A stretch of 64,000 bases of DNA. Source: an uncultured Opitutaceae bacterium. Its GTDB lineage: Bacteria; Verrucomicrobiota; Verrucomicrobiia; Opitutales; Opitutaceae. Location: assembly GCA_937889545.1 (NCBI GenBank), contig CALAOT010000071.1:62001-126000 (forward strand), in the 5' to 3' direction. The translations under genes were made by a program, and so were the position numbers. Within the stretch, counting starts at the first letter, position 1. Every line of letters begins with the position of its first letter. Of this stretch, positions 1-64,000 are shown piece by piece. The notes under the pieces were generated by a model. It had not been told where the DNA came from and did not search any database. It saw only the letters and a list, made by a program, of their open reading frames with translations.

Positions 1-2134
1 ACATCTCGCGGAAGGGGAACTGCCCGTGGGCCCTGAGCAGCGGCACGAACGTGGCGAACTCGAACCAGCGCGTGCTGAGTTCGCGCCACTCGGCGACATC
101 CGCGGGGCTTGCATCCCTGGCCGAGAAGCGCGACGGCACGGAGAAGCCGCCCGAGTCCATCGTCCAGTATGGCAGGCCGGAGATGCAGAAGCCGAGGCCG
201 GCGGTGATCTGCTTCCTCATGGCGGTCCACGTGCTCGAGGTGTCGCCCGACCAGACGGCCGCGGCATAGCGTTGCTCCCCAGCGAATCCGGAGCGGGTGA
301 GGATGAATACGCGCTGGTCGGGCGCGGCGGAGCGCTGGCCCTCGTAGACCGCCGCGCTGTTCAGCAGCGGATAGGCGTTTAGGACGCGCGAGCCCGGGCC
401 CAGCGCCGTCGGGTTCGCATAGTCGCGCTGGCCGTCGAGCGTGGGCGTTGGCCGGAGGTCGGGCTCGGTTGCGTCCATCCACCAGGCGTCGATGCCGCGC
501 CGGAAGAGCTGCCGGTCCATCTGCTCCCAGAGAAGCTTCCGGGCGCCCGGATTGAAGGCGTCGTAGAACGTGTAGGGCTGGTTCAGCCAGTCGCGGGTGC
601 CCTCCGCGAGATTGCGCTCATAGAGATAGCCCCGGTCGCGCATCGCGGAGAAGTTCCCCGTGCCGGGATCGAATTTGCCCCAGACCGAGATCATCAGGTG
701 CGCGTGCAGCTCATGGATGGCCTTGATCCAGCCGTCGGGATCGGGGAAGCGCGCGGGGTCGAATTCGTGCGAGCCCCAGGTGCCTTCCGGCCAGTAGCGC
801 CAGTCCTGCACGATGTTGTCGAACGGGATGCCGCGGCTGCGGAAACCCTTCACCACGTCGAGGCTCTGCTGCGCGGTCTCATAGCGCTCGCGCGACTGCC
901 ACAGGCCGAAGGCCCACGCCGGCATCATCGGCGCCGCGCCGGTCAGCCGCCGATAGGCGCCGATCACGCCGTCGAGCTGCGGGCCGTAGGCGAAATAGTA
1001 GTCAGTGCCGTCGCCCGCCTCCGACCACAGCGAGGTGGCGGTCTCCGCCGTCGGCGTCTTCCAGCGCAGGCGCACCGTCGGCATGCCCTCGTCGCGCGAC
1101 CATTCGAGCTTCAGGGCGTGGCGCCGGCCCGCCTCGAGGGGGACGCGCGCGATCTCAAGCCATGGCAGCCAGCCCTGGCGCCAGTGGTCCATGACGAGGC
1201 GGCCGTCGATCCAGAGCCGGATGCCGCAGTTGGAAAAGGACTCGAACATATGGACGCCGCCGGCATCCGGCACGATGAAGCCTTCCCAGCGCACGCTGCA
1301 GCCCCCCTCGTCCGGCAGGGCGGGATTGATGTCGCGGTTGGGGAGCTTCACGGCGTCGGGAATGGCGATGTCGATCCTCTGCTCCACGCGCCGATCCACG
1401 AGTCTTCTGAAATCCGCGCCTGCGAAGTAGGAGGCGGTCAGGCCGCCCGCATGGCCGTCGGCGTCGAGCAGGCGGGCCGCGGGTATGGGCGTGAATTCGC
1501 GCAGGTCGCCGAAGCGGGTGTAGGAGTTGTTGTCCCACAGCAGTCCGTAGCCGCGGCTCGATACGAGGAACGGGACGGCGACCGTGCCGTTGTGCTGCCA
1601 GAGATCGAGATCATAGCCCTTTATGTCGAGAAGGCCGAGCTGGTTCTGGCCGAGGCCGTACAGGGCCTCGCCGGGATCGGCCGCCCACGCCTGGCGGAGG
1701 TGGAAGGTCTTCGCCCCCTGCACCTCGGAGGGCTCCAGCATGCGGGTGGCAGGCTGCTCGGAAAGGATCGGGCGGCCCTCCAGGTCCAGGAAGGAGACGC
1801 CACCCGAGGAAAGATCGACGCGCGCCTGGAGCCTGGCCGTGCGCAGGGTTGCGAATTCCCCGTCGGCGACGAGCTGCCACGCGGCGGGCGCGGCGCGGCG
1901 CGGGTTTACGATCAGGCTCGCATGGGTGAAGAACATGCGGTCCTTCGCGCTCGCGACGCGGATGATGTCGTCAGCGCAGACCTGGACCTTCAGGAAGGTG
2001 TCGCCGCGGGCGAGGATGATGCCGTCGGCCTGCCTCTCCAGGGCGGGGGGCGGCGTGCCGCCTGCAGCGCGAAGCGGCGGAGCCGTGACTCCGGACAGGA
2101 GGAGAAGAAGGGCGACGGGAGCGGTGGGTTTCAT
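1..2134 (-). CDS. GH31 alpha-glycosidase with PA14 insert (C-terminus beyond window)
   Basis: Exported GH31 alpha-glycosidase, truncated by the window edge: 711 codons are visible and the C-terminal beta domains are missing. The ATG at 2134 opens a signal peptide (KPTAPVALLLLLSG) with likely cleavage near residue 23. An N-terminal galactose-mutarotase-like domain (about 25-255, GYDLDLWQHNGT) precedes a PA14 domain (about 270-370, FIVPDAGGVHMFES and LWIDGRLVMDHW) and then the barrel. The nucleophile is Asp554 in WWMDATEPD and the acid/base Asp631 in WSGDTSSTW. GH31 members with a PA14 insert include alpha-xylosidases acting on xyloglucan side chains, so that activity is a reasonable guess supported by the GH74-like gene at 24057. 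Alpha-glucosidase is the alternative. It lies 159 nt downstream of a GT-C/TPR gene on the same strand. Confidence 0.93.
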   Translation of the reverse strand, partial: MKPTAPVALLLLLSGVTAPPLRAAGGTPPPALERQADGIILARGDTFLKVQVCADDIIRVASAKDRMFFTHASLIVNPRRAAPAAWQLVADGEFATLRTARLQARVDLSSGGVSFLDLEGRPILSEQPATRMLEPSEVQGAKTFHLRQAWAADPGEALYGLGQNQLGLLDIKGYDLDLWQHNGTVAVPFLVSSRGYGLLWDNNSYTRFGDLREFTPIPAARLLDADGHAGGLTASYFAGADFRRLVDRRVEQRIDIAIPDAVKLPNRDINPALPDEGGCSVRWEGFIVPDAGGVHMFESFSNCGIRLWIDGRLVMDHWRQGWLPWLEIARVPLEAGRRHALKLEWSRDEGMPTVRLRWKTPTAETATSLWSEAGDGTDYYFAYGPQLDGVIGAYRRLTGAAPMMPAWAFGLWQSRERYETAQQSLDVVKGFRSRGIPFDNIVQDWRYWPEGTWGSHEFDPARFPDPDGWIKAIHELHAHLMISVWGKFDPGTGNFSAMRDRGYLYERNLAEGTRDWLNQPYTFYDAFNPGARKLLWEQMDRQLFRRGIDAWWMDATEPDLRPTPTLDGQRDYANPTALGPGSRVLNAYPLLNSAAVYEGQRSAAPDQRVFILTRSGFAGEQRYAAAVWSGDTSSTWTAMRKQITAGLGFCISGLPYWTMDSGGFSVPSRFSARDASPADVAEWRELSTRWFEFATFVPLLRAHGQFPFREM

Positions 2135-2293
2135 GGGATTGGGGCGTGGCCGGGCCGGCGCGGCGCAGGCGGATGAATTGGGCCGGCTGGGGTCGGATTG
2201 TGCATGCGCCTGCGCGAGCGGCAAGTTCCCGGTGGCCGAGAAACTCCGCGGGTGCGACCGGGAAAGGAGCCCCCTCCGAGGCCGCCCCCTGCG

Positions 2294-4408
2294 TCACCTG
2301 TCGGGCGAAGCATCCCGGAGCAGGGCGCCAGCCTGCTCCGCGCGCCTCTTCTCAACGAGGGCGGCTCCGAGATTCCGCCGCGCCTCCGGATAGTCCGGCC
2401 TGATTTCCAGGGCCCTTCGACAGTGGGAGACGGCCTCGTCAAGCCGTCCCATTCGCAGAAAGGCGCTGGCGAGATTGTTGTGGGTCACGGCCGAATCCGG
2501 GTCCACGCGGAGCGCCTTCTGGTAGCGGGCAACCGCCTCTTCCAGGCGGCCCTGCTGCTGAAGGACATTGCCGAGGTTTGTCAGGGCCGTGGCGAAATCC
2601 GGGTTTATCTCAAGGGCCCTCTGGAACTGCGCCTGAGCCTTCTCGATCTGCCCCTTTTGCACATATGCGGTGCCGAGGTCGGTGATGGTCGCAAAATTGC
2701 CGGGATCAACCGCCAGGGCCTTGTTGAACTGAGCCACGGCCTCGTCGGCGCGGCCCTCCTGCAGGTAGGCGGTGCCGAGATTGCTTCGCGCCCTGGCGAA
2801 GCCTGGCCTTGCTTCCAGCGCCCTTTGCAGGTGGGGAATGGCCTCCTCGATCCGGCCCAGCTGCAGCAGCGCGACGCCAAGGTCGGTTTGCGTCGCTATG
2901 TTGCCGGGATCGATCTCGAGGGCCCTGCCGTAGTGCGCAAGCCCCTCGTCCGTCCGGCCAAGGCGCAGAAGGGCGTCGCCGAGGTTGCCGTGCGCCGCGG
3001 CGTTGCCCGGCTGAAGATCCAGGGACCTTCGAAAATGCGCCGCCGCCTCGTCGATCCGGCCGGAGCGCATCAGCTCGGCGGCAAGATTGTTATGGGCCAT
3101 CCATGCGCCGGGGTTATCCGCGATGGTGCTCCGCCACAGAGTCTCCGAATCATGGTATTTCGGGCACTCCCGGGCGGTCAGCGCGGCGAGTACCAACAGG
3201 AGCAAACCGCAAAGGAGCGGAGCCAGGACTGGCCGTCCCTTCCACGGGAAGCCGAGAGAGGTCGTGATCGCGGCGGCGGCTAGGGCCAGCGGCCCCATGC
3301 TGGCGAGGTATTGGAAGTGGTCGCCGACAAAGGAATAGCGCCAGAAATACTGGTCAACCAGGCCCAGCACCGGAAGCAGCGCCGCCAGGAAGTAGGCAAA
3401 GGAGAAGAAGACTGGCCTTAGCCTCCCTTCGCGATTCCACCAGAGGATGAGGAGCGCGAGGCACGCCGCCGCCGAGGGAAGATAGGTTGCCGCATGCGTC
3501 CAGTCGACGTGCCAGCGCGGGTAGATGAAGATGAGGGGATTGGGCCAGATCAGCTTGCCGAGGTAGAACCAGACCACGTTGCCGGCGGCTGCAATGCGCT
3601 CGGGGAGGGCCCGAGACAATTCCGGATCGTTTGCGCCCTCAAGGCGCTGCGTCCACAGCGTCAGGACGCCCGAGGCAAGGGACATCGCGAAGACCGGCAA
3701 AAGCGCTATCAATGTGCGCCACCGCCAACGCCCGCTGATCCACCACGCGCACAGGAGAAGCGCGACGGGGAGGACGACGGTCGAGGACTTGCTGGCCATG
3801 GCCATCGCGGCGCTGGCGAGCGCCAGCGCGTAGTCCCGCGCCCGGGAGTCCCGGGCTGCGCCCCCCTCCGCCGCAAGCCATCGGACAAAGAAGAGGGCCG
3901 ACAGCAGGTAGAACAGGCACGACTGGGTGTTCTTCAGCTCGGTGATCCACGCCACCGTCTCCGCCTGCACGGGGTGGAGCGCCCAGAGCGCGGCGCCCAG
4001 CCACGCACCGCGGACGCGCAGGCCCCTCAGCACCCGCCAGAGCAGCACCGCGCTGGCCCCGTGCATGAGAACATTGACGGCGTGGTAGGGGAGCGGGTTG
4101 AGCCCCCACAGGGCGTGCTCCATCCAGAAGGTGGTCAACGTCAGCGGGAAATATCGCGCCGCGCGGCTGGTCCAGATGTCCATCAATCCCAGCGGGCCGA
4201 CGATCGCCGGATTCGCCGTCACGTGCATCTCGTCATCCCACATGAATCCCGCATGCCGCACGCGCCCGTATGCGATGAGCGTCATCACCAGCAGCGCCAG
4301 GCCGGGAAGCCATTGCGAGCGCCAGGATGGGGCGCCTTGCCCCGGCCCGGCGGGCGAACCCTGGGCCGCCGCGCCGCGATCGATTTCCTTCTTGGGGCTT
4401 CGACTCAT
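2294..4408 (-). CDS. GT-C-type membrane protein with C-terminal TPR repeats (TMTC/PMT-like)
   Basis: 704-residue membrane protein. About ten hydrophobic segments fill residues 30-410. An early extracytoplasmic loop carries the acidic WDDEMH motif expected of GT-C glycosyltransferases, followed by HPVQAETVAWITELKN, a block typical of TMTC-like proteins. The tail holds seven TPR repeats plus a partial eighth (for example RIDEAAAHFRRSLDLQPG). Members of this architecture transfer sugars from polyprenyl-phosphate donors to proteins or lipids. The substrate here is unknown. The ATG at 4408 (SRSPKKE) was chosen because the divergent paralogue starts with the same SR context. The open frame continues far upstream antisense to that paralogue, which is a GC-bias artefact. 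It is divergent from the gene at 4586 (177-nt spacer). Confidence 0.88.
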   Translation of the reverse strand: MSRSPKKEIDRGAAAQGSPAGPGQGAPSWRSQWLPGLALLVMTLIAYGRVRHAGFMWDDEMHVTANPAIVGPLGLMDIWTSRAARYFPLTLTTFWMEHALWGLNPLPYHAVNVLMHGASAVLLWRVLRGLRVRGAWLGAALWALHPVQAETVAWITELKNTQSCLFYLLSALFFVRWLAAEGGAARDSRARDYALALASAAMAMASKSSTVVLPVALLLCAWWISGRWRWRTLIALLPVFAMSLASGVLTLWTQRLEGANDPELSRALPERIAAAGNVVWFYLGKLIWPNPLIFIYPRWHVDWTHAATYLPSAAACLALLILWWNREGRLRPVFFSFAYFLAALLPVLGLVDQYFWRYSFVGDHFQYLASMGPLALAAAAITTSLGFPWKGRPVLAPLLCGLLLLVLAALTARECPKYHDSETLWRSTIADNPGAWMAHNNLAAELMRSGRIDEAAAHFRRSLDLQPGNAAAHGNLGDALLRLGRTDEGLAHYGRALEIDPGNIATQTDLGVALLQLGRIEEAIPHLQRALEARPGFARARSNLGTAYLQEGRADEAVAQFNKALAVDPGNFATITDLGTAYVQKGQIEKAQAQFQRALEINPDFATALTNLGNVLQQQGRLEEAVARYQKALRVDPDSAVTHNNLASAFLRMGRLDEAVSHCRRALEIRPDYPEARRNLGAALVEKRRAEQAGALLRDASPDR

Positions 4409-4585
4409 CCGATTCCCATTTGTTGAGACATGCACGATACGAATCCGGATGGGCGCTGCACGCACCATTGTCTGGAATGCGGCCGGGGCTCCGGCGTGCG
4501 CCATCTTGGCCCGAAGGGGGATCGGCCGGGCACGCGAATCCGTTTGAATCCCAAAATCGGCTGGGGCGTAATCGAGGGAAACCGT

Positions 4586-7261
4586 ATGAGCCGAATGCCG
4601 GATGAAATGGCGGGTGGCGCGGAGGCGACGACCCCGGGCCTGCCTCTGGGCGGCGGGGGGCGGCCCGAGGCCCGAGAACCGGACGCCGGGGCGCCCGACT
4701 TGCGTGCCGACGGCCCCGGATCCGACCGGGCCCCGACCCGCAAGGACTGGCTCGTCGGCCTCGTGCTGCTGGTGGCGACGCTCGTCACGTACCGGTCCGT
4801 ATGGCACGCCGGCTTCATCTGGGACGACGACGGCCACGTGACCCGCGCGGACCTGCGCCCGCTGGGCGGGCTCTGGAGGATATGGTTCGAGCCCGGCGCA
4901 ACCCAGCAGTACTATCCGCTCCTGCACAGCGCGTTCTGGCTGGAGTACAGGCTGTGGGCGGGATCGGCGCTTGGATATCACCTGGCAAACCTTGTCTTGC
5001 ACGCGGCCGCGGCCTTCCTCCTCTACCGCCTCCTGCGGCGCCTCTCGGTGCCCGGGGCGCTCCTTGGCGCATCGGCATTCGCGCTTCATCCGGTCTGCGC
5101 GGAGTCCGTCGCGTGGATATCCGAGCAGAAGAACACGCTCTCGGCGGTGTTTTGCTTGGCGGCCGCGCTGGTTTATCTCCGGTACGTCCGGGAGGGCCGG
5201 ACCCGGTGGTACGTCCTTGGCATCGGCCTCTTCGTCATGGCGCTGGCGGCCAAGAGCGTCGCCGCCACGCTTCCGGCCGCCCTCCTTGTCGTCCTCTGGT
5301 GGAAGCGGGGGCGGCTGTCCTGGAAGGGCGTCGCAATGCCCCTTTTGCCATGGCTTTGCGTCGGCGCGGCGGCCGGGGCCGTGACCGCCTGGATGGAGAG
5401 GACATACATCGGCGCAAGCGGCGCGGCCTTCAGCCTGAGCCTCGCGGACAGGGTCCTCGTCGCCGGTCGGGCCCTTTGGTTCTACCTGGGAAAGGTCCTC
5501 TGGCCAGCCAACCTTGTCTTCATCTATCCGCGCTGGACCGTGGATGCCCGCGCGGGCTGGCAATACCTGTTCCCGGCCGCGGCCGCCGCCGCCCTGGCGG
5601 CCTTGTTTGCCCTCCGCGGCTGGATGCGGGGCCCGCTTGCGGCCGCCTTGCTCTTTGCCGGCACGCTTTTTCCCGCCCTCGGGTTCATCGACGTCTATCC
5701 CTTCGTCTACTCCTATGTCGCCGACCATTTCCAGTACCTCGCGGCGGCCGTCGCCATTTCGGCTGCGGCCGCTGCGCTCGCCATCGCGGCGGCCCGCCTG
5801 CCAGGGAACTGGCGTTTCTCCGCGACGGTCGCGGCCGCAGGCATCGTGGCCGGCCTGTCCTGGCTGACTGCGCGGCAATGCGCGATGTATGCCGATGCCG
5901 AGACGCTCTGGCGCACGACAATCGCTAGGAACCCTGGGTGCTGGATGGCCTACGAGAACCTCGGAGGGGTTTTCCTGGGCGAGGGCCGCGTCGGCGAGGC
6001 CGAGAAGCAGTTCCAGGGTGCGCTGGAAATCAATCCCAGGGACGTTGGGGCGCTCAACGAGCTCGGTGTCGCGATGCTGCGCGAGGGGCGGGTTGACGAG
6101 GCCGTGGGACAGCTCCGAAGGGCGCTGGAAATGGCGCCCAATAGAGCCGAAACCCGCATCAACCTCGGCGCCGCGCTTCTGCGCAGGCAGCAGCCGGGGG
6201 AAGCCGCAGGCCAGTTTCAGCAGGCGCTGAAGATCGAGCCGAACAATGCCCTGATTCGCAAGAATCTCGCGAGGGCCTTCCTTCAGGAAGGAAGGGGGGC
6301 CGAGGCGATTGCCGAGTTCCAAAAGGCCGTGGACACCGAGCCCGGCGACGCCGAGGCCCGCGCCAGCCTGGGGTCCGCGCTGATGCGGGAGGGCCGGGTG
6401 GACCAGGCCGTCGCCCAATTTGAAAGCGCTTTGGAAATCGACGGCGGCGACGCGGAGGCCCATTTCAACCTCGCCAATGCGCTCCTGGAAGAGGGGAAGA
6501 CGGACGAGGCCGTCGCCCAGTTCCACAAGGCGGTGGCGATCAGGCCGGACTTCGCCGAGGCCCACAACAACCTCGCGAATGCCCTGCTGAAAAAGGGTGA
6601 GATCGGCGAGGCCGTCGTCCATTTCCGAAGGTCCGTGGAAATCAGGGGCGATTCCGCGGAGGCTCATTTCAACCTCGCCAACGCGCTCCTGATGGGTGCG
6701 CGGGTGGACGAGGCCGTCGCCGAGCTCCGGAGGGCGTTGGCGATCAGGCCAGGCTTTGCCGCGGCCCACAACAACCTCGCCGGCGCCCTGCTGCAAGAGG
6801 GGCGCCTGGACGAAGCCGCAGTCCATCTTCAAAGGGCCGTGGAGCTGGAGCCCAACAATGCGCAGGTCCAAAACGACCTCGGCGCCGTCCTCTTGGAGGA
6901 GGGGAGGACGGACGAGGCCGTCGCCCACTATCAGAAGGCCTTGGAGATCAAACCGGACTTCGCCCCCGCCCTCATCAACCTCGGCAATTTTTCGCTGAAA
7001 CGCGGGCGCCCGGCGCGGGCTGATGCCGCCTACACGAAGGCTTTGGAAACCGAGCCCAGCAACGCCCGGCTGCACAACAACCTCGGCATAGCTCTCATCG
7101 AGGAGGGGCGCGGGGGCGAGGCCGCGGCCCAATTCAGGATGGCGCTGGAGATCGACCCAAACTACTCGGAAGCCCGGAGAAACCTTGGGATCGCCCTTCG
7201 CCAGGCGGGGCAGGGGGGCCGGGGCGGCTCCACTCCGGAGGACGCCTCGCGACCGAAGTGA
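4586..7261 (+). CDS. GT-C-type membrane protein with 12 TPR repeats (paralogue of 2294-4408)
   Basis: 891-residue paralogue of the divergent neighbour. The N-terminal half is a polytopic GT-C-like domain (residues about 50-430) with the acidic loop WDDDGHVT and the block HPVCAESVAWISEQKNT. The C-terminal half has twelve TPR units and a partial thirteenth (GRVDEAVGQLRRALEMAP, GKTDEAVAQFHKAVAIRP). Several TPR pairs are nearly identical at DNA level with a 204-nt period, showing recent internal duplication. A candidate role is polyprenyl-phosphate-dependent glycosylation at the inner membrane, with the TPR tail binding a partner. This is inferred from the fold only. The start ATG at 4586 is preceded by GAGGGAA; an upstream in-frame extension to 4430 lacks homology and was rejected. 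Confidence 0.88.
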   Translation: MSRMPDEMAGGAEATTPGLPLGGGGRPEAREPDAGAPDLRADGPGSDRAPTRKDWLVGLVLLVATLVTYRSVWHAGFIWDDDGHVTRADLRPLGGLWRIWFEPGATQQYYPLLHSAFWLEYRLWAGSALGYHLANLVLHAAAAFLLYRLLRRLSVPGALLGASAFALHPVCAESVAWISEQKNTLSAVFCLAAALVYLRYVREGRTRWYVLGIGLFVMALAAKSVAATLPAALLVVLWWKRGRLSWKGVAMPLLPWLCVGAAAGAVTAWMERTYIGASGAAFSLSLADRVLVAGRALWFYLGKVLWPANLVFIYPRWTVDARAGWQYLFPAAAAAALAALFALRGWMRGPLAAALLFAGTLFPALGFIDVYPFVYSYVADHFQYLAAAVAISAAAAALAIAAARLPGNWRFSATVAAAGIVAGLSWLTARQCAMYADAETLWRTTIARNPGCWMAYENLGGVFLGEGRVGEAEKQFQGALEINPRDVGALNELGVAMLREGRVDEAVGQLRRALEMAPNRAETRINLGAALLRRQQPGEAAGQFQQALKIEPNNALIRKNLARAFLQEGRGAEAIAEFQKAVDTEPGDAEARASLGSALMREGRVDQAVAQFESALEIDGGDAEAHFNLANALLEEGKTDEAVAQFHKAVAIRPDFAEAHNNLANALLKKGEIGEAVVHFRRSVEIRGDSAEAHFNLANALLMGARVDEAVAELRRALAIRPGFAAAHNNLAGALLQEGRLDEAAVHLQRAVELEPNNAQVQNDLGAVLLEEGRTDEAVAHYQKALEIKPDFAPALINLGNFSLKRGRPARADAAYTKALETEPSNARLHNNLGIALIEEGRGGEAAAQFRMALEIDPNYSEARRNLGIALRQAGQGGRGGSTPEDASRPK

Positions 7262-7356
7262 AGCGCCTGTCGCCGGGCCCCTGCATTTTCCCGGAGCTCA
7301 ATGGTTGATCCCTGCGCGCGCCGTGCCCAGACTCGCCGGACCATCCTCACGTGCCC

Positions 7357-8484
7357 ATGAAGCGAATCAAACGCATCGGCATCCTCACCGCCGGCGGCGA
7401 CAGCCCCGGCCTCAATGCCGCCATTCGCGCCGTCGGCAAGGCGGCGATAGGCATGCACAAATGGGAGCTTATCGGATTCCGGGACGGCTATCTCGGCCTT
7501 GCCCAGAACGACTTTGTGCGCTTCGACAAAAAAGACCTCAGCGGCATCCTCACGGTCGGGGGAACGGTCCTGGGCACCAGCAGGGACAAGGTCCATCGCA
7601 TGATGATCGACGGCCGGGAGCGTGACATGACCAAGGCGATCGTGCGCAACTACAGGATCCACCGGCTCGACGCGTTGGTCTGCATAGGCGGCGGCGGCAC
7701 GCAGAAGAATGCGCTGCGCCTGGCGGAACTGGGGCTCAGGATTGTCACGCTGCCGAAGACAATCGACAACGACGTTCCCTTAACGGACGCCACGATAGGC
7801 TTCGACACGGCGCTCGGCATCGCCACCGAGGCCATCGACCGCCTGCACAGCACCGCGCACAGCCACCACCGCATCATCATCGCCGAGATCATGGGGCACA
7901 AGGCCGGCTGGCTGACGCTCGGAGCGGGAATCGCGGGGGGCGCGGACGTCATCCTGATCCCGGAGATACCGTACGATCTCGAGAAGATCGCGGCGGCGAT
8001 ACGCAGGCGTTCGAAGCTCGACACCAAGTTCAGCATCGTGGCGGTCGCGGAGGGGGCCAAGACGCAGGAGGACTCCGCCTCGTTTGTGGCGGCGGAGCGG
8101 CGCAGGGCGAAGGCCCGCACGATCGAGGAGAAGGATTTTGCGAAGCTTCGGCTCTCCGAGCTCGAGTCGGAGCACGCCGGCAACACTCTGCGCCTCGCCA
8201 AGCAGCTCGAGGGGCTCACCGGGCTCGAGGCCCGCGTGACAATACTCGGCTATGTGCAGCGCGGCGGCACTCCGTCCTACAACGACCGCATGCTGGCGAC
8301 GAGGCTGGGCACCGCGTGCGTCGACCTGATCGCCGGCGGAGCCGAGGGGATCATGGTCGCCGTGCGCGGCCATGGCGTGCAGCCCGTGCCGATCGCGTCC
8401 GTGGCCGGCAGGCTCAAGCTCGTTCCCCTGGACCATCCGTGGATCTCCTCGGCGCGCTCGGTGGGCACGTGCCTGGGCGATTGA
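7357..8484 (+). CDS. pfk: 6-phosphofructokinase, GGGG-type (possibly PPi-dependent)
   Basis: 375-residue cytoplasmic phosphofructokinase of PfkA-type fold, acting on fructose 6-phosphate in glycolysis. Motifs in order: [14 protein letters not shown] (phosphate-binding loop), [20 protein letters not shown] (catalytic TIDND at 135-139), [24 protein letters not shown] and [14 protein letters not shown]. The usual GGDG metal/phosphate loop reads GGGG at residues 111-114, and Lys134 precedes the TIDND motif, as in PPi-dependent enzymes. I recall a subfamily with this loop but cannot confirm its phosphate donor. GTG at 7351 or ATG at 7357 could initiate; ATG was chosen. It lies 95 nt downstream of the TPR gene on the same strand and may be co-transcribed. 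Confidence 0.9.
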
Positions 8485-8604
8485 GGCGCCTCCGAGACGG
8501 AACATGATGACCGGCCCTGCCCATCGCCGCTTTGACCCGTGCCAAGGCAGCGGCGGGAATGGATCCCGGGCGCCCGGGCAAGCCGCCCATGCCCGCGCCG
8601 CGCC

Positions 8605-9180
8605 ATGACCGATCCCGTTGCCCAGTTCACCGCCTGGCTCGACGAGGCCGCCCGCAGCGGCGAGCCCGAGCCGACTGCAATGGCGCTCGCGACGGCGGAT
8701 GCCAGGGGCGGTCCCGCGGTGCGCATGGTGCTGCTCAAGCACGTCGACGCCCGCGGCTTCGTCTTCTACACGAACCTGGAGAGCCCCAAGGCCGCGGATC
8801 TCGCGGCCAACCCCAGGGCGGCGCTGTGCTTTTACTGGAACCTGACCGGCCGCCAGGTGCGCATCAGCGGGCTTGCCGAACGCGTGGCGGACGCGGAGGC
8901 CGATGCCTACTTCGCGACCCGGCCGCGCCTCAGCCAGCTCGGCGCGTGGGCGTCCAAGCAGTCCCGGCCGATGCGGGGCTACTACGACCTCGAGCAGGCC
9001 TGCGCGGCGTTGGCGCTGCGTTACCACATAGGCGCGGTGCCGCGGCCGCCATTCTGGTCCGGCTACCGCGTCGTGCCCGACCGCATCGAGTTCTGGAAGC
9101 AAAAGCCGTTCCGCCGCCACGAGCGCATCATCCACGTGCTGGAGAACGGCCGGTGGGGCGAGCAGTGGCTCTATCCCTGA
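8605..9180 (+). CDS. pdxH: Pyridoxine/pyridoxamine 5'-phosphate oxidase
   Basis: 191-residue FMN-dependent oxidase converting PNP or PMP to pyridoxal 5'-phosphate, the last step of PLP synthesis and salvage. Diagnostic blocks are AVRMVLLKHVDARGFVFYTN (FMN binding), GRQVRISGLAERV, ATRPRLSQLGAWASKQS and PPFWSGYRVVPDRIEFWK. The C-terminus ends QWLYP where the family usually has RLxP, a mild divergence in the PLP-contact tail. Length matches the short PdxH forms. The start ATG at 8605 gives the family N-terminus (DPVAQFTAWLDEA); 22 upstream in-frame residues were rejected as unlike the family. It follows pfk by 120 nt and is convergent with the DUF4038 gene only 15 nt away. Confidence 0.93.
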   Translation: MTDPVAQFTAWLDEAARSGEPEPTAMALATADARGGPAVRMVLLKHVDARGFVFYTNLESPKAADLAANPRAALCFYWNLTGRQVRISGLAERVADAEADAYFATRPRLSQLGAWASKQSRPMRGYYDLEQACAALALRYHIGAVPRPPFWSGYRVVPDRIEFWKQKPFRRHERIIHVLENGRWGEQWLYP

Positions 9181-9195
9181 GCGGGGCGGCCGCGC

Positions 9196-10563
9196 CTACA
9201 GGCCCGGGGCGGGCAGCCGCCTCGAGGCGTCGTCCAGCACGAGCGCCCAGTCGCCCTCCGCAGGAGGCGTGAATTCCCTCGGCCCGTCCGTGACGAAGGT
9301 TCCCGCGGCGCTCGCCTTGCCCGTGCGCGGGTCGAACCACCAGGCGTTGGCCCGCCCCTTCGCGAGCCTTGACAGGTCGACGGTGACCGTGCGCGCGGTG
9401 GGCATGTAGGCGATGGCCACGCCGCCGTCGGGCGCCGCCGCCGCCGCCAGGTAGTCGGACCCCCAGAATTCGCCGACCCCCCCGGTGACCAACTTGTGGT
9501 CCCCGTCGGGCACCAGGTCGTACCAGGGGCGCGAGCGGAACAGCCGGCCCCAGTGCATGAGCGCCACCGATCCCGGCGCGTCCATCGCGGCCTGCCAGCC
9601 GGGGCTGAATGACCAGAGGGGATAGTTGCCCAACACGTGGCCGAACTCGCCGCAGAGGACGGCCCAGTAGGCCTGGCGCCGGACCTGCACCTGCGAGGAG
9701 TTGTGCTCCCCCTCGTAGACGGACTCGATCAGGAAGAGCGGCATGGCCGGTTTGCGCTCATAGTCCCAGGTCAGGCGCATGTGCACGATCTCATAGGCGT
9801 AGGAGGTGCCTACCTGGAGCCACGATCCGGGGTATTGCTCCGCCGGCACGGAATCCGAGTGGCAGTGGGCGGTCATCAGGTGGCGCCGGTCGGTCTCACG
9901 TATGCCATACGCAACCATGTCCACGTTCTCGCGGGCCGGGCCGGGGTCGCGGTCGCCGCCCATCACCCAGATTATGTTGTCGAAGCCCCTGTACCGCTGG
10001 CCGAGGAAGCGGCCGTACGCCAGGCACCGTTCCGGGCCGGTCGCCATGACCTCGTCGTAAAAGCCCTCGTCCAGTCCGGTGTAGCCGAGGTACACCGGGG
10101 CGAGCAGCACCACCAGGCCGCCCTCGCCGGCCCTGCGGATGACCCAGTCGGCGTGCTCGAAGTATTTCCCGTTTGGAACGGAGAAGTCGGACGGATCGGG
10201 GAACGGGGCCTCGCCATAGGCGTTCCGCGGCGCGTTCTTCGCGAACTTGTGCTCGATCAGGTTGACGAGGATCGCGTTGAAGCCCTTGGCGCGGCGGTTC
10301 CGAAGGTACGCGTCCGCCTCCTCCCTTGTCGCATTCGCGATCAGGGACCACGCCGCGTCGCCCTGGAGCAGGAACGGGACGTCGTGGCGGTCGATCAGGA
10401 AGCGGTGGTTGGCGCTGATACGCAACGGCGCGTCGGAGTCGGCGGGCTGCGCAGAGGCTGCGCCCGCCACGGCGGCCATGCAGGCCAGCAGCCGCCAGCC
10501 GGAGCTTAGGGCCCGCGGCGGAGCCGGGAGTGTTCTCCACTCTTGTCGGCAAGGGGATCTCAT
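9196..10563 (-). CDS. Secreted DUF4038 / apiosidase-like glycoside hydrolase
   Basis: 455-residue exported TIM-barrel hydrolase of the DUF4038 (apiosidase-like, GH140-related) type. A signal peptide ends near ACMAAVAGAASAQPA. Family blocks follow: FLLQGDAAWSLI, RRAKGFNAILVNLIEHKF, WVIRRAGEGGLVVLLAP, IIWVMGGDRDPG and FLIESVYEGEHN. The Asp of MGGD and the Glu of LIESVYE occupy the positions expected for the catalytic pair. The last 90 residues resemble the C-terminal collagen-binding-like domain (WWFDPRTGKASAAG). Characterised relatives release apiose or related side chains from pectin; the substrate here is not fixed. The ATG at 10563 has AGAAAGG just upstream, which decides against the longer frame. 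Confidence 0.88.
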   Translation of the reverse strand: MRSPCRQEWRTLPAPPRALSSGWRLLACMAAVAGAASAQPADSDAPLRISANHRFLIDRHDVPFLLQGDAAWSLIANATREEADAYLRNRRAKGFNAILVNLIEHKFAKNAPRNAYGEAPFPDPSDFSVPNGKYFEHADWVIRRAGEGGLVVLLAPVYLGYTGLDEGFYDEVMATGPERCLAYGRFLGQRYRGFDNIIWVMGGDRDPGPARENVDMVAYGIRETDRRHLMTAHCHSDSVPAEQYPGSWLQVGTSYAYEIVHMRLTWDYERKPAMPLFLIESVYEGEHNSSQVQVRRQAYWAVLCGEFGHVLGNYPLWSFSPGWQAAMDAPGSVALMHWGRLFRSRPWYDLVPDGDHKLVTGGVGEFWGSDYLAAAAAPDGGVAIAYMPTARTVTVDLSRLAKGRANAWWFDPRTGKASAAGTFVTDGPREFTPPAEGDWALVLDDASRRLPAPGL

Positions 10564-10950
10564 GGGGTTGCCTTTCTTTGAAGGGTTTGGGTTCCGGCCC
10601 TCTTTGGACCTGCGGGCTTGGCCCATTGGCTCAAGACATGCTGATCGTCGAGCCTGACGAAGATGCGAATAACCCGCCCAACGCGAGTCCGTTATGCCCG
10701 GAAAACGCAGGAATGTGCGGGGGAGCCCGGGCGTAATTGACACCCGCGCCGCGCTCATGGGCCTGTGGTGAAGTCCCTTAGGGGCTGGATTGCAGGACCG
10801 ATTCATGAAGGCCGCTTACGTGGACTTTCCCTTGCGTGTCGGATGGAGGCAGATAACGTAGGTTTCTACTGCTGATAACTTTTATTTCTAGTCATCCCAT
10901 GCCGACCACACAGACCATGTAGAGATTCCGGTCCCGTACACCCTTCGTCC
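10564..10950. other. 387-nt divergent intergenic region (DUF4038 hydrolase / nifJ)
   Basis: Contains the promoter regions of both flanking divergent genes. The only AT-rich patch is around 10855-10890, just ahead of nifJ. A TTGACA hexamer occurs at 10737-10742 but has no good -10 partner at 17 nt. I see no RNA gene, repeat or credible ORF here. Confidence 0.4.
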
Positions 10951-15699
<4,749 letters not shown>

Positions 15700-15720
15700 C
15701 CCAGGTCAGCCATCGTGCAC

Positions 15721-15744
15721 CCCGGGGCCTGCTTTGGCCCTGGG
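15721..15744. terminator. Hairpin between convergent nifJ and TonB_C gene
   Basis: CCCGGGGCC (15721-15729) and GGCCCTGGG (15736-15744) pair over nine positions with one mismatch around a TGCTTT loop. It sits 22 nt after the nifJ stop and 47 nt from the convergent gene's stop. There is no U-tract, so it may be a weak bidirectional terminator. Confidence 0.3.
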
Positions 15745-15790
15745 CGAGCCAGCACAGCCCAAAGGCGAATTCCCACTCCGCGCCAGCGCG

Positions 15791-17176
15791 TCAGTTGGCC
15801 GGCGGCTTGAAATTGAAAGGAATCCTGACCCTGACGTCCACAGGCCGCCCGTTGCGAAGAGGGGCCTTGAATATCCATTGGGAAACAGCTGTAGCCGCCG
15901 CCCAGCCGAAGTCCTCACTCGTCGCGGACACAATGTTCGGCAGACGCGCCCTCCCATCCCGATCGATGATGAAATCAATCTCCGCCCTGCCGGCGGGACG
16001 GCCGTTCTTCCTTAGGGCTCCGGGATACTCGGGCGAAACGCGATACACCGGTGTCAGTTGTTCATCGAGTCCCTGGGGATTGCCGATCCGCCTGGCGCGC
16101 AGCGCCACCACGAGCCGGGCGATTGGGTCGGACTCGTCCTGCGCGTCGGGTGAAACCGCCGGAAACTGCGCACGCTGCATCAGCGCAACGGCCACCGCAT
16201 GGCCGCCGTCGAACGCGCGCAAGAATGCGCACGCCTCGACCGCTGCCACGAGCGCCTTGCCGAACTCGGGCCTGGTTGCCGATTGCACCCGCACATCGCG
16301 GGGGCGGCCGTCCTCGTCCACTGTATAGACCACGGAAGCGGAGCCCCCTTCGCCCTTCATCAGGAGATCGTACGGCGGCACGGGATCGGCGACGACGCGA
16401 GGTTCAGGCTGCACGCTCGGTGCGGTGCCGTCGGGCGCAGTGATGAGATTCGCCGCCAACACCTCTGCCGGACCGGTCGCAGTCGCATCGAACGTGATGT
16501 CTCCGCCAACCTCCGATTGGGCCGGCAGATCACCCTGCATGCCGGGCGTGAATTCCCAGCGATCGAGCGACCGAAGGGCCGGAATGACGAAGTCCGGATG
16601 GGTGGCGGCCACGACACGCACAGCAACCGCATGCCCCTCCGCCGTGACGGTGCATACAAACCGCACAAGGCCGGACAACCTGCGCTCCAGCAGCGCATCG
16701 GGATAGTCGGCGGAATAGGTCGCGCTCGGCTTGGCTGGGGAACGGGGCGAGAGTTGCGGAGTCTGGTCCGGCGGAGGCACGAATCCGGGCTTCCTTTTCC
16801 TAGCGGCCAAAGCGGGCGAAAACTCTACTGGAGCATCCATCGAACAGGCTACCGGGCGCCCCCCGGCGAGCGCGGGTGAAAACCCCCATTTCTTCGCCGC
16901 GGCCAGCGCCGCCGCTCCCAGCCGCGGGTCGGTGGCGTCGAGACTGCGTGCCGATGCAACAACTCCCTTCTCGTCAACGATCATGCGTATCATCGCCAGG
17001 CCGCCGACATTCTCCTTCAGGGCGTCGGGCGGATAATCGGGAGGCGCCCAGGTGCGCAGGAGCGCGGCGCCGTCAACTGGCAAGCCCGCATCGCCCGCCG
17101 CTGGCCCGGTGGCGCCAATGGCCGACAGGGCGAGTGCGAGCGGAAAGACGCAGAGGGCTGGCCGCCGGCGGCTCAC
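15791..17176 (-). CDS. Secreted protein of four TonB C-terminal-like domains
   Basis: 461-residue exported protein with a signal peptide (CVFPLALALSAIGATGPAAG). It is built almost wholly of four TonB_C-like units of about 90 residues, each with a YPxALxxxxxxG entry, a central D(E/R)xGxxxxxxV strand pair and a closing WxFxPA/KAPLRNGRPV turn (for example WGFSPALAGGRPV and WIFKAPLRNGRPVDV). It lacks the N-terminal transmembrane anchor and Pro-rich linker of an energy-transducing TonB, so energising an outer-membrane receptor alone seems unlikely. A scaffold or peptidoglycan-binding role is speculative. The GTG start at 17176 overlaps the upstream gene's TGA (GTGA), implying translational coupling. 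It is convergent with nifJ. Confidence 0.8.
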   Translation of the reverse strand: MSRRRPALCVFPLALALSAIGATGPAAGDAGLPVDGAALLRTWAPPDYPPDALKENVGGLAMIRMIVDEKGVVASARSLDATDPRLGAAALAAAKKWGFSPALAGGRPVACSMDAPVEFSPALAARKRKPGFVPPPDQTPQLSPRSPAKPSATYSADYPDALLERRLSGLVRFVCTVTAEGHAVAVRVVAATHPDFVIPALRSLDRWEFTPGMQGDLPAQSEVGGDITFDATATGPAEVLAANLITAPDGTAPSVQPEPRVVADPVPPYDLLMKGEGGSASVVYTVDEDGRPRDVRVQSATRPEFGKALVAAVEACAFLRAFDGGHAVAVALMQRAQFPAVSPDAQDESDPIARLVVALRARRIGNPQGLDEQLTPVYRVSPEYPGALRKNGRPAGRAEIDFIIDRDGRARLPNIVSATSEDFGWAAATAVSQWIFKAPLRNGRPVDVRVRIPFNFKPPAN

Positions 17177-18708
17177 GTTGGCTGCGGGTTCCCGTTCTCG
17201 GGGGCAGGGTTCGCGAAATCAAAGACGAACGGCACCCGCACCCGAGTCACGACGGCTTTGCCCTTGCTCGTCGGGGGGGAAAACCGCCAGAGGGCCGCGG
17301 CCTCCGCGGCAGAATAACCAAACGCGGGTTCGCTTGCGGACACGACTCGCGAAAGGCGCGGGTTCCCTTCCTCGTCGATCAGCAGTTCGACCAGTGCGTC
17401 GCCACGCGTGGCATGGCCGAGCAACGACCGCGGGAAAATCGGGGAACGGGTGACCAAGGCCCTGACTGGCGAATCGAGGTCGCCCGCCTTGCCGATTCGT
17501 TCCGGGTGTGCACGCTCGAGCCGCAGCAGCCTGTACTCGACGCCCGTTACGATATTGTGGCTGGAGGACAGGAAATCCTGCTCGAAAGCCAGCAGGGCTT
17601 TGTTCGGCCGCCCATTCTTGATGGCGGGCTCATACTCGAAGCGCTCGACTGCAGCCTGCAACGCGAGGCCGAACTCCGGCCGGTCAGCCTTGACCACCCG
17701 GGAGCTGGCCACACGGCCTTGGTCATCGACGACATAGGCCACCTCCGCGGAACCGGTGACGTCGCCCCGCAGCAGTTCGTAGGGGTATACGGGCATCACA
17801 AGGCTGCGGATCTTCGGCTGGACATCCACTTGCAGCTCGGAGGGCAGCTTGGATCTGTCGCCGCCCCACGTGACATTGATGCCGTCGCTGCCGCCGTCGT
17901 CCACGCCATTCAGCGCGAAGAAGATCGGCACCTGCATTTGCGTGTAGACCGGGACGCCGTTCTCGCGGCCCGGCTCAAACACCCAGCTGCGCACCGACTC
18001 GAGGGCGGGAGCGTCAAACGCCGGGTTCAGCGAGCGCACCACGAACGGCCTTTTCACGGGCCCTTCGATGTCCACGATGAACTGGACCAGCACCTCTCCG
18101 CGCATCCTGCTCTGGCGCATTGAAAACGGATATGCCGGCGGACTCTGCCTAATAACCCGCGGGGGAGTCTTGTTCCTGGCCAACCCATTGTTGGCGGCGA
18201 TGATGATGAAGGGAACGCGCACGTCCTGCCCCACCGCGCGTCCGGCATGGCGGGCCGGCGCAAACCGCCGCGCCTTAACGCCTTGCTCCAGCAGTCCGGC
18301 CACGGCATCCGGCGCACCCTTCACCGCCGTCGGGTGCCCCTGCTCGTCGACGCTTACCATCGCCCAGATCACCTCCTGGGTAACGGCCGCCTCGAATTCT
18401 CCAGATTTCCGTTTTGGATCAACGACTGGCCGTGCGTCCAGCAGCCTGGGGGTTGCGTCGGGCCCCGCGACTCCAGCTGAAGCGGGATTGAAGACCACGG
18501 AGAAGTGTATCAGGGAATTTACCGGCTTTCCGGCGCGCCTGGCCGGATCGAATCGCCAAGACGCGACACCCGCCTCCGTTCCCTCCAGGCGGTCCAGATC
18601 GTGTTCGTACGCAGGCAAGGTGCTGTGAATCGCCACGGAGAGCACCTTTCCCCGGTCGTCGACAAACACCTCCTCCGTTACGTACCCTAAGTCGGGGGTC
18701 TTCAGCAT
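17173..18708 (-). CDS. Protein of five TonB C-terminal-like domains, cut off from its signal peptide by an in-frame TAG
   Basis: 511-residue open frame consisting of five TonB_C-like units (YPFSMRQSRMRGEVLVQF, YPYELLRGDVTGSAEVAYVV and FPRSLLGHATRGDALVELLI are clear entry strands; WRFDPARRAGKPVN and WVFEPGRENGVPV are closing turns). As opened at ATG 18708 the first unit lacks its beginning and the product has no export signal. In the same frame upstream, positions 18754-18885 encode a signal peptide and linker ending in TAG at 18754-18756. The intact ancestor therefore ran 17173-18885 (570 residues). Either this is a recent pseudogene, the stop is read through, or it is a sequence error. It is coupled by a 4-nt overlap to the downstream TonB_C gene, which looks intact. 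Confidence 0.72.
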   Translation of the reverse strand: MLKTPDLGYVTEEVFVDDRGKVLSVAIHSTLPAYEHDLDRLEGTEAGVASWRFDPARRAGKPVNSLIHFSVVFNPASAGVAGPDATPRLLDARPVVDPKRKSGEFEAAVTQEVIWAMVSVDEQGHPTAVKGAPDAVAGLLEQGVKARRFAPARHAGRAVGQDVRVPFIIIAANNGLARNKTPPRVIRQSPPAYPFSMRQSRMRGEVLVQFIVDIEGPVKRPFVVRSLNPAFDAPALESVRSWVFEPGRENGVPVYTQMQVPIFFALNGVDDGGSDGINVTWGGDRSKLPSELQVDVQPKIRSLVMPVYPYELLRGDVTGSAEVAYVVDDQGRVASSRVVKADRPEFGLALQAAVERFEYEPAIKNGRPNKALLAFEQDFLSSSHNIVTGVEYRLLRLERAHPERIGKAGDLDSPVRALVTRSPIFPRSLLGHATRGDALVELLIDEEGNPRLSRVVSASEPAFGYSAAEAAALWRFSPPTSKGKAVVTRVRVPFVFDFANPAPENGNPQPT

Positions 18709-18753
18709 TGCATCGGGAAAATCCGGGCGCAGCGCGTGCCTCAGCGCAGGCAG

Positions 18754-18885
18754 CTAATCGGGCGGATCATCCTGGTGCACCCATGTCGACGGCGAAACAG
18801 TGACGTCCTGGGCAGCGAGACGGGCGATAAGGGCGGCCGCGGGAAGAACGAGGCGGAGTACCGCTACTGCTTGGATGAGCTTCAT
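18754..18885 (-). pseudogene. Detached signal-peptide leader of the five-domain TonB_C gene
   Basis: The ATG at 18885 opens a 43-codon frame with a textbook signal peptide (starts MKLIQAVAVLRLVLPAAA, Ala-rich cleavage zone LAAQD near residue 26) and a linker ending HQDDPPD. It then stops at TAG (18754-18756) and continues in the same frame as LPALRHALRPDFPDAML into the TonB_C repeats at 18708. A single C-to-T change (CAG to TAG) would explain the interruption. Confidence 0.65.
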
Positions 18886-19181
18886 TCATGCCGAGGATAT
18901 TCCGCATTAATGTGCGGTCAACGGGCATCAGGGCGAGATGGTGGCATAGCGGCCCGCGACCTTCCGGCTTGGCGACGGAGAGGCACCTTGAATCCGCCCG
19001 TAAAGCCCCCAAGGAGGCGGCGCCAACGTTCATGCACCGGAACCTTTGCGCCAGCTGGAGACTGCCCTTGGCTGTGTGGTTCGCAGTCGGCCGGACACCA
19101 TGGATGGCCACAGCGTGTCTAAGCAACTGCTGCCGTGTCGCGGCAGCAGGCTGCAGCGGTAAGCTTCTTGTTGTCCTCGGG

Positions 19182-20786
19182 TCAGTGGGCCGCCGGCGGC
19201 CTGTTCATGACCTCGCGGAACAAGTCGCAGAACGGGCCGCGCTGGTTTTGGTCCGGCGTGACGGCCGCCGCGGCCGTAAAGCGCAGATACTTCCGCTCCC
19301 TCCCGTCAAATCCCGGCCACGCGGGCAGGCCGGGGCCGTTCGGATCGCCCGTCTTGGCAAAATTCGTCCAGTAGGCCTGCATGATCGTGGAGAGATCGCG
19401 GTCGGCGCGCTGAAAATCGCCGCCCTGGCTGCCCGTCGCCCACAGGTTGCCAAACACGTAGGGCAAATCGCTGGAGTGCCCGACCCGGGGACGCGGTGGA
19501 ATAGCCCGGTCGAACTCATACTCCCACACGGGATTCCCGGCGGCGCTGTGCCATTCCCCGTGAATCACGGCGGGGCAGCGAAAGAGGTCGCTGCCCCATT
19601 GGTCCGCGGCGTCGCCGTAGATGGGGTCGGCGGCCGCCGGGCGTTCATCTGCGGCGAGCCCGTACAGGACGAGCGCCTTTGGGGCCAGGTCCCCGAACAT
19701 GTCACGCATCGCATGCCTTATGTCATCAAGGGAGCCGCCGGCGGGGAACTCCACGGCGTTGCTGCCGATGACCAGCGGCACGGGGTGTCCCTTCCCGGCG
19801 GACCAGACTCTTGTGGGAGAGGCGGGAAAAACCCAGCCATCCGTGGTGAATGGACGGATTCCTTCCGCTGCCCGCAGCAGCTTCCCCGGCGCCAGGGACC
19901 GCAGGAAGGCCAGGGCGCCATGCGCGGGCGAGCCCAGCTTGCCCGCGGCGCGGACCCCGGCCTCCTCGCCCTCTCCCTGCGTCTGGGTCATTGACTCGGC
20001 GAGCGCGCCGCTTTCGCCGATCGCGCGCTGGAACAAGCCGCGGGAAAGCGGCGACGCCATGAGGGCCAGGACGTCGATGGAACCCGCCGATTGGCCGAAG
20101 ATTGTGACGTTTCCCGGATCCCCGCCAAATCCCGCGATGTTGTCGCGGACCCACTGCAGTGCGGCGATCTGGTCCAGGATCCCGTAATTTCCCGAGGCGT
20201 GGTGCGGCGATTCGCGGGTCAGGTCCGGGTGCGCGAAGAACCCGAGGATGCCGAGCCGGTACTCGATGACCACCAGCACAACGCCGTGGCCGATCAGGGA
20301 CGTGCCATCATAGAGGGGATCAAAGCCGCCTGCTCCGGCCACGTTTGCGCCGCCATGGATCCAGACCATCACCGGGTTGCGGCCAGGCGTAGGACCCGTG
20401 GGCGTCCAGACGTCCAAATACAGGCAGTCCTCGCGGCTTGCGGACGCCGCCTTGTCGTTCCACCCGAGCGTCGCCTGCACAGCCGGCGGCCCTGATGCTT
20501 CCGCATCGCGGGTGCCGGCCCAGGCGACAACCGGCATGGGTTCGCGCCAGCGGAGTACACCGACCGGAGGCTGCGCGAAGGGAATGCCCTTGAACACCGA
20601 CCCGTGCCCGTCCGGGAGAAGCCGGCCCCGGATGAGTCCGCCGGTCACACTGATCACCGGATCGAGGCCCTCGGGCATGGCGGGGAGCCTGGCCAGGCCC
20701 AAGCAAAGGAGGAGGCAGGGCACCAAGAGCGACCCGGACCTAGACAGAATGCGGGGAAACAGCGCAATCAGATGGGAGCGCGTCAT
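19182..20786 (-). CDS. Secreted type-B carboxylesterase (para-nitrobenzyl esterase-like)
   Basis: 534-residue alpha/beta-hydrolase of the type-B carboxylesterase family (CAZy CE10-like). A signal peptide covers roughly residues 1-36 (LLVPCLLLCLGLARLPAM). Family blocks: FKGIPFAQPPVGVLRW, EDCLYLDVWTP, PVMVWIHGGANVAGAGG (oxyanion hole) and the nucleophile elbow FGQSAGS with Ser233. A late SSDLPYVFGN supplies the expected catalytic-His region in degraded form: the usual GxxHGxE/D reads RVGHSSDLPYVF. Hydrolysis of acyl, acetyl or feruloyl esters on plant polysaccharides would fit the surrounding glycosidases, but the substrate is unknown. The ATG at 20786 is the first in frame. Confidence 0.9.
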   Translation of the reverse strand: MTRSHLIALFPRILSRSGSLLVPCLLLCLGLARLPAMPEGLDPVISVTGGLIRGRLLPDGHGSVFKGIPFAQPPVGVLRWREPMPVVAWAGTRDAEASGPPAVQATLGWNDKAASASREDCLYLDVWTPTGPTPGRNPVMVWIHGGANVAGAGGFDPLYDGTSLIGHGVVLVVIEYRLGILGFFAHPDLTRESPHHASGNYGILDQIAALQWVRDNIAGFGGDPGNVTIFGQSAGSIDVLALMASPLSRGLFQRAIGESGALAESMTQTQGEGEEAGVRAAGKLGSPAHGALAFLRSLAPGKLLRAAEGIRPFTTDGWVFPASPTRVWSAGKGHPVPLVIGSNAVEFPAGGSLDDIRHAMRDMFGDLAPKALVLYGLAADERPAAADPIYGDAADQWGSDLFRCPAVIHGEWHSAAGNPVWEYEFDRAIPPRPRVGHSSDLPYVFGNLWATGSQGGDFQRADRDLSTIMQAYWTNFAKTGDPNGPGLPAWPGFDGRERKYLRFTAAAAVTPDQNQRGPFCDLFREVMNRPPAAH

Positions 20787-20996
20787 AAGGGGGTGTCCGT
20801 AAAATCAGGGGAACGCAGCCTCGGCGTCACCAGAAATCGTGACTGGCGCCGCCGCCCGCCGGCGAAGAGAATCCCCCGGGCCTCAGCCGGGAGGCCCCAT
20901 GCGCCCATCCAGGACTCGGCGGATCAGATTCCCGCGCCATCGGCGACCTGAATGCATCATGGGCCACTGGCCCCGGCACCGGCAGGCGGGCCCCGG

Positions 20997-21437
20997 TCAC
21001 GAGGGAGGGCCGCCTGCGCATCGCAGGCGGTCCACTGACCAGCTCCCCGCTCCCTTCGACAGGAGAAAAAGCAATCCCATCAGCATGCAGAAATCGGCTC
21101 GGCCTTCATGCGCCGCGGCCCAGAACCCCTGGGTGCGGAGCATCGGCCACTTGGTCGCCACGATCGCGACGGAGATGACGACGAGCAGCGGAAGAACGGC
21201 CAGCCGAAGCCATGCGCCGAGGAGGACGGCAACGCCGCAACTGATCTCGGTTGCGCCCACGAACGGCCCGAGCAACCCGGGATAAGGGAATCCCAGTTTC
21301 GCGAAGCGGCCCGCGCCAAGCTGGGCGGCAAACAGGAATTTCTGCAGGCCTTCCGAGAGGAAGACTGCGCCGACCATCGCGCGGATGAGAACGGCGGACC
21401 GGTCGGGGAGTGCGGAAAGGAACCTTTTCGGGGCCAT
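20997..21437 (-). CDS. DoxX family membrane protein
   Basis: 146-residue protein with four hydrophobic segments. The family signature is visible: IRAMVGAVFLSEGLQKFLF at the N-terminus (GxxFLxxGxxK), then FPYPGLLGPFVGATEISCG and LRLAVLPLLVVISVAIV. DoxX-like proteins are inner-membrane proteins of varied function (quinone or thiosulfate-linked redox roles are known for a few); no specific role can be given. The ATG at 21437 directly precedes the first transmembrane segment. It lies 13 nt after the stop of the upstream outer-membrane protein gene, so the two are probably co-transcribed. Its 3' side faces the carboxylesterase start across 210 nt. Confidence 0.85.
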   Translation of the reverse strand: MAPKRFLSALPDRSAVLIRAMVGAVFLSEGLQKFLFAAQLGAGRFAKLGFPYPGLLGPFVGATEISCGVAVLLGAWLRLAVLPLLVVISVAIVATKWPMLRTQGFWAAAHEGRADFCMLMGLLFLLSKGAGSWSVDRLRCAGGPPS

Positions 21438-21450
21438 GGTTCTGGATCGG

Positions 21451-22257
21451 CTATTTGCCGGCAGCCTTGTCCGGCCCTCCGGTCCAGTAAAGGCCGAGAT
21501 ACCACACGGTGCGCCGCTCTCCGGAAAATGAGCGCCCGGCAGAAAAGAGCAGGTTGAAGCTTTCCGTGAACCTAAGGTAGCCGCCGGCATTCGCGATGAC
21601 TGAGCCCCTCCCTCCCGCCGTCTCGGCCCCCTGCCAGAAGAGTTCCGTTCCAAGCGTCAGATGCTGGCCGATGTCGCGCTGGACGAGCCAGCCGGCGAAA
21701 CCGTGATCGCGCTGGCTGGGGGCGGGATTGAGCACCACTCCGCCTCCGCCGTACGTCGTCCAGGGCCCCCAACTCTTCTGGGCCCATACCGGCAGCTGGT
21801 ACCATGTGCGCCCGTTTCCCAGCCCCCGTGCGCCATCGCCCGTGGCCAGCTCGGCCAGGGGAAAGATCCCGATCTGGGGGAGAAAATCGGTCTCCTCGAG
21901 GAATCGGTATTTGACGCCGAGTTCTGTATCGCCGAAGCCCGAGGCCCATCCCTCACCCGGGGATGAGGCGTTGGCGACAGGGGCGACCATGTGAAACTGG
22001 GTGTTCTCGGCCACGCCGTAGTTCAATTCAACGGCGGGGGCCGAGATTGCCTTTGCGCCCGCCGTCCGGTCGCCGAGCCCAAAGACGTAGAACTCCCAAT
22101 GATTGAGCCCCACCGGCTCCGGATCGTCGGTGAGGAAGGGGGGGCCGGCCTGCGAGCCGGCGCCCATACCCAGGGCAAGGAGGATGGCTGCGGCCGCTCG
22201 ACGATGCGCAGGAGAAGGCGCGGGGTGAATGTAAGGTCCGGTCATGGCCAGGCCCAT
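21451..22257 (-). CDS. Outer-membrane beta-barrel protein, MetA-pathway-of-phenol-degradation type
   Basis: 268-residue protein with a signal peptide (AAAAILLALGMGAGSQAG) followed by PPFLTDDPEPVGLNHWEFYV, the characteristic entry of the Phenol_MetA_deg / putative transporter family. Alternating amphipathic strands follow (FHMVAPVANAS, GDTELGVKYRFLEE, SWGPWTTYGGGGVVLNPAP) and the chain ends near TVWYLGLYWTGG, consistent with an outer-membrane barrel. The physiological substrate of this family is generally unassigned. Starts at ATG 22257 or ATG 22245 are both possible; neither has a clear ribosome-binding site. It forms a two-gene unit with the DoxX gene 13 nt downstream and is divergent from the GH109-like gene. 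Confidence 0.78.
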   Translation of the reverse strand: MGLAMTGPYIHPAPSPAHRRAAAAILLALGMGAGSQAGPPFLTDDPEPVGLNHWEFYVFGLGDRTAGAKAISAPAVELNYGVAENTQFHMVAPVANASSPGEGWASGFGDTELGVKYRFLEETDFLPQIGIFPLAELATGDGARGLGNGRTWYQLPVWAQKSWGPWTTYGGGGVVLNPAPSQRDHGFAGWLVQRDIGQHLTLGTELFWQGAETAGGRGSVIANAGGYLRFTESFNLLFSAGRSFSGERRTVWYLGLYWTGGPDKAAGK

Positions 22258-22437
22258 CAATGTTCAAGAGAACCCCCGGCACCGCAACCCTTGCGGTCGG
22301 GCGGGCCTTTGGCTGGAGCGTGCCGGCCAGCTTCGGCATGGCCGCAACCGGCCTGCGAAGGGCGGCGCTTCAAGAGAGGGGCGGCCAAGGGAATTGCGTT
22401 TCGCCTCTTCGCATAGAAACTTCGGCCATTTGAAGCC

Positions 22438-23898
22438 ATGGCCAACACGAACATTTCCCGTCGCAATTTCCTCAAGACCTCTGCGTTAACCGGACTCGGG
22501 GCATCCCTCGTCGGACTTGCCGATCCCGGCTCGGCCCGGGCCGCCGAAGCCCCGTCCCCCGGCGGGGGCGCCCCCCTTCCGGATCTTGGGAGCATTCCGC
22601 CGCGGGCCGGCGGCCAGTTCCCGGTGCACGCGCTCACCACCAAGCCGCTCGAGCGCGTGCGCGCGGCGGTCATCGGCCTCCACCGCGGAATGGAGCACGT
22701 GACCGATTGCCTGTCCATCGAGTTTGCGGAAGTCGTCGCGGTCTGCGACCTGCGGGACGACCGCGCGCAGGCGGCTGCCGAGGCGTGCGTGAAGCAGCGC
22801 GGCAGGCGGCCGGCAGTCTACAGCGGAGCGGAGGACATATGGGAAAAGATGGTCGATCGCGACGACATCGACGTCGTCTACATCGCCACGCCCTGGGCCT
22901 GGCATGTGCCGATGTGCCTGCGCACGATGGAGCGGGGAAAGCACGCGTTCGTCGAGGTCGCCGCGGCGATGACGGTGGATCACTGCTGGCAGCTGGTGAA
23001 CGCCAGCGAGCGCACCCAGCGCCACTGCGTCATGCTGGAGAACTGCTGCTACGGCGAGAACGAGCTGTTCGTGCTCAACATGGTCCGCCAAGGCGTGTTC
23101 GGCGAGCTCACGCACGCCGAGTGCGGCTATATCCACGATCTGCGGCAGGTCCTATTCGAGCTGGGCGCCGAGGGCGACTGGCGGCGCGACTACCACCGCC
23201 AGCTGAACGGGAACCTTTATCCCACCCACGGCCTCGGCCCCGTCGCGCAATACCTGGGGATCGCCCGCGGGGACCAGTTCAAGCTTCTGGTTTCGATGAG
23301 CTCGAACGAGGCGGGCCTCACGCGCTGCCGCGACGAGAAGCAGCCGAACGGCGGCCGGCACGCCGCCGAGAAATATGTCTGCGGCGACATGAACACGTCG
23401 ATCATCAGGACCGAGCTGGGTCGCACCGTCATGATCCAGCACGGCGTCGTCAGCCCGCGCCCCTACAGCCGGATCAACGCCCTCTCAGGCACAGGGGGCA
23501 CCTTTTTCGACTACCCGGCCCGGCTGGCGGTCAACGAACCGCCCCTATACGGGCTCGAGGCGAAGGGCTCCCATGAATGGCTGGGCGAAAAGGACCTGGC
23601 AAAGATGCGCCAGAGGTTTGCGCATCCGCTCTGGAGCAGGCTCGCCGAGCGCGCGGCCGGCTCCGGCCACGGCGGCATGGACTACGTGATGAACTGGCGT
23701 CTTCTGGACTGCGTCCGCCGGGGCGTCACGCCCGACAGCGTCGTGTATGATGCCGCTGCATGGAGCTGCATCGTCGAACTCTCCACGAGGTCGGTCGCCG
23801 CGGGCAGCATGCCGGTCGGCTTCCCGGATTTTACGCGGGGACTTTGGAAAACCATGAAGCCGATCGCCATCGCCGAGGCGACGGCGCAGGGCACCTGA
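22438..23898 (+). CDS. Tat-exported Gfo/Idh/MocA-family GH109-like glycosidase
   Basis: 486 residues. A Tat signal (SRRNFLKTSALTGLG) is followed by an NAD-binding Rossmann domain (RVRAAVIGLHRGMEH, VVAVCDLRDDRA) and a GH109-type C-terminal domain (ENCCYGENELFVLNMVRQG, NGNLYPTHGLGPVAQYLGI, LLVSMSSNEAGL). GH109 enzymes such as the A-zyme use tightly bound NAD to hydrolyse alpha-N-acetylgalactosaminides. Tat export fits a protein that folds with its cofactor in the cytoplasm. The Rossmann glycine motif is unusual (GLHRGM in place of GxGxRG). Substrate is inferred only. The ATG at 22438 is well placed before the twin-arginine motif. It opens the rightward part of the polysaccharide island. Confidence 0.87.
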   Translation: MANTNISRRNFLKTSALTGLGASLVGLADPGSARAAEAPSPGGGAPLPDLGSIPPRAGGQFPVHALTTKPLERVRAAVIGLHRGMEHVTDCLSIEFAEVVAVCDLRDDRAQAAAEACVKQRGRRPAVYSGAEDIWEKMVDRDDIDVVYIATPWAWHVPMCLRTMERGKHAFVEVAAAMTVDHCWQLVNASERTQRHCVMLENCCYGENELFVLNMVRQGVFGELTHAECGYIHDLRQVLFELGAEGDWRRDYHRQLNGNLYPTHGLGPVAQYLGIARGDQFKLLVSMSSNEAGLTRCRDEKQPNGGRHAAEKYVCGDMNTSIIRTELGRTVMIQHGVVSPRPYSRINALSGTGGTFFDYPARLAVNEPPLYGLEAKGSHEWLGEKDLAKMRQRFAHPLWSRLAERAAGSGHGGMDYVMNWRLLDCVRRGVTPDSVVYDAAAWSCIVELSTRSVAAGSMPVGFPDFTRGLWKTMKPIAIAEATAQGT

Positions 23899-23959
23899 GA
23901 AGGGCCGTTGAATGCGAATGAGCCCGCGCAGGAGATCTTCACCCGGGGCCATGGCAAGG

Positions 23960-23977
23960 CTCCTCCCTCGGGAGGAG
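23960..23977. terminator. Hairpin downstream of the GH109-like gene
   Basis: A perfect 7-bp stem (CTCCTCC/GGAGGAG) closed by a CTCG tetraloop, 61 nt after the GH109-like stop. No U-run follows. Probably an attenuator or terminator ahead of the GH74-like gene. Confidence 0.35.
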
Positions 23978-24056
23978 GGGTCCCCCGCCCGCCGCGGGGA
24001 TCCATCGCGCCATCGCCGGCCACGACGCGTCCCAACTGCGGAGACACCCTGCTGAC

Positions 24057-26354
24057 GTGAGCAGCCAACGACTCCCCGGCGCCGCTCTGGTGCTGTTATC
24101 CCTGCTCCCCGCATTCAGCGCGCGCGCCGCCGATCCTTCATGGAGCGTCGGGGCCGGCGTGCCGCGCGTCGAGGCGGAGTGGCACAACTCGCGGGTCGGC
24201 GGTGGCGGCTACATCACGGGGTTGATCCCGGACCCGAACACGCCCGGCCGCATCTGGGCTCGCTGCGACGTCGCGGGGGTGTTTCTCAGCGAGGACGGCG
24301 GCCGCAGCTTCCACGCGAAGAACCGGGGGATGGACGCCTCATCCAACCACTCCGTGGAGAGTCTCGCGCTAAGCCCGCACGATCCCAGCATCCTGTTCCG
24401 CTGCTCGGGCGAGGCGCGCGGCGGCAGGAGCTTCGGCTTCATCCACGGCTCCTGGGACGGCGGCGAGACCTGGCGCCTTCTCACCGAGCAGGCCGACTTC
24501 ATCGGCAACGGGGAAGTCCGCTACCTCGGCGAGATGATCGCCGTCGACCCCTTCGACCCCAAGACCGTCGCCGCCGCCAGCTTCTCCCGGGGGGTCTTTG
24601 CCAGCCGGGACGGGGGCGAGCACTGGGCGTGCACCGGCCTCGGGGCCGAGCCTCTCAAGTCCCTTGCCTTCCACCCGCGCATCCCCAACCGGCTCTACGT
24701 CGGCACGCTCAGGACGATGGCGCACGCGGACTACCTCTTCCCCTCGGGCTACAGCCGCCCCCAGGTCGGCCGGCTCTATCTTTCGAGTGACAAGGGGCGG
24801 ACCTGGAGCCTCCTCGCCGAGGGGCCCGGGCTCGCCTTCGACGAGCTCCAGTTTTCTCCCGAGGGCGACGATATCCTCTACGCCGCCGCCGGCAGGCTGG
24901 GCCTGCTCAAGAGCACGGACGGAGGCCGAAGTTTCAAGCCGATCAACCAGGGGCTGCCGGCGGCGGAGTTCCCTTGCATGGCGGTCGATCCCCGCCAGCC
25001 GCGCACCCTCTACACCGCCGCCTGCGTTCCGGCCGACGCGCCCGTTCCCATCGTTCCGCTCTATGTCTCGCGCGACGCCGGGGCGACCTGGTCCCTGATC
25101 AAGGACTACCAGCCATCCGACTTCACGGAGTACCCCTATCCGCCCGGGGACATCCGCCCCATCGGATGGGCGATAGCCAAGCTGCGGGTCGACCCCTTCG
25201 ACTCGAAGACGCTTTACATGAGCAACTGGTTCGGCGTCTCGGTGAGCCGGGACGGGGGGCAGCATTGGTCGGGCAACCACTACGAGGGGATCGAGAACAT
25301 CTGCGTCGAGAACGTGGTCGCCCACCCGACGAAGCCGGGCACGTTCTATTTCTCCGCGGCCGACCAGGCGATCTGCCGCAGCACCGACGACGGCCGCAGC
25401 TTCAAGCATTTCTCCGAGGTGCACCGCCCCGCGAATTACTACTGCAGCACCTGTGCCGCGCCCTCGCGCTTCACGGGGGGGCTGGTCGTGTACGGGGTGA
25501 ACAACAACGGCTCCCAGCACACCGCCTTCTATCGCACCGAGGACGACGGCGAGACCGTGAGCTGCTGCCTCGAGCTGCCCGGCGGGCTGATGATCCAGGG
25601 GATCCGCGAGGACTCGGTCCAGGAAGGCGTCTTCCTCGCCAGCATCGACGGCGAGCCGGCGAAGGGCGCGGGCCTGTACCGGAGCATCGACGCCGGAAAG
25701 ACCTGGGCGCGACTCCCGGGCGGCGGCCTGCCCGGCCGCATCCACCGGGTCCCGCAGGACCGCGAATGGGTCGAGAACGAGCTGCTCCCGGTGGTCTGGT
25801 ACCAGACCAAGAACGCCTGCGGCACCAACCAGATGCTCGGCGCGGTCCCCGGCCAGGCCGATGCCTTCTACTGGGGCGAATGGACCGAGGGGCTCTTCCG
25901 CACCGGGGACGGGGCCAGGAGCTGGACCGACGTCTCCGCGGGGCTCCCCTTCAAGCGCAACCGCACGGCCACCCTTGTCTGCGTGACCCCTGACCCAGGC
26001 CGCCCGCAGCGCGTCTACGCGGGCTTCATCGGCGAGGGCCTCTGGCGCAGCGACGACAGGGGGGGGCACTGGGCCAAGGTATTCCCCCTCGACGGCCGGG
26101 CCTTCAACGCGAGCTCGGTCGCTGTCGGTGGCCCGGGTGGGGACGACCTGTATGTTTCCTGCGAGCCGCTGGGCCTTAGCCCTTGCCTGGCGGCCCTGCT
26201 GCACAGCCCCGACGGCGGCCGCACCTGGGTGGATCTCTACGATCAGGGCCTCGGGGCCCTGCGGATGAAGACGATAGCCGTAAACCCCAAGACCGGCACC
26301 ATCGAGGTTGGCACCTGCGGCAACGGCACCTATCGCGTCGTCCCCAAGGGGTGA
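24057..26354 (+). CDS. Secreted GH74-like BNR/sialidase-repeat hydrolase
   Basis: 765-residue exported protein made of two seven-bladed beta-propellers with many Asp-box/BNR motifs (SEDGGRSFHAKN, SRDGGEHWACTG, STDGGRSFKP, STDDGRSFKHF, SPDGGRTWVDL). The entry GGGGYITGLIPDPN...ARCDVAGVF matches GH74 xyloglucanases (GGGGxVTGxxxHP...RTDVGG), and the Asp of ARCDVAG aligns with their first catalytic acid. GIENICVENVV followed by SAADQAI is the likely counterpart of the second acidic site. Endo-xyloglucanase activity is therefore plausible but unproven. The related BNR proteins of sortilin type are the alternative. It starts at GTG 24057 with a signal peptide (ALVLLSLLPAFSARAA). It ends facing the convergent GH30 gene. 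Confidence 0.85.
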   Translation: MSSQRLPGAALVLLSLLPAFSARAADPSWSVGAGVPRVEAEWHNSRVGGGGYITGLIPDPNTPGRIWARCDVAGVFLSEDGGRSFHAKNRGMDASSNHSVESLALSPHDPSILFRCSGEARGGRSFGFIHGSWDGGETWRLLTEQADFIGNGEVRYLGEMIAVDPFDPKTVAAASFSRGVFASRDGGEHWACTGLGAEPLKSLAFHPRIPNRLYVGTLRTMAHADYLFPSGYSRPQVGRLYLSSDKGRTWSLLAEGPGLAFDELQFSPEGDDILYAAAGRLGLLKSTDGGRSFKPINQGLPAAEFPCMAVDPRQPRTLYTAACVPADAPVPIVPLYVSRDAGATWSLIKDYQPSDFTEYPYPPGDIRPIGWAIAKLRVDPFDSKTLYMSNWFGVSVSRDGGQHWSGNHYEGIENICVENVVAHPTKPGTFYFSAADQAICRSTDDGRSFKHFSEVHRPANYYCSTCAAPSRFTGGLVVYGVNNNGSQHTAFYRTEDDGETVSCCLELPGGLMIQGIREDSVQEGVFLASIDGEPAKGAGLYRSIDAGKTWARLPGGGLPGRIHRVPQDREWVENELLPVVWYQTKNACGTNQMLGAVPGQADAFYWGEWTEGLFRTGDGARSWTDVSAGLPFKRNRTATLVCVTPDPGRPQRVYAGFIGEGLWRSDDRGGHWAKVFPLDGRAFNASSVAVGGPGGDDLYVSCEPLGLSPCLAALLHSPDGGRTWVDLYDQGLGALRMKTIAVNPKTGTIEVGTCGNGTYRVVPKG

Positions 26355-26426
26355 GGGATGTCGGCCCGGGCACGCCGGGTCACGGCGATCGGCCGGATCC
26401 GCATCGCCCTCCTGGCCCTGCCGAAG

Positions 26427-26443
26427 CCCCGGCGTTGCCGGGG
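26427..26443. terminator. Hairpin between convergent GH74-like and GH30 genes
   Basis: Perfect 7-bp stem CCCCGGC/GCCGGGG with a GTT loop (26427-26443), lying directly next to the GH30 stop codon and 72 nt after the GH74-like stop. Its position suits a bidirectional terminator. Confidence 0.45.
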
Positions 26444-26444
26444 T

Positions 26445-27872
26445 TCAGCCCCCCGTGATGACGCAGGTCAGGATGGAGTGGGCCGGGCTCCCCAGGGCCG
26501 CGGTGCCGGACCCGACGCAAAGGCTGAAGGCTTCGGCCGAATCGGTCGCGTTCATGACCACCACCGCAATCGAGCCGTCCGTGTTGAGGAATGCGGTGGT
26601 CTTCAGCGCATCCTTCGTGGATGAGCTGATGATGCGCCTGGCACCGGGACGGACGAACTTGGAGAAATGGCCGATGTAGTAGTACGAGTTCATGAACGTC
26701 AGCTCGCCCGTCCGGGTATCGGCGTGGACCGGGGCATAGCAGAAGTTGCCGACGTGGTTGGGACCGCCCTTCTCGTCGAGGAGCACGTTCCAGTCCGTCC
26801 AGGCTTCGGCACCGTTGTTGAAGTCCTCGATCATGGCGGCGCCGTATTGCTCCCCCCAGTTCCAGTCGTGGATCTTCGCGATGTCGTAGGGATAGTCGCA
26901 GGCCTCGGTGAGCATCAGGTGCGCCTGGGGATAGGCCTCCCTTACCTGGGCGACGTTCCCAAAGGCGGGGTCCGAGTACCAGTGGTAGGCGACGCCCCAG
27001 ACGTATTTTGCCGCCTCGGGATCGTCCAGAATGACGCTCACCCGCTGGTACATGAACGTCCGGTTGTGGTCCCAGATCATGAGCCTCCTGTCGGCCAGCC
27101 CATTCTTCACAAGGGTCGGCCCCAGGAAGTTCTTGATGAAGTCGCGCTCTCCCTCCGCCGTCAGGTACTGCGACTCGAAGGTCTGGACCGCCAAGGGCTC
27201 ATTCTGCACAGTCAGGCCCCAGATTGGGATGCCCTCCTTCTCGTAGGCCCTGATGAAGGCGACGTAGTAGCGGGCCCAGCTTTCCCGGTATTCGGGCTTC
27301 AGGGTTCCGCCGTGCAGCATGTCGCCGTTCCCCTTCATCCAGGCGGGCGGGCTCCAGGGACTGGCGAGCAGCCGCAGCTTGCCGCCGGCGGCCGCGATGG
27401 CCTCCTTGATGAACGGGACGCGGTACCTGAGGTCGTGCTCGACGCTGAAAGTCGCCAGCGCCGTGTCGCCGTCCTTCACGTAGCAGTAGCTCTCGCTCGA
27501 GAAGTCGCAGCTGTTGATATGGGTCCGGCCAAAGTTGTATCCGATGCCGTCCGCCGGGTCGAAGTAGGCCCTCATGAGCTCATGGCGCCTGGGTTCCGGC
27601 AATTTGTAGTAGGTCTCGGCAGCGGCGTCGGTCAGGGCCCCGCCGATCCCGATAACCGTTTGGAAGGCCTTGCCGGCGTCGACGAAGACATAGTTCCGGG
27701 TCTCGTCCAGGGGCCTGCCGGGGGCCAGCTGAGCGTCCGCGACCCGCGTCAGCCGGTGGGCCGTCATTTGCGCGGTTTCGTAGACGGCAACTTGACTTTG
27801 GGCCGCGCCCCTGACGGCGGCGGAGCAGAAGACCAGGGATAGCGACAGGGGGAGACGCAGGGAGGTTCTCAT
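26445..27872 (-). CDS. Secreted GH30 glycoside hydrolase (glucosylceramidase-type)
   Basis: 475-residue exported clan-A retaining hydrolase. A signal peptide ends near AAVRGAAQ. Family blocks: VIGIGGALTDAAAETYYKL, IGYNFGRTHINSCDFSSESY, LLASPWSPPAWMKGNGDM, WGLTVQNEPLAVQTFESQY with acid/base Glu225, and HLMLTEACDYP with nucleophile Glu323. A C-terminal beta domain (SIAVVVMNATDSAEAFSL) completes the GH30 fold. Known activities in related subfamilies are beta-glucosylceramidase, beta-1,6-glucanase and beta-xylosidase; the subfamily cannot be settled by eye. The ATG at 27872 opens the signal peptide. It lies 141 nt downstream of the GH127-type gene on the same strand, so the two may be co-expressed. 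Confidence 0.92.
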   Translation of the reverse strand: MRTSLRLPLSLSLVFCSAAVRGAAQSQVAVYETAQMTAHRLTRVADAQLAPGRPLDETRNYVFVDAGKAFQTVIGIGGALTDAAAETYYKLPEPRRHELMRAYFDPADGIGYNFGRTHINSCDFSSESYCYVKDGDTALATFSVEHDLRYRVPFIKEAIAAAGGKLRLLASPWSPPAWMKGNGDMLHGGTLKPEYRESWARYYVAFIRAYEKEGIPIWGLTVQNEPLAVQTFESQYLTAEGERDFIKNFLGPTLVKNGLADRRLMIWDHNRTFMYQRVSVILDDPEAAKYVWGVAYHWYSDPAFGNVAQVREAYPQAHLMLTEACDYPYDIAKIHDWNWGEQYGAAMIEDFNNGAEAWTDWNVLLDEKGGPNHVGNFCYAPVHADTRTGELTFMNSYYYIGHFSKFVRPGARRIISSSTKDALKTTAFLNTDGSIAVVVMNATDSAEAFSLCVGSGTAALGSPAHSILTCVITGG

Positions 27873-28013
27873 GGCCGGGGCTTCGTGTCTCGTGGTTCAG
27901 GGTTGGCGACTCAGGAACGTGGAGGACGCCACATGGGTCTGCACTTTGGGCGACCCGCGTGCCAGCGAAATTCGCCGGAGCTCATTTTCGAGGGGGCGGG
28001 AGGGCAGGCGGGC

Positions 28014-30191
28014 TCACGGCGCGGCGGAGGTGATTGGCGGAGGATCATTCGTGGGCTGCCAGGACCACGTGCGGGGCGTCACGGGGAACATGCTGATTCG
28101 GAACTTAGTGCAGCCGTATGGGACCAGCCGAACGGTGCTGGACGAGGATCCGGCCACCGGCCCGTCCGGCAACGCCTGGGCATCGGTCGGCCGCCAGTCA
28201 AAGGCCCGGGCGGGCGCCAGGAGAGCGACCGGGGATTCCAGAGGCCAGTCCCAGCGGGCCGGCATGGGTCCGCGATCCACCGTGATTCCCGCGTCCGGCT
28301 TCACGGGATCCAGGTCGAGCGCATACTGCCATTTCCCGTCCTTGGCCGGAGTATTCGGATCGGCGTCTGGGATTGGCAGGGAGAAGAGGATCGGGCCAAG
28401 AAGCACGCTCGCGTAGGGCAATCGCCGGTGCCCAAAGACCTCCGCCGGTTCAAAGCTGAAGTAGTCGCGGTTGGCGGACGGGAACTCGGTCTCGTATCCG
28501 CGGACCACCTCCGGATTCATAGGGAACCTGAGCTCGACAAGGTCATCCTTGCTCCAGGCCCGCGCGATCCTCACGAAGCCCCTGGCGTCCGGCAGCGGCG
28601 CCACCCGGGTCCCGTTCACCGTGATCTGCGCCTCCTTGCACCATCCGGGGATGCGCAGGTAAAGCGGAAAGGCCACGTCCTGCCTGGGCTCCACGCTCAG
28701 CCTGATCCCCTCCCCGAACGGATAGTCCGTGGCGGTCGTCATCTTCACGGGGACCCCGGCTCCCGCCAGCGCCGAGACCGTGCAGGGGCCATAGAGCGTC
28801 GCCGCCAGCCCGTTGTCCCGGGTCGCCATCCACATGTGCATGATGAAGCCCGGGATGATGCGGTTGACCGCTCCGACGCAGCAGAGGACCGTGGGACAGC
28901 CCAGCCGGTGAAACCGAATGCCTTCCGGCCCGGGGCAGTTCGGCTGCTCGCACGGCAAGGATCCGTCCCGGATGCGGTTCGGCGACTGGTAGTAGCTCAT
29001 GCTCTGAAAATCCCGGGCCACGGGAGCGGCACCTGCGTTGAAGAAGGCCTGCTCCATCCGGTCGCCCCACTCGCGGTTGCCCTGGATGCGGTACATCCAC
29101 GAGGCGAAGAGAAGCATTGCGGTCACGTCGCACGTCTCAGTCTTGCGAAAGGCGCCGATCCCCGAGGCAAACTCCTCGCCCGAGGCCACCCCATAGGGAA
29201 GCGCGTGGTTGTCATCCAGCCACCTGAAAGCGCTGAGCGTCGCATTGATGTGGCTTGGCTCGGCCGACCACGGGTAGACCAGCGCGGGCAGGCGCATGTT
29301 CTCGTAGAAGATCACCGTGTGGCCGGGAGACAGGCGGCCCTCCGTCCATGACTGGATTGCCTGGACCACTCCTGGCTGCGCGAAGGCCTGGAGCACCCGG
29401 TCCAGTATGCGCCGGTCGCCGCTGTATGAGTAGGTTTCCAGCATGGGATCGACGTTGCACAGTCCGCTCACATCGCCGCCGCCCAGGTCGACGCCGCCCA
29501 TGCCCGCCGGGTAGCCGGCGTACACCTTCACGAGGGCGTCGAGGACCCGTCTGTCGCCGCTGCCCTGGTAGAGCGTCACGAGGGCCCTGCCCATCTGCGA
29601 ATGCGCCCAGCCCTCGAAGCCGTCCGGCCTGTACCCGCGCTTCCAGTAGATGAACGTCGTCCCTGGCTCCGCTCGGCTGACGCCTTCAACCACGCGATCC
29701 AGCCGGGCGCGGATCTTCCGGATCAGGGCCTCGTCGTGGAGGACAAACCCAAGGCGGAGCGCGCCGTCCAGCCAATAGGCGCTCTGCTCAAGGGGCCAGC
29801 CGGTGCCATCCGGCTTGGCCCCGGGCGCCTGTATCGGCGTGCCCTTCCAACCGTCGGCAAAGGTGGGATGCCACTCGTCCAGGTGCCCCGTGATGCCGTC
29901 GCGAGCTGACTCAGCCCAGTCCCGCAGCCACCCCGCCGGTTCCACGGCCCCGGGCGGCAGCGGAAGGAACGCGGTATGCACCGGGGGCTCCCAGGGCCGC
30001 GCGTAGTTGACGGTTTGGGGGTCCCTGGATTCCGCGCTGGCGTTTTCCCCGGGCGCAGCTGCGGGAATAAGGACCCCGGCGGAGAGACCCAGGATGCCTC
30101 GCCCCCATGACCCGGCGATCCGGAGACAGAGCCCCGGGAATGCCCTTCGGGGCGCTGAACCGCGTGGCCCGGTGAAAAAATGTGCTTGCAT
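28014..30191 (-). CDS. GH127-type cysteine glycosidase (beta-L-arabinofuranosidase-like)
   Basis: 725-residue exported (alpha/alpha)6-barrel glycosidase. The signature of the zinc/cysteine glycosidases is intact: Glu352 and Cys354 in TETCDVTAML and Cys437-Cys438 in VLCCVGAVNR, matching the Glu-Cys-Cys-Cys zinc site of Bifidobacterium HypBA1, where one Cys is the nucleophile. Other blocks are WPLEQSAYWLDGALRLGF, HSQMGRALVTLYQGSGD and PLYLRIPGWCKEAQITVNG. The substrate is probably arabinofuranosides from pectin or glycoproteins, but relatives (GH121, GH137, GH142 and GH146-like) vary. The N-terminus has an arginine-rich stretch before a weak hydrophobic core. ATG 30191 was preferred to GTG 30203. 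Divergent from the GH63-like gene across a 315-nt spacer. Confidence 0.88.
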   Translation of the reverse strand: MQAHFFTGPRGSAPRRAFPGLCLRIAGSWGRGILGLSAGVLIPAAAPGENASAESRDPQTVNYARPWEPPVHTAFLPLPPGAVEPAGWLRDWAESARDGITGHLDEWHPTFADGWKGTPIQAPGAKPDGTGWPLEQSAYWLDGALRLGFVLHDEALIRKIRARLDRVVEGVSRAEPGTTFIYWKRGYRPDGFEGWAHSQMGRALVTLYQGSGDRRVLDALVKVYAGYPAGMGGVDLGGGDVSGLCNVDPMLETYSYSGDRRILDRVLQAFAQPGVVQAIQSWTEGRLSPGHTVIFYENMRLPALVYPWSAEPSHINATLSAFRWLDDNHALPYGVASGEEFASGIGAFRKTETCDVTAMLLFASWMYRIQGNREWGDRMEQAFFNAGAAPVARDFQSMSYYQSPNRIRDGSLPCEQPNCPGPEGIRFHRLGCPTVLCCVGAVNRIIPGFIMHMWMATRDNGLAATLYGPCTVSALAGAGVPVKMTTATDYPFGEGIRLSVEPRQDVAFPLYLRIPGWCKEAQITVNGTRVAPLPDARGFVRIARAWSKDDLVELRFPMNPEVVRGYETEFPSANRDYFSFEPAEVFGHRRLPYASVLLGPILFSLPIPDADPNTPAKDGKWQYALDLDPVKPDAGITVDRGPMPARWDWPLESPVALLAPARAFDWRPTDAQALPDGPVAGSSSSTVRLVPYGCTKFRISMFPVTPRTWSWQPTNDPPPITSAAP

Positions 30192-30506
30192 GACTCTGGT
30201 CACTTCAAGGCTGCAGCCCGGGGCAAATGGGGCGATTCGCGAGGCATCGGGACAACCAAGACACTGTGCCTGGATCGGTCCCCTGCAAGACGACTGTAGC
30301 CGTCAGATCGGCGGGCGACATTTCCCATTGGCTGGAAACCGAGTTTCGCGACATGCGAGATGGACGTGCCGCTTGCCGCCGGCTTGCTCCAACGCGCCGT
30401 CATCAATCACAATCCCCGGCAAGCCGAAACCCACGGACCAATCGACTGTTCAAGCTGCCCGCCAAACCGGAGCAACCTCAGCGGTATCGCGATCCCAGAA
30501 CCCACC
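30192..30506. other. 315-nt divergent spacer (GH127-type / GH63-like)
   Basis: Presumed to hold the promoters of both flanking divergent glycosidase genes. The rightward frame stays open across it from 30360 but that stretch encodes no recognisable protein. I see no RNA gene or repeat here. Confidence 0.35.
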
Positions 30507-32465
30507 ATGTCCCTCTGCCCAACTCTCATCCTCCGGCGGATAATCGGAACGCCGTTCCTGTCCCTGTCCGGGCTCAAGCCGTACGTCCTTTGCGCAGGCG
30601 CGCTTGCCTTCCCGATGGCGATCGCCGCCGAGGCGCCTCGCTCGGCCGAGTACGAAACGGCGCAGAGAAGCCTGGCGCAGGGCTGGAACACGTGGGATGT
30701 CTACAGCGTCGGGGCGCAGGTGCTGCTCCCCGAGGGATTCACGATTCGCGTCGGTCTCAAGCACAACTCCGCCCTGTATGCCGACGCATTCCTGTCCGAC
30801 ATGCTGATTGGGCGCCAAGGAGCGGGCGAAGAGAAGGTCTTCCCGGGGCCGCACACATGGAACGGCAGCTATACGGAGCTGCGCGTGTCGTGGCAGAAGC
30901 ATGAACTGATTCTGCAGACCGCCCACGATGGCGGGGACCTCGTCATGCTGGCGACGCCTGTCGGATCGAATGCCGGTCTTCCCCCCACGCTGGTGATCTC
31001 GGCGGGCGTGCTTTGGAACCGCCCGGGCGGCGCTGTGAGATCGGGGGACCATATCGAATTCAGCAGTCCTTCCCGCAAGGTCTTCGTTTACTGGACAGGA
31101 ATAGAACAGCCGGCCGCGGCACTTCCCATCGACGCGCCGTATTTTGCGGCGCCTTTCCAGGGCCCCTTGGGCGCCAGCACCGGTCGTCCACGGTCAGTCG
31201 AACAGATCCGCGCGGTCCTTGGGCGCGAGCAGCCGTCTGGCGCGGGAGTCTCGCGGGCGATCGAGAGCGTGATGGGTTGGGACACGGTCTTCGACCCGTC
31301 AGAGTCGCGGGTCATCTCGCCCGTCAGCCGCCTGTGGTCGACGGGCTGGGGTGGCTATGTCCTGTTCGAGTGGGACACCTTTTTCGCGGCGTCTCTCGCG
31401 GCGGTAGGGGATCGCAACCTAGCATACGCCAACGCGATGGAAATCCTGAGGGAGTCCACCCCGGCGGGCCTCGTGCCCAACTATGCCCGCCCTGGCGGCT
31501 GGAAGAGCTTCGATCGCTCCGAATCGCCAGTCGGCGCGATAACGGTCCTGGGCCTGTACCGAAGATTCCACGATATCTGGTTCCTGCGCGACGCCTTCGA
31601 TCCGCTTCTCCGCTGGAATCGTTGGTGGGATCAGCACCGCGAACTCGGCGGCTATCTCGTCCTTGGCACCGACGCAGGCAACCGACCAACGAACCCTGAT
31701 GACACGGCAGTTGGCACACTGCAGGGTGCAAAGTATGAAGGCCTCGACAACAGCCCCATGTACGACGACGCCCCGTTCGATCGCAACACGGGCAGGATGC
31801 ACTTGGCCGATGTCGGCATAATGAGCCTGTACGTCGCGGACTGCCGCGCGCTGGCTGAGATTGCAGACGTCCTTGGTAACGTCCAGGAGGCCCGGGAATT
31901 GCGGGCCCGCGGAGCGCGCTACTGCGCCAAGCTCCAGGCCCTCTGGGACGAGAAGACGGGGATGTTCCTGAACAAGAACCTGGATACGGGCGGTTTCAGC
32001 ACGCGCCTGTCGCCCACGAATTTCTATCCCATGCTGGCCAAGGCGGCCACGCCCCTGCAGGCCGCCCGCATGGTCAATGAGCACCTGCTCAACCCCGACG
32101 AGTTCTGGGGCGAGTGGGTGATCCCCTCCATCGCCCGGTCCGACCCGGCGTTCCGCGACCAGGAATACTGGCGCGGCCGCATCTGGGGCCCGATGAACTA
32201 TCTGGTGTACCTGGGGCTTCTCAACTACGACCAGCCTTCCGCGCGCAGGCAGTTCGCCCAGAAATCGCTCGCCCTGTTCAACAAGGAGTGGGCGTTGAAC
32301 GGCCACGTGCACGAGAACTACAACGCGATCACGGGGATGGGGGACGACGTCAGCTCGAGTGACCGATTCTACCATTGGGGGGCGCTGCTAGGCCTGATCG
32401 ACTACATGGAAAATGGCTCGGGAACGGATAAGGCCGCAGCGTCCGGTCCCGGTTCGGGCCGCTAG
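30507..32465 (+). CDS. Secreted GH63 / MGH1-like (alpha/alpha)6 glycosidase
   Basis: 652-residue exported protein with a long N-terminal signal region (GLKPYVLCAGALAFPMAIAA). An N-terminal beta-sandwich (about 55-240) precedes an (alpha/alpha)6 barrel with clan GH-G blocks: GGYVLFEWDTFFAASLAAVG, LVPNYARPGGWKSFDRSESP, EGLDNSPMYDD, YWRGRIWGPMNYLVYLGL and ENYNAITGMGDDVSSSDRFYHWGALLG. Relatives include alpha-glucosidases, mannosylglycerate hydrolases and trehalase-like enzymes. The acidic residues in LDNSPMYDD and the Glu of HENYNA are probable catalytic candidates by analogy. The ATG at 30507 was chosen because the upstream 49 residues are not signal-like. Substrate unknown; location in the island suggests side-chain trimming. 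Confidence 0.85.
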   Translation: MSLCPTLILRRIIGTPFLSLSGLKPYVLCAGALAFPMAIAAEAPRSAEYETAQRSLAQGWNTWDVYSVGAQVLLPEGFTIRVGLKHNSALYADAFLSDMLIGRQGAGEEKVFPGPHTWNGSYTELRVSWQKHELILQTAHDGGDLVMLATPVGSNAGLPPTLVISAGVLWNRPGGAVRSGDHIEFSSPSRKVFVYWTGIEQPAAALPIDAPYFAAPFQGPLGASTGRPRSVEQIRAVLGREQPSGAGVSRAIESVMGWDTVFDPSESRVISPVSRLWSTGWGGYVLFEWDTFFAASLAAVGDRNLAYANAMEILRESTPAGLVPNYARPGGWKSFDRSESPVGAITVLGLYRRFHDIWFLRDAFDPLLRWNRWWDQHRELGGYLVLGTDAGNRPTNPDDTAVGTLQGAKYEGLDNSPMYDDAPFDRNTGRMHLADVGIMSLYVADCRALAEIADVLGNVQEARELRARGARYCAKLQALWDEKTGMFLNKNLDTGGFSTRLSPTNFYPMLAKAATPLQAARMVNEHLLNPDEFWGEWVIPSIARSDPAFRDQEYWRGRIWGPMNYLVYLGLLNYDQPSARRQFAQKSLALFNKEWALNGHVHENYNAITGMGDDVSSSDRFYHWGALLGLIDYMENGSGTDKAAASGPGSGR

Positions 32466-32485
32466 GCGGCCACAAGAAACTCCCA

Positions 32486-32526
32486 GCCCACGCACAGCTT
32501 GCGCCGGATGTGCGCCCTGCGTGGGC
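32486..32526. terminator. Inverted repeat between convergent GH63-like and EamA genes
   Basis: GCCCACGCA (32486-32494) and TGCGTGGGC (32518-32526) form a perfect 9-bp stem. The 23-nt loop contains a second short GCGC/GCGC pair. The structure sits in the 80-nt gap between two convergent stop codons and is the best candidate for a bidirectional terminator there. Confidence 0.45.
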
Positions 32527-32545
32527 GCAACCGCCTTTCAGGCGC

Positions 32546-33481
32546 TCAGTGATGGGTAACCAGCGTTAGCACGATACACCCAGCGACGGCGATAACTCCA
32601 CCGACGATCGAGCGGCGGGTTGGACGATCGCCCTCAAGCCAAAACGCGATCGGAATCGAAACAAGCGGAGTCGTCGCCGCTATGGGAAGAACAACCCCGC
32701 TTGGCGTCGTCGCAAGGGCCCACTGGTAGCAGCCCACGCCGGCGACGGGCCCGGCGAGCCCATTGGCGAGAGTCCACAACAATGGGCCACGAACTCCGGG
32801 CGAGGCGGAAGGCGGCCGACGGGGGAGCCGGCGCAGAAGCCGCAGGATCCAGAACCAACAGAGCGTGAACACAAGCCCTGCCAAGAGCCGCTCGTACGCC
32901 GCCGTCAGTCCAAAAGTCACGTTTGAGACCGATTCGCCGGCCGCGGCCGCGACCATGACCGCCTTGCGGCTCAGAAGGGCGGCGCCGAGGCCCTGGCCGC
33001 AGGCCCCGACGAACCCATAAAGGAGCCCAATCGGCCTCACCCGGACGCGCGGCGGATTCGAGCCGCCCGGGACGATGGCCACGACCACCCCGAGAAGAAT
33101 GACTCCGCCCCAGAGGATCTGGGAAATCGAAAGCCGTGTCCCGAGCCACCACCATTCGCCGAAGGCTGCAAGCGGGGCCGCGAGACACTGGACCATGAGA
33201 ACGGTGATGCGGGAGCCCAGAAGCGGCAAGGCGCCGTATACGCCGAGGTCCCCGACCCCAAGTCCGACAATTCCGCTGATGAAGAACCAGGCTGTTCCTG
33301 CGCTGGTGAAGCCGCCTCCCATCGTGTGGGCGAACAGCCCGAGAACGAGAACCCCGATCACGAGCCGGCTCAGATTGGCACGCAGCGTGCCCAGCACGCG
33401 AATGCTGTGGTTGGCGCAGGTAGCGTTGAGCGCAAAGAAGAAGGCGGAGAGAAAGGCGGGTAGCAAATGCGAGGGGCGCAT
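32546..33481 (-). CDS. EamA/DMT-superfamily transporter
   Basis: 311-residue inner-membrane protein with ten hydrophobic segments arranged as two EamA halves: LLPAFLSAFFFALNATCANH through SQILWGGVILLGVVVAIVPGG, and IGLLYGFVGACGQGLGAALL through SIVGGVIAVAGCIVLTLV. Both halves show the small-residue-rich helices and the closing GGxxxxxG helix of drug/metabolite exporters. Substrate cannot be predicted. The ATG at 33481 begins the first helix directly (MRPSHLLPAFLS). It lies 103 nt downstream of the glycyl-radical activase on the same strand, but two strong hairpins separate them, so it is probably a separate transcript or an attenuated last gene of that operon. Confidence 0.88.
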   Translation of the reverse strand: MRPSHLLPAFLSAFFFALNATCANHSIRVLGTLRANLSRLVIGVLVLGLFAHTMGGGFTSAGTAWFFISGIVGLGVGDLGVYGALPLLGSRITVLMVQCLAAPLAAFGEWWWLGTRLSISQILWGGVILLGVVVAIVPGGSNPPRVRVRPIGLLYGFVGACGQGLGAALLSRKAVMVAAAAGESVSNVTFGLTAAYERLLAGLVFTLCWFWILRLLRRLPRRPPSASPGVRGPLLWTLANGLAGPVAGVGCYQWALATTPSGVVLPIAATTPLVSIPIAFWLEGDRPTRRSIVGGVIAVAGCIVLTLVTHH

Positions 33482-33517
33482 TCAATGGGCGGGAGCCTTC
33501 CCACGCCAACCCGAAAG

Positions 33518-33553
33518 CCCGCGTTTGCGCGGGATCCGCTTTATGGAAAGCGG
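33518..33553. terminator. Two tandem hairpins downstream of the glycyl radical operon
   Basis: CCCGCG-TTTG-CGCGGG (33518-33533) is followed two bases later by CCGCTTT-ATGG-AAAGCGG (33536-33553), both perfect. They lie in the 103-nt gap between the activase stop and the start of the EamA gene on the same strand, which suits a terminator or a processing barrier. A third weaker CCGCC/GGCGG pair follows towards 33585. Confidence 0.5.
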
Positions 33554-33584
33554 GAGCCAAACCGCCCTTTTCCGTAAGCGGCGG

Positions 33585-34352
33585 TCAGCCGAGGGCGGCC
33601 TGTGGGGCGCCGGCCCCGTGGAGCGAGTCGAGCCAGGCGGCGATTTCGGCCGGCCCGGGCACGTGGGTGCTGAGCTCGGGGCGGGGGCGGCCGAGATCGC
33701 CGTATTTGGCCTCGCCGGCCTCATGGTAGGGCATGAGTTCGATCGCGAGCTTGGGCCAGCGGCGACCGAGCTCCGCAATGGCGCCCAGATGCTCCGCGTC
33801 GTCATTCATCCCGGGCACGAGCGGGCAGCGCAGGCGCACGGACGCGCCAGCCTCCAGAAGGCGGGCGAGATTGGCGAACGGAAGATCGGGCTCGATGCCG
33901 GTGAGCGCGCGGTGGCGGGCCGGGTCGGTGGCCTTGTAATCGTAGAGAAACACGTCGACGTCGGGGCGCAGCGCGTCGAGGCGCGGCCAATCGAGCGCGC
34001 CGCAGGTGTCAAGGCAGGTGTGGATGTTCTCCGCCTTCGCGGCGGCGAGGAGCGCGGCGCAGAACATGTATTGCGCGGTCGGCTCGCCGCCGGAGACCGT
34101 GAGGCCGCCTCCGGACTCGGCGTAATAGCGGGCATCGCGGCGGACGACCGCCATGACCTCCTCGACGGTTGTCGCCCAACCGTAGGTCTTTCCGCTGCGA
34201 CCGGTCTCGGGCGCGAAGGCCTGCGACTCGGGGTTGTGGCACCAGGCGCAGCGAAGCGGGCAGCCTTTCAGAAAGACGACGGTGCGCACGCCCGGGCCGT
34301 CGTGCAGGGCGCCGCGCTGAAGGTCAAAGACGATCCCGACGATGTCATTCAT
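33585..34352 (-). CDS. Glycyl-radical-enzyme activase (PflA-type radical SAM)
   Basis: 255-residue radical S-adenosylmethionine enzyme that installs the glycyl radical on its partner. The cluster motif is CPLRCAWC (CX3CX2C) in FLKGCPLRCAWCHNPES, followed by GGGLTVSGGEP (SAM binding), HTCLDTCGALDW and DVFLYDYKATD. It has no extra ferredoxin domain with additional Cys clusters, so it resembles the short PflA form rather than the longer activases of CutC or benzylsuccinate synthase. The ATG at 34352 overlaps the glycyl radical enzyme gene by 8 nt, so the two are translationally coupled and almost certainly a cognate pair. Last gene of the operon before paired hairpins. Confidence 0.93.
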   Translation of the reverse strand: MNDIVGIVFDLQRGALHDGPGVRTVVFLKGCPLRCAWCHNPESQAFAPETGRSGKTYGWATTVEEVMAVVRRDARYYAESGGGLTVSGGEPTAQYMFCAALLAAAKAENIHTCLDTCGALDWPRLDALRPDVDVFLYDYKATDPARHRALTGIEPDLPFANLARLLEAGASVRLRCPLVPGMNDDAEHLGAIAELGRRWPKLAIELMPYHEAGEAKYGDLGRPRPELSTHVPGPAEIAAWLDSLHGAGAPQAALG

Positions 34353-36648
34353 AGAGCGTGCGGGAGATGATCTCGATCTGGACGTCGCGGGGAAGCTCGA
34401 CAAAGCGGATGCTGAAACCCCCGACGCGCACCATGAGGTGGCCCCAGTTCTCGGGCTCCCTCATCGCCGATTCCAGGTCGGCGCGGGAGACGACGGTGAT
34501 CATTGCCTGGGTGCCGCCGCCGGCCCAGTAGGCGCGCAGCAGGGCCTCCAGCTTCGCGCGGTGCCGGCGGAAGAGGCCGCCGGAGAACTTCATGTTCTGC
34601 ACGGTCCCTGCGTGAATGCCCGGGTCGAGCTTGACCAGGGAGTTCAGGAAAGCCGTGACGCCGCTGCGGTCGGCGCCGGGTGTGGGGTTGTTGCCGTTGG
34701 CGAGTCGTTCGCATGCTCGGCGGCCGTCGGCGGAGGCCGCTGTGGTGCGCCCGAGGATGGTGTTGGCGTGATTGTTGATCACGACGACCAGGTAGCTATC
34801 GAGGCCCACGCGCGCGGCCTGGGCGCGGGTGAGCCCGCAGGCGTGCTCATGGACGCGTTGCGCCATGGCGTCGGCCGCGTCGTCGTCGTTGCCGTATTTC
34901 GGCACGGTCAGGAGTCTTTGGCGCAGGGCCTCATAGTCGGGGCCCGCGAAGTTTGCGTCGAGCGCGGCGACGAGACGCGGGAGCGTGACGGCGCGGTCGC
35001 GGAAGACGACATGCTCGATGGCGAGAAGGGCGTCGGCGGCGGTTGTGTTGCCGTACGTCTCGTTCGTGCCGCCGAGGTGGCGAACGCCGCCGGAAAAGAT
35101 CGGCATGGCGCGGGCAATGCAGTCGTCGTAGAGCGCGCTCAGGAACAGGAAGGGCGCTTCGCGGCCAGCGACGTCGTATTCGATCCTTTCCTGCTCTGCC
35201 AGCGCGGCGACAAAGTGCTCAAGCTGCGCTGCGTAGGCGCGCCAGACGCCTTCGAACGAGGCGAACCCGGCGACGTTGCCCGTTCTCGGGCCCGCCTGGC
35301 GGCGCGCAACGGGGTCCCAGCCGTCGTGCAGGGCGAGCTCAAGGCACTTGGCAAGGTTGACAACGCCGTTGGGGGTGCCGACGGACCGGTGGGCGAGGAC
35401 GTACTCGCCGCAGCCGTAGGGCGTATACTGGGCGGCTTCGGTCTCTTGGACGCCAAAGGCGCGGGCGACGGCGGGGATATTGACGTCGTCGTTGTAGAGG
35501 ATGGGGAAGGTGCAGCCTTCGCCGATGACGTCGAGGGCGCGTGCCATGAGGGCGGGGTTCTGGCCCTTGTAAAAGCGGAGGGAGAGCTGGGGCTGGTTGA
35601 GGCAAACGCGGCGCGTGGCCTCCATGGCGAGGAGGGCGAAGCGGTCGGAGGCATCCCCGTCCGCGCGGCCGCGCCCGCCGATGATGACCCGGTTGTTGAA
35701 CTGGTTTTCGTAGGCCTTCATCAGGCGCCACCAGCTGCAAATGGTCTCGGTGGCCGTCTCCTCCGTGAGGAGGCGGGCGTCCAGATCCCGGGCAAGGAAC
35801 GGGCCGAGCCAATCGTCGACGCGGCCGTAGTTCCAAGTGCCGCTGATGAGAGCATAGATCCACGCGAGCTGAATGGCCTCGTGAAAGGTTGCTGGCGCCC
35901 GCTGAGCGACAGCCTCGCAGGAGGAGGCAATGACCTTCAGCTCGGCCTCGCGGGCGTCGTCACCGCAGTCGGCGGCGAGGGAGCGGGACTGTGCCGCGTA
36001 GTGGCGGAGCGAGGCTGCCACCAGGCGGAGGGCCGCGCGCAGTCCCTCGAGAAATTCGCGCTGCGCAGGTTCGGCTCCGGCCACGCGGGCGGCGACCTCC
36101 GCGTCGAGACCGCCCAAGCCGAGGCGGAGGAGCTTCGCGTAGTCGAGCACGGTGCCGGCCATGCGGTAGAGCGGGAAGGCGGCGCCGCTATCGCTGGTCC
36201 AGGCGTCGGAGGGGAGCGCGGCGGCGAGGGCGGGCGGGTAGGCGGCCCGGGTCTTGGACTCGGTCGTGCGCGCCTCCCAGAAGGCGATCAACTCCTCGGC
36301 TTCGGCGCGGGCGGCCTCATCAAGGCCGCGCTCGGTGACGACACTTCGGATCTGGCCGGCGAGGCAGGCGTACCCTAGGCCGCCAGGCTCGGGGCCGAAG
36401 GAGACGAGCGGGTAGCGGATGCGGCCTGCGATGAGATCGCCGTCCTCGATCGGCTCGAACGAGGATGGGAATTGGGACGAGAGGACGGCAAGCTCCCGGG
36501 TCACCGGCGAGTCGTGCTCGTGGGCGCGAAAGGCCGCCGTGATGGCCCGTTCGCGGGCCAACGGGGCGGGGGCGGCCAGCGCGGCTTCGACATTCAGGTC
36601 GTGCAGGGTCTTCATTGTCTGGCGAAAGGGGGAGGCGGCGTGCGCCAT
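34345..36648 (-). CDS. Glycyl radical enzyme of unassigned specificity (PFL-like)
   Basis: 767-residue anaerobic radical enzyme of the pyruvate formate-lyase superfamily. The glycyl-radical loop near the C-terminus is RVGGFSIRFVEL with Gly744 as radical site. The thiyl-radical Cys is Cys413 in TPYGCGEYVLAHRS. A single Cys in a GCxE loop excludes true pyruvate formate-lyase, which has adjacent Cys-Cys, and points to a dehydratase, decarboxylase or lyase subtype. The usual diol-dehydratase and choline-lyase loop reads GCVE or GCIE; here it is GCGE. The substrate is unknown. ATG 36648 has GGAG at good spacing, 15 nt after the PhyH stop. Its stop overlaps the activase start. Operon order: PhyH oxygenase, this gene, activase. 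Confidence 0.92.
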   Translation of the reverse strand: MAHAASPFRQTMKTLHDLNVEAALAAPAPLARERAITAAFRAHEHDSPVTRELAVLSSQFPSSFEPIEDGDLIAGRIRYPLVSFGPEPGGLGYACLAGQIRSVVTERGLDEAARAEAEELIAFWEARTTESKTRAAYPPALAAALPSDAWTSDSGAAFPLYRMAGTVLDYAKLLRLGLGGLDAEVAARVAGAEPAQREFLEGLRAALRLVAASLRHYAAQSRSLAADCGDDAREAELKVIASSCEAVAQRAPATFHEAIQLAWIYALISGTWNYGRVDDWLGPFLARDLDARLLTEETATETICSWWRLMKAYENQFNNRVIIGGRGRADGDASDRFALLAMEATRRVCLNQPQLSLRFYKGQNPALMARALDVIGEGCTFPILYNDDVNIPAVARAFGVQETEAAQYTPYGCGEYVLAHRSVGTPNGVVNLAKCLELALHDGWDPVARRQAGPRTGNVAGFASFEGVWRAYAAQLEHFVAALAEQERIEYDVAGREAPFLFLSALYDDCIARAMPIFSGGVRHLGGTNETYGNTTAADALLAIEHVVFRDRAVTLPRLVAALDANFAGPDYEALRQRLLTVPKYGNDDDAADAMAQRVHEHACGLTRAQAARVGLDSYLVVVINNHANTILGRTTAASADGRRACERLANGNNPTPGADRSGVTAFLNSLVKLDPGIHAGTVQNMKFSGGLFRRHRAKLEALLRAYWAGGGTQAMITVVSRADLESAMREPENWGHLMVRVGGFSIRFVELPRDVQIEIISRTLYE

Positions 36649-36663
36649 CGGCGGGGGCTCCGC

Positions 36664-37503
36664 TCAATGGGAGTTCCTGTAGGAATTCAACATGCCGCGC
36701 CTGGCGAGGACCTCGGGGTAGGCGCGGGTCGGCTCGGCGTAGACGTTTCCCCCCAGATCGCGGCCGCGGGCGAGGTACACCTGGTGAGCGCCCCCAAAGG
36801 CCTCGTCGTTGAACCTCGCGCGGGTGGAGCAGAAGCGGAGCGTCCAGCCGCAGCGGCGGAGGTCGGAGGTGTTGGGCTCGGAACCGTGCTGTATGCGCGC
36901 GTCGTGGAGCGAGCACTGGTTGGGTTGGAGCTCGATGTAGACGCGACGGGAATCATCGCGCTGCCGCTGGACGATCTCGGAGCCAAACACGCTCGTTGAT
37001 AGGTCGACGTTTTCGTAGTCTGAGAAGCCCTGTCGCGCCTCGCGGTGCGTGCGGGGTATCACCATCATGCAGCCGTTGACCTTGGTGGAGGGGTCAATGG
37101 CGAGCCAGACTGTGCAAACCTCCATGGGCGTGATCTTGCCCTTCCAGTAGGCGGAGTCCTCGTGCCATGGCACGCGCCTGCCGCTGCCCTTGGGCTTGCA
37201 GATGAAATGGGTCGAGAAAAGAGCGAGGTCCTCGCCGAGGATGGGAGTGGCAAGGCAGAGGATCGACTCGTCGAGGGCCCACTCGAGCAGCTTCGGGTGC
37301 ATGAAGTGGGGAACGTCCATAGCCTCGGGGCGCTCGCCGGCTGGCAGATCGGCGAGGATCTCCTCAAAACAGGACTTCAGGCCGTCGAATCTGGCCTCGG
37401 GGAGGACGGGCTGATCGAAGACGAGGTAGCCTTCGCTCTCGTAGTGCCGGACTTGGCCGGAGGTGAGGCGGCCGGTGCGGATCGGGCCGCTGATTGCAGA
37501 CAT
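36664..37503 (-). CDS. Phytanoyl-CoA dioxygenase (PhyH) family Fe(II)/2-oxoglutarate oxygenase
   Basis: 279-residue cytoplasmic oxygenase. The iron ligands appear as His and Asp in PWHEDSAYWKG and a distal His in ARIQHGSEPN, with Arg in CGWTLRFCSTR as the probable 2-oxoglutarate anchor. The N-terminus GQVRHYESEGYLVFDQPVL is the usual PhyH entry. Bacterial members hydroxylate many small metabolites; the substrate here is not evident. ATG 37503 is preferred since it leaves 95 nt for divergent promoters; ATG 37545 is the alternative. It is the first gene of the operon with the glycyl radical enzyme and its activase, so an O2-consuming and an O2-sensitive enzyme are co-transcribed. Confidence 0.88.
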   Translation of the reverse strand: MSAISGPIRTGRLTSGQVRHYESEGYLVFDQPVLPEARFDGLKSCFEEILADLPAGERPEAMDVPHFMHPKLLEWALDESILCLATPILGEDLALFSTHFICKPKGSGRRVPWHEDSAYWKGKITPMEVCTVWLAIDPSTKVNGCMMVIPRTHREARQGFSDYENVDLSTSVFGSEIVQRQRDDSRRVYIELQPNQCSLHDARIQHGSEPNTSDLRRCGWTLRFCSTRARFNDEAFGGAHQVYLARGRDLGGNVYAEPTRAYPEVLARRGMLNSYRNSH

Positions 37504-37598
37504 AGTGGTGGAAAGGGTTGGCTTGGGGAAGACGGGCATGAACATAGCTCATGATATCTGACGTGACTTGCCATATGGTGACATTTATATGTGTTTAA

Positions 37599-38444
37599 AT
37601 GATATCGGCTGCCTCTCCAAGATTGCTCCTTGGGCGAATCGTGGCACCTGGAGAATACGGCCATGTGGCCCGACCGCGGCTCACGCGACGACGCACGCTG
37701 CACGCGCACACCCACGATTTCGCGGAGATCTTCTGGATAAACGAAGGCCAGGGTTGGCATCTTATCAACGGGCGGCGGGAACGACTGCTGCCGGGCGACC
37801 TGTGGTGCATCCGGCCGGAGGACGTGCACCAGCTCGTCCCGGTCGGGACGGGGCTGCTTGCGATCACCAACATCGCGTTTCCGACGGAGGGGCTCGAGTG
37901 GCTGAGGCAGCGCTATTTCGCGGGCGAGGCGCGCTGGTTCTGGCTGCCGCCCGAGGCGCGGGGTCCCGTTCCGGTGGACGCGGTGCGCCTGCACGCGCTA
38001 AACACTGCGGCGGACAAGCTGGCATTCGCGCCCCGCGACCGGCTGCACTTTGAGCATTTCCTGCTCGGGGTTTTTGCGGAGCTGGGCGGCCCGCCCGATG
38101 AGCTTGGGCTTGCAGGCGCGCCCGACTGGCTTGGGGAAGCGTGCCGGCGGATGTGCGAGCCCGAGCCGCTGCGCGAGGGTGTGACGGCATTGTTCCGGCT
38201 GGCGGGACGCTCGCCGGAGCATGTGGCCCGCGTGATGAGGGCGATGCTCGGAATTACGCCGAGCGAGTACGTGAACCGCCGACGGATCGCGCAAGCTGCC
38301 TTTCAGCTGCGGATGACGGCGCGGCCCGTGACGGAGATCGCGTTCGAGGTGGGCTACGAGAACCTGAGCCACTTCTTCCACGTGTTTCGCAGGCTAAATG
38401 GCACGAGCCCAAGAAGCTACCGGGCGCGTCTGGCCGCGACGTAG
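37599..38444 (+). CDS. AraC-family transcriptional regulator with cupin sensor
   Basis: 281-residue regulator. The N-terminal cupin-like sensor (HAHTHDFAEIFWINEGQGWH, LLPGDLWCIRPEDVHQL) is of the type that binds sugars or small organic effectors. The C-terminal double helix-turn-helix domain carries the AraC signatures SPSEYVNRRRIAQAAFQLR (written here ITPSEYVNRRRIAQAAFQLR) and ITEIAFEVGYENLSHFFHVF-like TEIAFEVGYENLSHFFHVF. It is transcribed away from the PhyH-glycyl radical operon and is most likely its activator. Starts at ATG 37599 in an unusually AT-rich spacer with no clear ribosome-binding site. The 95-nt spacer contains the 8-bp palindrome CCATATGG, a possible operator element. Confidence 0.9.
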   Translation: MISAASPRLLLGRIVAPGEYGHVARPRLTRRRTLHAHTHDFAEIFWINEGQGWHLINGRRERLLPGDLWCIRPEDVHQLVPVGTGLLAITNIAFPTEGLEWLRQRYFAGEARWFWLPPEARGPVPVDAVRLHALNTAADKLAFAPRDRLHFEHFLLGVFAELGGPPDELGLAGAPDWLGEACRRMCEPEPLREGVTALFRLAGRSPEHVARVMRAMLGITPSEYVNRRRIAQAAFQLRMTARPVTEIAFEVGYENLSHFFHVFRRLNGTSPRSYRARLAAT

Positions 38445-38684
38445 GTGGGAACGAAAGGTTACCTTAAGAAAGAACCGCCTGAGAATCATCGCAACGAGCT
38501 CCGGTTGCCGAGGAACCGCACTCGCAGGAGAGGGAACCTGTGTTGCCGCGTTGGGATGACATGGAATCAACCCACACCCAGCCATTGTTTCGAGAAGCTT
38601 CACCTAGAACCCAGTTTCTAATATTGGTGGCATCAGCCCCGCTATTGGTTGCCGCTTTCACCACGGCTGCCACCGTTTTGCTTT

Positions 38685-39863
38685 ATGCCCTCGTCGTCCG
38701 CAGCATCTATCGAACCGATTGAGCTCACTGTGCTCATGCCCTGTCTGAACGAAGCCGAGACCCTGGCCGACTGCGTCGAGGAAGCCGCGCGAGCGTTGCG
38801 CGAGCAAGGCATCGCCGGCGAGGTTGTCGTTGCCGACAACGGCAGCACCGACGGCTCGCAGGCGATCGCCATAAGGCTCGGCGCGCGTGTGGTGCCGGTC
38901 GCGGAAAAAGGTTACGGACGCGCACTCCAGGGCGGCATCGCGGCCGCCCGCGGCCGCTACATCCTGATAGGTGATTCGGACGGCAGCTACGACTTCACCG
39001 AGACCGGACGCTTTCTGGCGAAACATCACGAAGGCTGGGAGATCGTAATCGGAAACCGTTTCCTCGGCGGCATCCAACCGGGTGCCATGCCGTGGATAAA
39101 TCGCAACGTCGGCAACCCGGTCCTCTCCGGCATCGGGCGGCTGTTTTTCCGCTGCCCGGTCGGCGACTTCCATTGTGGGCTCCGCTCGTTCTCGAAGGCC
39201 GCCTATGAACGGCTCGGCCTGCGCACCGGAGGCATGGAGTTCGCCTCCGAAATGGTGATCAAGGCAACGCTTTTTCACGAGAGTATGACCGAGATTCCGA
39301 CAACCTTGCGACCCGACGGGCGCAGCCGGCCGCCACACCTGCGCCCGTGGCGCGACGGCTGGCGTCACCTGCGGTTCATGCTGCTTTTCAGTCCGCGGTG
39401 GCTGTTTCTGCAGCCGGGACTCGCGCTCATGGTTGCAGGAGGCTTGCTCAGCGCCTTGTTGGTGCGCGGTCCGTTGCACCTCGGCGGCCTCACCCTAGAC
39501 GTGCATACCTTGTTGTTCGCTACGACAGCGGTGCTGATCGGGTTTCAATCCATCGCGTTTGCCGCCTTCACCAAGGTCTTCGCAATCCAGTCGGGCGTGC
39601 TCCCGCCGGACGAAAAATTCCAGCGCTGGTTCAAATGGATCAACTTGGAGAAAGGTCTCGCCGTCGGAGGCGTGCTCGCGCTTGCCGGCCTCGCGTTGTC
39701 GCTGCGGGCGGTTGGACTGTGGGGAGCGCACCGCTTCGGCGATCTCTCCCCGGGCGAACTGCTGCGTTGGGTCATCCCCGGCGGCGCCTTCCTTACGCTG
39801 GGCTGCCAAATCGTGCTCGTCAGTTTTTTCCTAAGCATCCTCGGTCTGCCGCTCAAGCGATGA
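38685..39863 (+). CDS. GT2 glycosyltransferase, dolichol-phosphate-mannose-synthase-like, with C-terminal membrane helices
   Basis: 392-residue family-2 glycosyltransferase. The GT-A domain shows ELTVLMPCLNEAETLADCVE, VVVADNGSTDGSQ and the metal-binding ILIGDSDGSYDF. A processive-type block GLRSFSKAAYERL follows, and then four hydrophobic segments (LFLQPGLALMVAGGLLSALL onward). It probably moves a sugar from a nucleotide donor to polyprenyl phosphate at the cytoplasmic face of the membrane. Its TGA overlaps the ATG of the next gene (ATGA at 39860-39863), so the pair is coupled: the lipid-linked sugar would be the donor for the GT-C partner. GC3 is somewhat lower than in the first 38 kb. Confidence 0.9.
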   Translation: MPSSSAASIEPIELTVLMPCLNEAETLADCVEEAARALREQGIAGEVVVADNGSTDGSQAIAIRLGARVVPVAEKGYGRALQGGIAAARGRYILIGDSDGSYDFTETGRFLAKHHEGWEIVIGNRFLGGIQPGAMPWINRNVGNPVLSGIGRLFFRCPVGDFHCGLRSFSKAAYERLGLRTGGMEFASEMVIKATLFHESMTEIPTTLRPDGRSRPPHLRPWRDGWRHLRFMLLFSPRWLFLQPGLALMVAGGLLSALLVRGPLHLGGLTLDVHTLLFATTAVLIGFQSIAFAAFTKVFAIQSGVLPPDEKFQRWFKWINLEKGLAVGGVLALAGLALSLRAVGLWGAHRFGDLSPGELLRWVIPGGAFLTLGCQIVLVSFFLSILGLPLKR

Positions 39864-41545
39864 GATTCGCTGCCAATACGCCGAATCGCAGTGGCTGGTT
39901 CCTGGCGGGGCTGGCGTGCGTGGCGCTGAAGCTGTGGCTCGTCGCCGCGCAGCCGGTGGTCGCCGTCGGACCGGCGGGACATGACGACCGGCTCTACCTC
40001 GAGCTGGCCAACCATATCCTTCGCGGCGAGTGGCTTGGCCCCTACAGCCAATTCACGCTCATGAAGGGGCCGATGTACCCGCTATGGATTGTCGCTACCC
40101 TCCTGCTTGGTGTGCCGCTGCCGCTTTCGCAGCATTTGCTCTACCTCGCGGGCTGCATTCTCGTGGTGCGGGCGTTGCAGCCCCATGTGGGCTCTGGTTG
40201 GAGGTCCTTCCTCTTGTTTGCCGTCCTGTGGTGGAATCCGATGACGTACGAACTGCCCGTACTCGGCCGCGCGATCCGCCAAAACCTTTACACGCCGACC
40301 ACATTGCTGTTTTTCGCGGCCCTGATCGCGCTTGAGACGCGGCGTAGCGCCGCTTGGCGCACGCGCTTGCGCTGGGGTCTGTTGCTCGGTGTCTCCGGCG
40401 CTGTTCTGTGGCTTACCCGAGAAGAAACCATCTGGACCGCGCCGAGCGCACTGTTGTTGGCGGGCGCGGCGGCATGGGCCTCGTGGCGCGCGGGCGACAA
40501 GCTCCGCTCGCTCGTCGGCCCGTTGGGTGTCGCTGCCGCCTCCGCAGCGTTGATCGTCGGCGGCGTCTGCACATTGAACTATCGTTACTATGGCTGGTTC
40601 GGTACCGTCGAATTTCGCGCCCCGCAGTTCATCGCGGCCTTCGGTGCGTTGCAGCGTGTCATCCCAACCCACGAATTGCCGTATGTGCCGGTCACACGCG
40701 AAGCCCGGGAAATGCTCTATCCGGTCAGCCCCGCGTTCGCCGAGCTGAAGCCCTATCTCGAAGGCCGGATCGGTGTGAACTGGGCAGGTGCCAGCAGCCC
40801 ACTCACCGGCCGGCCGAAGGAGGAGCGCGAGATCGCTGGCGGCTGGTTCATGTGGGCGCTGCGCGACGCCGTCATCGCCGCCGGATATTCGCGAGACGCC
40901 GCCGGCGCGCTTGCCTTCTACGCGCGTGTTGCGGCCGAGGTGAACGCAGCCTGCGATGAGGCCCGTCTCCCCGCCGGCCCGCGGCGCGACACTATGGTGC
41001 CGCGCTGGCATCACGGTCACTGGACGCGGCTCGTCCGGACGTTGCCCGGATATGCTTCCTATTTCGCCACGTTCGAGGGTTTTTCCGCGCACCCAGCCCC
41101 CAGCACCGGCAGCGCGTCAACCCTTCGGCTGTTCAACGACTTGGTCCGCTGGCCGCTCGCGCCTTCCGCCGACGCCCCGGAGCTCGATCGCCCACAGCAG
41201 CAGCGGATCGACGCCTGGCGCATTGCCGTGCTCGATACAGTGGGCGGCCTGTTGTGCAGGCTCGACGCCTGCCTGGTCGCATTGGGTCTGGCCGGCTGGT
41301 TTTGTTTGGCCGTAGTCCGTGTGCGCCAACGCCGCTTCGACTATCTTTTCCTCGTCGGCACCGCCCTTCTCGGTGCGTGCGCCGCTGTCGTCGCCATCAA
41401 TTTCCTCGTGCACCTGCTGTCTTTTTCGAACCAGGGACCGGGCGCCTTTGCGCAAGCCTACCCCCTGATTCTGGTGTTCGCGGCAATCGTCGTTATAGAT
41501 CTGATCGGCACGCGACCATCACGCTTGCCGGATTCCGCCCCATGA
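39860..41545 (+). CDS. GT-C-like polytopic membrane protein, partner of the GT2
   Basis: 561-residue membrane protein with about ten to twelve hydrophobic segments. After the first helix the extracytoplasmic loop has GPAGHDDRLYLELANHIL, with the Asp-Asp expected of a GT-C glycosyltransferase that uses polyprenyl-phosphate sugar. Further features are SQFTLMKGPMYPLWIVATLL and a large central soluble loop (about 255-430, GVNWAGASSPLTGRPKEE). No specific family can be named. Overlap with the GT2 gene by 4 nt supports joint function in transferring a lipid-linked sugar to an extracytoplasmic acceptor. The frame continues upstream inside the GT2 gene but the ATG at 39860 is the natural coupled start. 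Confidence 0.82.
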   Translation: MRFAANTPNRSGWFLAGLACVALKLWLVAAQPVVAVGPAGHDDRLYLELANHILRGEWLGPYSQFTLMKGPMYPLWIVATLLLGVPLPLSQHLLYLAGCILVVRALQPHVGSGWRSFLLFAVLWWNPMTYELPVLGRAIRQNLYTPTTLLFFAALIALETRRSAAWRTRLRWGLLLGVSGAVLWLTREETIWTAPSALLLAGAAAWASWRAGDKLRSLVGPLGVAAASAALIVGGVCTLNYRYYGWFGTVEFRAPQFIAAFGALQRVIPTHELPYVPVTREAREMLYPVSPAFAELKPYLEGRIGVNWAGASSPLTGRPKEEREIAGGWFMWALRDAVIAAGYSRDAAGALAFYARVAAEVNAACDEARLPAGPRRDTMVPRWHHGHWTRLVRTLPGYASYFATFEGFSAHPAPSTGSASTLRLFNDLVRWPLAPSADAPELDRPQQQRIDAWRIAVLDTVGGLLCRLDACLVALGLAGWFCLAVVRVRQRRFDYLFLVGTALLGACAAVVAINFLVHLLSFSNQGPGAFAQAYPLILVFAAIVVIDLIGTRPSRLPDSAP

Positions 41546-41605
41546 CGCTCGGATATCAGAGGCCCACGTCGCTTTTACTCTGTTAAAGTAACTGGAGGAA
41601 TTGCT

Positions 41606-42694
41606 ATGTTTGCTAATCATAGAAATGGATGGATAGGCGTCCTGGCGGCGGGGCTCTTCGTCTTTGAGCCTTTCTTCGCAACAGCCGGCCAGCAGATACA
41701 AAACGCTGCGCCCGAGGCCCTGTGGAGTCACGATGACTTGGCAGCATGGTGCGTGGTGCCGTTCGATGCCAAGAAGCGCGGACCTGAAGAGCGAGCTCAG
41801 TTGCTGGAGAAACTTGGCTTCAAACATTTCGCCTACGACTGGCGCGATAAGGATATTCCGACATTTGATGCGGAAATCGAGGCGCTCGAGAGACACGGAA
41901 TTGACCTGCTGGCCTGGTGGTTCCCGTTTGATGCCGACAACTCGTTGGCGAAAAGCACCCTCGAGGTTTTCAAGCGCCACAACGCTCATCCGCAGCTCTG
42001 GGTCGCTCTGGCCCCGACCGAAATGCCAAAAAACTCAGGGCAGTGGGCGAAGTTGTTCCCGAAGGGCTTTCCAATACCGAAGACTGAGGAAGACTTGGGG
42101 AGACTTACACCACGAGATAAGGCGGAGTTTTATGATGTTATTGCGCAGCCAAGTGCGAAGCATCTGGGAAAGACTCAGGATGAGCAGGAGCAGCAAGTGA
42201 AACAGGATGCGGATCGGATCATGGCCCTTGTGATTTTAGCGGCGCCCTTTGGATGCAAGGTCGAGCTCTATAATCACAACGGATGGTTCGGCATCGTTGA
42301 GAATCAGCTGGCAGTCATAGACAGGTTGAAGGAACTTGGCGTGACGGATGTTGGATTGGTCTACAACTTCAGTCATGCACGCGACGAACTTCATGACGAC
42401 AGCAAGAACTTCCCGGAACTGTGGGGGAAAATGAAAGAGCATGTTGTCGCGGTCAATATAACCGGGATGCGTTGGGACGGGCATGAGGTCTATCCGTCGC
42501 AAGGCGATAGTGAGTTGGACATGATGCGGACTATCCAGGACAGCGGATGGAAGGGGCCAATAGGGTTGATTGCCGAGAAAGGCGGCGACGCAGAGATTAC
42601 ACTACGGAGCTATCTCGAGGGCCTCGATTGGCTAGCGGCGGAACTGAAGCAACCCGGCTCCCGAAATTCGCATCCCTTTCCGCAGGCGCAGTGA
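41606..42694 (+). CDS. Secreted sugar-phosphate isomerase/epimerase-like TIM-barrel protein
   Basis: 362-residue protein of the xylose isomerase-like TIM-barrel superfamily. It has a signal peptide (GVLAAGLFVFEPFFATAG) and a strong ribosome-binding site GGAGGAA 5 nt before ATG 41606. Barrel blocks include LLEKLGFKHFAYDWRDKDIP, LERHGIDLLAWWFPFD, KVELYNHNGWFGIVENQLAV (metal-ligand strand) and LVYNFSHARDELHDDSKNFP. Exported members are common in Planctomycetes and Verrucomicrobia but mostly lack known substrates. Base composition is clearly lower in GC than genes before 38 kb, suggesting a different origin. A degenerate repeat (42741-42990) follows its stop by 46 nt. Confidence 0.82.
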   Translation: MFANHRNGWIGVLAAGLFVFEPFFATAGQQIQNAAPEALWSHDDLAAWCVVPFDAKKRGPEERAQLLEKLGFKHFAYDWRDKDIPTFDAEIEALERHGIDLLAWWFPFDADNSLAKSTLEVFKRHNAHPQLWVALAPTEMPKNSGQWAKLFPKGFPIPKTEEDLGRLTPRDKAEFYDVIAQPSAKHLGKTQDEQEQQVKQDADRIMALVILAAPFGCKVELYNHNGWFGIVENQLAVIDRLKELGVTDVGLVYNFSHARDELHDDSKNFPELWGKMKEHVVAVNITGMRWDGHEVYPSQGDSELDMMRTIQDSGWKGPIGLIAEKGGDAEITLRSYLEGLDWLAAELKQPGSRNSHPFPQAQ

Positions 42695-42740
42695 GCCGTT
42701 CCGCGCTTGTAGCATTCGGGTGGCGCCTGGGTGTTTGACT

Positions 42741-42990
42741 TTGATCGATGGCCTGCATCCGAACGAATCCGGCTATCGCGTGCGGCAACGCCCGCTGAAA
42801 TGAAACAGTTTCAGCCCACACCCTGTCCCCAAACTTTGTCGTATATCCCATTTCTTGGTGTACACCGCAAAATTGGCATCCCCACGTGAATTCGAACCCC
42901 GGTTGGCACAAGGCCATTCCAAGGATCGGCCAGCCGCTGAATCCGCCGCCGGGAGCCGACAGTGATTGCTTCTGTAAACACCCGAACTGT
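42741..42990 (+). repeat. Intergenic repeat copy A: SGNH-hydrolase tail, hairpin, antisense tRNA 3' end
   Basis: About 75-80% identical by eye to 46521-46830. Plus-strand order: a stretch reading DGLHPNESGYRVR, the block-V tail of SGNH/GDSL hydrolases; a hairpin GCTGAAA/TTTCAGC (42794-42815); CCCATTTCTTGGTGTA; then 42874-42905, whose complement is a tRNA T-arm and acceptor end (GGTTCGAATT ... GCCA). It fills the 319-nt gap between the TIM-barrel gene and the convergent aldo/keto reductase. No intact gene lies in it. Confidence 0.6.
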
Positions 42991-43013
42991 AGTCGGTCTT
43001 CCGATCTGAGGCC

Positions 43014-44078
43014 CTAGGCCCGCTGCATGTATCGGAAGAAGAGAGACTGCTCGGCCACCAGTCCGGCTTTTCCCGAGATCTCAAGCATCTGTTTTTCGCT
43101 GAGCGGCGTGAATTCGCTCGCGTGCCGGACGTTTTCCTCCAGCTGCGCGATCGTATCGATGCCGACGATGGCCGTGCTGATTGGCAGGTTGAAGGCGTAG
43201 TACAGCGCTTCGCGCAAACTGAGCGTGCCCTGTCTCGTGGCATAGGTGCCCGTCGCCTCCCAGGAATTCTTCTGCCGCTCCATGGGTGGGGGCGTCCAAG
43301 ATTCCAGCAGGCGCCCGCGGCTCACCACCTTCATTGCGATGATGCCCAGTTGCTTCTCGACAGCCATCGGCAGCAATTCGCTCATGAAACTGTGGTGGTA
43401 CGTGTCCGCCGCGTTCAGGGCGATGAGAGTGGCGTCGAAGGAGAAACGTCGAAGCATTTCCATGATGGCCTCCGGGCGGTGGTGTCCGATGACTCCGATG
43501 AAACGGACGAGCTTTTGCTCCTTTGCTTGGAGCAAGGCCTCCATGGCGCCGCCCTTTGCGCAGATCTCGTCCACGTCGTGCATCGTGCCGACGTCGTGCA
43601 GCTGCCAAAGGTCGAGTTGGTCGGTGTTGAGGAGTTTGAATGACTCCTCGATCATGCGCATCGAGCCGTCGCGGGTGCGCTCCTTGGTCTTGCTCGCGAG
43701 GAAGGCCTCCGAACGGCGCCGCTTCATCACCTGTCCTATATACCTCTCGCTCCAGCGATTCGGCCCGCCGTAGATGGAAGACGTGTCGATGTAGTTAACA
43801 CCGAGGTCCAGGGCGCGTTCGACAATCGGCACGGCGACGGCTTCGTTGTTGGGTCGCTCAAGCGCCGACTGCCCGCCCAGGCCGAAGAGACTGACGCGGT
43901 GGCCCGTCTTGCCCAGGTTCCGCAGGGGCATGGCCGGCCGCGCGGCTTTTCTTCTCTCCTCCTCTTTCGGGTCGATTGCTGCAGCTCCCACGGCGGACTG
44001 CCCCAACAATCCCGCCAATGCGAGGCCGCTGGCCTTCAAGAACGTTCTGCGACTGGCTTCGGACGGCTTTGAATTCAC
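43014..44078 (-). CDS. Tat-exported aldo/keto reductase
   Basis: 354-residue aldo/keto reductase with a Tat signal (SRRTFLKASGLALAGLLG). Barrel motifs: NLGKTGHRVSLFGLGG, DLGVNYIDTSSIYGG (catalytic Asp and Tyr), FLASKTKERTRDG (catalytic Lys) and DLWQLHDVG (His). A C-terminal AIVGIDTIAQLEENV block binds the nucleotide. Unlike CxxC-ferredoxin-bearing relatives it has no Fe-S motif at its end (FFRYMQRA). Periplasmic NAD(P)-dependent reduction of sugar-like carbonyls is possible; the cofactor would have to be exported bound to the enzyme. The start is GTG 44078. It lies 95 nt downstream of the SDR gene and both may form one transcript. Confidence 0.88.
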   Translation of the reverse strand: MNSKPSEASRRTFLKASGLALAGLLGQSAVGAAAIDPKEEERRKAARPAMPLRNLGKTGHRVSLFGLGGQSALERPNNEAVAVPIVERALDLGVNYIDTSSIYGGPNRWSERYIGQVMKRRRSEAFLASKTKERTRDGSMRMIEESFKLLNTDQLDLWQLHDVGTMHDVDEICAKGGAMEALLQAKEQKLVRFIGVIGHHRPEAIMEMLRRFSFDATLIALNAADTYHHSFMSELLPMAVEKQLGIIAMKVVSRGRLLESWTPPPMERQKNSWEATGTYATRQGTLSLREALYYAFNLPISTAIVGIDTIAQLEENVRHASEFTPLSEKQMLEISGKAGLVAEQSLFFRYMQRA

Positions 44079-44173
44079 GATGGTGACGGGTTTGGTTATT
44101 CAGGCGGGGTTATTGGGCTCGAAAACGTCTCTTCAGAAATGGGACATAAGGGTGTTGGACCGCCCCCTTTGGC

Positions 44174-44905
44174 TTATTTGCCCAGGGCCTTTTCCAGAGC
44201 CTGCGGCAGGCTTAGACCGGCATAGTCCTGGGCCCGGAAGAGGCGGCCGCTTTCGCTATTGTCAAGGAGCGCCGGCACGAGGGCTCCCGGGATGACCGTG
44301 GACGGGTCGTTGGGCGCTCTGGGCCCGCCCAAATCGGTTCGGAGCCAGCCTGGATCCAGCAGATTCATCTGGACGCCGGAGCCGGCCAGGTGAGGGGCAA
44401 AGTCGCGGACAAACTTGTTCACGGCCGCCTTCGAGACCGCATATGCGGTCAGGTTGGGCAGGTTAGTGATCCCCGATGTCACGTTGATCACGCGGCCCCA
44501 TTTACGCGCGAGCATGAGAGGCACCAGCCTGTAGCAGATCCGCGCAAGGCTGATGACATTCACCTCGAAGCTCGTCCTGAAATCCTCCGCGGGAATGTCC
44601 CAGGGATTCTCCTTCCACGGCGTCATGCCTGCGGCGTTGTTGTACACGATGTCGATCTGTCCGGCTTGCTTGATCGCCGCGTCCAGCATGGCGTCAACCT
44701 GGGCCTGGTCGGAGAGGTCCCCGGCGACCGTGACCACCTTCACGCCGAGCCGTCCGACCTTGATGGCAATCGCCTGGGTGTGCGACATCTCACGGCTGTG
44801 CAGGATTACGTTGGATCCCAACTGCGCGAGGCCTTCGCTCAGATGGCAGCCCACACCACGGCTCGCGCCAGTGACCAGTGACCATTTGCCTTGTAGTGAT
44901 GTCAC
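44174..44905 (-). CDS. Short-chain dehydrogenase/reductase
   Basis: 243-residue classical SDR. Rossmann motif TGASRGVG, the NNAAG stabilising motif (VYNNAAGMTPWKE), the Ser of INVTSGITNLPNL and catalytic Tyr/Lys in YAVSKAAVNKFVRD are all present, and DPGWLRTDLGG follows as in the fabG/gluconate dehydrogenase type. Substrate cannot be predicted. The start is GTG 44905 (TSLQGKWSLVTGAS). It is upstream of the Tat-exported aldo/keto reductase on the same strand with a 95-nt gap; both are NAD(P)-linked carbonyl enzymes, but one is cytoplasmic and one exported. Confidence 0.92.
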   Translation of the reverse strand: MTSLQGKWSLVTGASRGVGCHLSEGLAQLGSNVILHSREMSHTQAIAIKVGRLGVKVVTVAGDLSDQAQVDAMLDAAIKQAGQIDIVYNNAAGMTPWKENPWDIPAEDFRTSFEVNVISLARICYRLVPLMLARKWGRVINVTSGITNLPNLTAYAVSKAAVNKFVRDFAPHLAGSGVQMNLLDPGWLRTDLGGPRAPNDPSTVIPGALVPALLDNSESGRLFRAQDYAGLSLPQALEKALGK

Positions 44906-45062
44906 TTGCAGATGTCTTGTTTTCGACTGAAACCTAGAGTCACCGGTCAGAACGTGGATTCATGCGGTCCATGCAACCTGATTCTTCCGCGTAAGGAATG
45001 GACCGGTCGGAGGGAGGGGCCTTGAGGCCTCGCGTCTGACGGCCCGTCCTCGTGGGCCTCGC

Positions 45063-45857
45063 CTACGGCAGCAGGTCGGCGATGACCTGGGCGATGTTTG
45101 GATTCTCCTGCCGCGCGACGATCTGCGCGACGGCCTCGAGCGGCTCGGGCGGGGGGGAAAGGGATGCGATCAACCCCGCCACGAGCGCGTCCTGCGCGGC
45201 GATCGTCAGCGCCTGTTGGGCGGACGGCTGGCCCGCCAGCGAGCTCGCGAGCGTCCACGCAACCACGCGCGAGCCGCCAAGGCCGTCGTCGATTAGGGCC
45301 ATTTCGTGCTTGCCGAGGACAAGGTAGAGGTCCGCCAGCAGCGGAGACACGGCATTTATCTCGGCAAGCACGGTCTGCACCTGCTGAGCCAGCACTGTGT
45401 TGATCTGGTCGTAATCGCCTTGAAACTGCTGCAGGTTCGCCGGTGACCCGCAGACTTGCTGCGTGGCGATGCCGAGATCGAGGCCGATGTGCGCGGCCAC
45501 GCCGCTCAGCATGTGCTGCACGGTGGTGTCGCCCGCGGTCTCGGCCCCGGCGAACGACGCAAGCCAGCAACCCGAGATGCCGGGAAACAGGTCCGGATGG
45601 AAATAGCCGTTGAGCGCGGTGAGGTAGCGGTTGGCGAAGGTTACATCCAGCTGTGCCATCCGCTCGTTGTCTTGGAACACCGTGCCTTGGAGGAGTGCGG
45701 CCTCGACCGCCTTCGTAATTCGCATGTAAAGCGCGGCGAAATATCCTAGCCGACTCGCGTTGGTCTCGCACCACGGGACAAATCCGGCCAGCGCCTGGAT
45801 TACCTCCGGGACCGTGGCAGCAGCGGCAAACGGAGGGGCCAGATTAGGCGGGCGCAT
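45063..45857 (-). CDS. DUF5995 family protein
   Basis: 264-residue soluble, mostly helical protein without a signal peptide. Recognisable blocks are ASRLGYFAALYMRITKAVE, RMAQLDVTFANRYLTALNGY, SCWLASFAGAE-like CWLASFAGAETAG, VQHMLSGVAAHIGLDLGIAT and DYDQINTVLAQQVQTVL. This pattern (a histidine-bearing HI.LDLG helix and an N..F..D..Y helix) is that of DUF5995, a family of unknown function scattered in actinobacteria and other soil bacteria. The ATG at 45857 is the first in frame. It stands alone between the SDR gene (157 nt) and the divergent membrane protein gene (220 nt). Confidence 0.75.
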   Translation of the reverse strand: MRPPNLAPPFAAAATVPEVIQALAGFVPWCETNASRLGYFAALYMRITKAVEAALLQGTVFQDNERMAQLDVTFANRYLTALNGYFHPDLFPGISGCWLASFAGAETAGDTTVQHMLSGVAAHIGLDLGIATQQVCGSPANLQQFQGDYDQINTVLAQQVQTVLAEINAVSPLLADLYLVLGKHEMALIDDGLGGSRVVAWTLASSLAGQPSAQQALTIAAQDALVAGLIASLSPPPEPLEAVAQIVARQENPNIAQVIADLLP

Positions 45858-46077
45858 GGGATAATCTTTCTCAGGACCACGCCGGCTCTACAAGCGAGTT
45901 AACCGCCTTAATTGGCTTCCAGCGCTTTCCGAGCTGGAAATCGGTTGCCGGCCTTGTTGCGAGCCATCCAATCGGGAGAATTCTAAGCAATAACGAATGA
46001 GGATCTTAGCTCCTGACGTCCCCGTGAGGATTCGGCATTGTGATTGACTAGTTTCTTGGGGTTTTTTGGCTGAAAGC

Positions 46078-46524
46078 ATGGCTGATGAATCCATCCAATC
46101 AGCAAAGACGCCTTGGCACCTTTGGGTGGTGGGGGTGGTTTCCCTGCTCTGGAATTCGGTCGGCGCGATGGATTTCGTCATGACCCAGACCAAGAACAAG
46201 GCCTACATGAGTGGCTTCACACCCGCACAGCTGGAATTCTATTACGGCTTTCCTCTCTGGGTGGTGGCGGCCTGGGGGATAGCCGTGTGGGGCGGCGTAT
46301 TGGGATCGCTGTTACTGTTGCTCCGCAATCGTCTGGCGGTTCACCTCTTTCTCTCGTCGTTCATCTGCATGGTTCTCACGAGCATTCACAATTTCGTCCT
46401 TTCCAACGGACTGGAAGTTATAGGAGGAGTTGGGGCGTTGATATTCAGCGCCGTCATCTTCGTTATTGGTGTGCTGTTGTTGGTTTACGCCCGGTCAATG
46501 TGCAAGCGGGGTGCGCTGCGTTGA
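46078..46524 (+). CDS. Small four-helix membrane protein of unknown function
   Basis: 148-residue inner-membrane protein with four predicted transmembrane segments: HLWVVGVVSLLWNSVGAMDF, FPLWVVAAWGIAVWGGVLGS, LAVHLFLSSFICMVLTSI and LIFSAVIFVIGVLLLVYARS. A short loop TKNKAYMSGFTPAQLEFYYG separates helices 1 and 2, a pattern seen in many small uncharacterised proteins of soil bacteria and sphingomonads. No function can be given. The ATG at 46078 was preferred to TTG 46066. Repeat copy B begins exactly at its stop codon. Confidence 0.7.
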   Translation: MADESIQSAKTPWHLWVVGVVSLLWNSVGAMDFVMTQTKNKAYMSGFTPAQLEFYYGFPLWVVAAWGIAVWGGVLGSLLLLLRNRLAVHLFLSSFICMVLTSIHNFVLSNGLEVIGGVGALIFSAVIFVIGVLLLVYARSMCKRGALR

Positions 46525-46830
46525 CCGATGGTCTGCATCCGAGCGAATTCGGCTATCGCGAGCGGAAAAGACGCCTGATTCCATTTCTGGATCAGGTTCG
46601 GGCCCACCGGAGCGCAAAGCCTGCTGGAAGGTAACAGCTCCAGCCTACCCTGTCCCCCAACTCTGTCGTAGACCCCATTTCTTGGTGTAGACCCCAAAAA
46701 CTGGCGTCCTCACGGGGATTCGAACCCCGGTTGACACAGCCCGTTGTTGAAGGCCAATCGCCTACCCGCATTCCCTCTGAGAGCAGACAGTAGTTGCGTC
46801 TGTGTACACTCGAGTTGTTGCCAGTACTGC
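46521..46830 (+). repeat. Intergenic repeat copy B: SGNH-hydrolase tail, hairpin, antisense tRNA 3' end
   Basis: Second copy of the 42741-42990 element. It reads DGLHPSEFGYRER, then a hairpin GCTGGA/TCCAGC (46623-46644) in which the stem differs from copy A by a compensatory A-T to G-C change, then CCCATTTCTTGGTGTA, then 46702-46733 whose complement is a well-paired T-arm (CGGGG TTCGAAT CCCCG) with acceptor end and encoded GCCA. Copy B starts at the stop of the membrane protein gene. The rest of the gap to cydB (46831-46987) shows nothing recognisable. Confidence 0.6.
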
Positions 46831-46987
46831 GGTTAATGGCCCGAAACTCAATCAAGCTGGGCAGCACTCTTGGTATGCTGTTGTCAGTCCTGTTCCCAGC
46901 CATCCAAGCGGGATACTCCCAACCAGCACCAGGCATAGATGCTAGCCTCTGGTGTACTCACGGGCATTCAACCGTTCATTCTCACGT

Positions 46988-47995
46988 TTATGCCGCCGTC
47001 TTGGGTCTGCCGGCCTTGAAAAGGCGAAAGAGAATCGCCAGCGACGGAAGCAGAATAACGGAGCCAGTCGCCAACGCCAAAACTAACAGGCGCAATGTCG
47101 CCGGTGGCGCGCCGGCGTTCGTGACCGTTACGTCGGGCGTGACAAGATTCGGATATTGCGCGAGGCAAAACCCTACAAGGATCAAGGTAACCTGACCTAC
47201 GGCCGCCACCCGCGCCAAGACGAACCGTCGCCACCACAGGGCCGCGAACGCCCCCGCCGCGCACAGGCTCGTCGCAACCAGAAGCCATGGCGCCCACCAC
47301 CTTGTCAATCCGTGAAACAGCTGCGGTGCCCCCTGCGCGGCGGTGAGGAAGACCGCTCCGGCCGCCGGTCCGAGAAAAAGCCCGGACCAAATGGCCCGAA
47401 GCCGGAAATCATTTTGCAGCACGGCCTCACCCTTTGTGTCGAGAGTCAGATAGGATGCAGCTAGGAATGCAAACAGACCAAGCGCGAATACGCCGCAAAC
47501 GAGAGCGAAAGGCGTAAGCCACCCCGCAAGATAGCCAGTGGTCACGAGGCCATTGGTAACGCGAATCCGTCCGGAAGCCAGTGCGCCAAGGATGACACCT
47601 TGGAAAAACGGCGTGGAAAAACTGGCCATGCCGAATGCTGCACCCCACCGGTGCCGCGTCGCACCCAATTGCGGGTCGTACTTGCGGAAAAGGAACGCAG
47701 AGCCGCGCAGCACGAGCCCGAAGATCATTACCGTAACCGGAATGTTCAGTGCGGTCATCATGGTCGCAAATGCTGTTGGAAAGCCGGTGAACAGCACCAC
47801 AACAACAAGGATGAGCCACACATGGTTGGCCTCCCAGATTGGCGCAATGGCCTTCGAAATCGCTTCCCGTTGGGCCTCGGCGCGGGGCCCGGTCGCAAGC
47901 AGATCCCATATGCCTCCTCCGAAATCCGCGCCGCCCATGACCGCATACAGGATCAAAGACAGCAAAATGGATAGGGCGACAGCGCCGGCGAGCAT
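46988..47995 (-). CDS. cydB: Cytochrome bd-type quinol oxidase subunit II
   Basis: 335-residue polytopic subunit II of a bd-type ubiquinol/menaquinol oxidase, with eight or nine hydrophobic helices. Diagnostic blocks are YAVMGGADFGGGIWDLLA, AIAPIWEANHVWLILVVVVL, FPTAFATMMTALNIPV and LRGSAFLFRKYDP. The length is typical of the CydB/CioB family. ATG 47995 lies 4 nt after the cydA stop, so the pair is coupled; the frame extends upstream within cydA but that part is not homologous. It ends the long pgm-glgP-gnd-zwf-cydA-cydB minus-strand series. Confidence 0.95.
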   Translation of the reverse strand: MLAGAVALSILLSLILYAVMGGADFGGGIWDLLATGPRAEAQREAISKAIAPIWEANHVWLILVVVVLFTGFPTAFATMMTALNIPVTVMIFGLVLRGSAFLFRKYDPQLGATRHRWGAAFGMASFSTPFFQGVILGALASGRIRVTNGLVTTGYLAGWLTPFALVCGVFALGLFAFLAASYLTLDTKGEAVLQNDFRLRAIWSGLFLGPAAGAVFLTAAQGAPQLFHGLTRWWAPWLLVATSLCAAGAFAALWWRRFVLARVAAVGQVTLILVGFCLAQYPNLVTPDVTVTNAGAPPATLRLLVLALATGSVILLPSLAILFRLFKAGRPKTAA

Positions 47996-47999
47996 GGGG

Positions 48000-49319
48000 T
48001 TAATCGGACGTCGAGACGGTGAGGTCAGTGGCCGTTTCCAAAAACTGGCGGCGCAGGAGCCTAAAAACGACGAAGGCGAGAAAGACGTATAACACCGTGA
48101 ACGCTGCGAAGGGGATCGCGATCCCCGGCATGGGGGTGACGGCGTCACCTGTCCGCATCACGTTATAGATGATCCATGGCTGCCTCCCCACTTCGGTCAC
48201 GACCCAGCCTGCCTCGATCGCCACGAAACCCAAAGGCCCGGCGGCAACAAGTGCGCGCAAGAATCCCGGGTGATCCGAAAGCGGCCCCTGGCGCCAGAAT
48301 AGACCGCCCGCCCAGCAGGCCACTGCCAGCATCCCGAAGCCCGAGAGGACCATCAGATCGAACGACCAATGAACGAGCCTCACGTTGGGCCAGTCGCCTC
48401 GCGGGAACTCTTCGAGGCCGGTGACTCTTACCCCAGGGTCGCTGGCAAGGAGCAAACTCAAGCCTTGCGGAATTCTGAGCGCGTAGCCGGTGGTGAGTGT
48501 CGCGTCGTCAGGATTCCCTCCGATGAGCAACGGAGCGCCAGCTTGCGTCCGATAGAGGGCCTCCATTGCTGCAAGCTTGGCCGGTTGCAGGTGGCCTACG
48601 GCGCGCGCGCTCACGTCGCCGCTCACGATTTGCAGCGGGATGCTTATGCAGCCGACTGCCAGCGCCAAGACAAGCGCGCTGCGATGAAAGACGCTGCGCG
48701 GATTTTGCAACAGGAAGAACGCATGAACGGCAGCCACCGCGAAACCTGTGGCGACAAATGCCGCCAGGGTCATATGCAGGACTTCGTGCAAACTCGCCGG
48801 GTTCAACATGGCGGCGACAGGATCAATCTCCGTGAATTTGCCGTTGGCGAATTTGAATCCAGCTGGGGCGTTCATCCACGCGTTGGCCGTCACGACGAAT
48901 ATGCCGGATAGGATTCCGCTAATCGCAACGACCACACCCGCAAGCCAGTGCAGCAGCGGAGACAGCCGGCTCCGGCCATAGAGATACACCCCGATAAAGA
49001 TCGCCTCCGTGAAGAACGCGAAACCCTCCAGGGAAAAAGGCATGCCGATGATCGCGCCGGCATTCCTCATAAAGCCTGGCCAAAGCAGGCCGAGTTCGAA
49101 CGAAAGAACGGTGCCTGAGACCGCGCCCACTCCGAAGAGAACGGCCGTGCCTTTTGCCCAACGTTTGGCAAGTTCGAGATAAACGGGTTTGCGTGTGCGG
49201 AGATAGGTCCCCTCGGCGAGGACCATCAACAACGGCATCCCAATTCCGAGGGCCGCGAAAACGATGTGGAACGCCAGTGACATCGCCATCAGCGAGCGGG
49301 CGAAGAAAAAATCATCCAT
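48000..49319 (-). CDS. cydA: Cytochrome bd-type quinol oxidase subunit I (cyanide-insensitive, short Q-loop type)
   Basis: 439-residue catalytic subunit carrying hemes b558, b595 and d; reduces O2 to water with quinol at high affinity. Motifs: ARSLMAMSLAFHIVFAALGI (heme-ligand His), GPxFR-like GLLWPGFMRNAGAIIGMPF, SLEGFAFFTEAIFIGVYLYG, ASLHEVLHMTLAAF (b558 His), VHWSFDLMVLSGFGM (Met ligand) and EAGWVVTEVGRQPWIIYNVM. The chain is much shorter than E. coli CydA and lacks the long Q-loop insert, as in CioA-type oxidases. The ATG at 49319 was chosen over TTG 49325. It lies 63 nt downstream of zwf in the same operon-like series. Confidence 0.95.
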   Translation of the reverse strand: MDDFFFARSLMAMSLAFHIVFAALGIGMPLLMVLAEGTYLRTRKPVYLELAKRWAKGTAVLFGVGAVSGTVLSFELGLLWPGFMRNAGAIIGMPFSLEGFAFFTEAIFIGVYLYGRSRLSPLLHWLAGVVVAISGILSGIFVVTANAWMNAPAGFKFANGKFTEIDPVAAMLNPASLHEVLHMTLAAFVATGFAVAAVHAFFLLQNPRSVFHRSALVLALAVGCISIPLQIVSGDVSARAVGHLQPAKLAAMEALYRTQAGAPLLIGGNPDDATLTTGYALRIPQGLSLLLASDPGVRVTGLEEFPRGDWPNVRLVHWSFDLMVLSGFGMLAVACWAGGLFWRQGPLSDHPGFLRALVAAGPLGFVAIEAGWVVTEVGRQPWIIYNVMRTGDAVTPMPGIAIPFAAFTVLYVFLAFVVFRLLRRQFLETATDLTVSTSD

Positions 49320-49382
49320 GGGCAAACTCTCGGGTCTGAGCGGGAGGCAATTTGCGGTCCCCGTGGCGTGACGCCGAACGTG

Positions 49383-50933
49383 TTATTCCGACGTTGGCCG
49401 TTTTTTGCCCCTCGTGTCAGCTTGATTCGCCAATTCCGTCGGTTGCGGCCAGCGATGGTCCTGCTGCTCAAGCAGCCCTTGCACCGATTCCGGTCCCCAC
49501 GTGCCGGCTGCATAGTTGGGAAAATCGCCGGGTTCGGTGGTGGCCCATGCCTCGACAACGGGCATGAGTAGCTCCCATGCCGCCTCCACCTGATCGGCCC
49601 GCATGAAGAGCGTGGCGTCGTTTTTCATCACGTCCCACAGCAACGTCTCGTAGGCATCGGGTGAAGCTGCGGCGAAGCTCCCGCGGTAACTGAACCGCAT
49701 GTCCACCGGCCGCAGCTGCATCTTTGCCCCTGGGTATTTTGCCTGAAAGCCCAGCACGATCCCTTCTTCCGGCTGAATCGACAACACGAGCCGGGAAGGT
49801 TGCCAGCCGAGCGAAGCCTCGAGCGGGAACGACCGATGAGGCACTGCTCGGAATTGGATGGAGATCTCCGATGCCTGCCTGGGCAGGCGTTTGCCGGTCC
49901 GCAGGTAGAACGGCACGTCCTGCCATCGCCAGTTGTCGACGAAAACCTTCAACGCCACAAACGTCTCCGTCCGGGAATCCCGCGCTACGCCGTTTTCATC
50001 GCGATAGGCGGTCATTCTCATTCCCCCGGCCCCGCCGGATGCATATTGGCCCCGCACGGCGCATTGCGCGACGGCGTCGCGGTGAATCGGACGGGTAGCG
50101 TGGAGCACGTCGACCTTCTTGTTGCGTATCTCATCGGCGTCAAAGGAGACCATTGGTTCCATCGCCACGAGGCACAGCAGCTGCATCAGATGGTTTTGCA
50201 CCATGTCGCGGAGCGCGCCGGCATGATCGTAATAGCCGCCGCGGTGCTCAACGCCCACCGTCTCTGCAACGGTGATCGTCACGTAGTCTACGTAGCGACG
50301 ATTCCATATCGGCTCGAAGAGCGGGTTGGCGAAACGGAACGCCAGGATGTTTTGCACTGTTTCCTTGCCGAGATAGTGGTCGATCCGGAAGATCTGCGAC
50401 TCCTCGAAGCTGGCTGCCAGAATGGCATTCAGGGCGCGCGCCGAATCCAAGTCGTAGCCAATCGGCTTTTCGACAACGATACGCGCCCAGGCGCGGTCGC
50501 GTGTGAGCCCGGCGTTGCCAAGATATTTCGGGATCTGCCCAAACATCGAGGGCGGTGTAGCCATGTAAAAAATTCGATGAGCCTTGGAGCCCCATTTCCT
50601 CTCCAGCTCCGCGCACTGGGCGCCAAGCATCGTGTATGTCGACGGTTTCTTGAAATCGCCCTGTTGGTAATGAATGTGCGACGCGAACAGTTTCCAGGCG
50701 GAATCTTTCAAGTCTCCTAACCGGGAGAACTGTCTGATTCCATCGTGAAACCGGCGACGCAACGCGTCATCGCCGAGCTTGATTCGATCCACTGCAATGA
50801 TGGCAAACTGGGCGGGCAGTCCGCGGTCCCGTAAGAGATCAAACAGGGCCGGGATTAGCTTGCGCCAGGTTAGATCGCCGGCGCCGCCGAAAATAACAAA
50901 GACGGTCGGCTCGAATTGGTCCTTCGTGTTCAT
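49383..50933 (-). CDS. zwf: Glucose-6-phosphate 1-dehydrogenase
   Basis: 516-residue enzyme of the oxidative pentose phosphate pathway: glucose 6-phosphate + NADP+ to 6-phosphogluconolactone. The coenzyme fingerprint is VFVIFGGAGDLTWRKLIPAL (GGAGDL where GASGDL is usual), the substrate motif is FRIDHYLGKETVQN, and VEKPIGYD and the C-terminal DMRFSYRGSF/DAYETLLWDVMKND blocks are present. The C-terminus (NYAAGTWGPESVQGLL) is typical. The ATG at 50933 overlaps the gnd stop (ATGA at 50930-50933), giving translational coupling with the enzyme two steps downstream. No pgl (lactonase) gene is in the window. Confidence 0.96.
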   Translation of the reverse strand: MNTKDQFEPTVFVIFGGAGDLTWRKLIPALFDLLRDRGLPAQFAIIAVDRIKLGDDALRRRFHDGIRQFSRLGDLKDSAWKLFASHIHYQQGDFKKPSTYTMLGAQCAELERKWGSKAHRIFYMATPPSMFGQIPKYLGNAGLTRDRAWARIVVEKPIGYDLDSARALNAILAASFEESQIFRIDHYLGKETVQNILAFRFANPLFEPIWNRRYVDYVTITVAETVGVEHRGGYYDHAGALRDMVQNHLMQLLCLVAMEPMVSFDADEIRNKKVDVLHATRPIHRDAVAQCAVRGQYASGGAGGMRMTAYRDENGVARDSRTETFVALKVFVDNWRWQDVPFYLRTGKRLPRQASEISIQFRAVPHRSFPLEASLGWQPSRLVLSIQPEEGIVLGFQAKYPGAKMQLRPVDMRFSYRGSFAAASPDAYETLLWDVMKNDATLFMRADQVEAAWELLMPVVEAWATTEPGDFPNYAAGTWGPESVQGLLEQQDHRWPQPTELANQADTRGKKRPTSE

Positions 50934-52366
50934 GGTTCGGGCTGTTTTTCCCATTCTGTGTGAAACGAGCCCTTGGCGTCGATCCGCTCGTACGTGTGGG
51001 CACCGAAATAGTCGCGCTGGGCTTGGATGAGATTGGCTGGCAGCCATGCGCTGCGATAGCCGTCAAGGTAGCCTAGAGCCGACATCAGGCCTGGCGCTGG
51101 GAGGCCGAGCTGCGCGGTTGTCGCGACGATGATGCGCAAATCCTCCTGATGCGCCATTACGGATGTCCCCAGGTCAGGATCGAGGAGCAGATTGGGCAGA
51201 CCGAACTGGCGGAGATAGGCCGCCCGGATCGGCTCGAGGACGGCGGCGCGAATGATGCAGCCCCCGCGCCAGATCCGCGCGACGTCGGACAGGTTGAGGC
51301 CGTAGCCGTATTTCTTCGAGGCCGCCGTCAGCAGCGCGAGCCCTTGCGCATAAGTGATTATCATTCCGGCGAAAAGAGCGCGAGCCAACTGTTGCAGCAG
51401 GACTCCGCGATCGCCGGGAAACGCGCGGGCCCGCCGAGGCAGCGCGGCACCGGCCGCCTCGCGTTCGCTCTCCAGCATGGATAGATTGCGCATCGAGACC
51501 GCCGCGTCGATCGTGGGCACCGGCACTTTCAGTTCGAGCGCACTTTCCGATGTCCACATGCCGGTGCCTTTCTGGATGGCCACGTCGAGAATTTCGTCGA
51601 TCAGCCGCCGCCCGGTCTCGGCGTCCCGTTCGGAGAAGATTTTCCCGGCGATTTCCACCAGATAGCCGGCCAGCTCGCCCCGGTTCCACTCGGCATAGGA
51701 ATCATGCAGTTCGTCGTCGCTCAGGCCCAGGCCGCGTTTCATGATGTCATACGTCTCGGCGATAAGCTGCATCAGGCCGTATTCGATGCCGTTGTGGACC
51801 ATCTTCACATAGTGTCCGGCCGATCCCGGCCCAAGCCAGGTGGCGCACGGCTCGCCGTTAATCTGCGCGGCGGCAGTCTCGAGAACGGGGCGGACCCGTT
51901 CGTAGGCGTCCTTTGCGCCCCCCGGCATGATACTCGGGCCGTGCCGCGCGCCTTCTTCACCGCCCGAAACTCCGACGCCCAGAAGTCGCATGTTTCGGGC
52001 CGCCAGTTTGTGCATGCGCGCGTCGGTGTCCGTAAAATGCGAGTTGCCGGCGTCGATGATGAGATCCCCATTGTCCAAGTGCGGCAGCAAGTCCTCAATG
52101 ACGGCGTCAACGGGCGCTCCGGCGGGCACGAGCAGCATGACCGCCCGCGGGCGGCGGAGCGAGGCAACAAGAATCTTGATGTCTGCCGCTCCTCGGACCT
52201 CGCGTTGACCGGCTTCGCAAACCAGTGCCGCGATCTTGGCAGCGTCTTTGTCATACCCCGCGACCGAGAAGCCGTGGTCCGCCATGTTGAGCAGGAAATT
52301 GCGCCCCATGACGCCCAAGCCCACCATGCCGATTTCATACCGAGGTTGCGATTGCTTGTTGTTCAA
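50930..52366 (-). CDS. gnd: 6-phosphogluconate dehydrogenase (decarboxylating)
   Basis: 478-residue NADP-dependent enzyme converting 6-phosphogluconate to ribulose 5-phosphate + CO2. Rossmann motif GMVGLGVMGRNFLLNMADHG, LIIDAGNSHFTDTD, GVGVSGGEEGARHGPSIMPG (substrate loop), GHYVKMVHNGIEYGLMQLIA (catalytic Lys/His/Asn) and the C-terminal QAQRDYFGAHTYERID are all present; length is normal. The start is TTG 52366, supported by GGAGAAA 5 nt upstream. The stop overlaps the zwf start. It lies 47 nt downstream of glgP, so carbon released from glycogen is channelled towards NADPH by a single transcript. Confidence 0.96.
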   Translation of the reverse strand: MNNKQSQPRYEIGMVGLGVMGRNFLLNMADHGFSVAGYDKDAAKIAALVCEAGQREVRGAADIKILVASLRRPRAVMLLVPAGAPVDAVIEDLLPHLDNGDLIIDAGNSHFTDTDARMHKLAARNMRLLGVGVSGGEEGARHGPSIMPGGAKDAYERVRPVLETAAAQINGEPCATWLGPGSAGHYVKMVHNGIEYGLMQLIAETYDIMKRGLGLSDDELHDSYAEWNRGELAGYLVEIAGKIFSERDAETGRRLIDEILDVAIQKGTGMWTSESALELKVPVPTIDAAVSMRNLSMLESEREAAGAALPRRARAFPGDRGVLLQQLARALFAGMIITYAQGLALLTAASKKYGYGLNLSDVARIWRGGCIIRAAVLEPIRAAYLRQFGLPNLLLDPDLGTSVMAHQEDLRIIVATTAQLGLPAPGLMSALGYLDGYRSAWLPANLIQAQRDYFGAHTYERIDAKGSFHTEWEKQPEP

Positions 52367-52413
52367 GAGATTTCTCCGGTGTTATCCGCGAGTGGCCTGG
52401 ATAGATTTCAGGT

Positions 52414-54948
52414 TCATTTCTGCCAGGTAATCCAGCCTGCCTCAAGGGGCACTTCGAGATCATTGAGATGCGGCACGATTCGCGCGGTATAGTCCGCCGC
52501 CGGCCGCGCGGAACTGACCGTGGCGGAGAAAGCAAAGCTGCCGGCTTCGTGCGCGAGTGGTCGCAAGCGTGTCATCTCCTGACGAACGGCTTCACCCCCC
52601 TGCAAGCCATCTGCATAAAGCTCAACCCGGACCGAGTCTGGGTTGATGTCCTTCAGAAAGACTTTCACTACGATTACTTGCCGCTCCCCCTTGGCTTCCA
52701 CGATGACCGCGCCAAAACTGAGGGCGCCCCATTTTGGCGCCAGGGCGTTCCGCCATTCGACCAGATGGCGGGCTGCAGCACCTTGGTTTGCGGCGCGTGC
52801 CCGATACGAAGCGGCTGCGGGCAAGTAATGCTGCTCGGTGTATTCGGTCACCGCGCGACTGGCCGAGAACCTGGGCGTCAACTGCGCCATGCTTTCGCGC
52901 ATTCGCGCTACCCAGGCAGTGGGAATGCCCTCCTTGTTGCGCGCATAAAACTCCGGAATGACGTCCTGCTCGAGCCGTTCATAGAGCGCCTCGGCCTCGG
53001 CCACATCCCAAAAGGGATCGTCACCGTGTTCCTGACCATCCCCCAAGGCCCATCCAAGTTCCGACGCATAGGCTTCGGCCCACCAGCCGTCCAGCTCGGA
53101 GAGATTCAGGCCGCCATTAACGAGAACCTTCATGCCGCTTGTGCCGCTGGCTTCCCACGGCCGCCGGGGCGTGTTGATCCAGACGTCTACCCCCTGCACC
53201 ATGCGCTCCGCCAGGAGCATATCGTAATCGGCCAGGAAGATGACCGGGGGACTTGCCTCGCTGCGCCTGATAAAACGCGTCCACTCCTGAATCAGGGCCT
53301 GCCCGGCCAGATCAGCCGGATGTGCCTTGCCCGCAAGGATAAGTTGCACCGGCCTCTGGGGATTTTTCAGGATGCGGATCAGCCGCTCGGGATCGTGCAG
53401 CAGAAGGTTGGGCCGCTTGTAGGTCGCAAAGCGCCGCGCAAAGCCGAGCGTCAGCACCGCGGGATTCAGTCGCGCTTGCGTTCGTGCGATCGTATCTTTG
53501 TCCGCTCCGGCGGCAGCCATTTGCCGGCCGACGGCTTCGCGGGCATATTCCACAAGAGATTTGCAGGTGGCGGTCCGCATCGCCCAGAGCTTCTCGTCGG
53601 ACACCCGGCGGAGGTCCGTCTCCAATGTTGCCGACGTTCCCAGCCACCGTCCCTTGCCACAGGCCTCCGTCCACAGCAGGTCTGCGGCAGCCGAATCCCA
53701 GGTAGGCATGTGTACGCCATTGGTCACGTGGCCAACCGGGACATCGTCCTCCGGCCAACTTGGAAACAACGGCGCAAGGATGTGCCGGCTCACCCGGCCA
53801 TGCAACCTGCTGACGCCGTTGACCGCCCCGCTCCCGCGAGTCGCGAGATAAGCCATATTGAAAGGCTCGCTCGCGTCATCGGGATTCCGGCGGCCCAACG
53901 CGAGCAGGTCGCGCATGGGAATGCCCAGGTCGTCCTGCGCATACATGGCGAAATACTGTTCCATCAGGCCGGGAGAAAAGACGTCAAATCCAGCGGCAAC
54001 AGCCGTGTGAGTCGTGAAGAGATTGCCGGCGCGCGTGGCCGCAAGCGCGACGGCGAATGGCTGTTTGATCTCCTGCATGAAGCTCCGCGCCCGCTCCAAA
54101 AGCGCGAATGCGGCATGGCCTTCGTTGAGATGGCAGACGTCCGGCTTGATCCCAAGCGCGTCAAGCAACCGCCAGCCACCGATCCCGAGCACGATTTCCT
54201 GCTTTAGGCGCAACTCCGCGTCGCCGCCATACAGCTCGCTTGTTATCCCCCGGTGCACGGGCGGGTTGGCCGCATCATTGCTGTCGAGCAGATAGAGTTT
54301 TCGCCGGCCCACCTTCACCAACCACGCGCGCAGCCAAACCGAATCACCCGGCAACGCGATCTCCACCCTCAACAACTCGCCGTTCGGCTTCCGCACCGGT
54401 GTAACAGGCAGTTGTCCGGGATCATTATACGGGTAGAGTGCTTGCTGGGCCCCGCTCCGGTCGATCACCTGGCGAAAATACCCGTGCTGATAAAGCAGGC
54501 CCACGCCAATTACCGGCACGCCGAGATCGCTGGCGGCCTTGAGTTGGTCGCCGGCCACGTTGCCCAAACCTCCCGAATAAATCGGAAGGGCCTCGCTGAG
54601 CATGAACTCCATGCAAAAATAAGCGACGCAACTGAGTTGTGACCCGGGATATTTTTGCTGAAACCATGCGGGCGCCGTTTCCGCCTGCCGGTTGGCCATC
54701 ACCAGGTCTTCGAGCAGCTTGCAAAACCCGGGATCGGCCAAGGAGGCCGCCAATCTATCATGCGCGACGGTCTGGAGCACTACGCTAGGGTGACGGGTGG
54801 TCTCCCAGAGCGCGGGATCGAGCCTTTGCCATAACTCGTCGGAACAATGATTCCACGTCCAGCGCAAGTCCATAGCCAGTTCCGTCAAGGCATCGCTGCC
54901 TTCTGGCGGCCTAGAAGGAAATGGATTGGCAGGTGGATTTGGGTTCAT
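52414..54948 (-). CDS. glgP: Alpha-glucan (glycogen/starch) phosphorylase, GT35
   Basis: 844-residue PLP-dependent phosphorylase of the short-N-terminus alpha-glucan type, cutting alpha-1,4-glucans to glucose 1-phosphate. Blocks: ELAMDLRWTWNHCSDELW, CMEFMLSEALPIYSGGLGN, HLNEGHAAFALLERARSFM, VGHVTNGVHMPTW, GFARRFATYKRPNLLL and EASGTSGMKVLVNGGLNLSE with PLP-binding Lys607. Product glucose 1-phosphate is the substrate of the phosphoglucomutase encoded 26 nt upstream. The ATG at 54948 gives the expected N-terminus. The C-terminal 100 residues (VIVEAKGERQVIVVKVFLKD) form the usual DUF3417-related tail of this subfamily. Confidence 0.95.
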   Translation of the reverse strand: MNPNPPANPFPSRPPEGSDALTELAMDLRWTWNHCSDELWQRLDPALWETTRHPSVVLQTVAHDRLAASLADPGFCKLLEDLVMANRQAETAPAWFQQKYPGSQLSCVAYFCMEFMLSEALPIYSGGLGNVAGDQLKAASDLGVPVIGVGLLYQHGYFRQVIDRSGAQQALYPYNDPGQLPVTPVRKPNGELLRVEIALPGDSVWLRAWLVKVGRRKLYLLDSNDAANPPVHRGITSELYGGDAELRLKQEIVLGIGGWRLLDALGIKPDVCHLNEGHAAFALLERARSFMQEIKQPFAVALAATRAGNLFTTHTAVAAGFDVFSPGLMEQYFAMYAQDDLGIPMRDLLALGRRNPDDASEPFNMAYLATRGSGAVNGVSRLHGRVSRHILAPLFPSWPEDDVPVGHVTNGVHMPTWDSAAADLLWTEACGKGRWLGTSATLETDLRRVSDEKLWAMRTATCKSLVEYAREAVGRQMAAAGADKDTIARTQARLNPAVLTLGFARRFATYKRPNLLLHDPERLIRILKNPQRPVQLILAGKAHPADLAGQALIQEWTRFIRRSEASPPVIFLADYDMLLAERMVQGVDVWINTPRRPWEASGTSGMKVLVNGGLNLSELDGWWAEAYASELGWALGDGQEHGDDPFWDVAEAEALYERLEQDVIPEFYARNKEGIPTAWVARMRESMAQLTPRFSASRAVTEYTEQHYLPAAASYRARAANQGAAARHLVEWRNALAPKWGALSFGAVIVEAKGERQVIVVKVFLKDINPDSVRVELYADGLQGGEAVRQEMTRLRPLAHEAGSFAFSATVSSARPAADYTARIVPHLNDLEVPLEAGWITWQK

Positions 54949-54974
54949 GGATATATATTAGCTGGCTGATGAGA

Positions 54975-56648
54975 TCAGGTGGCTCTCCTTGCTTTGCTCG
55001 GCGCCGAGGTCGCCAGAGTCGCGCTGACGAACGTCTGGGCTTCTTTCAAGATCTTGTGCATGTGGGTCTCACCGCGAAAACTCTCGGCGTAGATCTTATA
55101 GATGTCCTCGGTTCCGGATGGCCGCGCCGCAAACCAACCGTTGGCCGTCACTACCTTCAGCCCACCGAGTGGCGCGGAGTTGCCGGGGGCGCGGGTGAGA
55201 ATCCTGTCGACCTTTTCGCCTGCTAGTTCCGTGAGGTTGACCCGTTCGGGGTCAAGCTTTGCCAAAGCGGCTTTTTCAGGCGGCGAGGCCGGTGCTTCCA
55301 CACGATCATAAAACGGCTCGCCGAGTTCCTGCGTGAGCGCGCGATAAAGTTTCCCAGGATCACGGCCCGTACGCGCCGTGATTTCCGCGGCGAGCAGGCA
55401 TGGAATAAAGCCATCCTTATCCGTCGTCCATACGCTGCCATCCAGGCGGGCGAAGGACGCACCGGCGCTCTCCTCGCCCCCAAAACCCAGCGCGCCATCG
55501 AGCAGGCCGTCGACGAACCATTTGAAACCGACAGGTACCTCGTAGAGATTCCGCTTCAATTTCGCCGTTACGCGATCGATCAGTGCGCTGCTCACGATCG
55601 TTTTTCCAACTGCGGCCTTGGGACTCCACTTGGGACGGTGTTGAAAAAGCTCGGAAATCGCCACCGCCAAGAAGTGATTGGGCGGGAGAAGCCCTGCACT
55701 CTTAGTGACAATCCCGTGCCGGTCATGGTCGGTGTCGCAAGCGAACGAGAGATCGAAGCGGTCCCTCATCCCGATAAGGCTCGCCATGGCATATGGCGAG
55801 GAGGGATCCATTCGGATCTGGCCGTCCCAATCCACCGTCATGAATCTGAAGGTTGGATCGACCGCCTCGTTCACGACGATCAGATCGAGCTTATGTCGCT
55901 CGGCAATCTTCGCCCAGTAATGAACGCCGGCGCCGCCTAACGGATCCACGCCCAGGCGAAGCTTGGCGCCGCGAATCACTTTCAGGTCTATGACGTTGCC
56001 GAGATCGCTTATATAGGCGTTTATGTAATCATACCGGTGCGTCGTGGATGCGTGCAGCGCCCGCTTGTAAGGAATGCGTCTCACCCCGTTTGGACGGGTT
56101 CTGAGCAGCGCATTCGCCTTGGCCTCGATCCAGCCGGTTGTGGCGTTGTCTGCCGGCCCACCATTGGGCGGATTATATTTGAACCCGCCATCATGGGGCG
56201 GATTGTGCGAGGGCGTGATGACAATCCCGTCAGCCAGCCCGCTTTGTCGCCCGCGATTGTAATCTAAGATCGTATGGGAAATCACGGGGGTCGGCGTGTA
56301 CTCATCGCCTTCGGCGATCATCGTCTCGACCCCGTTTGCGGAAAGCACTTCGAGGGCCGTGGCGAAAGCCGGGGTCGACAGTGCGTGGGTATCGATGCCG
56401 ATGAACAGCGGACCGGAAAATCTCTGCTGTGCGCGGAAATGGCAGATCGCCTGGGTAATCGCCAGGATGTGCCATTCGTTGAACGTGAGTTTGAAGGATG
56501 ACCCACGATGTCCGGAAGTGCCAAACGCCACGCGCTGCGCCGCCACTGCTGGATCGGGCACGCCTGTATAGTAAGCGGTGATGAGCCGAGGCACATCGAC
56601 CAGCAGTCCGATAGGCGCAGGCTTTCCTGCCAAAGGGCTTTTTTTCAA
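54975..56648 (-). CDS. pgm: Phosphoglucomutase (alpha-D-glucose specific)
   Basis: 557-residue phosphohexomutase interconverting glucose 1-phosphate and glucose 6-phosphate. Catalytic phosphoserine loop TPSHNPPHDGG with Ser147, metal loop DTDHDRHG, sugar-binding GGEESAGASF and phosphate-binding ARPSGTEDIYKIYAESF are intact, with the entry VAFGTSGHRGSSFKLTFNE. The start TTG 56648 overlaps the TGA of the truncated aldolase upstream (TTGA), with AAGGGA 5-10 nt before it. First intact gene of the pgm-glgP-gnd-zwf-cydA-cydB series; it joins phosphorolysis to the pentose phosphate enzymes. Confidence 0.95.
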   Translation of the reverse strand: MKKSPLAGKPAPIGLLVDVPRLITAYYTGVPDPAVAAQRVAFGTSGHRGSSFKLTFNEWHILAITQAICHFRAQQRFSGPLFIGIDTHALSTPAFATALEVLSANGVETMIAEGDEYTPTPVISHTILDYNRGRQSGLADGIVITPSHNPPHDGGFKYNPPNGGPADNATTGWIEAKANALLRTRPNGVRRIPYKRALHASTTHRYDYINAYISDLGNVIDLKVIRGAKLRLGVDPLGGAGVHYWAKIAERHKLDLIVVNEAVDPTFRFMTVDWDGQIRMDPSSPYAMASLIGMRDRFDLSFACDTDHDRHGIVTKSAGLLPPNHFLAVAISELFQHRPKWSPKAAVGKTIVSSALIDRVTAKLKRNLYEVPVGFKWFVDGLLDGALGFGGEESAGASFARLDGSVWTTDKDGFIPCLLAAEITARTGRDPGKLYRALTQELGEPFYDRVEAPASPPEKAALAKLDPERVNLTELAGEKVDRILTRAPGNSAPLGGLKVVTANGWFAARPSGTEDIYKIYAESFRGETHMHKILKEAQTFVSATLATSAPSKARRAT

Positions 56649-57007
56649 GACGATCCCTTCAACGCCTTGCCGTCGAGTCCCTGAGTGGGCCTTTCGCGGG
56701 CGAAGCCGGCCGGTGACACCGCGTTCTTGTCCAACTTAATGCCCGGAATAATGCCGCTCTCGGCGACGGAGCCCGGGATAAGAGCGCCGCCAATCTTCCG
56801 GCGAATCGTCTCGTCAAGCAGGATCGCTCCGCTGATGTGTTCGCCCAAAGCGGGAATCGTGAACAGCGGCCCTCGGTAGGCGTCACGGTTGCCCCCCGCG
56901 AACGCAATATTGAGAGCCTCGAGTCGACCACCGAGGGTGGTCATGCTCCCATCCGCGGCCGGAAGAGCTTTGCCGGGAGAAGATAGGGCTGCGACCTTCG
57001 ATTTCAT
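56645..57007 (-). pseudogene. Truncated class I fructose-bisphosphate aldolase
   Basis: 120 codons matching only the N-terminal third of class I aldolases: SSPGKALPAADGSMTTLGGR (family: PGKGxLAADESTGTIGKR), LFTIPALGEHISGAILLDET, GIIPGIKLDKNAVSPAGF and TQGLDGKALKGSS, where the frame stops exactly at the pgm start. Intact enzymes have about 340 residues. The barrel strand with the Schiff-base Lys is missing, and ADES is changed to ADGS, so it cannot be active. The stop TGA overlaps the TTG of pgm. A deletion that joined the aldolase 5' end to pgm is the simplest reading; the remnant may now serve as a leader that couples translation to pgm. Confidence 0.75.
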
Positions 57008-57062
57008 TGCCAGCGCGCCTATCCTGGTCACTTTCCCGTATGGCCTATTCGGATATTATAGT

Positions 57063-57135
57063 TGCACCCTCGCGTTGCCGCAGGGAGTCGAACCGCGGAC
57101 AAGAGGTGCCCATCCAACACGACCGAGCCGATGAA
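57063..57135 (-). other. Decayed tRNA-like sequence
   Basis: The complement of this segment has tRNA length (about 73 nt) with a D-arm-like GGCTCGGTCG and a T-arm-like CGCGG TTCGACT CCCTG (one mismatch). The acceptor strands pair only partly (GTTCCGC/CGGCAAC) and no anticodon stem forms. Probably a remnant, not a functional tRNA. Confidence 0.35.
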
Positions 57136-57158
57136 TGATGCGGAACAGTTTATGTCTC

Positions 57159-57225
57159 CTGGAGCGACAAGAACCTGCGGGCCGACAGATGGTTTGCGAG
57201 CTTGGGCACACATCATCTTTCAGCG
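57159..57225 (-). other. Second decayed tRNA-like sequence
   Basis: The complement contains AAGCTCGCAAACC and a broken T-arm GCAGGTTCTTGTCGC ahead of CTCCAGG. It lies in tandem with the segment at 57063 on the same strand. Stems are mostly lost. Low-confidence remnant. Confidence 0.25.
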
Positions 57226-57376
57226 GTCCAATATGCGCCCAAAATGTAGTCCGAGAAATGGGGTGTAACCCGACTCGCCTAGCAGAGGTTTCTTGGCAAC
57301 GCGTGCGGTCGCCAGTCCTGTTGCTAATTATCGAGAAGAGAAATCCCTAAGTTAAACCGGAGAAGATCTTAACTAT

Positions 57377-57440
57377 TGGCGTCCCCACTGGGATTCGAAC
57401 CTCGGTGGACCAGCTCGTGATTGAAGATCAACCGCTTACC
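57377..57440 (-). other. Third tRNA-like remnant with encoded CCA
   Basis: The complement runs GGTAAGCGGTTGAT, an anticodon-loop-like CTTCAAT, then CGAGG TTCGAAT CCCAG and an acceptor end TGGGGACGCCA. It resembles the tRNA ends inside repeats A and B (same T-loop, discriminator G and encoded CCA). The 5' acceptor half is absent. It lies just beyond the 3' end of the ferritin-like gene, whose stop is at 57446. Confidence 0.4.
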
Positions 57441-57445
57441 TTTCT

Positions 57446-57946
57446 TCACCGAGCTCCGGCTGTCCTCTTCTCCGACGACCTCTCGGCGGAAGGCACGTTT
57501 ATGCCCAGAGCGGCGCTCAAATCGATCTCATGATCCTGCTCCTGCACGATGATTCCGCGCAACACCTCGCTCAGGGCAAACTCCCCCATCGCCTCGGCCT
57601 GGAGGATGCGCACGCGGTAGCGCGCCACGGTCACGCGCTCGTTTTCCAGGTCTGCGCGAAGCATTTCAACCGGGTCATTTGACGTCTTAACCGGCTTGGG
57701 CAGCACGGCCGGCATGCCGCCCAGATAATCGACCTGCTTGGCGATCTTTATCGCGTGCGTGAGTTCCTCGCCGGCATGGGCTTCAAGTTCACGCGCGATG
57801 TCGGTGTACTCGGCCCCCTTGAGGACCTGGCTGTACACAGTGTAGGCGATGATTGCCTGATACTCCCCCGCGAGATCCTCGTTTAGCAGCTGGATCATCT
57901 GCTCACGCGTGATCTTCGAATCGGGTCCTGTCTGTTCCTTGAGCAT
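57446..57946 (-). CDS. Ferritin-like / bacterioferritin-type protein
   Basis: 166-residue four-helix-bundle protein. Helix A has LLNEDLAGEYQAIIAYTVYS and helix B ELEAHAGEELTHAIKIAKQV (E..H metal ligands); helices C and D carry LRADLENERVTVARYRVRIL and LRGIIVQEQDHEIDLSAAL (ExxH-like EQDHE). This is the ferritin-like diiron arrangement used for iron storage or peroxide removal. ATG 57946 has AGGA 6 nt upstream; a longer frame to 58060 overlaps dodecin and was rejected. It lies 71 nt downstream of dodecin on the same strand and probably shares its transcript, with oxidative-stress character. Confidence 0.87.
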   Translation of the reverse strand: MLKEQTGPDSKITREQMIQLLNEDLAGEYQAIIAYTVYSQVLKGAEYTDIARELEAHAGEELTHAIKIAKQVDYLGGMPAVLPKPVKTSNDPVEMLRADLENERVTVARYRVRILQAEAMGEFALSEVLRGIIVQEQDHEIDLSAALGINVPSAERSSEKRTAGAR

Positions 57947-58017
57947 GTTGTGTCCTGGTTTGCGTTGAGGGTTTCGGAACTGGTTTGGGTCTGGGTGGCC
58001 CGATGGGCCTCCGTCGA

Positions 58018-58227
58018 TCAGCTCTCCACGGGAAAGCCGACCTTGATCGTTACCTGCCAATGGTCCACGTGGCCCTTGACGATGTCGCCGCGCGTGTCGA
58101 CCACCTGAAACCAGCGAAGGTTCTTGACGGTCTTATGTGCGCGTCGGACGGCATTATTGACGGCATCCTCCACGGACAGCGTGGAGGTGCCAGTGAGTTC
58201 GATGAGTTTGTAGACGTGGTCTTTCAT
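58018..58227 (-). CDS. Dodecin
   Basis: 69-residue flavin-storage protein forming hollow dodecamers. The whole family pattern is visible: [40 protein letters not shown] with the flavin-stacking Trp in NLRWFQV, and the closing [16 protein letters not shown]. Length is normal. Start ATG 58227. It lies 68 nt downstream of the small lipoprotein gene and 71 nt upstream of the ferritin-like gene, all on the minus strand. Dodecins buffer free flavin and protect against photo-oxidative damage. Confidence 0.95.
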
Positions 58228-58295
58228 GTTCGGTAACTCAGCCGTCTGGTCCTTCTTCGGATGTTTCCACGTCGGCCATTTCGAGGACGGTATCC

Positions 58296-58451
58296 CTATT
58301 TGGTTTGGGTGTCTGTCGTCGTTGTCGTTGTGGGGCCGGGCACGGTCGTCTGCTGCGATGTGGTGGTCGTGCTACGGGTGGCATCAGTTGCGCAGGCCGA
58401 TAGCCCGAGAATGGCGAAGGCGACTAGGCAGGGGATTATGAGTTTCTTCAT
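58296..58451 (-). CDS. 51-residue Thr-rich lipoprotein
   Basis: Small gene. The product begins [20 protein letters not shown] with a lipobox LSAC at residues 17-20, followed by [17 protein letters not shown] and a Thr-run [14 protein letters not shown] to the stop. It resembles entericidin-sized lipoproteins in length but has no recognisable family beyond the lipobox. The mature 32-residue peptide is about half threonine. Start ATG 58451 and stop TAG at 58296-58298. It is followed by dodecin 68 nt downstream on the same strand; the cluster of small stress-type genes suggests envelope-stress expression, which is inference. Confidence 0.7.
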
Positions 58452-58746
58452 GGATATGGTGGTTTCTTGATTGTTGCAGGGCGGTCCAAAGTAACATCAA
58501 CAATCGGGGAACGATATGGGGTATTGGCCCCGCTTCCGATCGAGCTCGGCGTTCTTGCGCTCCTCAAATCCGGCGGCCGGACCGACCGCTCACTGGCATT
58601 GCGGATCGCGGCCGCCGCCGGCGTGCCAGCCGCGCCGCTGTTCTGAGGGACAATTGGTAGGGACCCGATGGACCCATGAAGCGTGGCGGTGCATGCGGGT
58701 TCCACCCCATTGGACAGGTGGGATCTTTCACCTACAGTACGCGCCT

Positions 58747-58950
58747 ATGAAAACCCCACAATCAATTGATGAGAAGTCGGGCACCCGAGATGAAATCGAG
58801 GGCACAGCCAAGAAACTCGCGGGCAAGGTCAAGGAAGGATTGGGCAAGGCGCTTGAAAATCCCGGCATGGAGGGCCGCGGCGATTGCGAGCAGCTCGAAG
58901 GCGCCGTCCAGAAGGAGATTGGAGCGCTCAAGAAAGCGATCGGCAAGTAA
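58747..58950 (+). CDS. CsbD family stress protein
   Basis: 67-residue hydrophilic protein with the CsbD pattern: RDEIEGTAKKLAGKVKEGLG, a central NPGMEGRGDCEQLEGAVQKE and a Lys-rich end. CsbD-type proteins are general-stress products of unknown mechanism, under SigB in Bacillus. ATG 58747 was chosen because it gives the family length; the long upstream in-frame extension is spurious. It is followed after 12 nt by the nitroreductase gene and probably co-transcribed with it. Confidence 0.9.
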   Translation: MKTPQSIDEKSGTRDEIEGTAKKLAGKVKEGLGKALENPGMEGRGDCEQLEGAVQKEIGALKKAIGK

Positions 58951-58962
58951 CAAGGACTTACA

Positions 58963-59637
58963 ATGCAATCCACCATGATTCACAAGGCGCTCGGTCAAAC
59001 CGGAACCCGCCTCAGTAACCGAGACTTCGATGTCCTTTTCCGCAAGGCTCGGACGCACAGCGCATGGCTCGACCGGCCAGTCGAGGACGGCATACTGAAG
59101 CAACTCTACGACCTGCTAAGATGGGGTCCGACCAGCGCCAACTGCAGCCCTGCTCGGATAGTCTTCCTGCGCACCCGGGAGGCAAAGGAAAGGCTCCGAC
59201 CGGCGCTCATTCCGGGAAACATTGACAAAACGATGGGCGCTCCCGTCACCGCCATCATCGCCTACGATTCGAGCTTCTATGAGCTGCTGCCAAGGCTTTT
59301 CCCTGCGACGCCCAACATGAAGGACATGTTTGCGAGGTCGCCAGAGTTAGCAGCCTCCACCGCGATGCGAAATGGAAGCCTGCAAGGTGCCTATTTCATG
59401 ATCGCAGCTCGCTCGCTCGGCCTCGATTGCGGCCCCATGTCGGGTTTCGACAATGCGAAGGTCGATCTCGAATTCTTCGCCACTGCGGCACCCGGGACGG
59501 GTTCGACGATCGGGGCATTCATCGCGGCGGGTCCTGTGAAATCGAACTTCTTATGCAATCTCGGCTATGGAGACTCTGCGAAGCTCTATCCGCGCGGCCC
59601 GCGCCTGGAGTTTGACGAGGCCTGTCAAATGCTTTGA
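58963..59637 (+). CDS. Nitroreductase-family protein, RutE (malonic semialdehyde reductase)-like
   Basis: 224-residue FMN-dependent reductase. Blocks: [40 protein letters not shown] (FMN-binding WGPTSxN), [40 protein letters not shown] and [15 protein letters not shown]. This is the RutE/HadB/YdfN-like branch: malonic semialdehyde or 3-hydroxypropionate chemistry in the pyrimidine Rut pathway, but other rut genes are absent so the role is open. ATG 58963 lies 12 nt after csbD. Length is normal for the family. Confidence 0.9.
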
Positions 59638-60028
59638 GCCTGCGCAAGGGCGCCGCTTTGACATCGGGACCACGACATCAATGAAGGTGGTCGGTCTTGT
59701 GAACGATTGGGAATCATCCTTTGCGATCTAGAGAAGATCCGGAGAAAGGGTCCCTTGATTGGAATAGCAGAGGGGAAAAACCACCGGAGACAACGGGATG
59801 GATGTCTTCAGGCCTCGTGTCTGGGCTTGAAAACCGATGGATGGTCATCCTTCACGCCTTCACAGTCACCAGGCGGCCAAAAGAGTGTCCCAGCCCACCG
59901 GTCATGAGATAAGCGCGAAACAAGCCAAAAAGGCGATTACCGGGATACCGTAGAACCGGTTGGATTCGGCACACACCTCATAGATCGAGCGGCGAATTGC
60001 ATATTCGGGGCCGCCGCCTAGTCTTTCA
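59638..60028. other. 391-nt region without a recognisable gene
   Basis: Follows the nitroreductase stop. Short frames are open on the plus strand but none has a family pattern, a ribosome-binding site or a hydrophobic segment. Composition is lower in GC than the first 38 kb. It runs into the fumC remnant at 60029. Confidence 0.35.
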
Positions 60029-60512
60029 GCATTCGCACGACTAAAGACTCTATGGGCGAAATGCAGGTGCCAGACAAAGCGCTCTGGGGCGCTTCGACAC
60101 AGCGCGCAGTGCTCAAATTTCCCATTAGCGGCCGGCCGATGCGCGCCGCTTTCATACGGGGCTCGGCCTATTCAAACTTGCAGCGGCCCGGGCGAACGAA
60201 GAATTGAGAAAGCTTCCGCCCGAGAAGAACCGGCTCATCCAGCAAGTCGCGCGCGAGATCGCCGACGGGCAGCAGGCGATGCATCTTCCAGTCGACGTGT
60301 TCCAAACCGGTTCGGCCACGTCGACCAACACGAATGCCAACGAAGTGATCGTTAGCCGGGCCGTGCAGCTCGCAGGCGCGGGTGGGCCCGTCCTGCATGC
60401 GAATGATGACATCAATCTCGGCCAGTCGTCGAACGGCGTGATTCCAACCGCTCTGCAAGTGAGTGTTGCGCAGGTCATGCAGGCGGATTTGGCCCCCGCG
60501 CTGGCGGACTAG
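60029..60512 (+). pseudogene. fumC: Broken fumC (class II fumarase), N-terminal part only
   Basis: The first frame reads IRTTKDSMGEMQVPDKALWG and TQRAVLKFPISGRPMRAAFI. It then shifts at a G-run (60158-60161, one base short) into a second frame reading LGLFKLAAARANEELRKLPP, VFQTGSATSTNTNANEVIVS and DDINLGQSSNGVIPTALQV. These are the class II fumarase motifs TGSGTQTNMNxNEV and SQSSND, with changes at key places. The frame ends at TAG 60510-60512 after about 160 of the normal 460 residues, so the central SSxMPxKxN loop is gone. Even if the frameshift is a homopolymer error, the truncation makes it non-functional. Confidence 0.7.
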
Positions 60513-60596
60513 ACCGAACCTTCAGGCGGCCAGAGAAGCCGGAGTGAGGTCAGGATCAACTTATCAATGACCACCTGCGGCGGTCCGGCGCTTTAC

Positions 60597-60710
60597 CTAG
60601 ATGGAAGCTGTCCTTGTCCTCGTAACCCTCGGGGGCTTGCGGGCGAAGCCGACCAAGACGATAAGAATAAAGGCGGCTAGGAGGTTGAGGATGAAGATAG
60701 CCGCGAACAT
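60597..60710 (-). CDS. Possible 37-residue single-pass membrane protein
   Basis: Short frame from ATG 60710 to TAG 60597-60599. The product has one long hydrophobic segment (FAAIFILNLLAAFILIVLVG) followed by a positively charged tail (FARKPPRVTRTRT), a typical N-out/C-in small membrane protein. No ribosome-binding site is obvious. It lies 21 nt downstream of the Sel1-repeat gene on the same strand and could be its operon partner. Family unknown; it could also be chance. Confidence 0.35.
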   Translation of the reverse strand: MFAAIFILNLLAAFILIVLVGFARKPPRVTRTRTASI

Positions 60711-60731
60711 GGGAATACGGTGAGCGGCTAA

Positions 60732-61307
60732 TCATCGACCCATATGGATCGCCTCGAGGTTGGAGTGATTATCTACTGGGCGACGATCCAATTTCCCGAG
60801 GGCCTTTAGCGCAGCTTTGTCCCCATTTTCTGCGGACTTATTCAGCCAGAAGATTGTCAGGGCCAGACTCTTGGGCACGCCGCAGCCCGCGCAGTAGCTG
60901 AGCCCGAGGAAGTATTGCGCCTCTGCATGCTCCTGTCCGGCTGCCATTCTCCACCATTTCGCGGCCGCAGTTGCATCCTTGGGGACTCCTTGGCCCAAAT
61001 AGTAACTCAGCCCTAGATAGTATTGGGCGTCGGCCAAGCCCTTTGCGGCAGCCCTTTCCCACCATTTTGCCGCTTCGACTGAGTCCTTAGAGAATCCGTG
61101 GTCGCCGTTGTAGCAGCAGCCCAGCAGGTATTCGGCTTTTTCGTTTCCCTGTTCCGCGTCCTTGCGCAGTTCCTCAAATGGGATTGTCTTGTCGGGTGCT
61201 GAATCCGATGGGCGGGCGGCTTCGGCGGCGAGTGTCTCTCTGGCAATTAGAATGGCGGCTGTGAGGATGACTGAAGGACTCAGGACAGCGCCGAAAAGGA
61301 TCCCCAT
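60732..61307 (-). CDS. Secreted Sel1-repeat (SLR) protein
   Basis: 191-residue exported protein with a signal peptide (VLSPSVILTAAILIARETLA). Three Sel1-like repeats follow: AEYLLGCCYNGDHGFSKDSV, AQYYLGLSYYLGQGVPKDAT and AQYFLGLSYCAGCGVPKSLA, each with the AxxxLGxxYxxGxGVxxD consensus and AAKWWERAA-type second helices. Sel1 proteins are scaffolds that mediate protein-protein contacts at envelopes. No enzymatic motif is present. Start ATG 61307. The tail PVDNHSNLEAIHMGR is unlike a repeat. It may be co-transcribed with the small membrane protein downstream. Confidence 0.88.
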   Translation of the reverse strand: MGILFGAVLSPSVILTAAILIARETLAAEAARPSDSAPDKTIPFEELRKDAEQGNEKAEYLLGCCYNGDHGFSKDSVEAAKWWERAAAKGLADAQYYLGLSYYLGQGVPKDATAAAKWWRMAAGQEHAEAQYFLGLSYCAGCGVPKSLALTIFWLNKSAENGDKAALKALGKLDRRPVDNHSNLEAIHMGR

Positions 61308-62244
61308 TTCGTCAGTGTATTGGAATTGCCCCGGTAAATATGTCGGCGTCGCTCCGATAGCATCGACAGTGTTTGTCCTACAAAAGCGTTCGCCGGAAAG
61401 CTGCCAGGTTTAATTGGGAGCATTGGACGGCGAAGGCGCCGCTTCAGCCCGCGAAAACAGAATAGACAAGGTGAAGATCCAGTCCCCATGATTCTGTCCG
61501 TAGGAGGGCCCGGCCCGGCGGGATACTTCAGTCATCCAGTGGGTAGGGCGGCCGCTCCAGGCAGACCCAATCATAACCTGTCTCGTGTGTCACTGCGGAC
61601 TCTGACGAGGGCCCGTCTGGATCGCTTCAATGTCATCGTCGGTGTCTACCACGTAAGCTCTGAACTCCGCTGGGGAGACAGGTTTGACGACAAGGAGGCT
61701 GCCGACGTTTTCGCGGTCGAGAAAAGGGAAGTCCTTCCCGAACCGAGTAAGGCGATATTCGTTGCGTGTACCGGCACCATAGGACTCGCAAGTGGGCACT
61801 CATCGAGGCGAGCATGCGCAATGCGAGGTCGGGACGGCGCCTGAGCAATTCAAGAATCTCGAACTTTGGGATCAACAAAACAGTACTCGACTCAACATCG
61901 CATACCTCGACGAGTATCCGCTCGGAAAGGCGAAAGCCGTCTCGGCAAAAGATTCACCCGCTCGGAGAACGCGGCAACCTTTTCTCCGCATCTGAGAATA
62001 TCAAGAACCTCTGCTGCTCCGAGAGATGAGCCCCCAGCTGACTGCTCTAGGGCGCACCCACAATATCGGTGTTTTGCTTAGTTGATGCCTCCCAACGTAA
62101 TGCATCATCTCATCGGTTGGGACGACTAGCTTTTTAGTATTCCAATTGTTCAAATCGGGTACGATTTTCTCAACGGGCCGTGACGCTGCCACACTTGTGG
62201 GCTGTCGCGATTGAAATCCGAAGGTAATTCTAAGAATAGCTCCA
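61308..62244. other. 937-nt region with only gene remnants
   Basis: Divergent spacer between the Sel1 gene and the glucoamylase-like gene. Apart from a Crp-like remnant (61785-61930, minus strand) I see no intact gene, RNA gene or repeat. One further minus-strand frame (61590-61799) reads DRENVGSLLVVKPVSPAEFR, which I cannot assign. GC is lower than the upstream 38 kb. Confidence 0.4.
61785..61930 (-). pseudogene. Crp/Fnr-type cyclic-nucleotide-binding domain remnant
   Basis: One minus-strand frame reads ILVEVCDVESSTVLLIPKFE and continues ILELLRRRPDLALRMLASMS then AHLR. This matches the end of a Crp-like sensor and the following long helix (AxxxxVLLIPxxxFxxLLRRxPxLALRLLxxLxxRLR). Upstream and downstream the frame is broken by stops and no helix-turn-helix domain is found. 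Likely a decayed regulator. Confidence 0.4.
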
Positions 62245-63615
62245 ATGGCGCAATCCCATGACAAAATGCTGCACCGACTGCAGAAGGAGTCATTCGGCTA
62301 TTTTGCTCGTGAATACAATCCATCCAATGGATTGGTGCGTGACAAAACGGAGGGACTATCCCCTTCAAGCATTGCCGTCACAGGCTTTTCGCTTGCGGCC
62401 TACATCGTCGCAGTCGAACGCGGCTTCATAAGCCGAAGCGAGGCGCTAAGACGCACATTGACCGCAGTCAGATTCTTTGCCGGCAGCTCGCACGAAGCGG
62501 AGGCTGATGCAACCGGCCATCGCGGCTTTTACTATCATTTTCTAGATATGGAAAAAGGCAGGCGCGCCTGGGCATGCGAGCTATCCACGATGGACACGGG
62601 TTTCTTGATCTTGGGAATGCTTGTCGCCGCCGAATATTTTTCCGGTGACAATGCTCGGGAGCGGGAGTTGCGCGAACGCGTCGACGAGCTTTACTACAGA
62701 GTGGAGTGGGATTGGGCCTGCAACCGCGCGCATACCTTGAGTCATGGGTATTCCCCCGAAAAGGGTTTCTTGAAATATCGCTGGCGGGGATACAACGAGG
62801 GATTGCCACTATATCTCTTGGCCCTTGGTTCGGCAGCGCATTCTTTATCCGGCGAGAGCTACCGCGCATGGACGCGAAGCTATCAATGGAAATGCGTCTA
62901 TGGTTACGAATATCTCTATGCCGGGCCGCTGTTCATTCACCAGTTCATGCACGCCTGGATCGATTTTCGCGGACTGCAGGACGACTTCATGAGGGAGAAG
63001 TCCATAGACTATTTTGAGAACAGCCGTCGCGCCACCTATGTTCAGCGGGAATACTGCCGGAGAAATTCACAGGGTTTCGAGTGTCGCTCAGAGCTGAGCT
63101 GGGGTATCACCGCTTGCGACGGTCCCGGACCCTGTGTGCGCCGAATCAAGCACCGAAAGATGCGCTTTTTCGGCTACCATGCGCGCGGAGTTCCTTTTGG
63201 GCCGGACGACGGGACGGTCTCCGCGGGAGCAGCCGTGGCGTCGCTTCCGTTCGCGCCGGAGATTGTGCTGCCGACGATCGAATATTTCCTGAAAACGGAG
63301 GTTGGGAGACGTGATCCGTGTGGATTCGCCGCTTCGTTCAATCCTATGTTCGGTGACTCGACTCCCCAGGGTTTTTGGCGATCGAAGCATAATTATGGCT
63401 TAAATCACGGCCCGTTGATCCTGATGATAGAAAATTTCCGTTCTGGCCTGATTTGGCGCCTGATGCGAAACTGTCAGCCGATCATAAGAGGACTACAGCG
63501 CGCCGGGTTTTCAGGAGCGTGGCTACCGTCCGGGATAAGGTCGCTGCCAGGCGAAGGCCACTACAGAAGAGCGACAAGGGCCGGGGGCAGGGGGAAAAGC
63601 GCTAGAGAATCTTGA
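62245..63615 (+). CDS. Glucoamylase-like (PF10091, GH144-type) protein
   Basis: 456-residue protein of the glycoamylase-like (alpha/alpha)6 family that includes GH144 endo-beta-1,2-glucanases. Blocks: LQKESFGYFAREYNPSNGLV, SPSSIAVTGFSLAAYIVAVE, GFYYHFLDMEKGRRAWACEL, STMDTGFLILGMLVAAEYF, WRGYNEGLPLYLLALGS, GPLFIHQFMHAWIDFRGLQ, SELSWGITACDGPG and DDGTVSAGAAVASLPFAPEI. It lacks an N-terminal signal peptide from ATG 62245, so it is cytoplasmic or uses an unrecognised route; secreted forms are more usual. Substrate is inferred as a beta-1,2-glucan-like polymer. Convergent with the CBM48 gene, 3 nt apart. Confidence 0.85.
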   Translation: MAQSHDKMLHRLQKESFGYFAREYNPSNGLVRDKTEGLSPSSIAVTGFSLAAYIVAVERGFISRSEALRRTLTAVRFFAGSSHEAEADATGHRGFYYHFLDMEKGRRAWACELSTMDTGFLILGMLVAAEYFSGDNARERELRERVDELYYRVEWDWACNRAHTLSHGYSPEKGFLKYRWRGYNEGLPLYLLALGSAAHSLSGESYRAWTRSYQWKCVYGYEYLYAGPLFIHQFMHAWIDFRGLQDDFMREKSIDYFENSRRATYVQREYCRRNSQGFECRSELSWGITACDGPGPCVRRIKHRKMRFFGYHARGVPFGPDDGTVSAGAAVASLPFAPEIVLPTIEYFLKTEVGRRDPCGFAASFNPMFGDSTPQGFWRSKHNYGLNHGPLILMIENFRSGLIWRLMRNCQPIIRGLQRAGFSGAWLPSGIRSLPGEGHYRRATRAGGRGKSARES

Positions 63616-63618
63616 GTC

Positions 63619-63954
63619 TCACAATTGGTCTACCCTGTCATCCAGTGCCACCTTTAGAATTGAATTGAGCTCTCCATAAGGATTGGTCGCGCTCTGCGTC
63701 GCCTGCGGATCATTAGTCCAGACGCCGTCCACGACGAAACGATACTCATACTGACCCGACCTGAGCATCAGATGTGTGGTCCAACCTTCGGATCCTTTGT
63801 TCTCCAGCGGATTGGCGTCCGGGCGCCATCCATTGAAAGTGCCAGCCACTTGCACCTCCTTGGCCTCTGGAGCATAAAGCGTGAGCATCACTTCTTGTTC
63901 CTCCAAGGTGGGGAATCGCTCGGAAATCGGTTGGATTGACGGTGGCAGTTTCAT
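63619..63954 (-). CDS. Stand-alone CBM48 / isoamylase N-terminal (glycogen-binding) protein
   Basis: 111-residue protein consisting of a single early-set Ig-like glycogen-binding domain: VMLTLYAPEAKEVQVAGTFN, GWRPDANPLENKG, LRSGQYEYRFVVDGVWTNDP and NPYGELNSILKVA. The Trp of FNGWRP and the Trp of GVWTNDP are in the carbohydrate-binding positions of AMPK-beta-type domains. No catalytic domain is attached. Such proteins occur in bacteria beside glycogen-metabolism genes and may target partners to glycogen granules, which would fit glgP-pgm at 52-56 kb. ATG 63954. The remaining 46 nt to the window end are intergenic. Confidence 0.88.
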   Translation of the reverse strand: MKLPPSIQPISERFPTLEEQEVMLTLYAPEAKEVQVAGTFNGWRPDANPLENKGSEGWTTHLMLRSGQYEYRFVVDGVWTNDPQATQSATNPYGELNSILKVALDDRVDQL

Positions 63955-64000
63955 ATCACCCTGCTTTCCTGCCGGAGCCGCTCTTTTTACCTCCGCCTGT

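Follow-up and report, generated by a model that had tools for sequence, protein, structure and literature searches.

A recurrent neighbourhood of a PhyH-type oxygenase and a glycyl radical enzyme of a separate clade may hold two oxygen-regime routes for one carbohydrate-type compound

Layout of the locus

The window (the whole 64,000-nucleotide stretch analysed, from an uncultured Opitutaceae bacterium) carries three leftward genes, encoding a PhyH-type oxygenase (P0002), a glycyl radical enzyme (GRE; P0001) and a radical SAM activase (P0003), with a divergent AraC-family regulator gene (P0004; Table 1). The oxygenase and GRE genes are separated by 15 nt, the GRE and activase genes overlap by 8 nt, and the AraC gene starts 53 nt from the start of the PhyH ORF; alignment with relatives, including that at locus L098, suggests that the true start of P0002 is the in-frame ATG at 37503. 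These distances and the clear Pfam families bear out the original prediction of a tight PhyH, GRE and activase unit with a cupin-AraC gene transcribed away from it. P0003 also scored above the TIGR02494 cut-off (244.6 bits against 174.35). In the host genome (4.33 Mb in 128 contigs), P0001 is the sole PF02901 match, and there are 2 PhyH matches.

Table 1. Coordinates of the genes and the putative operator within the window
Feature	Coordinates	Strand	Evidence
PhyH-type Fe(II)/2-oxoglutarate oxygenase gene (P0002)	36664..37545	-	Pfam PF05721, 2.7e-24; 293 aa
Glycyl radical enzyme (GRE) gene (P0001)	34345..36648	-	PF02901, 2e-115, and PF01228, 3.7e-17; 767 aa
GRE activase (radical SAM) gene (P0003)	33585..34352	-	Radical_SAM PF04055, 1.2e-17; 255 aa
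Divergent AraC-family regulator gene (P0004), cupin-type sensor domain	37599..38444	+	AraC_binding PF02311, HTH_18 PF12833
Putative bipartite operator AACACAT-N17-GCAAGT, AraC/PhyH intergenic	37566..37595	-	Pattern match; pattern partly derived from the same site

Since no sigma-70-like promoter was found between 33400 and 38700, and terminator-like sites in that interval were not enriched (3, against a shuffle mean of 3.3), it is from gene spacing that we infer a single mRNA for PhyH, GRE and activase. Genes for an EamA transporter (32546-33481, minus strand) and an MGH1-like glycosidase (30360-32465, plus strand), together with a GH127-like gene, lie 3' of the activase and are not counted as operon members. 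PADLOC returned no matches.

A separate clade of glycyl radical enzymes

P0001 possesses the PFL-like domain, C-terminal glycyl radical domain, cysteine and neighbouring CxxxCxxC activase of the GRE superfamily, and an activase lies within 2 genes of the clade GRE in 46 of 53 loci. The predicted thiyl-position cysteine (Cys413) and the glycine of the glycyl loop RVGGF (Gly744) are intact, as had been proposed, and both were invariant in a 46-sequence alignment. A glutamate stands two residues after the cysteine (Cys413/Glu415), which would give P0001 the Cys-x-Glu arrangement of eliminases and dehydratases, where the glutamate acts as base.

In a tree of 95 GRE rows, one branch (SH-aLRT 100, length 0.89) sets the 47 clade rows, without exception, apart from CutC, four HypD-type rows, YbiW and PflD. 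The tree was made by a quick method whose tool warned of long branches; it drew on 45 of the 73 other loci, omitted 7 clade sequences that were duplicates, fragments or ORFs of the wrong size, and contained no diol dehydratases. The clade rows also share residues found in none of the 76 others: C-G-E at the cysteine in 46/47 (the exception, L152, has C-T-E), R-x-G-G at the glycine in 46/47, and Arg320 with Asn625 in 47/47. The GCGE loop, flagged at the outset as unusual, is thus a marker of the clade. In the alignment Arg320 falls two residues past the position of Tyr339 in 1r8w, which we take to be an active-site residue, and for this reason Arg320 probably faces the pocket.

Curated models gave a similar placement, such that P0001 reached none of the NCBIfam GRE equivalog cut-offs (HypD, CutC, HpsG/HpfG, PFL, decarboxylases). 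HypD, CutC and HpsG/HpfG belong to the same superfamily, and their models match weakly, all below the curated cut-offs (HpsG 264/1000, HypD 259/1100, CutC 240/1050; subfamily TIGR01774 330/678 bits). Tree and cut-offs together put P0001 in none of the groups compared, in line with the original expectation of an enzyme outside the characterised clusters, and we conclude from sequence comparison that it is a member of a separate, cross-phylum GRE clade.

An AF2 model of P0001 (pLDDT 91.2, pTM 0.91) returned only GREs among its best 50 Foldseek matches, with diol dehydratases (glycerol, 1r8w; 1,2-propanediol, 5i2g and 9rco) on top as the closest folds at 25-27% identity. Diol dehydratases are also among the best sequence matches and have Cys-x-Glu in common with P0001, in which two near-pocket loops are shortened relative to the other GREs aligned. 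The model likewise matches YbiW with 1,5-anhydroglucitol-6-phosphate (8id7) and streptococcal PflD with 1,5-anhydromannitol-6-phosphate (8id0), which share the GRE fold. These two differ from the P0001 clade in having GCIE or GCVE and RVAGY in place of GCGE and RxGG, P0001 has shorter loops and unlike pocket motifs, and the clade does not nest with either, lying across the tree's main branch from both.

Relatives at E<=1e-100 occurred in 13/200 genomes of the host's family, 12/372 of its order (partly repeating the family matches) and 10/387 of its phylum, all three counts including the host genome, as well as in 5/291 genomes in the class of an Anaeromassilibacillus genome and 7/375 in the phylum of a Marinilabiliaceae genome. 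Among the best 80 loci of a species-genome scan, six were 39-64% identical to P0001 and the others at most 34%. In one genome of the host's family (G053; L102, 2356-10285) the clade GRE has a further, highly divergent GRE nearby, which comes with an activase of its own.

The PhyH oxygenase

Aligned with its relatives, P0002 retains the HxD...H triad and an RR pair, which would make it a PhyH Fe(II)/2-oxoglutarate oxygenase, a family whose catalytic motif set consists of HxD...H and a distal arginine. The nearest solved sequences are 6zyk and EvdO2 (4xab), at E 3.7e-14 and 2.6e-12, a likeness of only 50-56 bits; EvdO2 acts on sugar parts of an antibiotic. Persicobacter aside, plasmid-borne PhyH relatives were at most 38% identical among the matches listed, with uninformative neighbours. 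At two stand-alone PhyH loci (L223, 11264-12070; L227, 10631-11401), the only ones inspected in this way, we noted by eye an AMP-nucleosidase-like protein three genes away and, on the opposite side of PhyH, genes resembling cytochrome-oxidase assembly factors.

Recurrence of the PhyH-GRE neighbourhood

We compared 53 distinct clade loci, using ORFs called by our own script, with some genomes contributing two loci and one duplicate dropped (L100, identical to L002). In 9 of the 53, across two phyla (the window, L098, L106, L122, L125, L127, L130, L143 and L151), a P0002-like PhyH lay no more than 2 genes from the GRE and shared its strand. Three gene orders were seen: PhyH-GRE-activase (window, L151), PhyH-TIM barrel-GRE-activase (L098, L106, L122, L125, L127) and GRE-activase-PhyH (L143). 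L151, from Persicobacter (Bacteroidota), repeats the layout of the window, with AraC beside PhyH-GRE-activase and gaps of 12 and 4 nt. At L130 (8053-9987, genome G455) PhyH and GRE are both internally deleted or misassembled, leaving 8 intact pairs; at L107 PhyH is three genes away on the opposite strand; and a second, distinct PhyH subfamily occurs within 7 genes of the GRE at L180, L181 and L184, in the bacteroidote group.

The neighbourhood is real and very unlikely to be a matter of chance. From 27 PhyH matches in 13 genomes of about 61 Mb, a rough density given that the genomes were mostly picked for holding these loci, we expected PhyH inside 5 kb at 0.23 of 53 loci, and the nine observed have a binomial P(>=9) of 2e-12, itself rough with loci that are not independent. 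The pairs are moreover scattered over several branches of the GRE tree as well as over the two phyla and three gene orders. Set against this, genome-level co-occurrence is not significant and sister GREs are found without PhyH (see below), but a fortuitous meeting of the two genes is in our judgement scarcely credible. By the terms of the original prediction, the pairing would have been incidental had the GRE belonged to a characterised group or had PhyH been missing beside its homologues; neither is the case, because P0001 lies outside the characterised groups compared and PhyH recurs beside GRE homologues.

The activases of the clade differ in an insert between CxxxCxxC and GGxTxSGGEP, a segment of 43-50 residues where the insert is absent and 86-92 where it is present, cysteine-rich in nearly all insert-bearing sequences. 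P0003 has 43 residues and no cysteine there. Of 41 scored activases, 14 are without the insert (window, L098, L102, L103, L109, L110, L122, L123, L125, L126, L127, L141, L142 and L143), comprising 6/8 of those with PhyH and 8/33 of those without (Fisher p 0.012, kinship uncorrected). The activases of L107 and L129 have the full insert length with few cysteines.

A literature search, with most subscription journals outside its coverage, found no paper on a PhyH-GRE pairing among the titles and abstract openings listed. In E. coli, ybiU (Gig2-like, solved as 2dbi/2csg; L236, 1-5001) adjoins ybiV and the GRE genes ybiW-ybiY on the same strand. We take the ybiU fold to be of oxygenase type, and if YbiU is an oxygenase, ybiU-ybiY would be a parallel oxygenase-GRE neighbourhood.

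PhyH and GRE without each other

Across 200 genomes of the host's family, a P0002-like PhyH (E<=1e-60) was present in 46, the clade GRE in 13 and both in 5, such that 41 of the 46 PhyH genomes are without the GRE and co-occurrence is not significant (5/13 vs 41/187, Fisher p 0.18). It follows from these counts that the two are not obligate partners and that each is mostly found without the other. The source genomes of the nearest GRE sisters after L098 (G016, from the host's family, and G086) have no PhyH match of any kind, and a P0002-like PhyH is absent, in stretches of up to 7 genes a side, from 8 Bacillota and Spirochaetota GRE loci (L004-L007, and L175-L178 as assigned by search group). 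Conversely, among 20 PhyH loci away from GREs, a P0004-like AraC directly adjoins PhyH in 11 and not in 9; for one of the 11 (L218), the source genome has a clade GRE elsewhere.

These distributions bear on two readings in which one enzyme would serve the other. Under the first, PhyH scavenges O2 or otherwise guards the GRE from oxygen; adjacency is what speaks for this, and we judge it very unlikely, with the 41 GRE-free family genomes, the 44 of 53 clade loci that have no same-strand P0002-like PhyH within 2 genes, and the catalytic motif set that P0002 has kept all counting against it. Under the second, the enzymes form a linear pathway in which the product of PhyH is the substrate of the GRE, or vice versa, and the cells alternate between oxic and anoxic phases. 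The close packing of the genes, both in the window and in Persicobacter, would suit such a pathway, which is nonetheless unlikely given that each enzyme occurs alone, often beside related regulators, and that their oxygen demands conflict.

Regulators and a putative operator

We built a tree of AraC regulators taken from the locus neighbours and added 21 controls, of which three of the genomes already used supplied 18 and E. coli the other 3 (10 further control loci were dropped for want of a matching ORF of 230-360 aa). One clade (100/99) gathered 12/16 regulators from GRE-only loci, 11/11 from PhyH-only loci, 6/7 from combined loci and 0/21 controls; those outside were L151, L152, L128, L004 and L175, the first being the Persicobacter PhyH-GRE locus. 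A plasmid search with P0004 gave 784 matching records, four of which were taken into the tree, and all four fell inside the clade. They lie beside sugar ABC transporters and Gfo/Idh/MocA genes in Rhizobium and Martelella (L292, L293; the Rhizobium plasmid gene is annotated short), beside GH92 genes in Flammeovirga (L295), and beside a different GRE on Persicobacter plasmid pPP6 (L294). Because these four counter-examples fall inside it, the clade reads, on sequence grounds, as a family of sugar-gene regulators not tied to PhyH or to the clade GRE. The pPP6 GRE (L294, 11350-14399) has GCNW rather than GCxE and RITGF at the glycine, with a GH47 gene nearby.

An operator-like pattern, AACACA-W-N17-S-CAAG-W, matched 15 times in 13 genomes, 13 of these at AraC-PhyH, compared with 8 matches for the reversed control; as the pattern was drawn from AraC-PhyH promoters, these counts add something new only on how scarce it is elsewhere. 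In 11 of the 13 genomes it occurs once, at AraC-PhyH, which may mean that the regulator serves a single promoter. The window site is the sole match in the host genome (reversed control, 2), and we consider it a putative operator.

A weight matrix built from PhyH-only sites gave the window a score reached in 19/1000 shuffles, and, among 14 GRE-only regions, picked out a site (<=40/1000 shuffles) in six (L006, L179, L180, L182, L183 and L184, with L182-L184 being close relatives). It was not significant in the other eight (L004, L007, L141, L144, L175, L177, L181, L185) nor at the combined loci L098 (151/1000) and L151 (433/1000), and a looser pattern was absent near AraC or PhyH at the combined loci L106, L122, L125, L127 and L143 and at L141 and L227. 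The distribution and the AraC tree fit a pair selected by oxygen, in which each member may occur alone under related control, although the AraC clade takes in other regulators as well and the operator turns up at only part of the loci.

Substrate clues and interpretation

Within 7 genes of the clade GRE across the 53 loci, the commonest neighbours were Gfo/Idh/MocA (12), AKR (8), TIM barrel c6 (7), GH130 (6), GH92 (6) and nucleoside-hydrolase-like genes (6), the clusters being named by the Pfam of their representatives and AKR by eye. A Parabacteroides clade GRE locus adds NanE and ROK neighbours, and a GH47 gene adjoins the other Persicobacter GRE. These neighbours point to carbohydrates, with a mannose flavour from GH92, GH47 and GH130. 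Inositol, glycerate and nucleoside-derived substrates were considered in view of the Gfo/Idh/MocA, MGH1-like and nucleoside-hydrolase-like genes, and nothing decided between them. Sulfonate cleavage was considered because HpsG gave the best of the weak equivalog scores, and was set aside with no sulfite gene among the neighbour representatives scanned, most neighbours lying outside that scan. Genes of DeoC-aldolase and ribokinase type lie some kb from clade GREs at L141 (15433-16197), L151 (32934-34121) and L176, and URO-D-like genes occur 1 gene away at L111 (below the Pfam cut-off), 2 away at L102 and L128 (by similarity to L178) and 4 away at L178 itself (PF01208).

The reading that fits best is of two oxygen-regime routes, that is, a substrate-induced operon in which two chemically different enzymes act on one carbohydrate-type compound and oxygen itself chooses between them; we favour it tentatively, with rather less than even confidence. 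The AraC protein would sense a sugar or polyol and switch on the leftward operon. With O2 present, PhyH would hydroxylate the compound at an unreactive C-H, drawing on Fe(II), 2-oxoglutarate and O2. In its absence, the activase would place a radical on Gly744, from where it would move to Cys413, which would attack the same compound in what is probably a dehydration or C-O cleavage, with Glu415 the likely base. That both enzymes share a substrate is our supposition. Of the two readings first offered, oxygen-regime routes and an oxygenase that supports the GRE through its product or by removing O2, the former is the better fit, and the latter fits badly with enzymes that are each so often alone.

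The nearest competitor, which two oxygen-regime routes outrank, has the AraC protein answering a sugar signal while PhyH and GRE, though co-regulated, act on different parts of one glycan or on different sugars. This is possible, if on balance doubtful. It draws on the sugar transporters, GH92 genes and different GRE found beside regulators of the same clade, and on the varied company of the clade GREs listed above; the confinement of the operator-like pattern to one AraC-PhyH site in most genomes speaks against it, with the reservation already given on how that pattern was drawn. We prefer two oxygen-regime routes because either enzyme can be found where the other is missing, in many cases beside related regulators. 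Pairs of the HemF/HemN type resemble this proposal in that two unrelated enzymes, one O2-dependent and one O2-independent, serve one step and oxygen chooses between them; they are biosynthetic, and here the common step is our inference. We know of no such pair in one substrate-induced operon.

By analogy, a compound that needs radical attack whether or not O2 is present, and that a single oxygenase could render edible, could be an anhydroalditol. A review (PMC12441222) describes YbiW and PflD of E. coli as opening anhydroalditol rings as 6-phosphates, and, in Rhizobiaceae, a P450-like, not yet identified enzyme that hydroxylates C1 of 1,5-anhydromannitol to give mannose; it also implies that aerobic 1,5-anhydroglucitol use has no identified enzyme. 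A narrower version of the oxygen-selected operon would then concern one cyclic-ether sugar alcohol of the anhydromannitol or anhydroglucitol type, PhyH hydroxylating C1 to yield the free aldose and the GCGE GRE opening the C-O ring. We regard this as improbable, and the alignment counts against it, as none of the pocket motifs we saw there links P0001 to YbiW or PflD in particular. Were it true, P0002 would be a candidate aerobic anhydroalditol hydroxylase, and a speculative one, of non-P450 kind, for the missing enzyme.

If two oxygen-regime routes are indeed what the locus encodes, an O2-using and an O2-killed enzyme would be made together with no oxygen sensor needed, which is unusual for a catabolic operon, and the GRE-only and PhyH-only genomes offer natural tests of that reading. 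The cross-phylum GRE clade, with an active-site signature of its own and no reaction assigned among the models compared, is in turn a concrete target for enzyme discovery.
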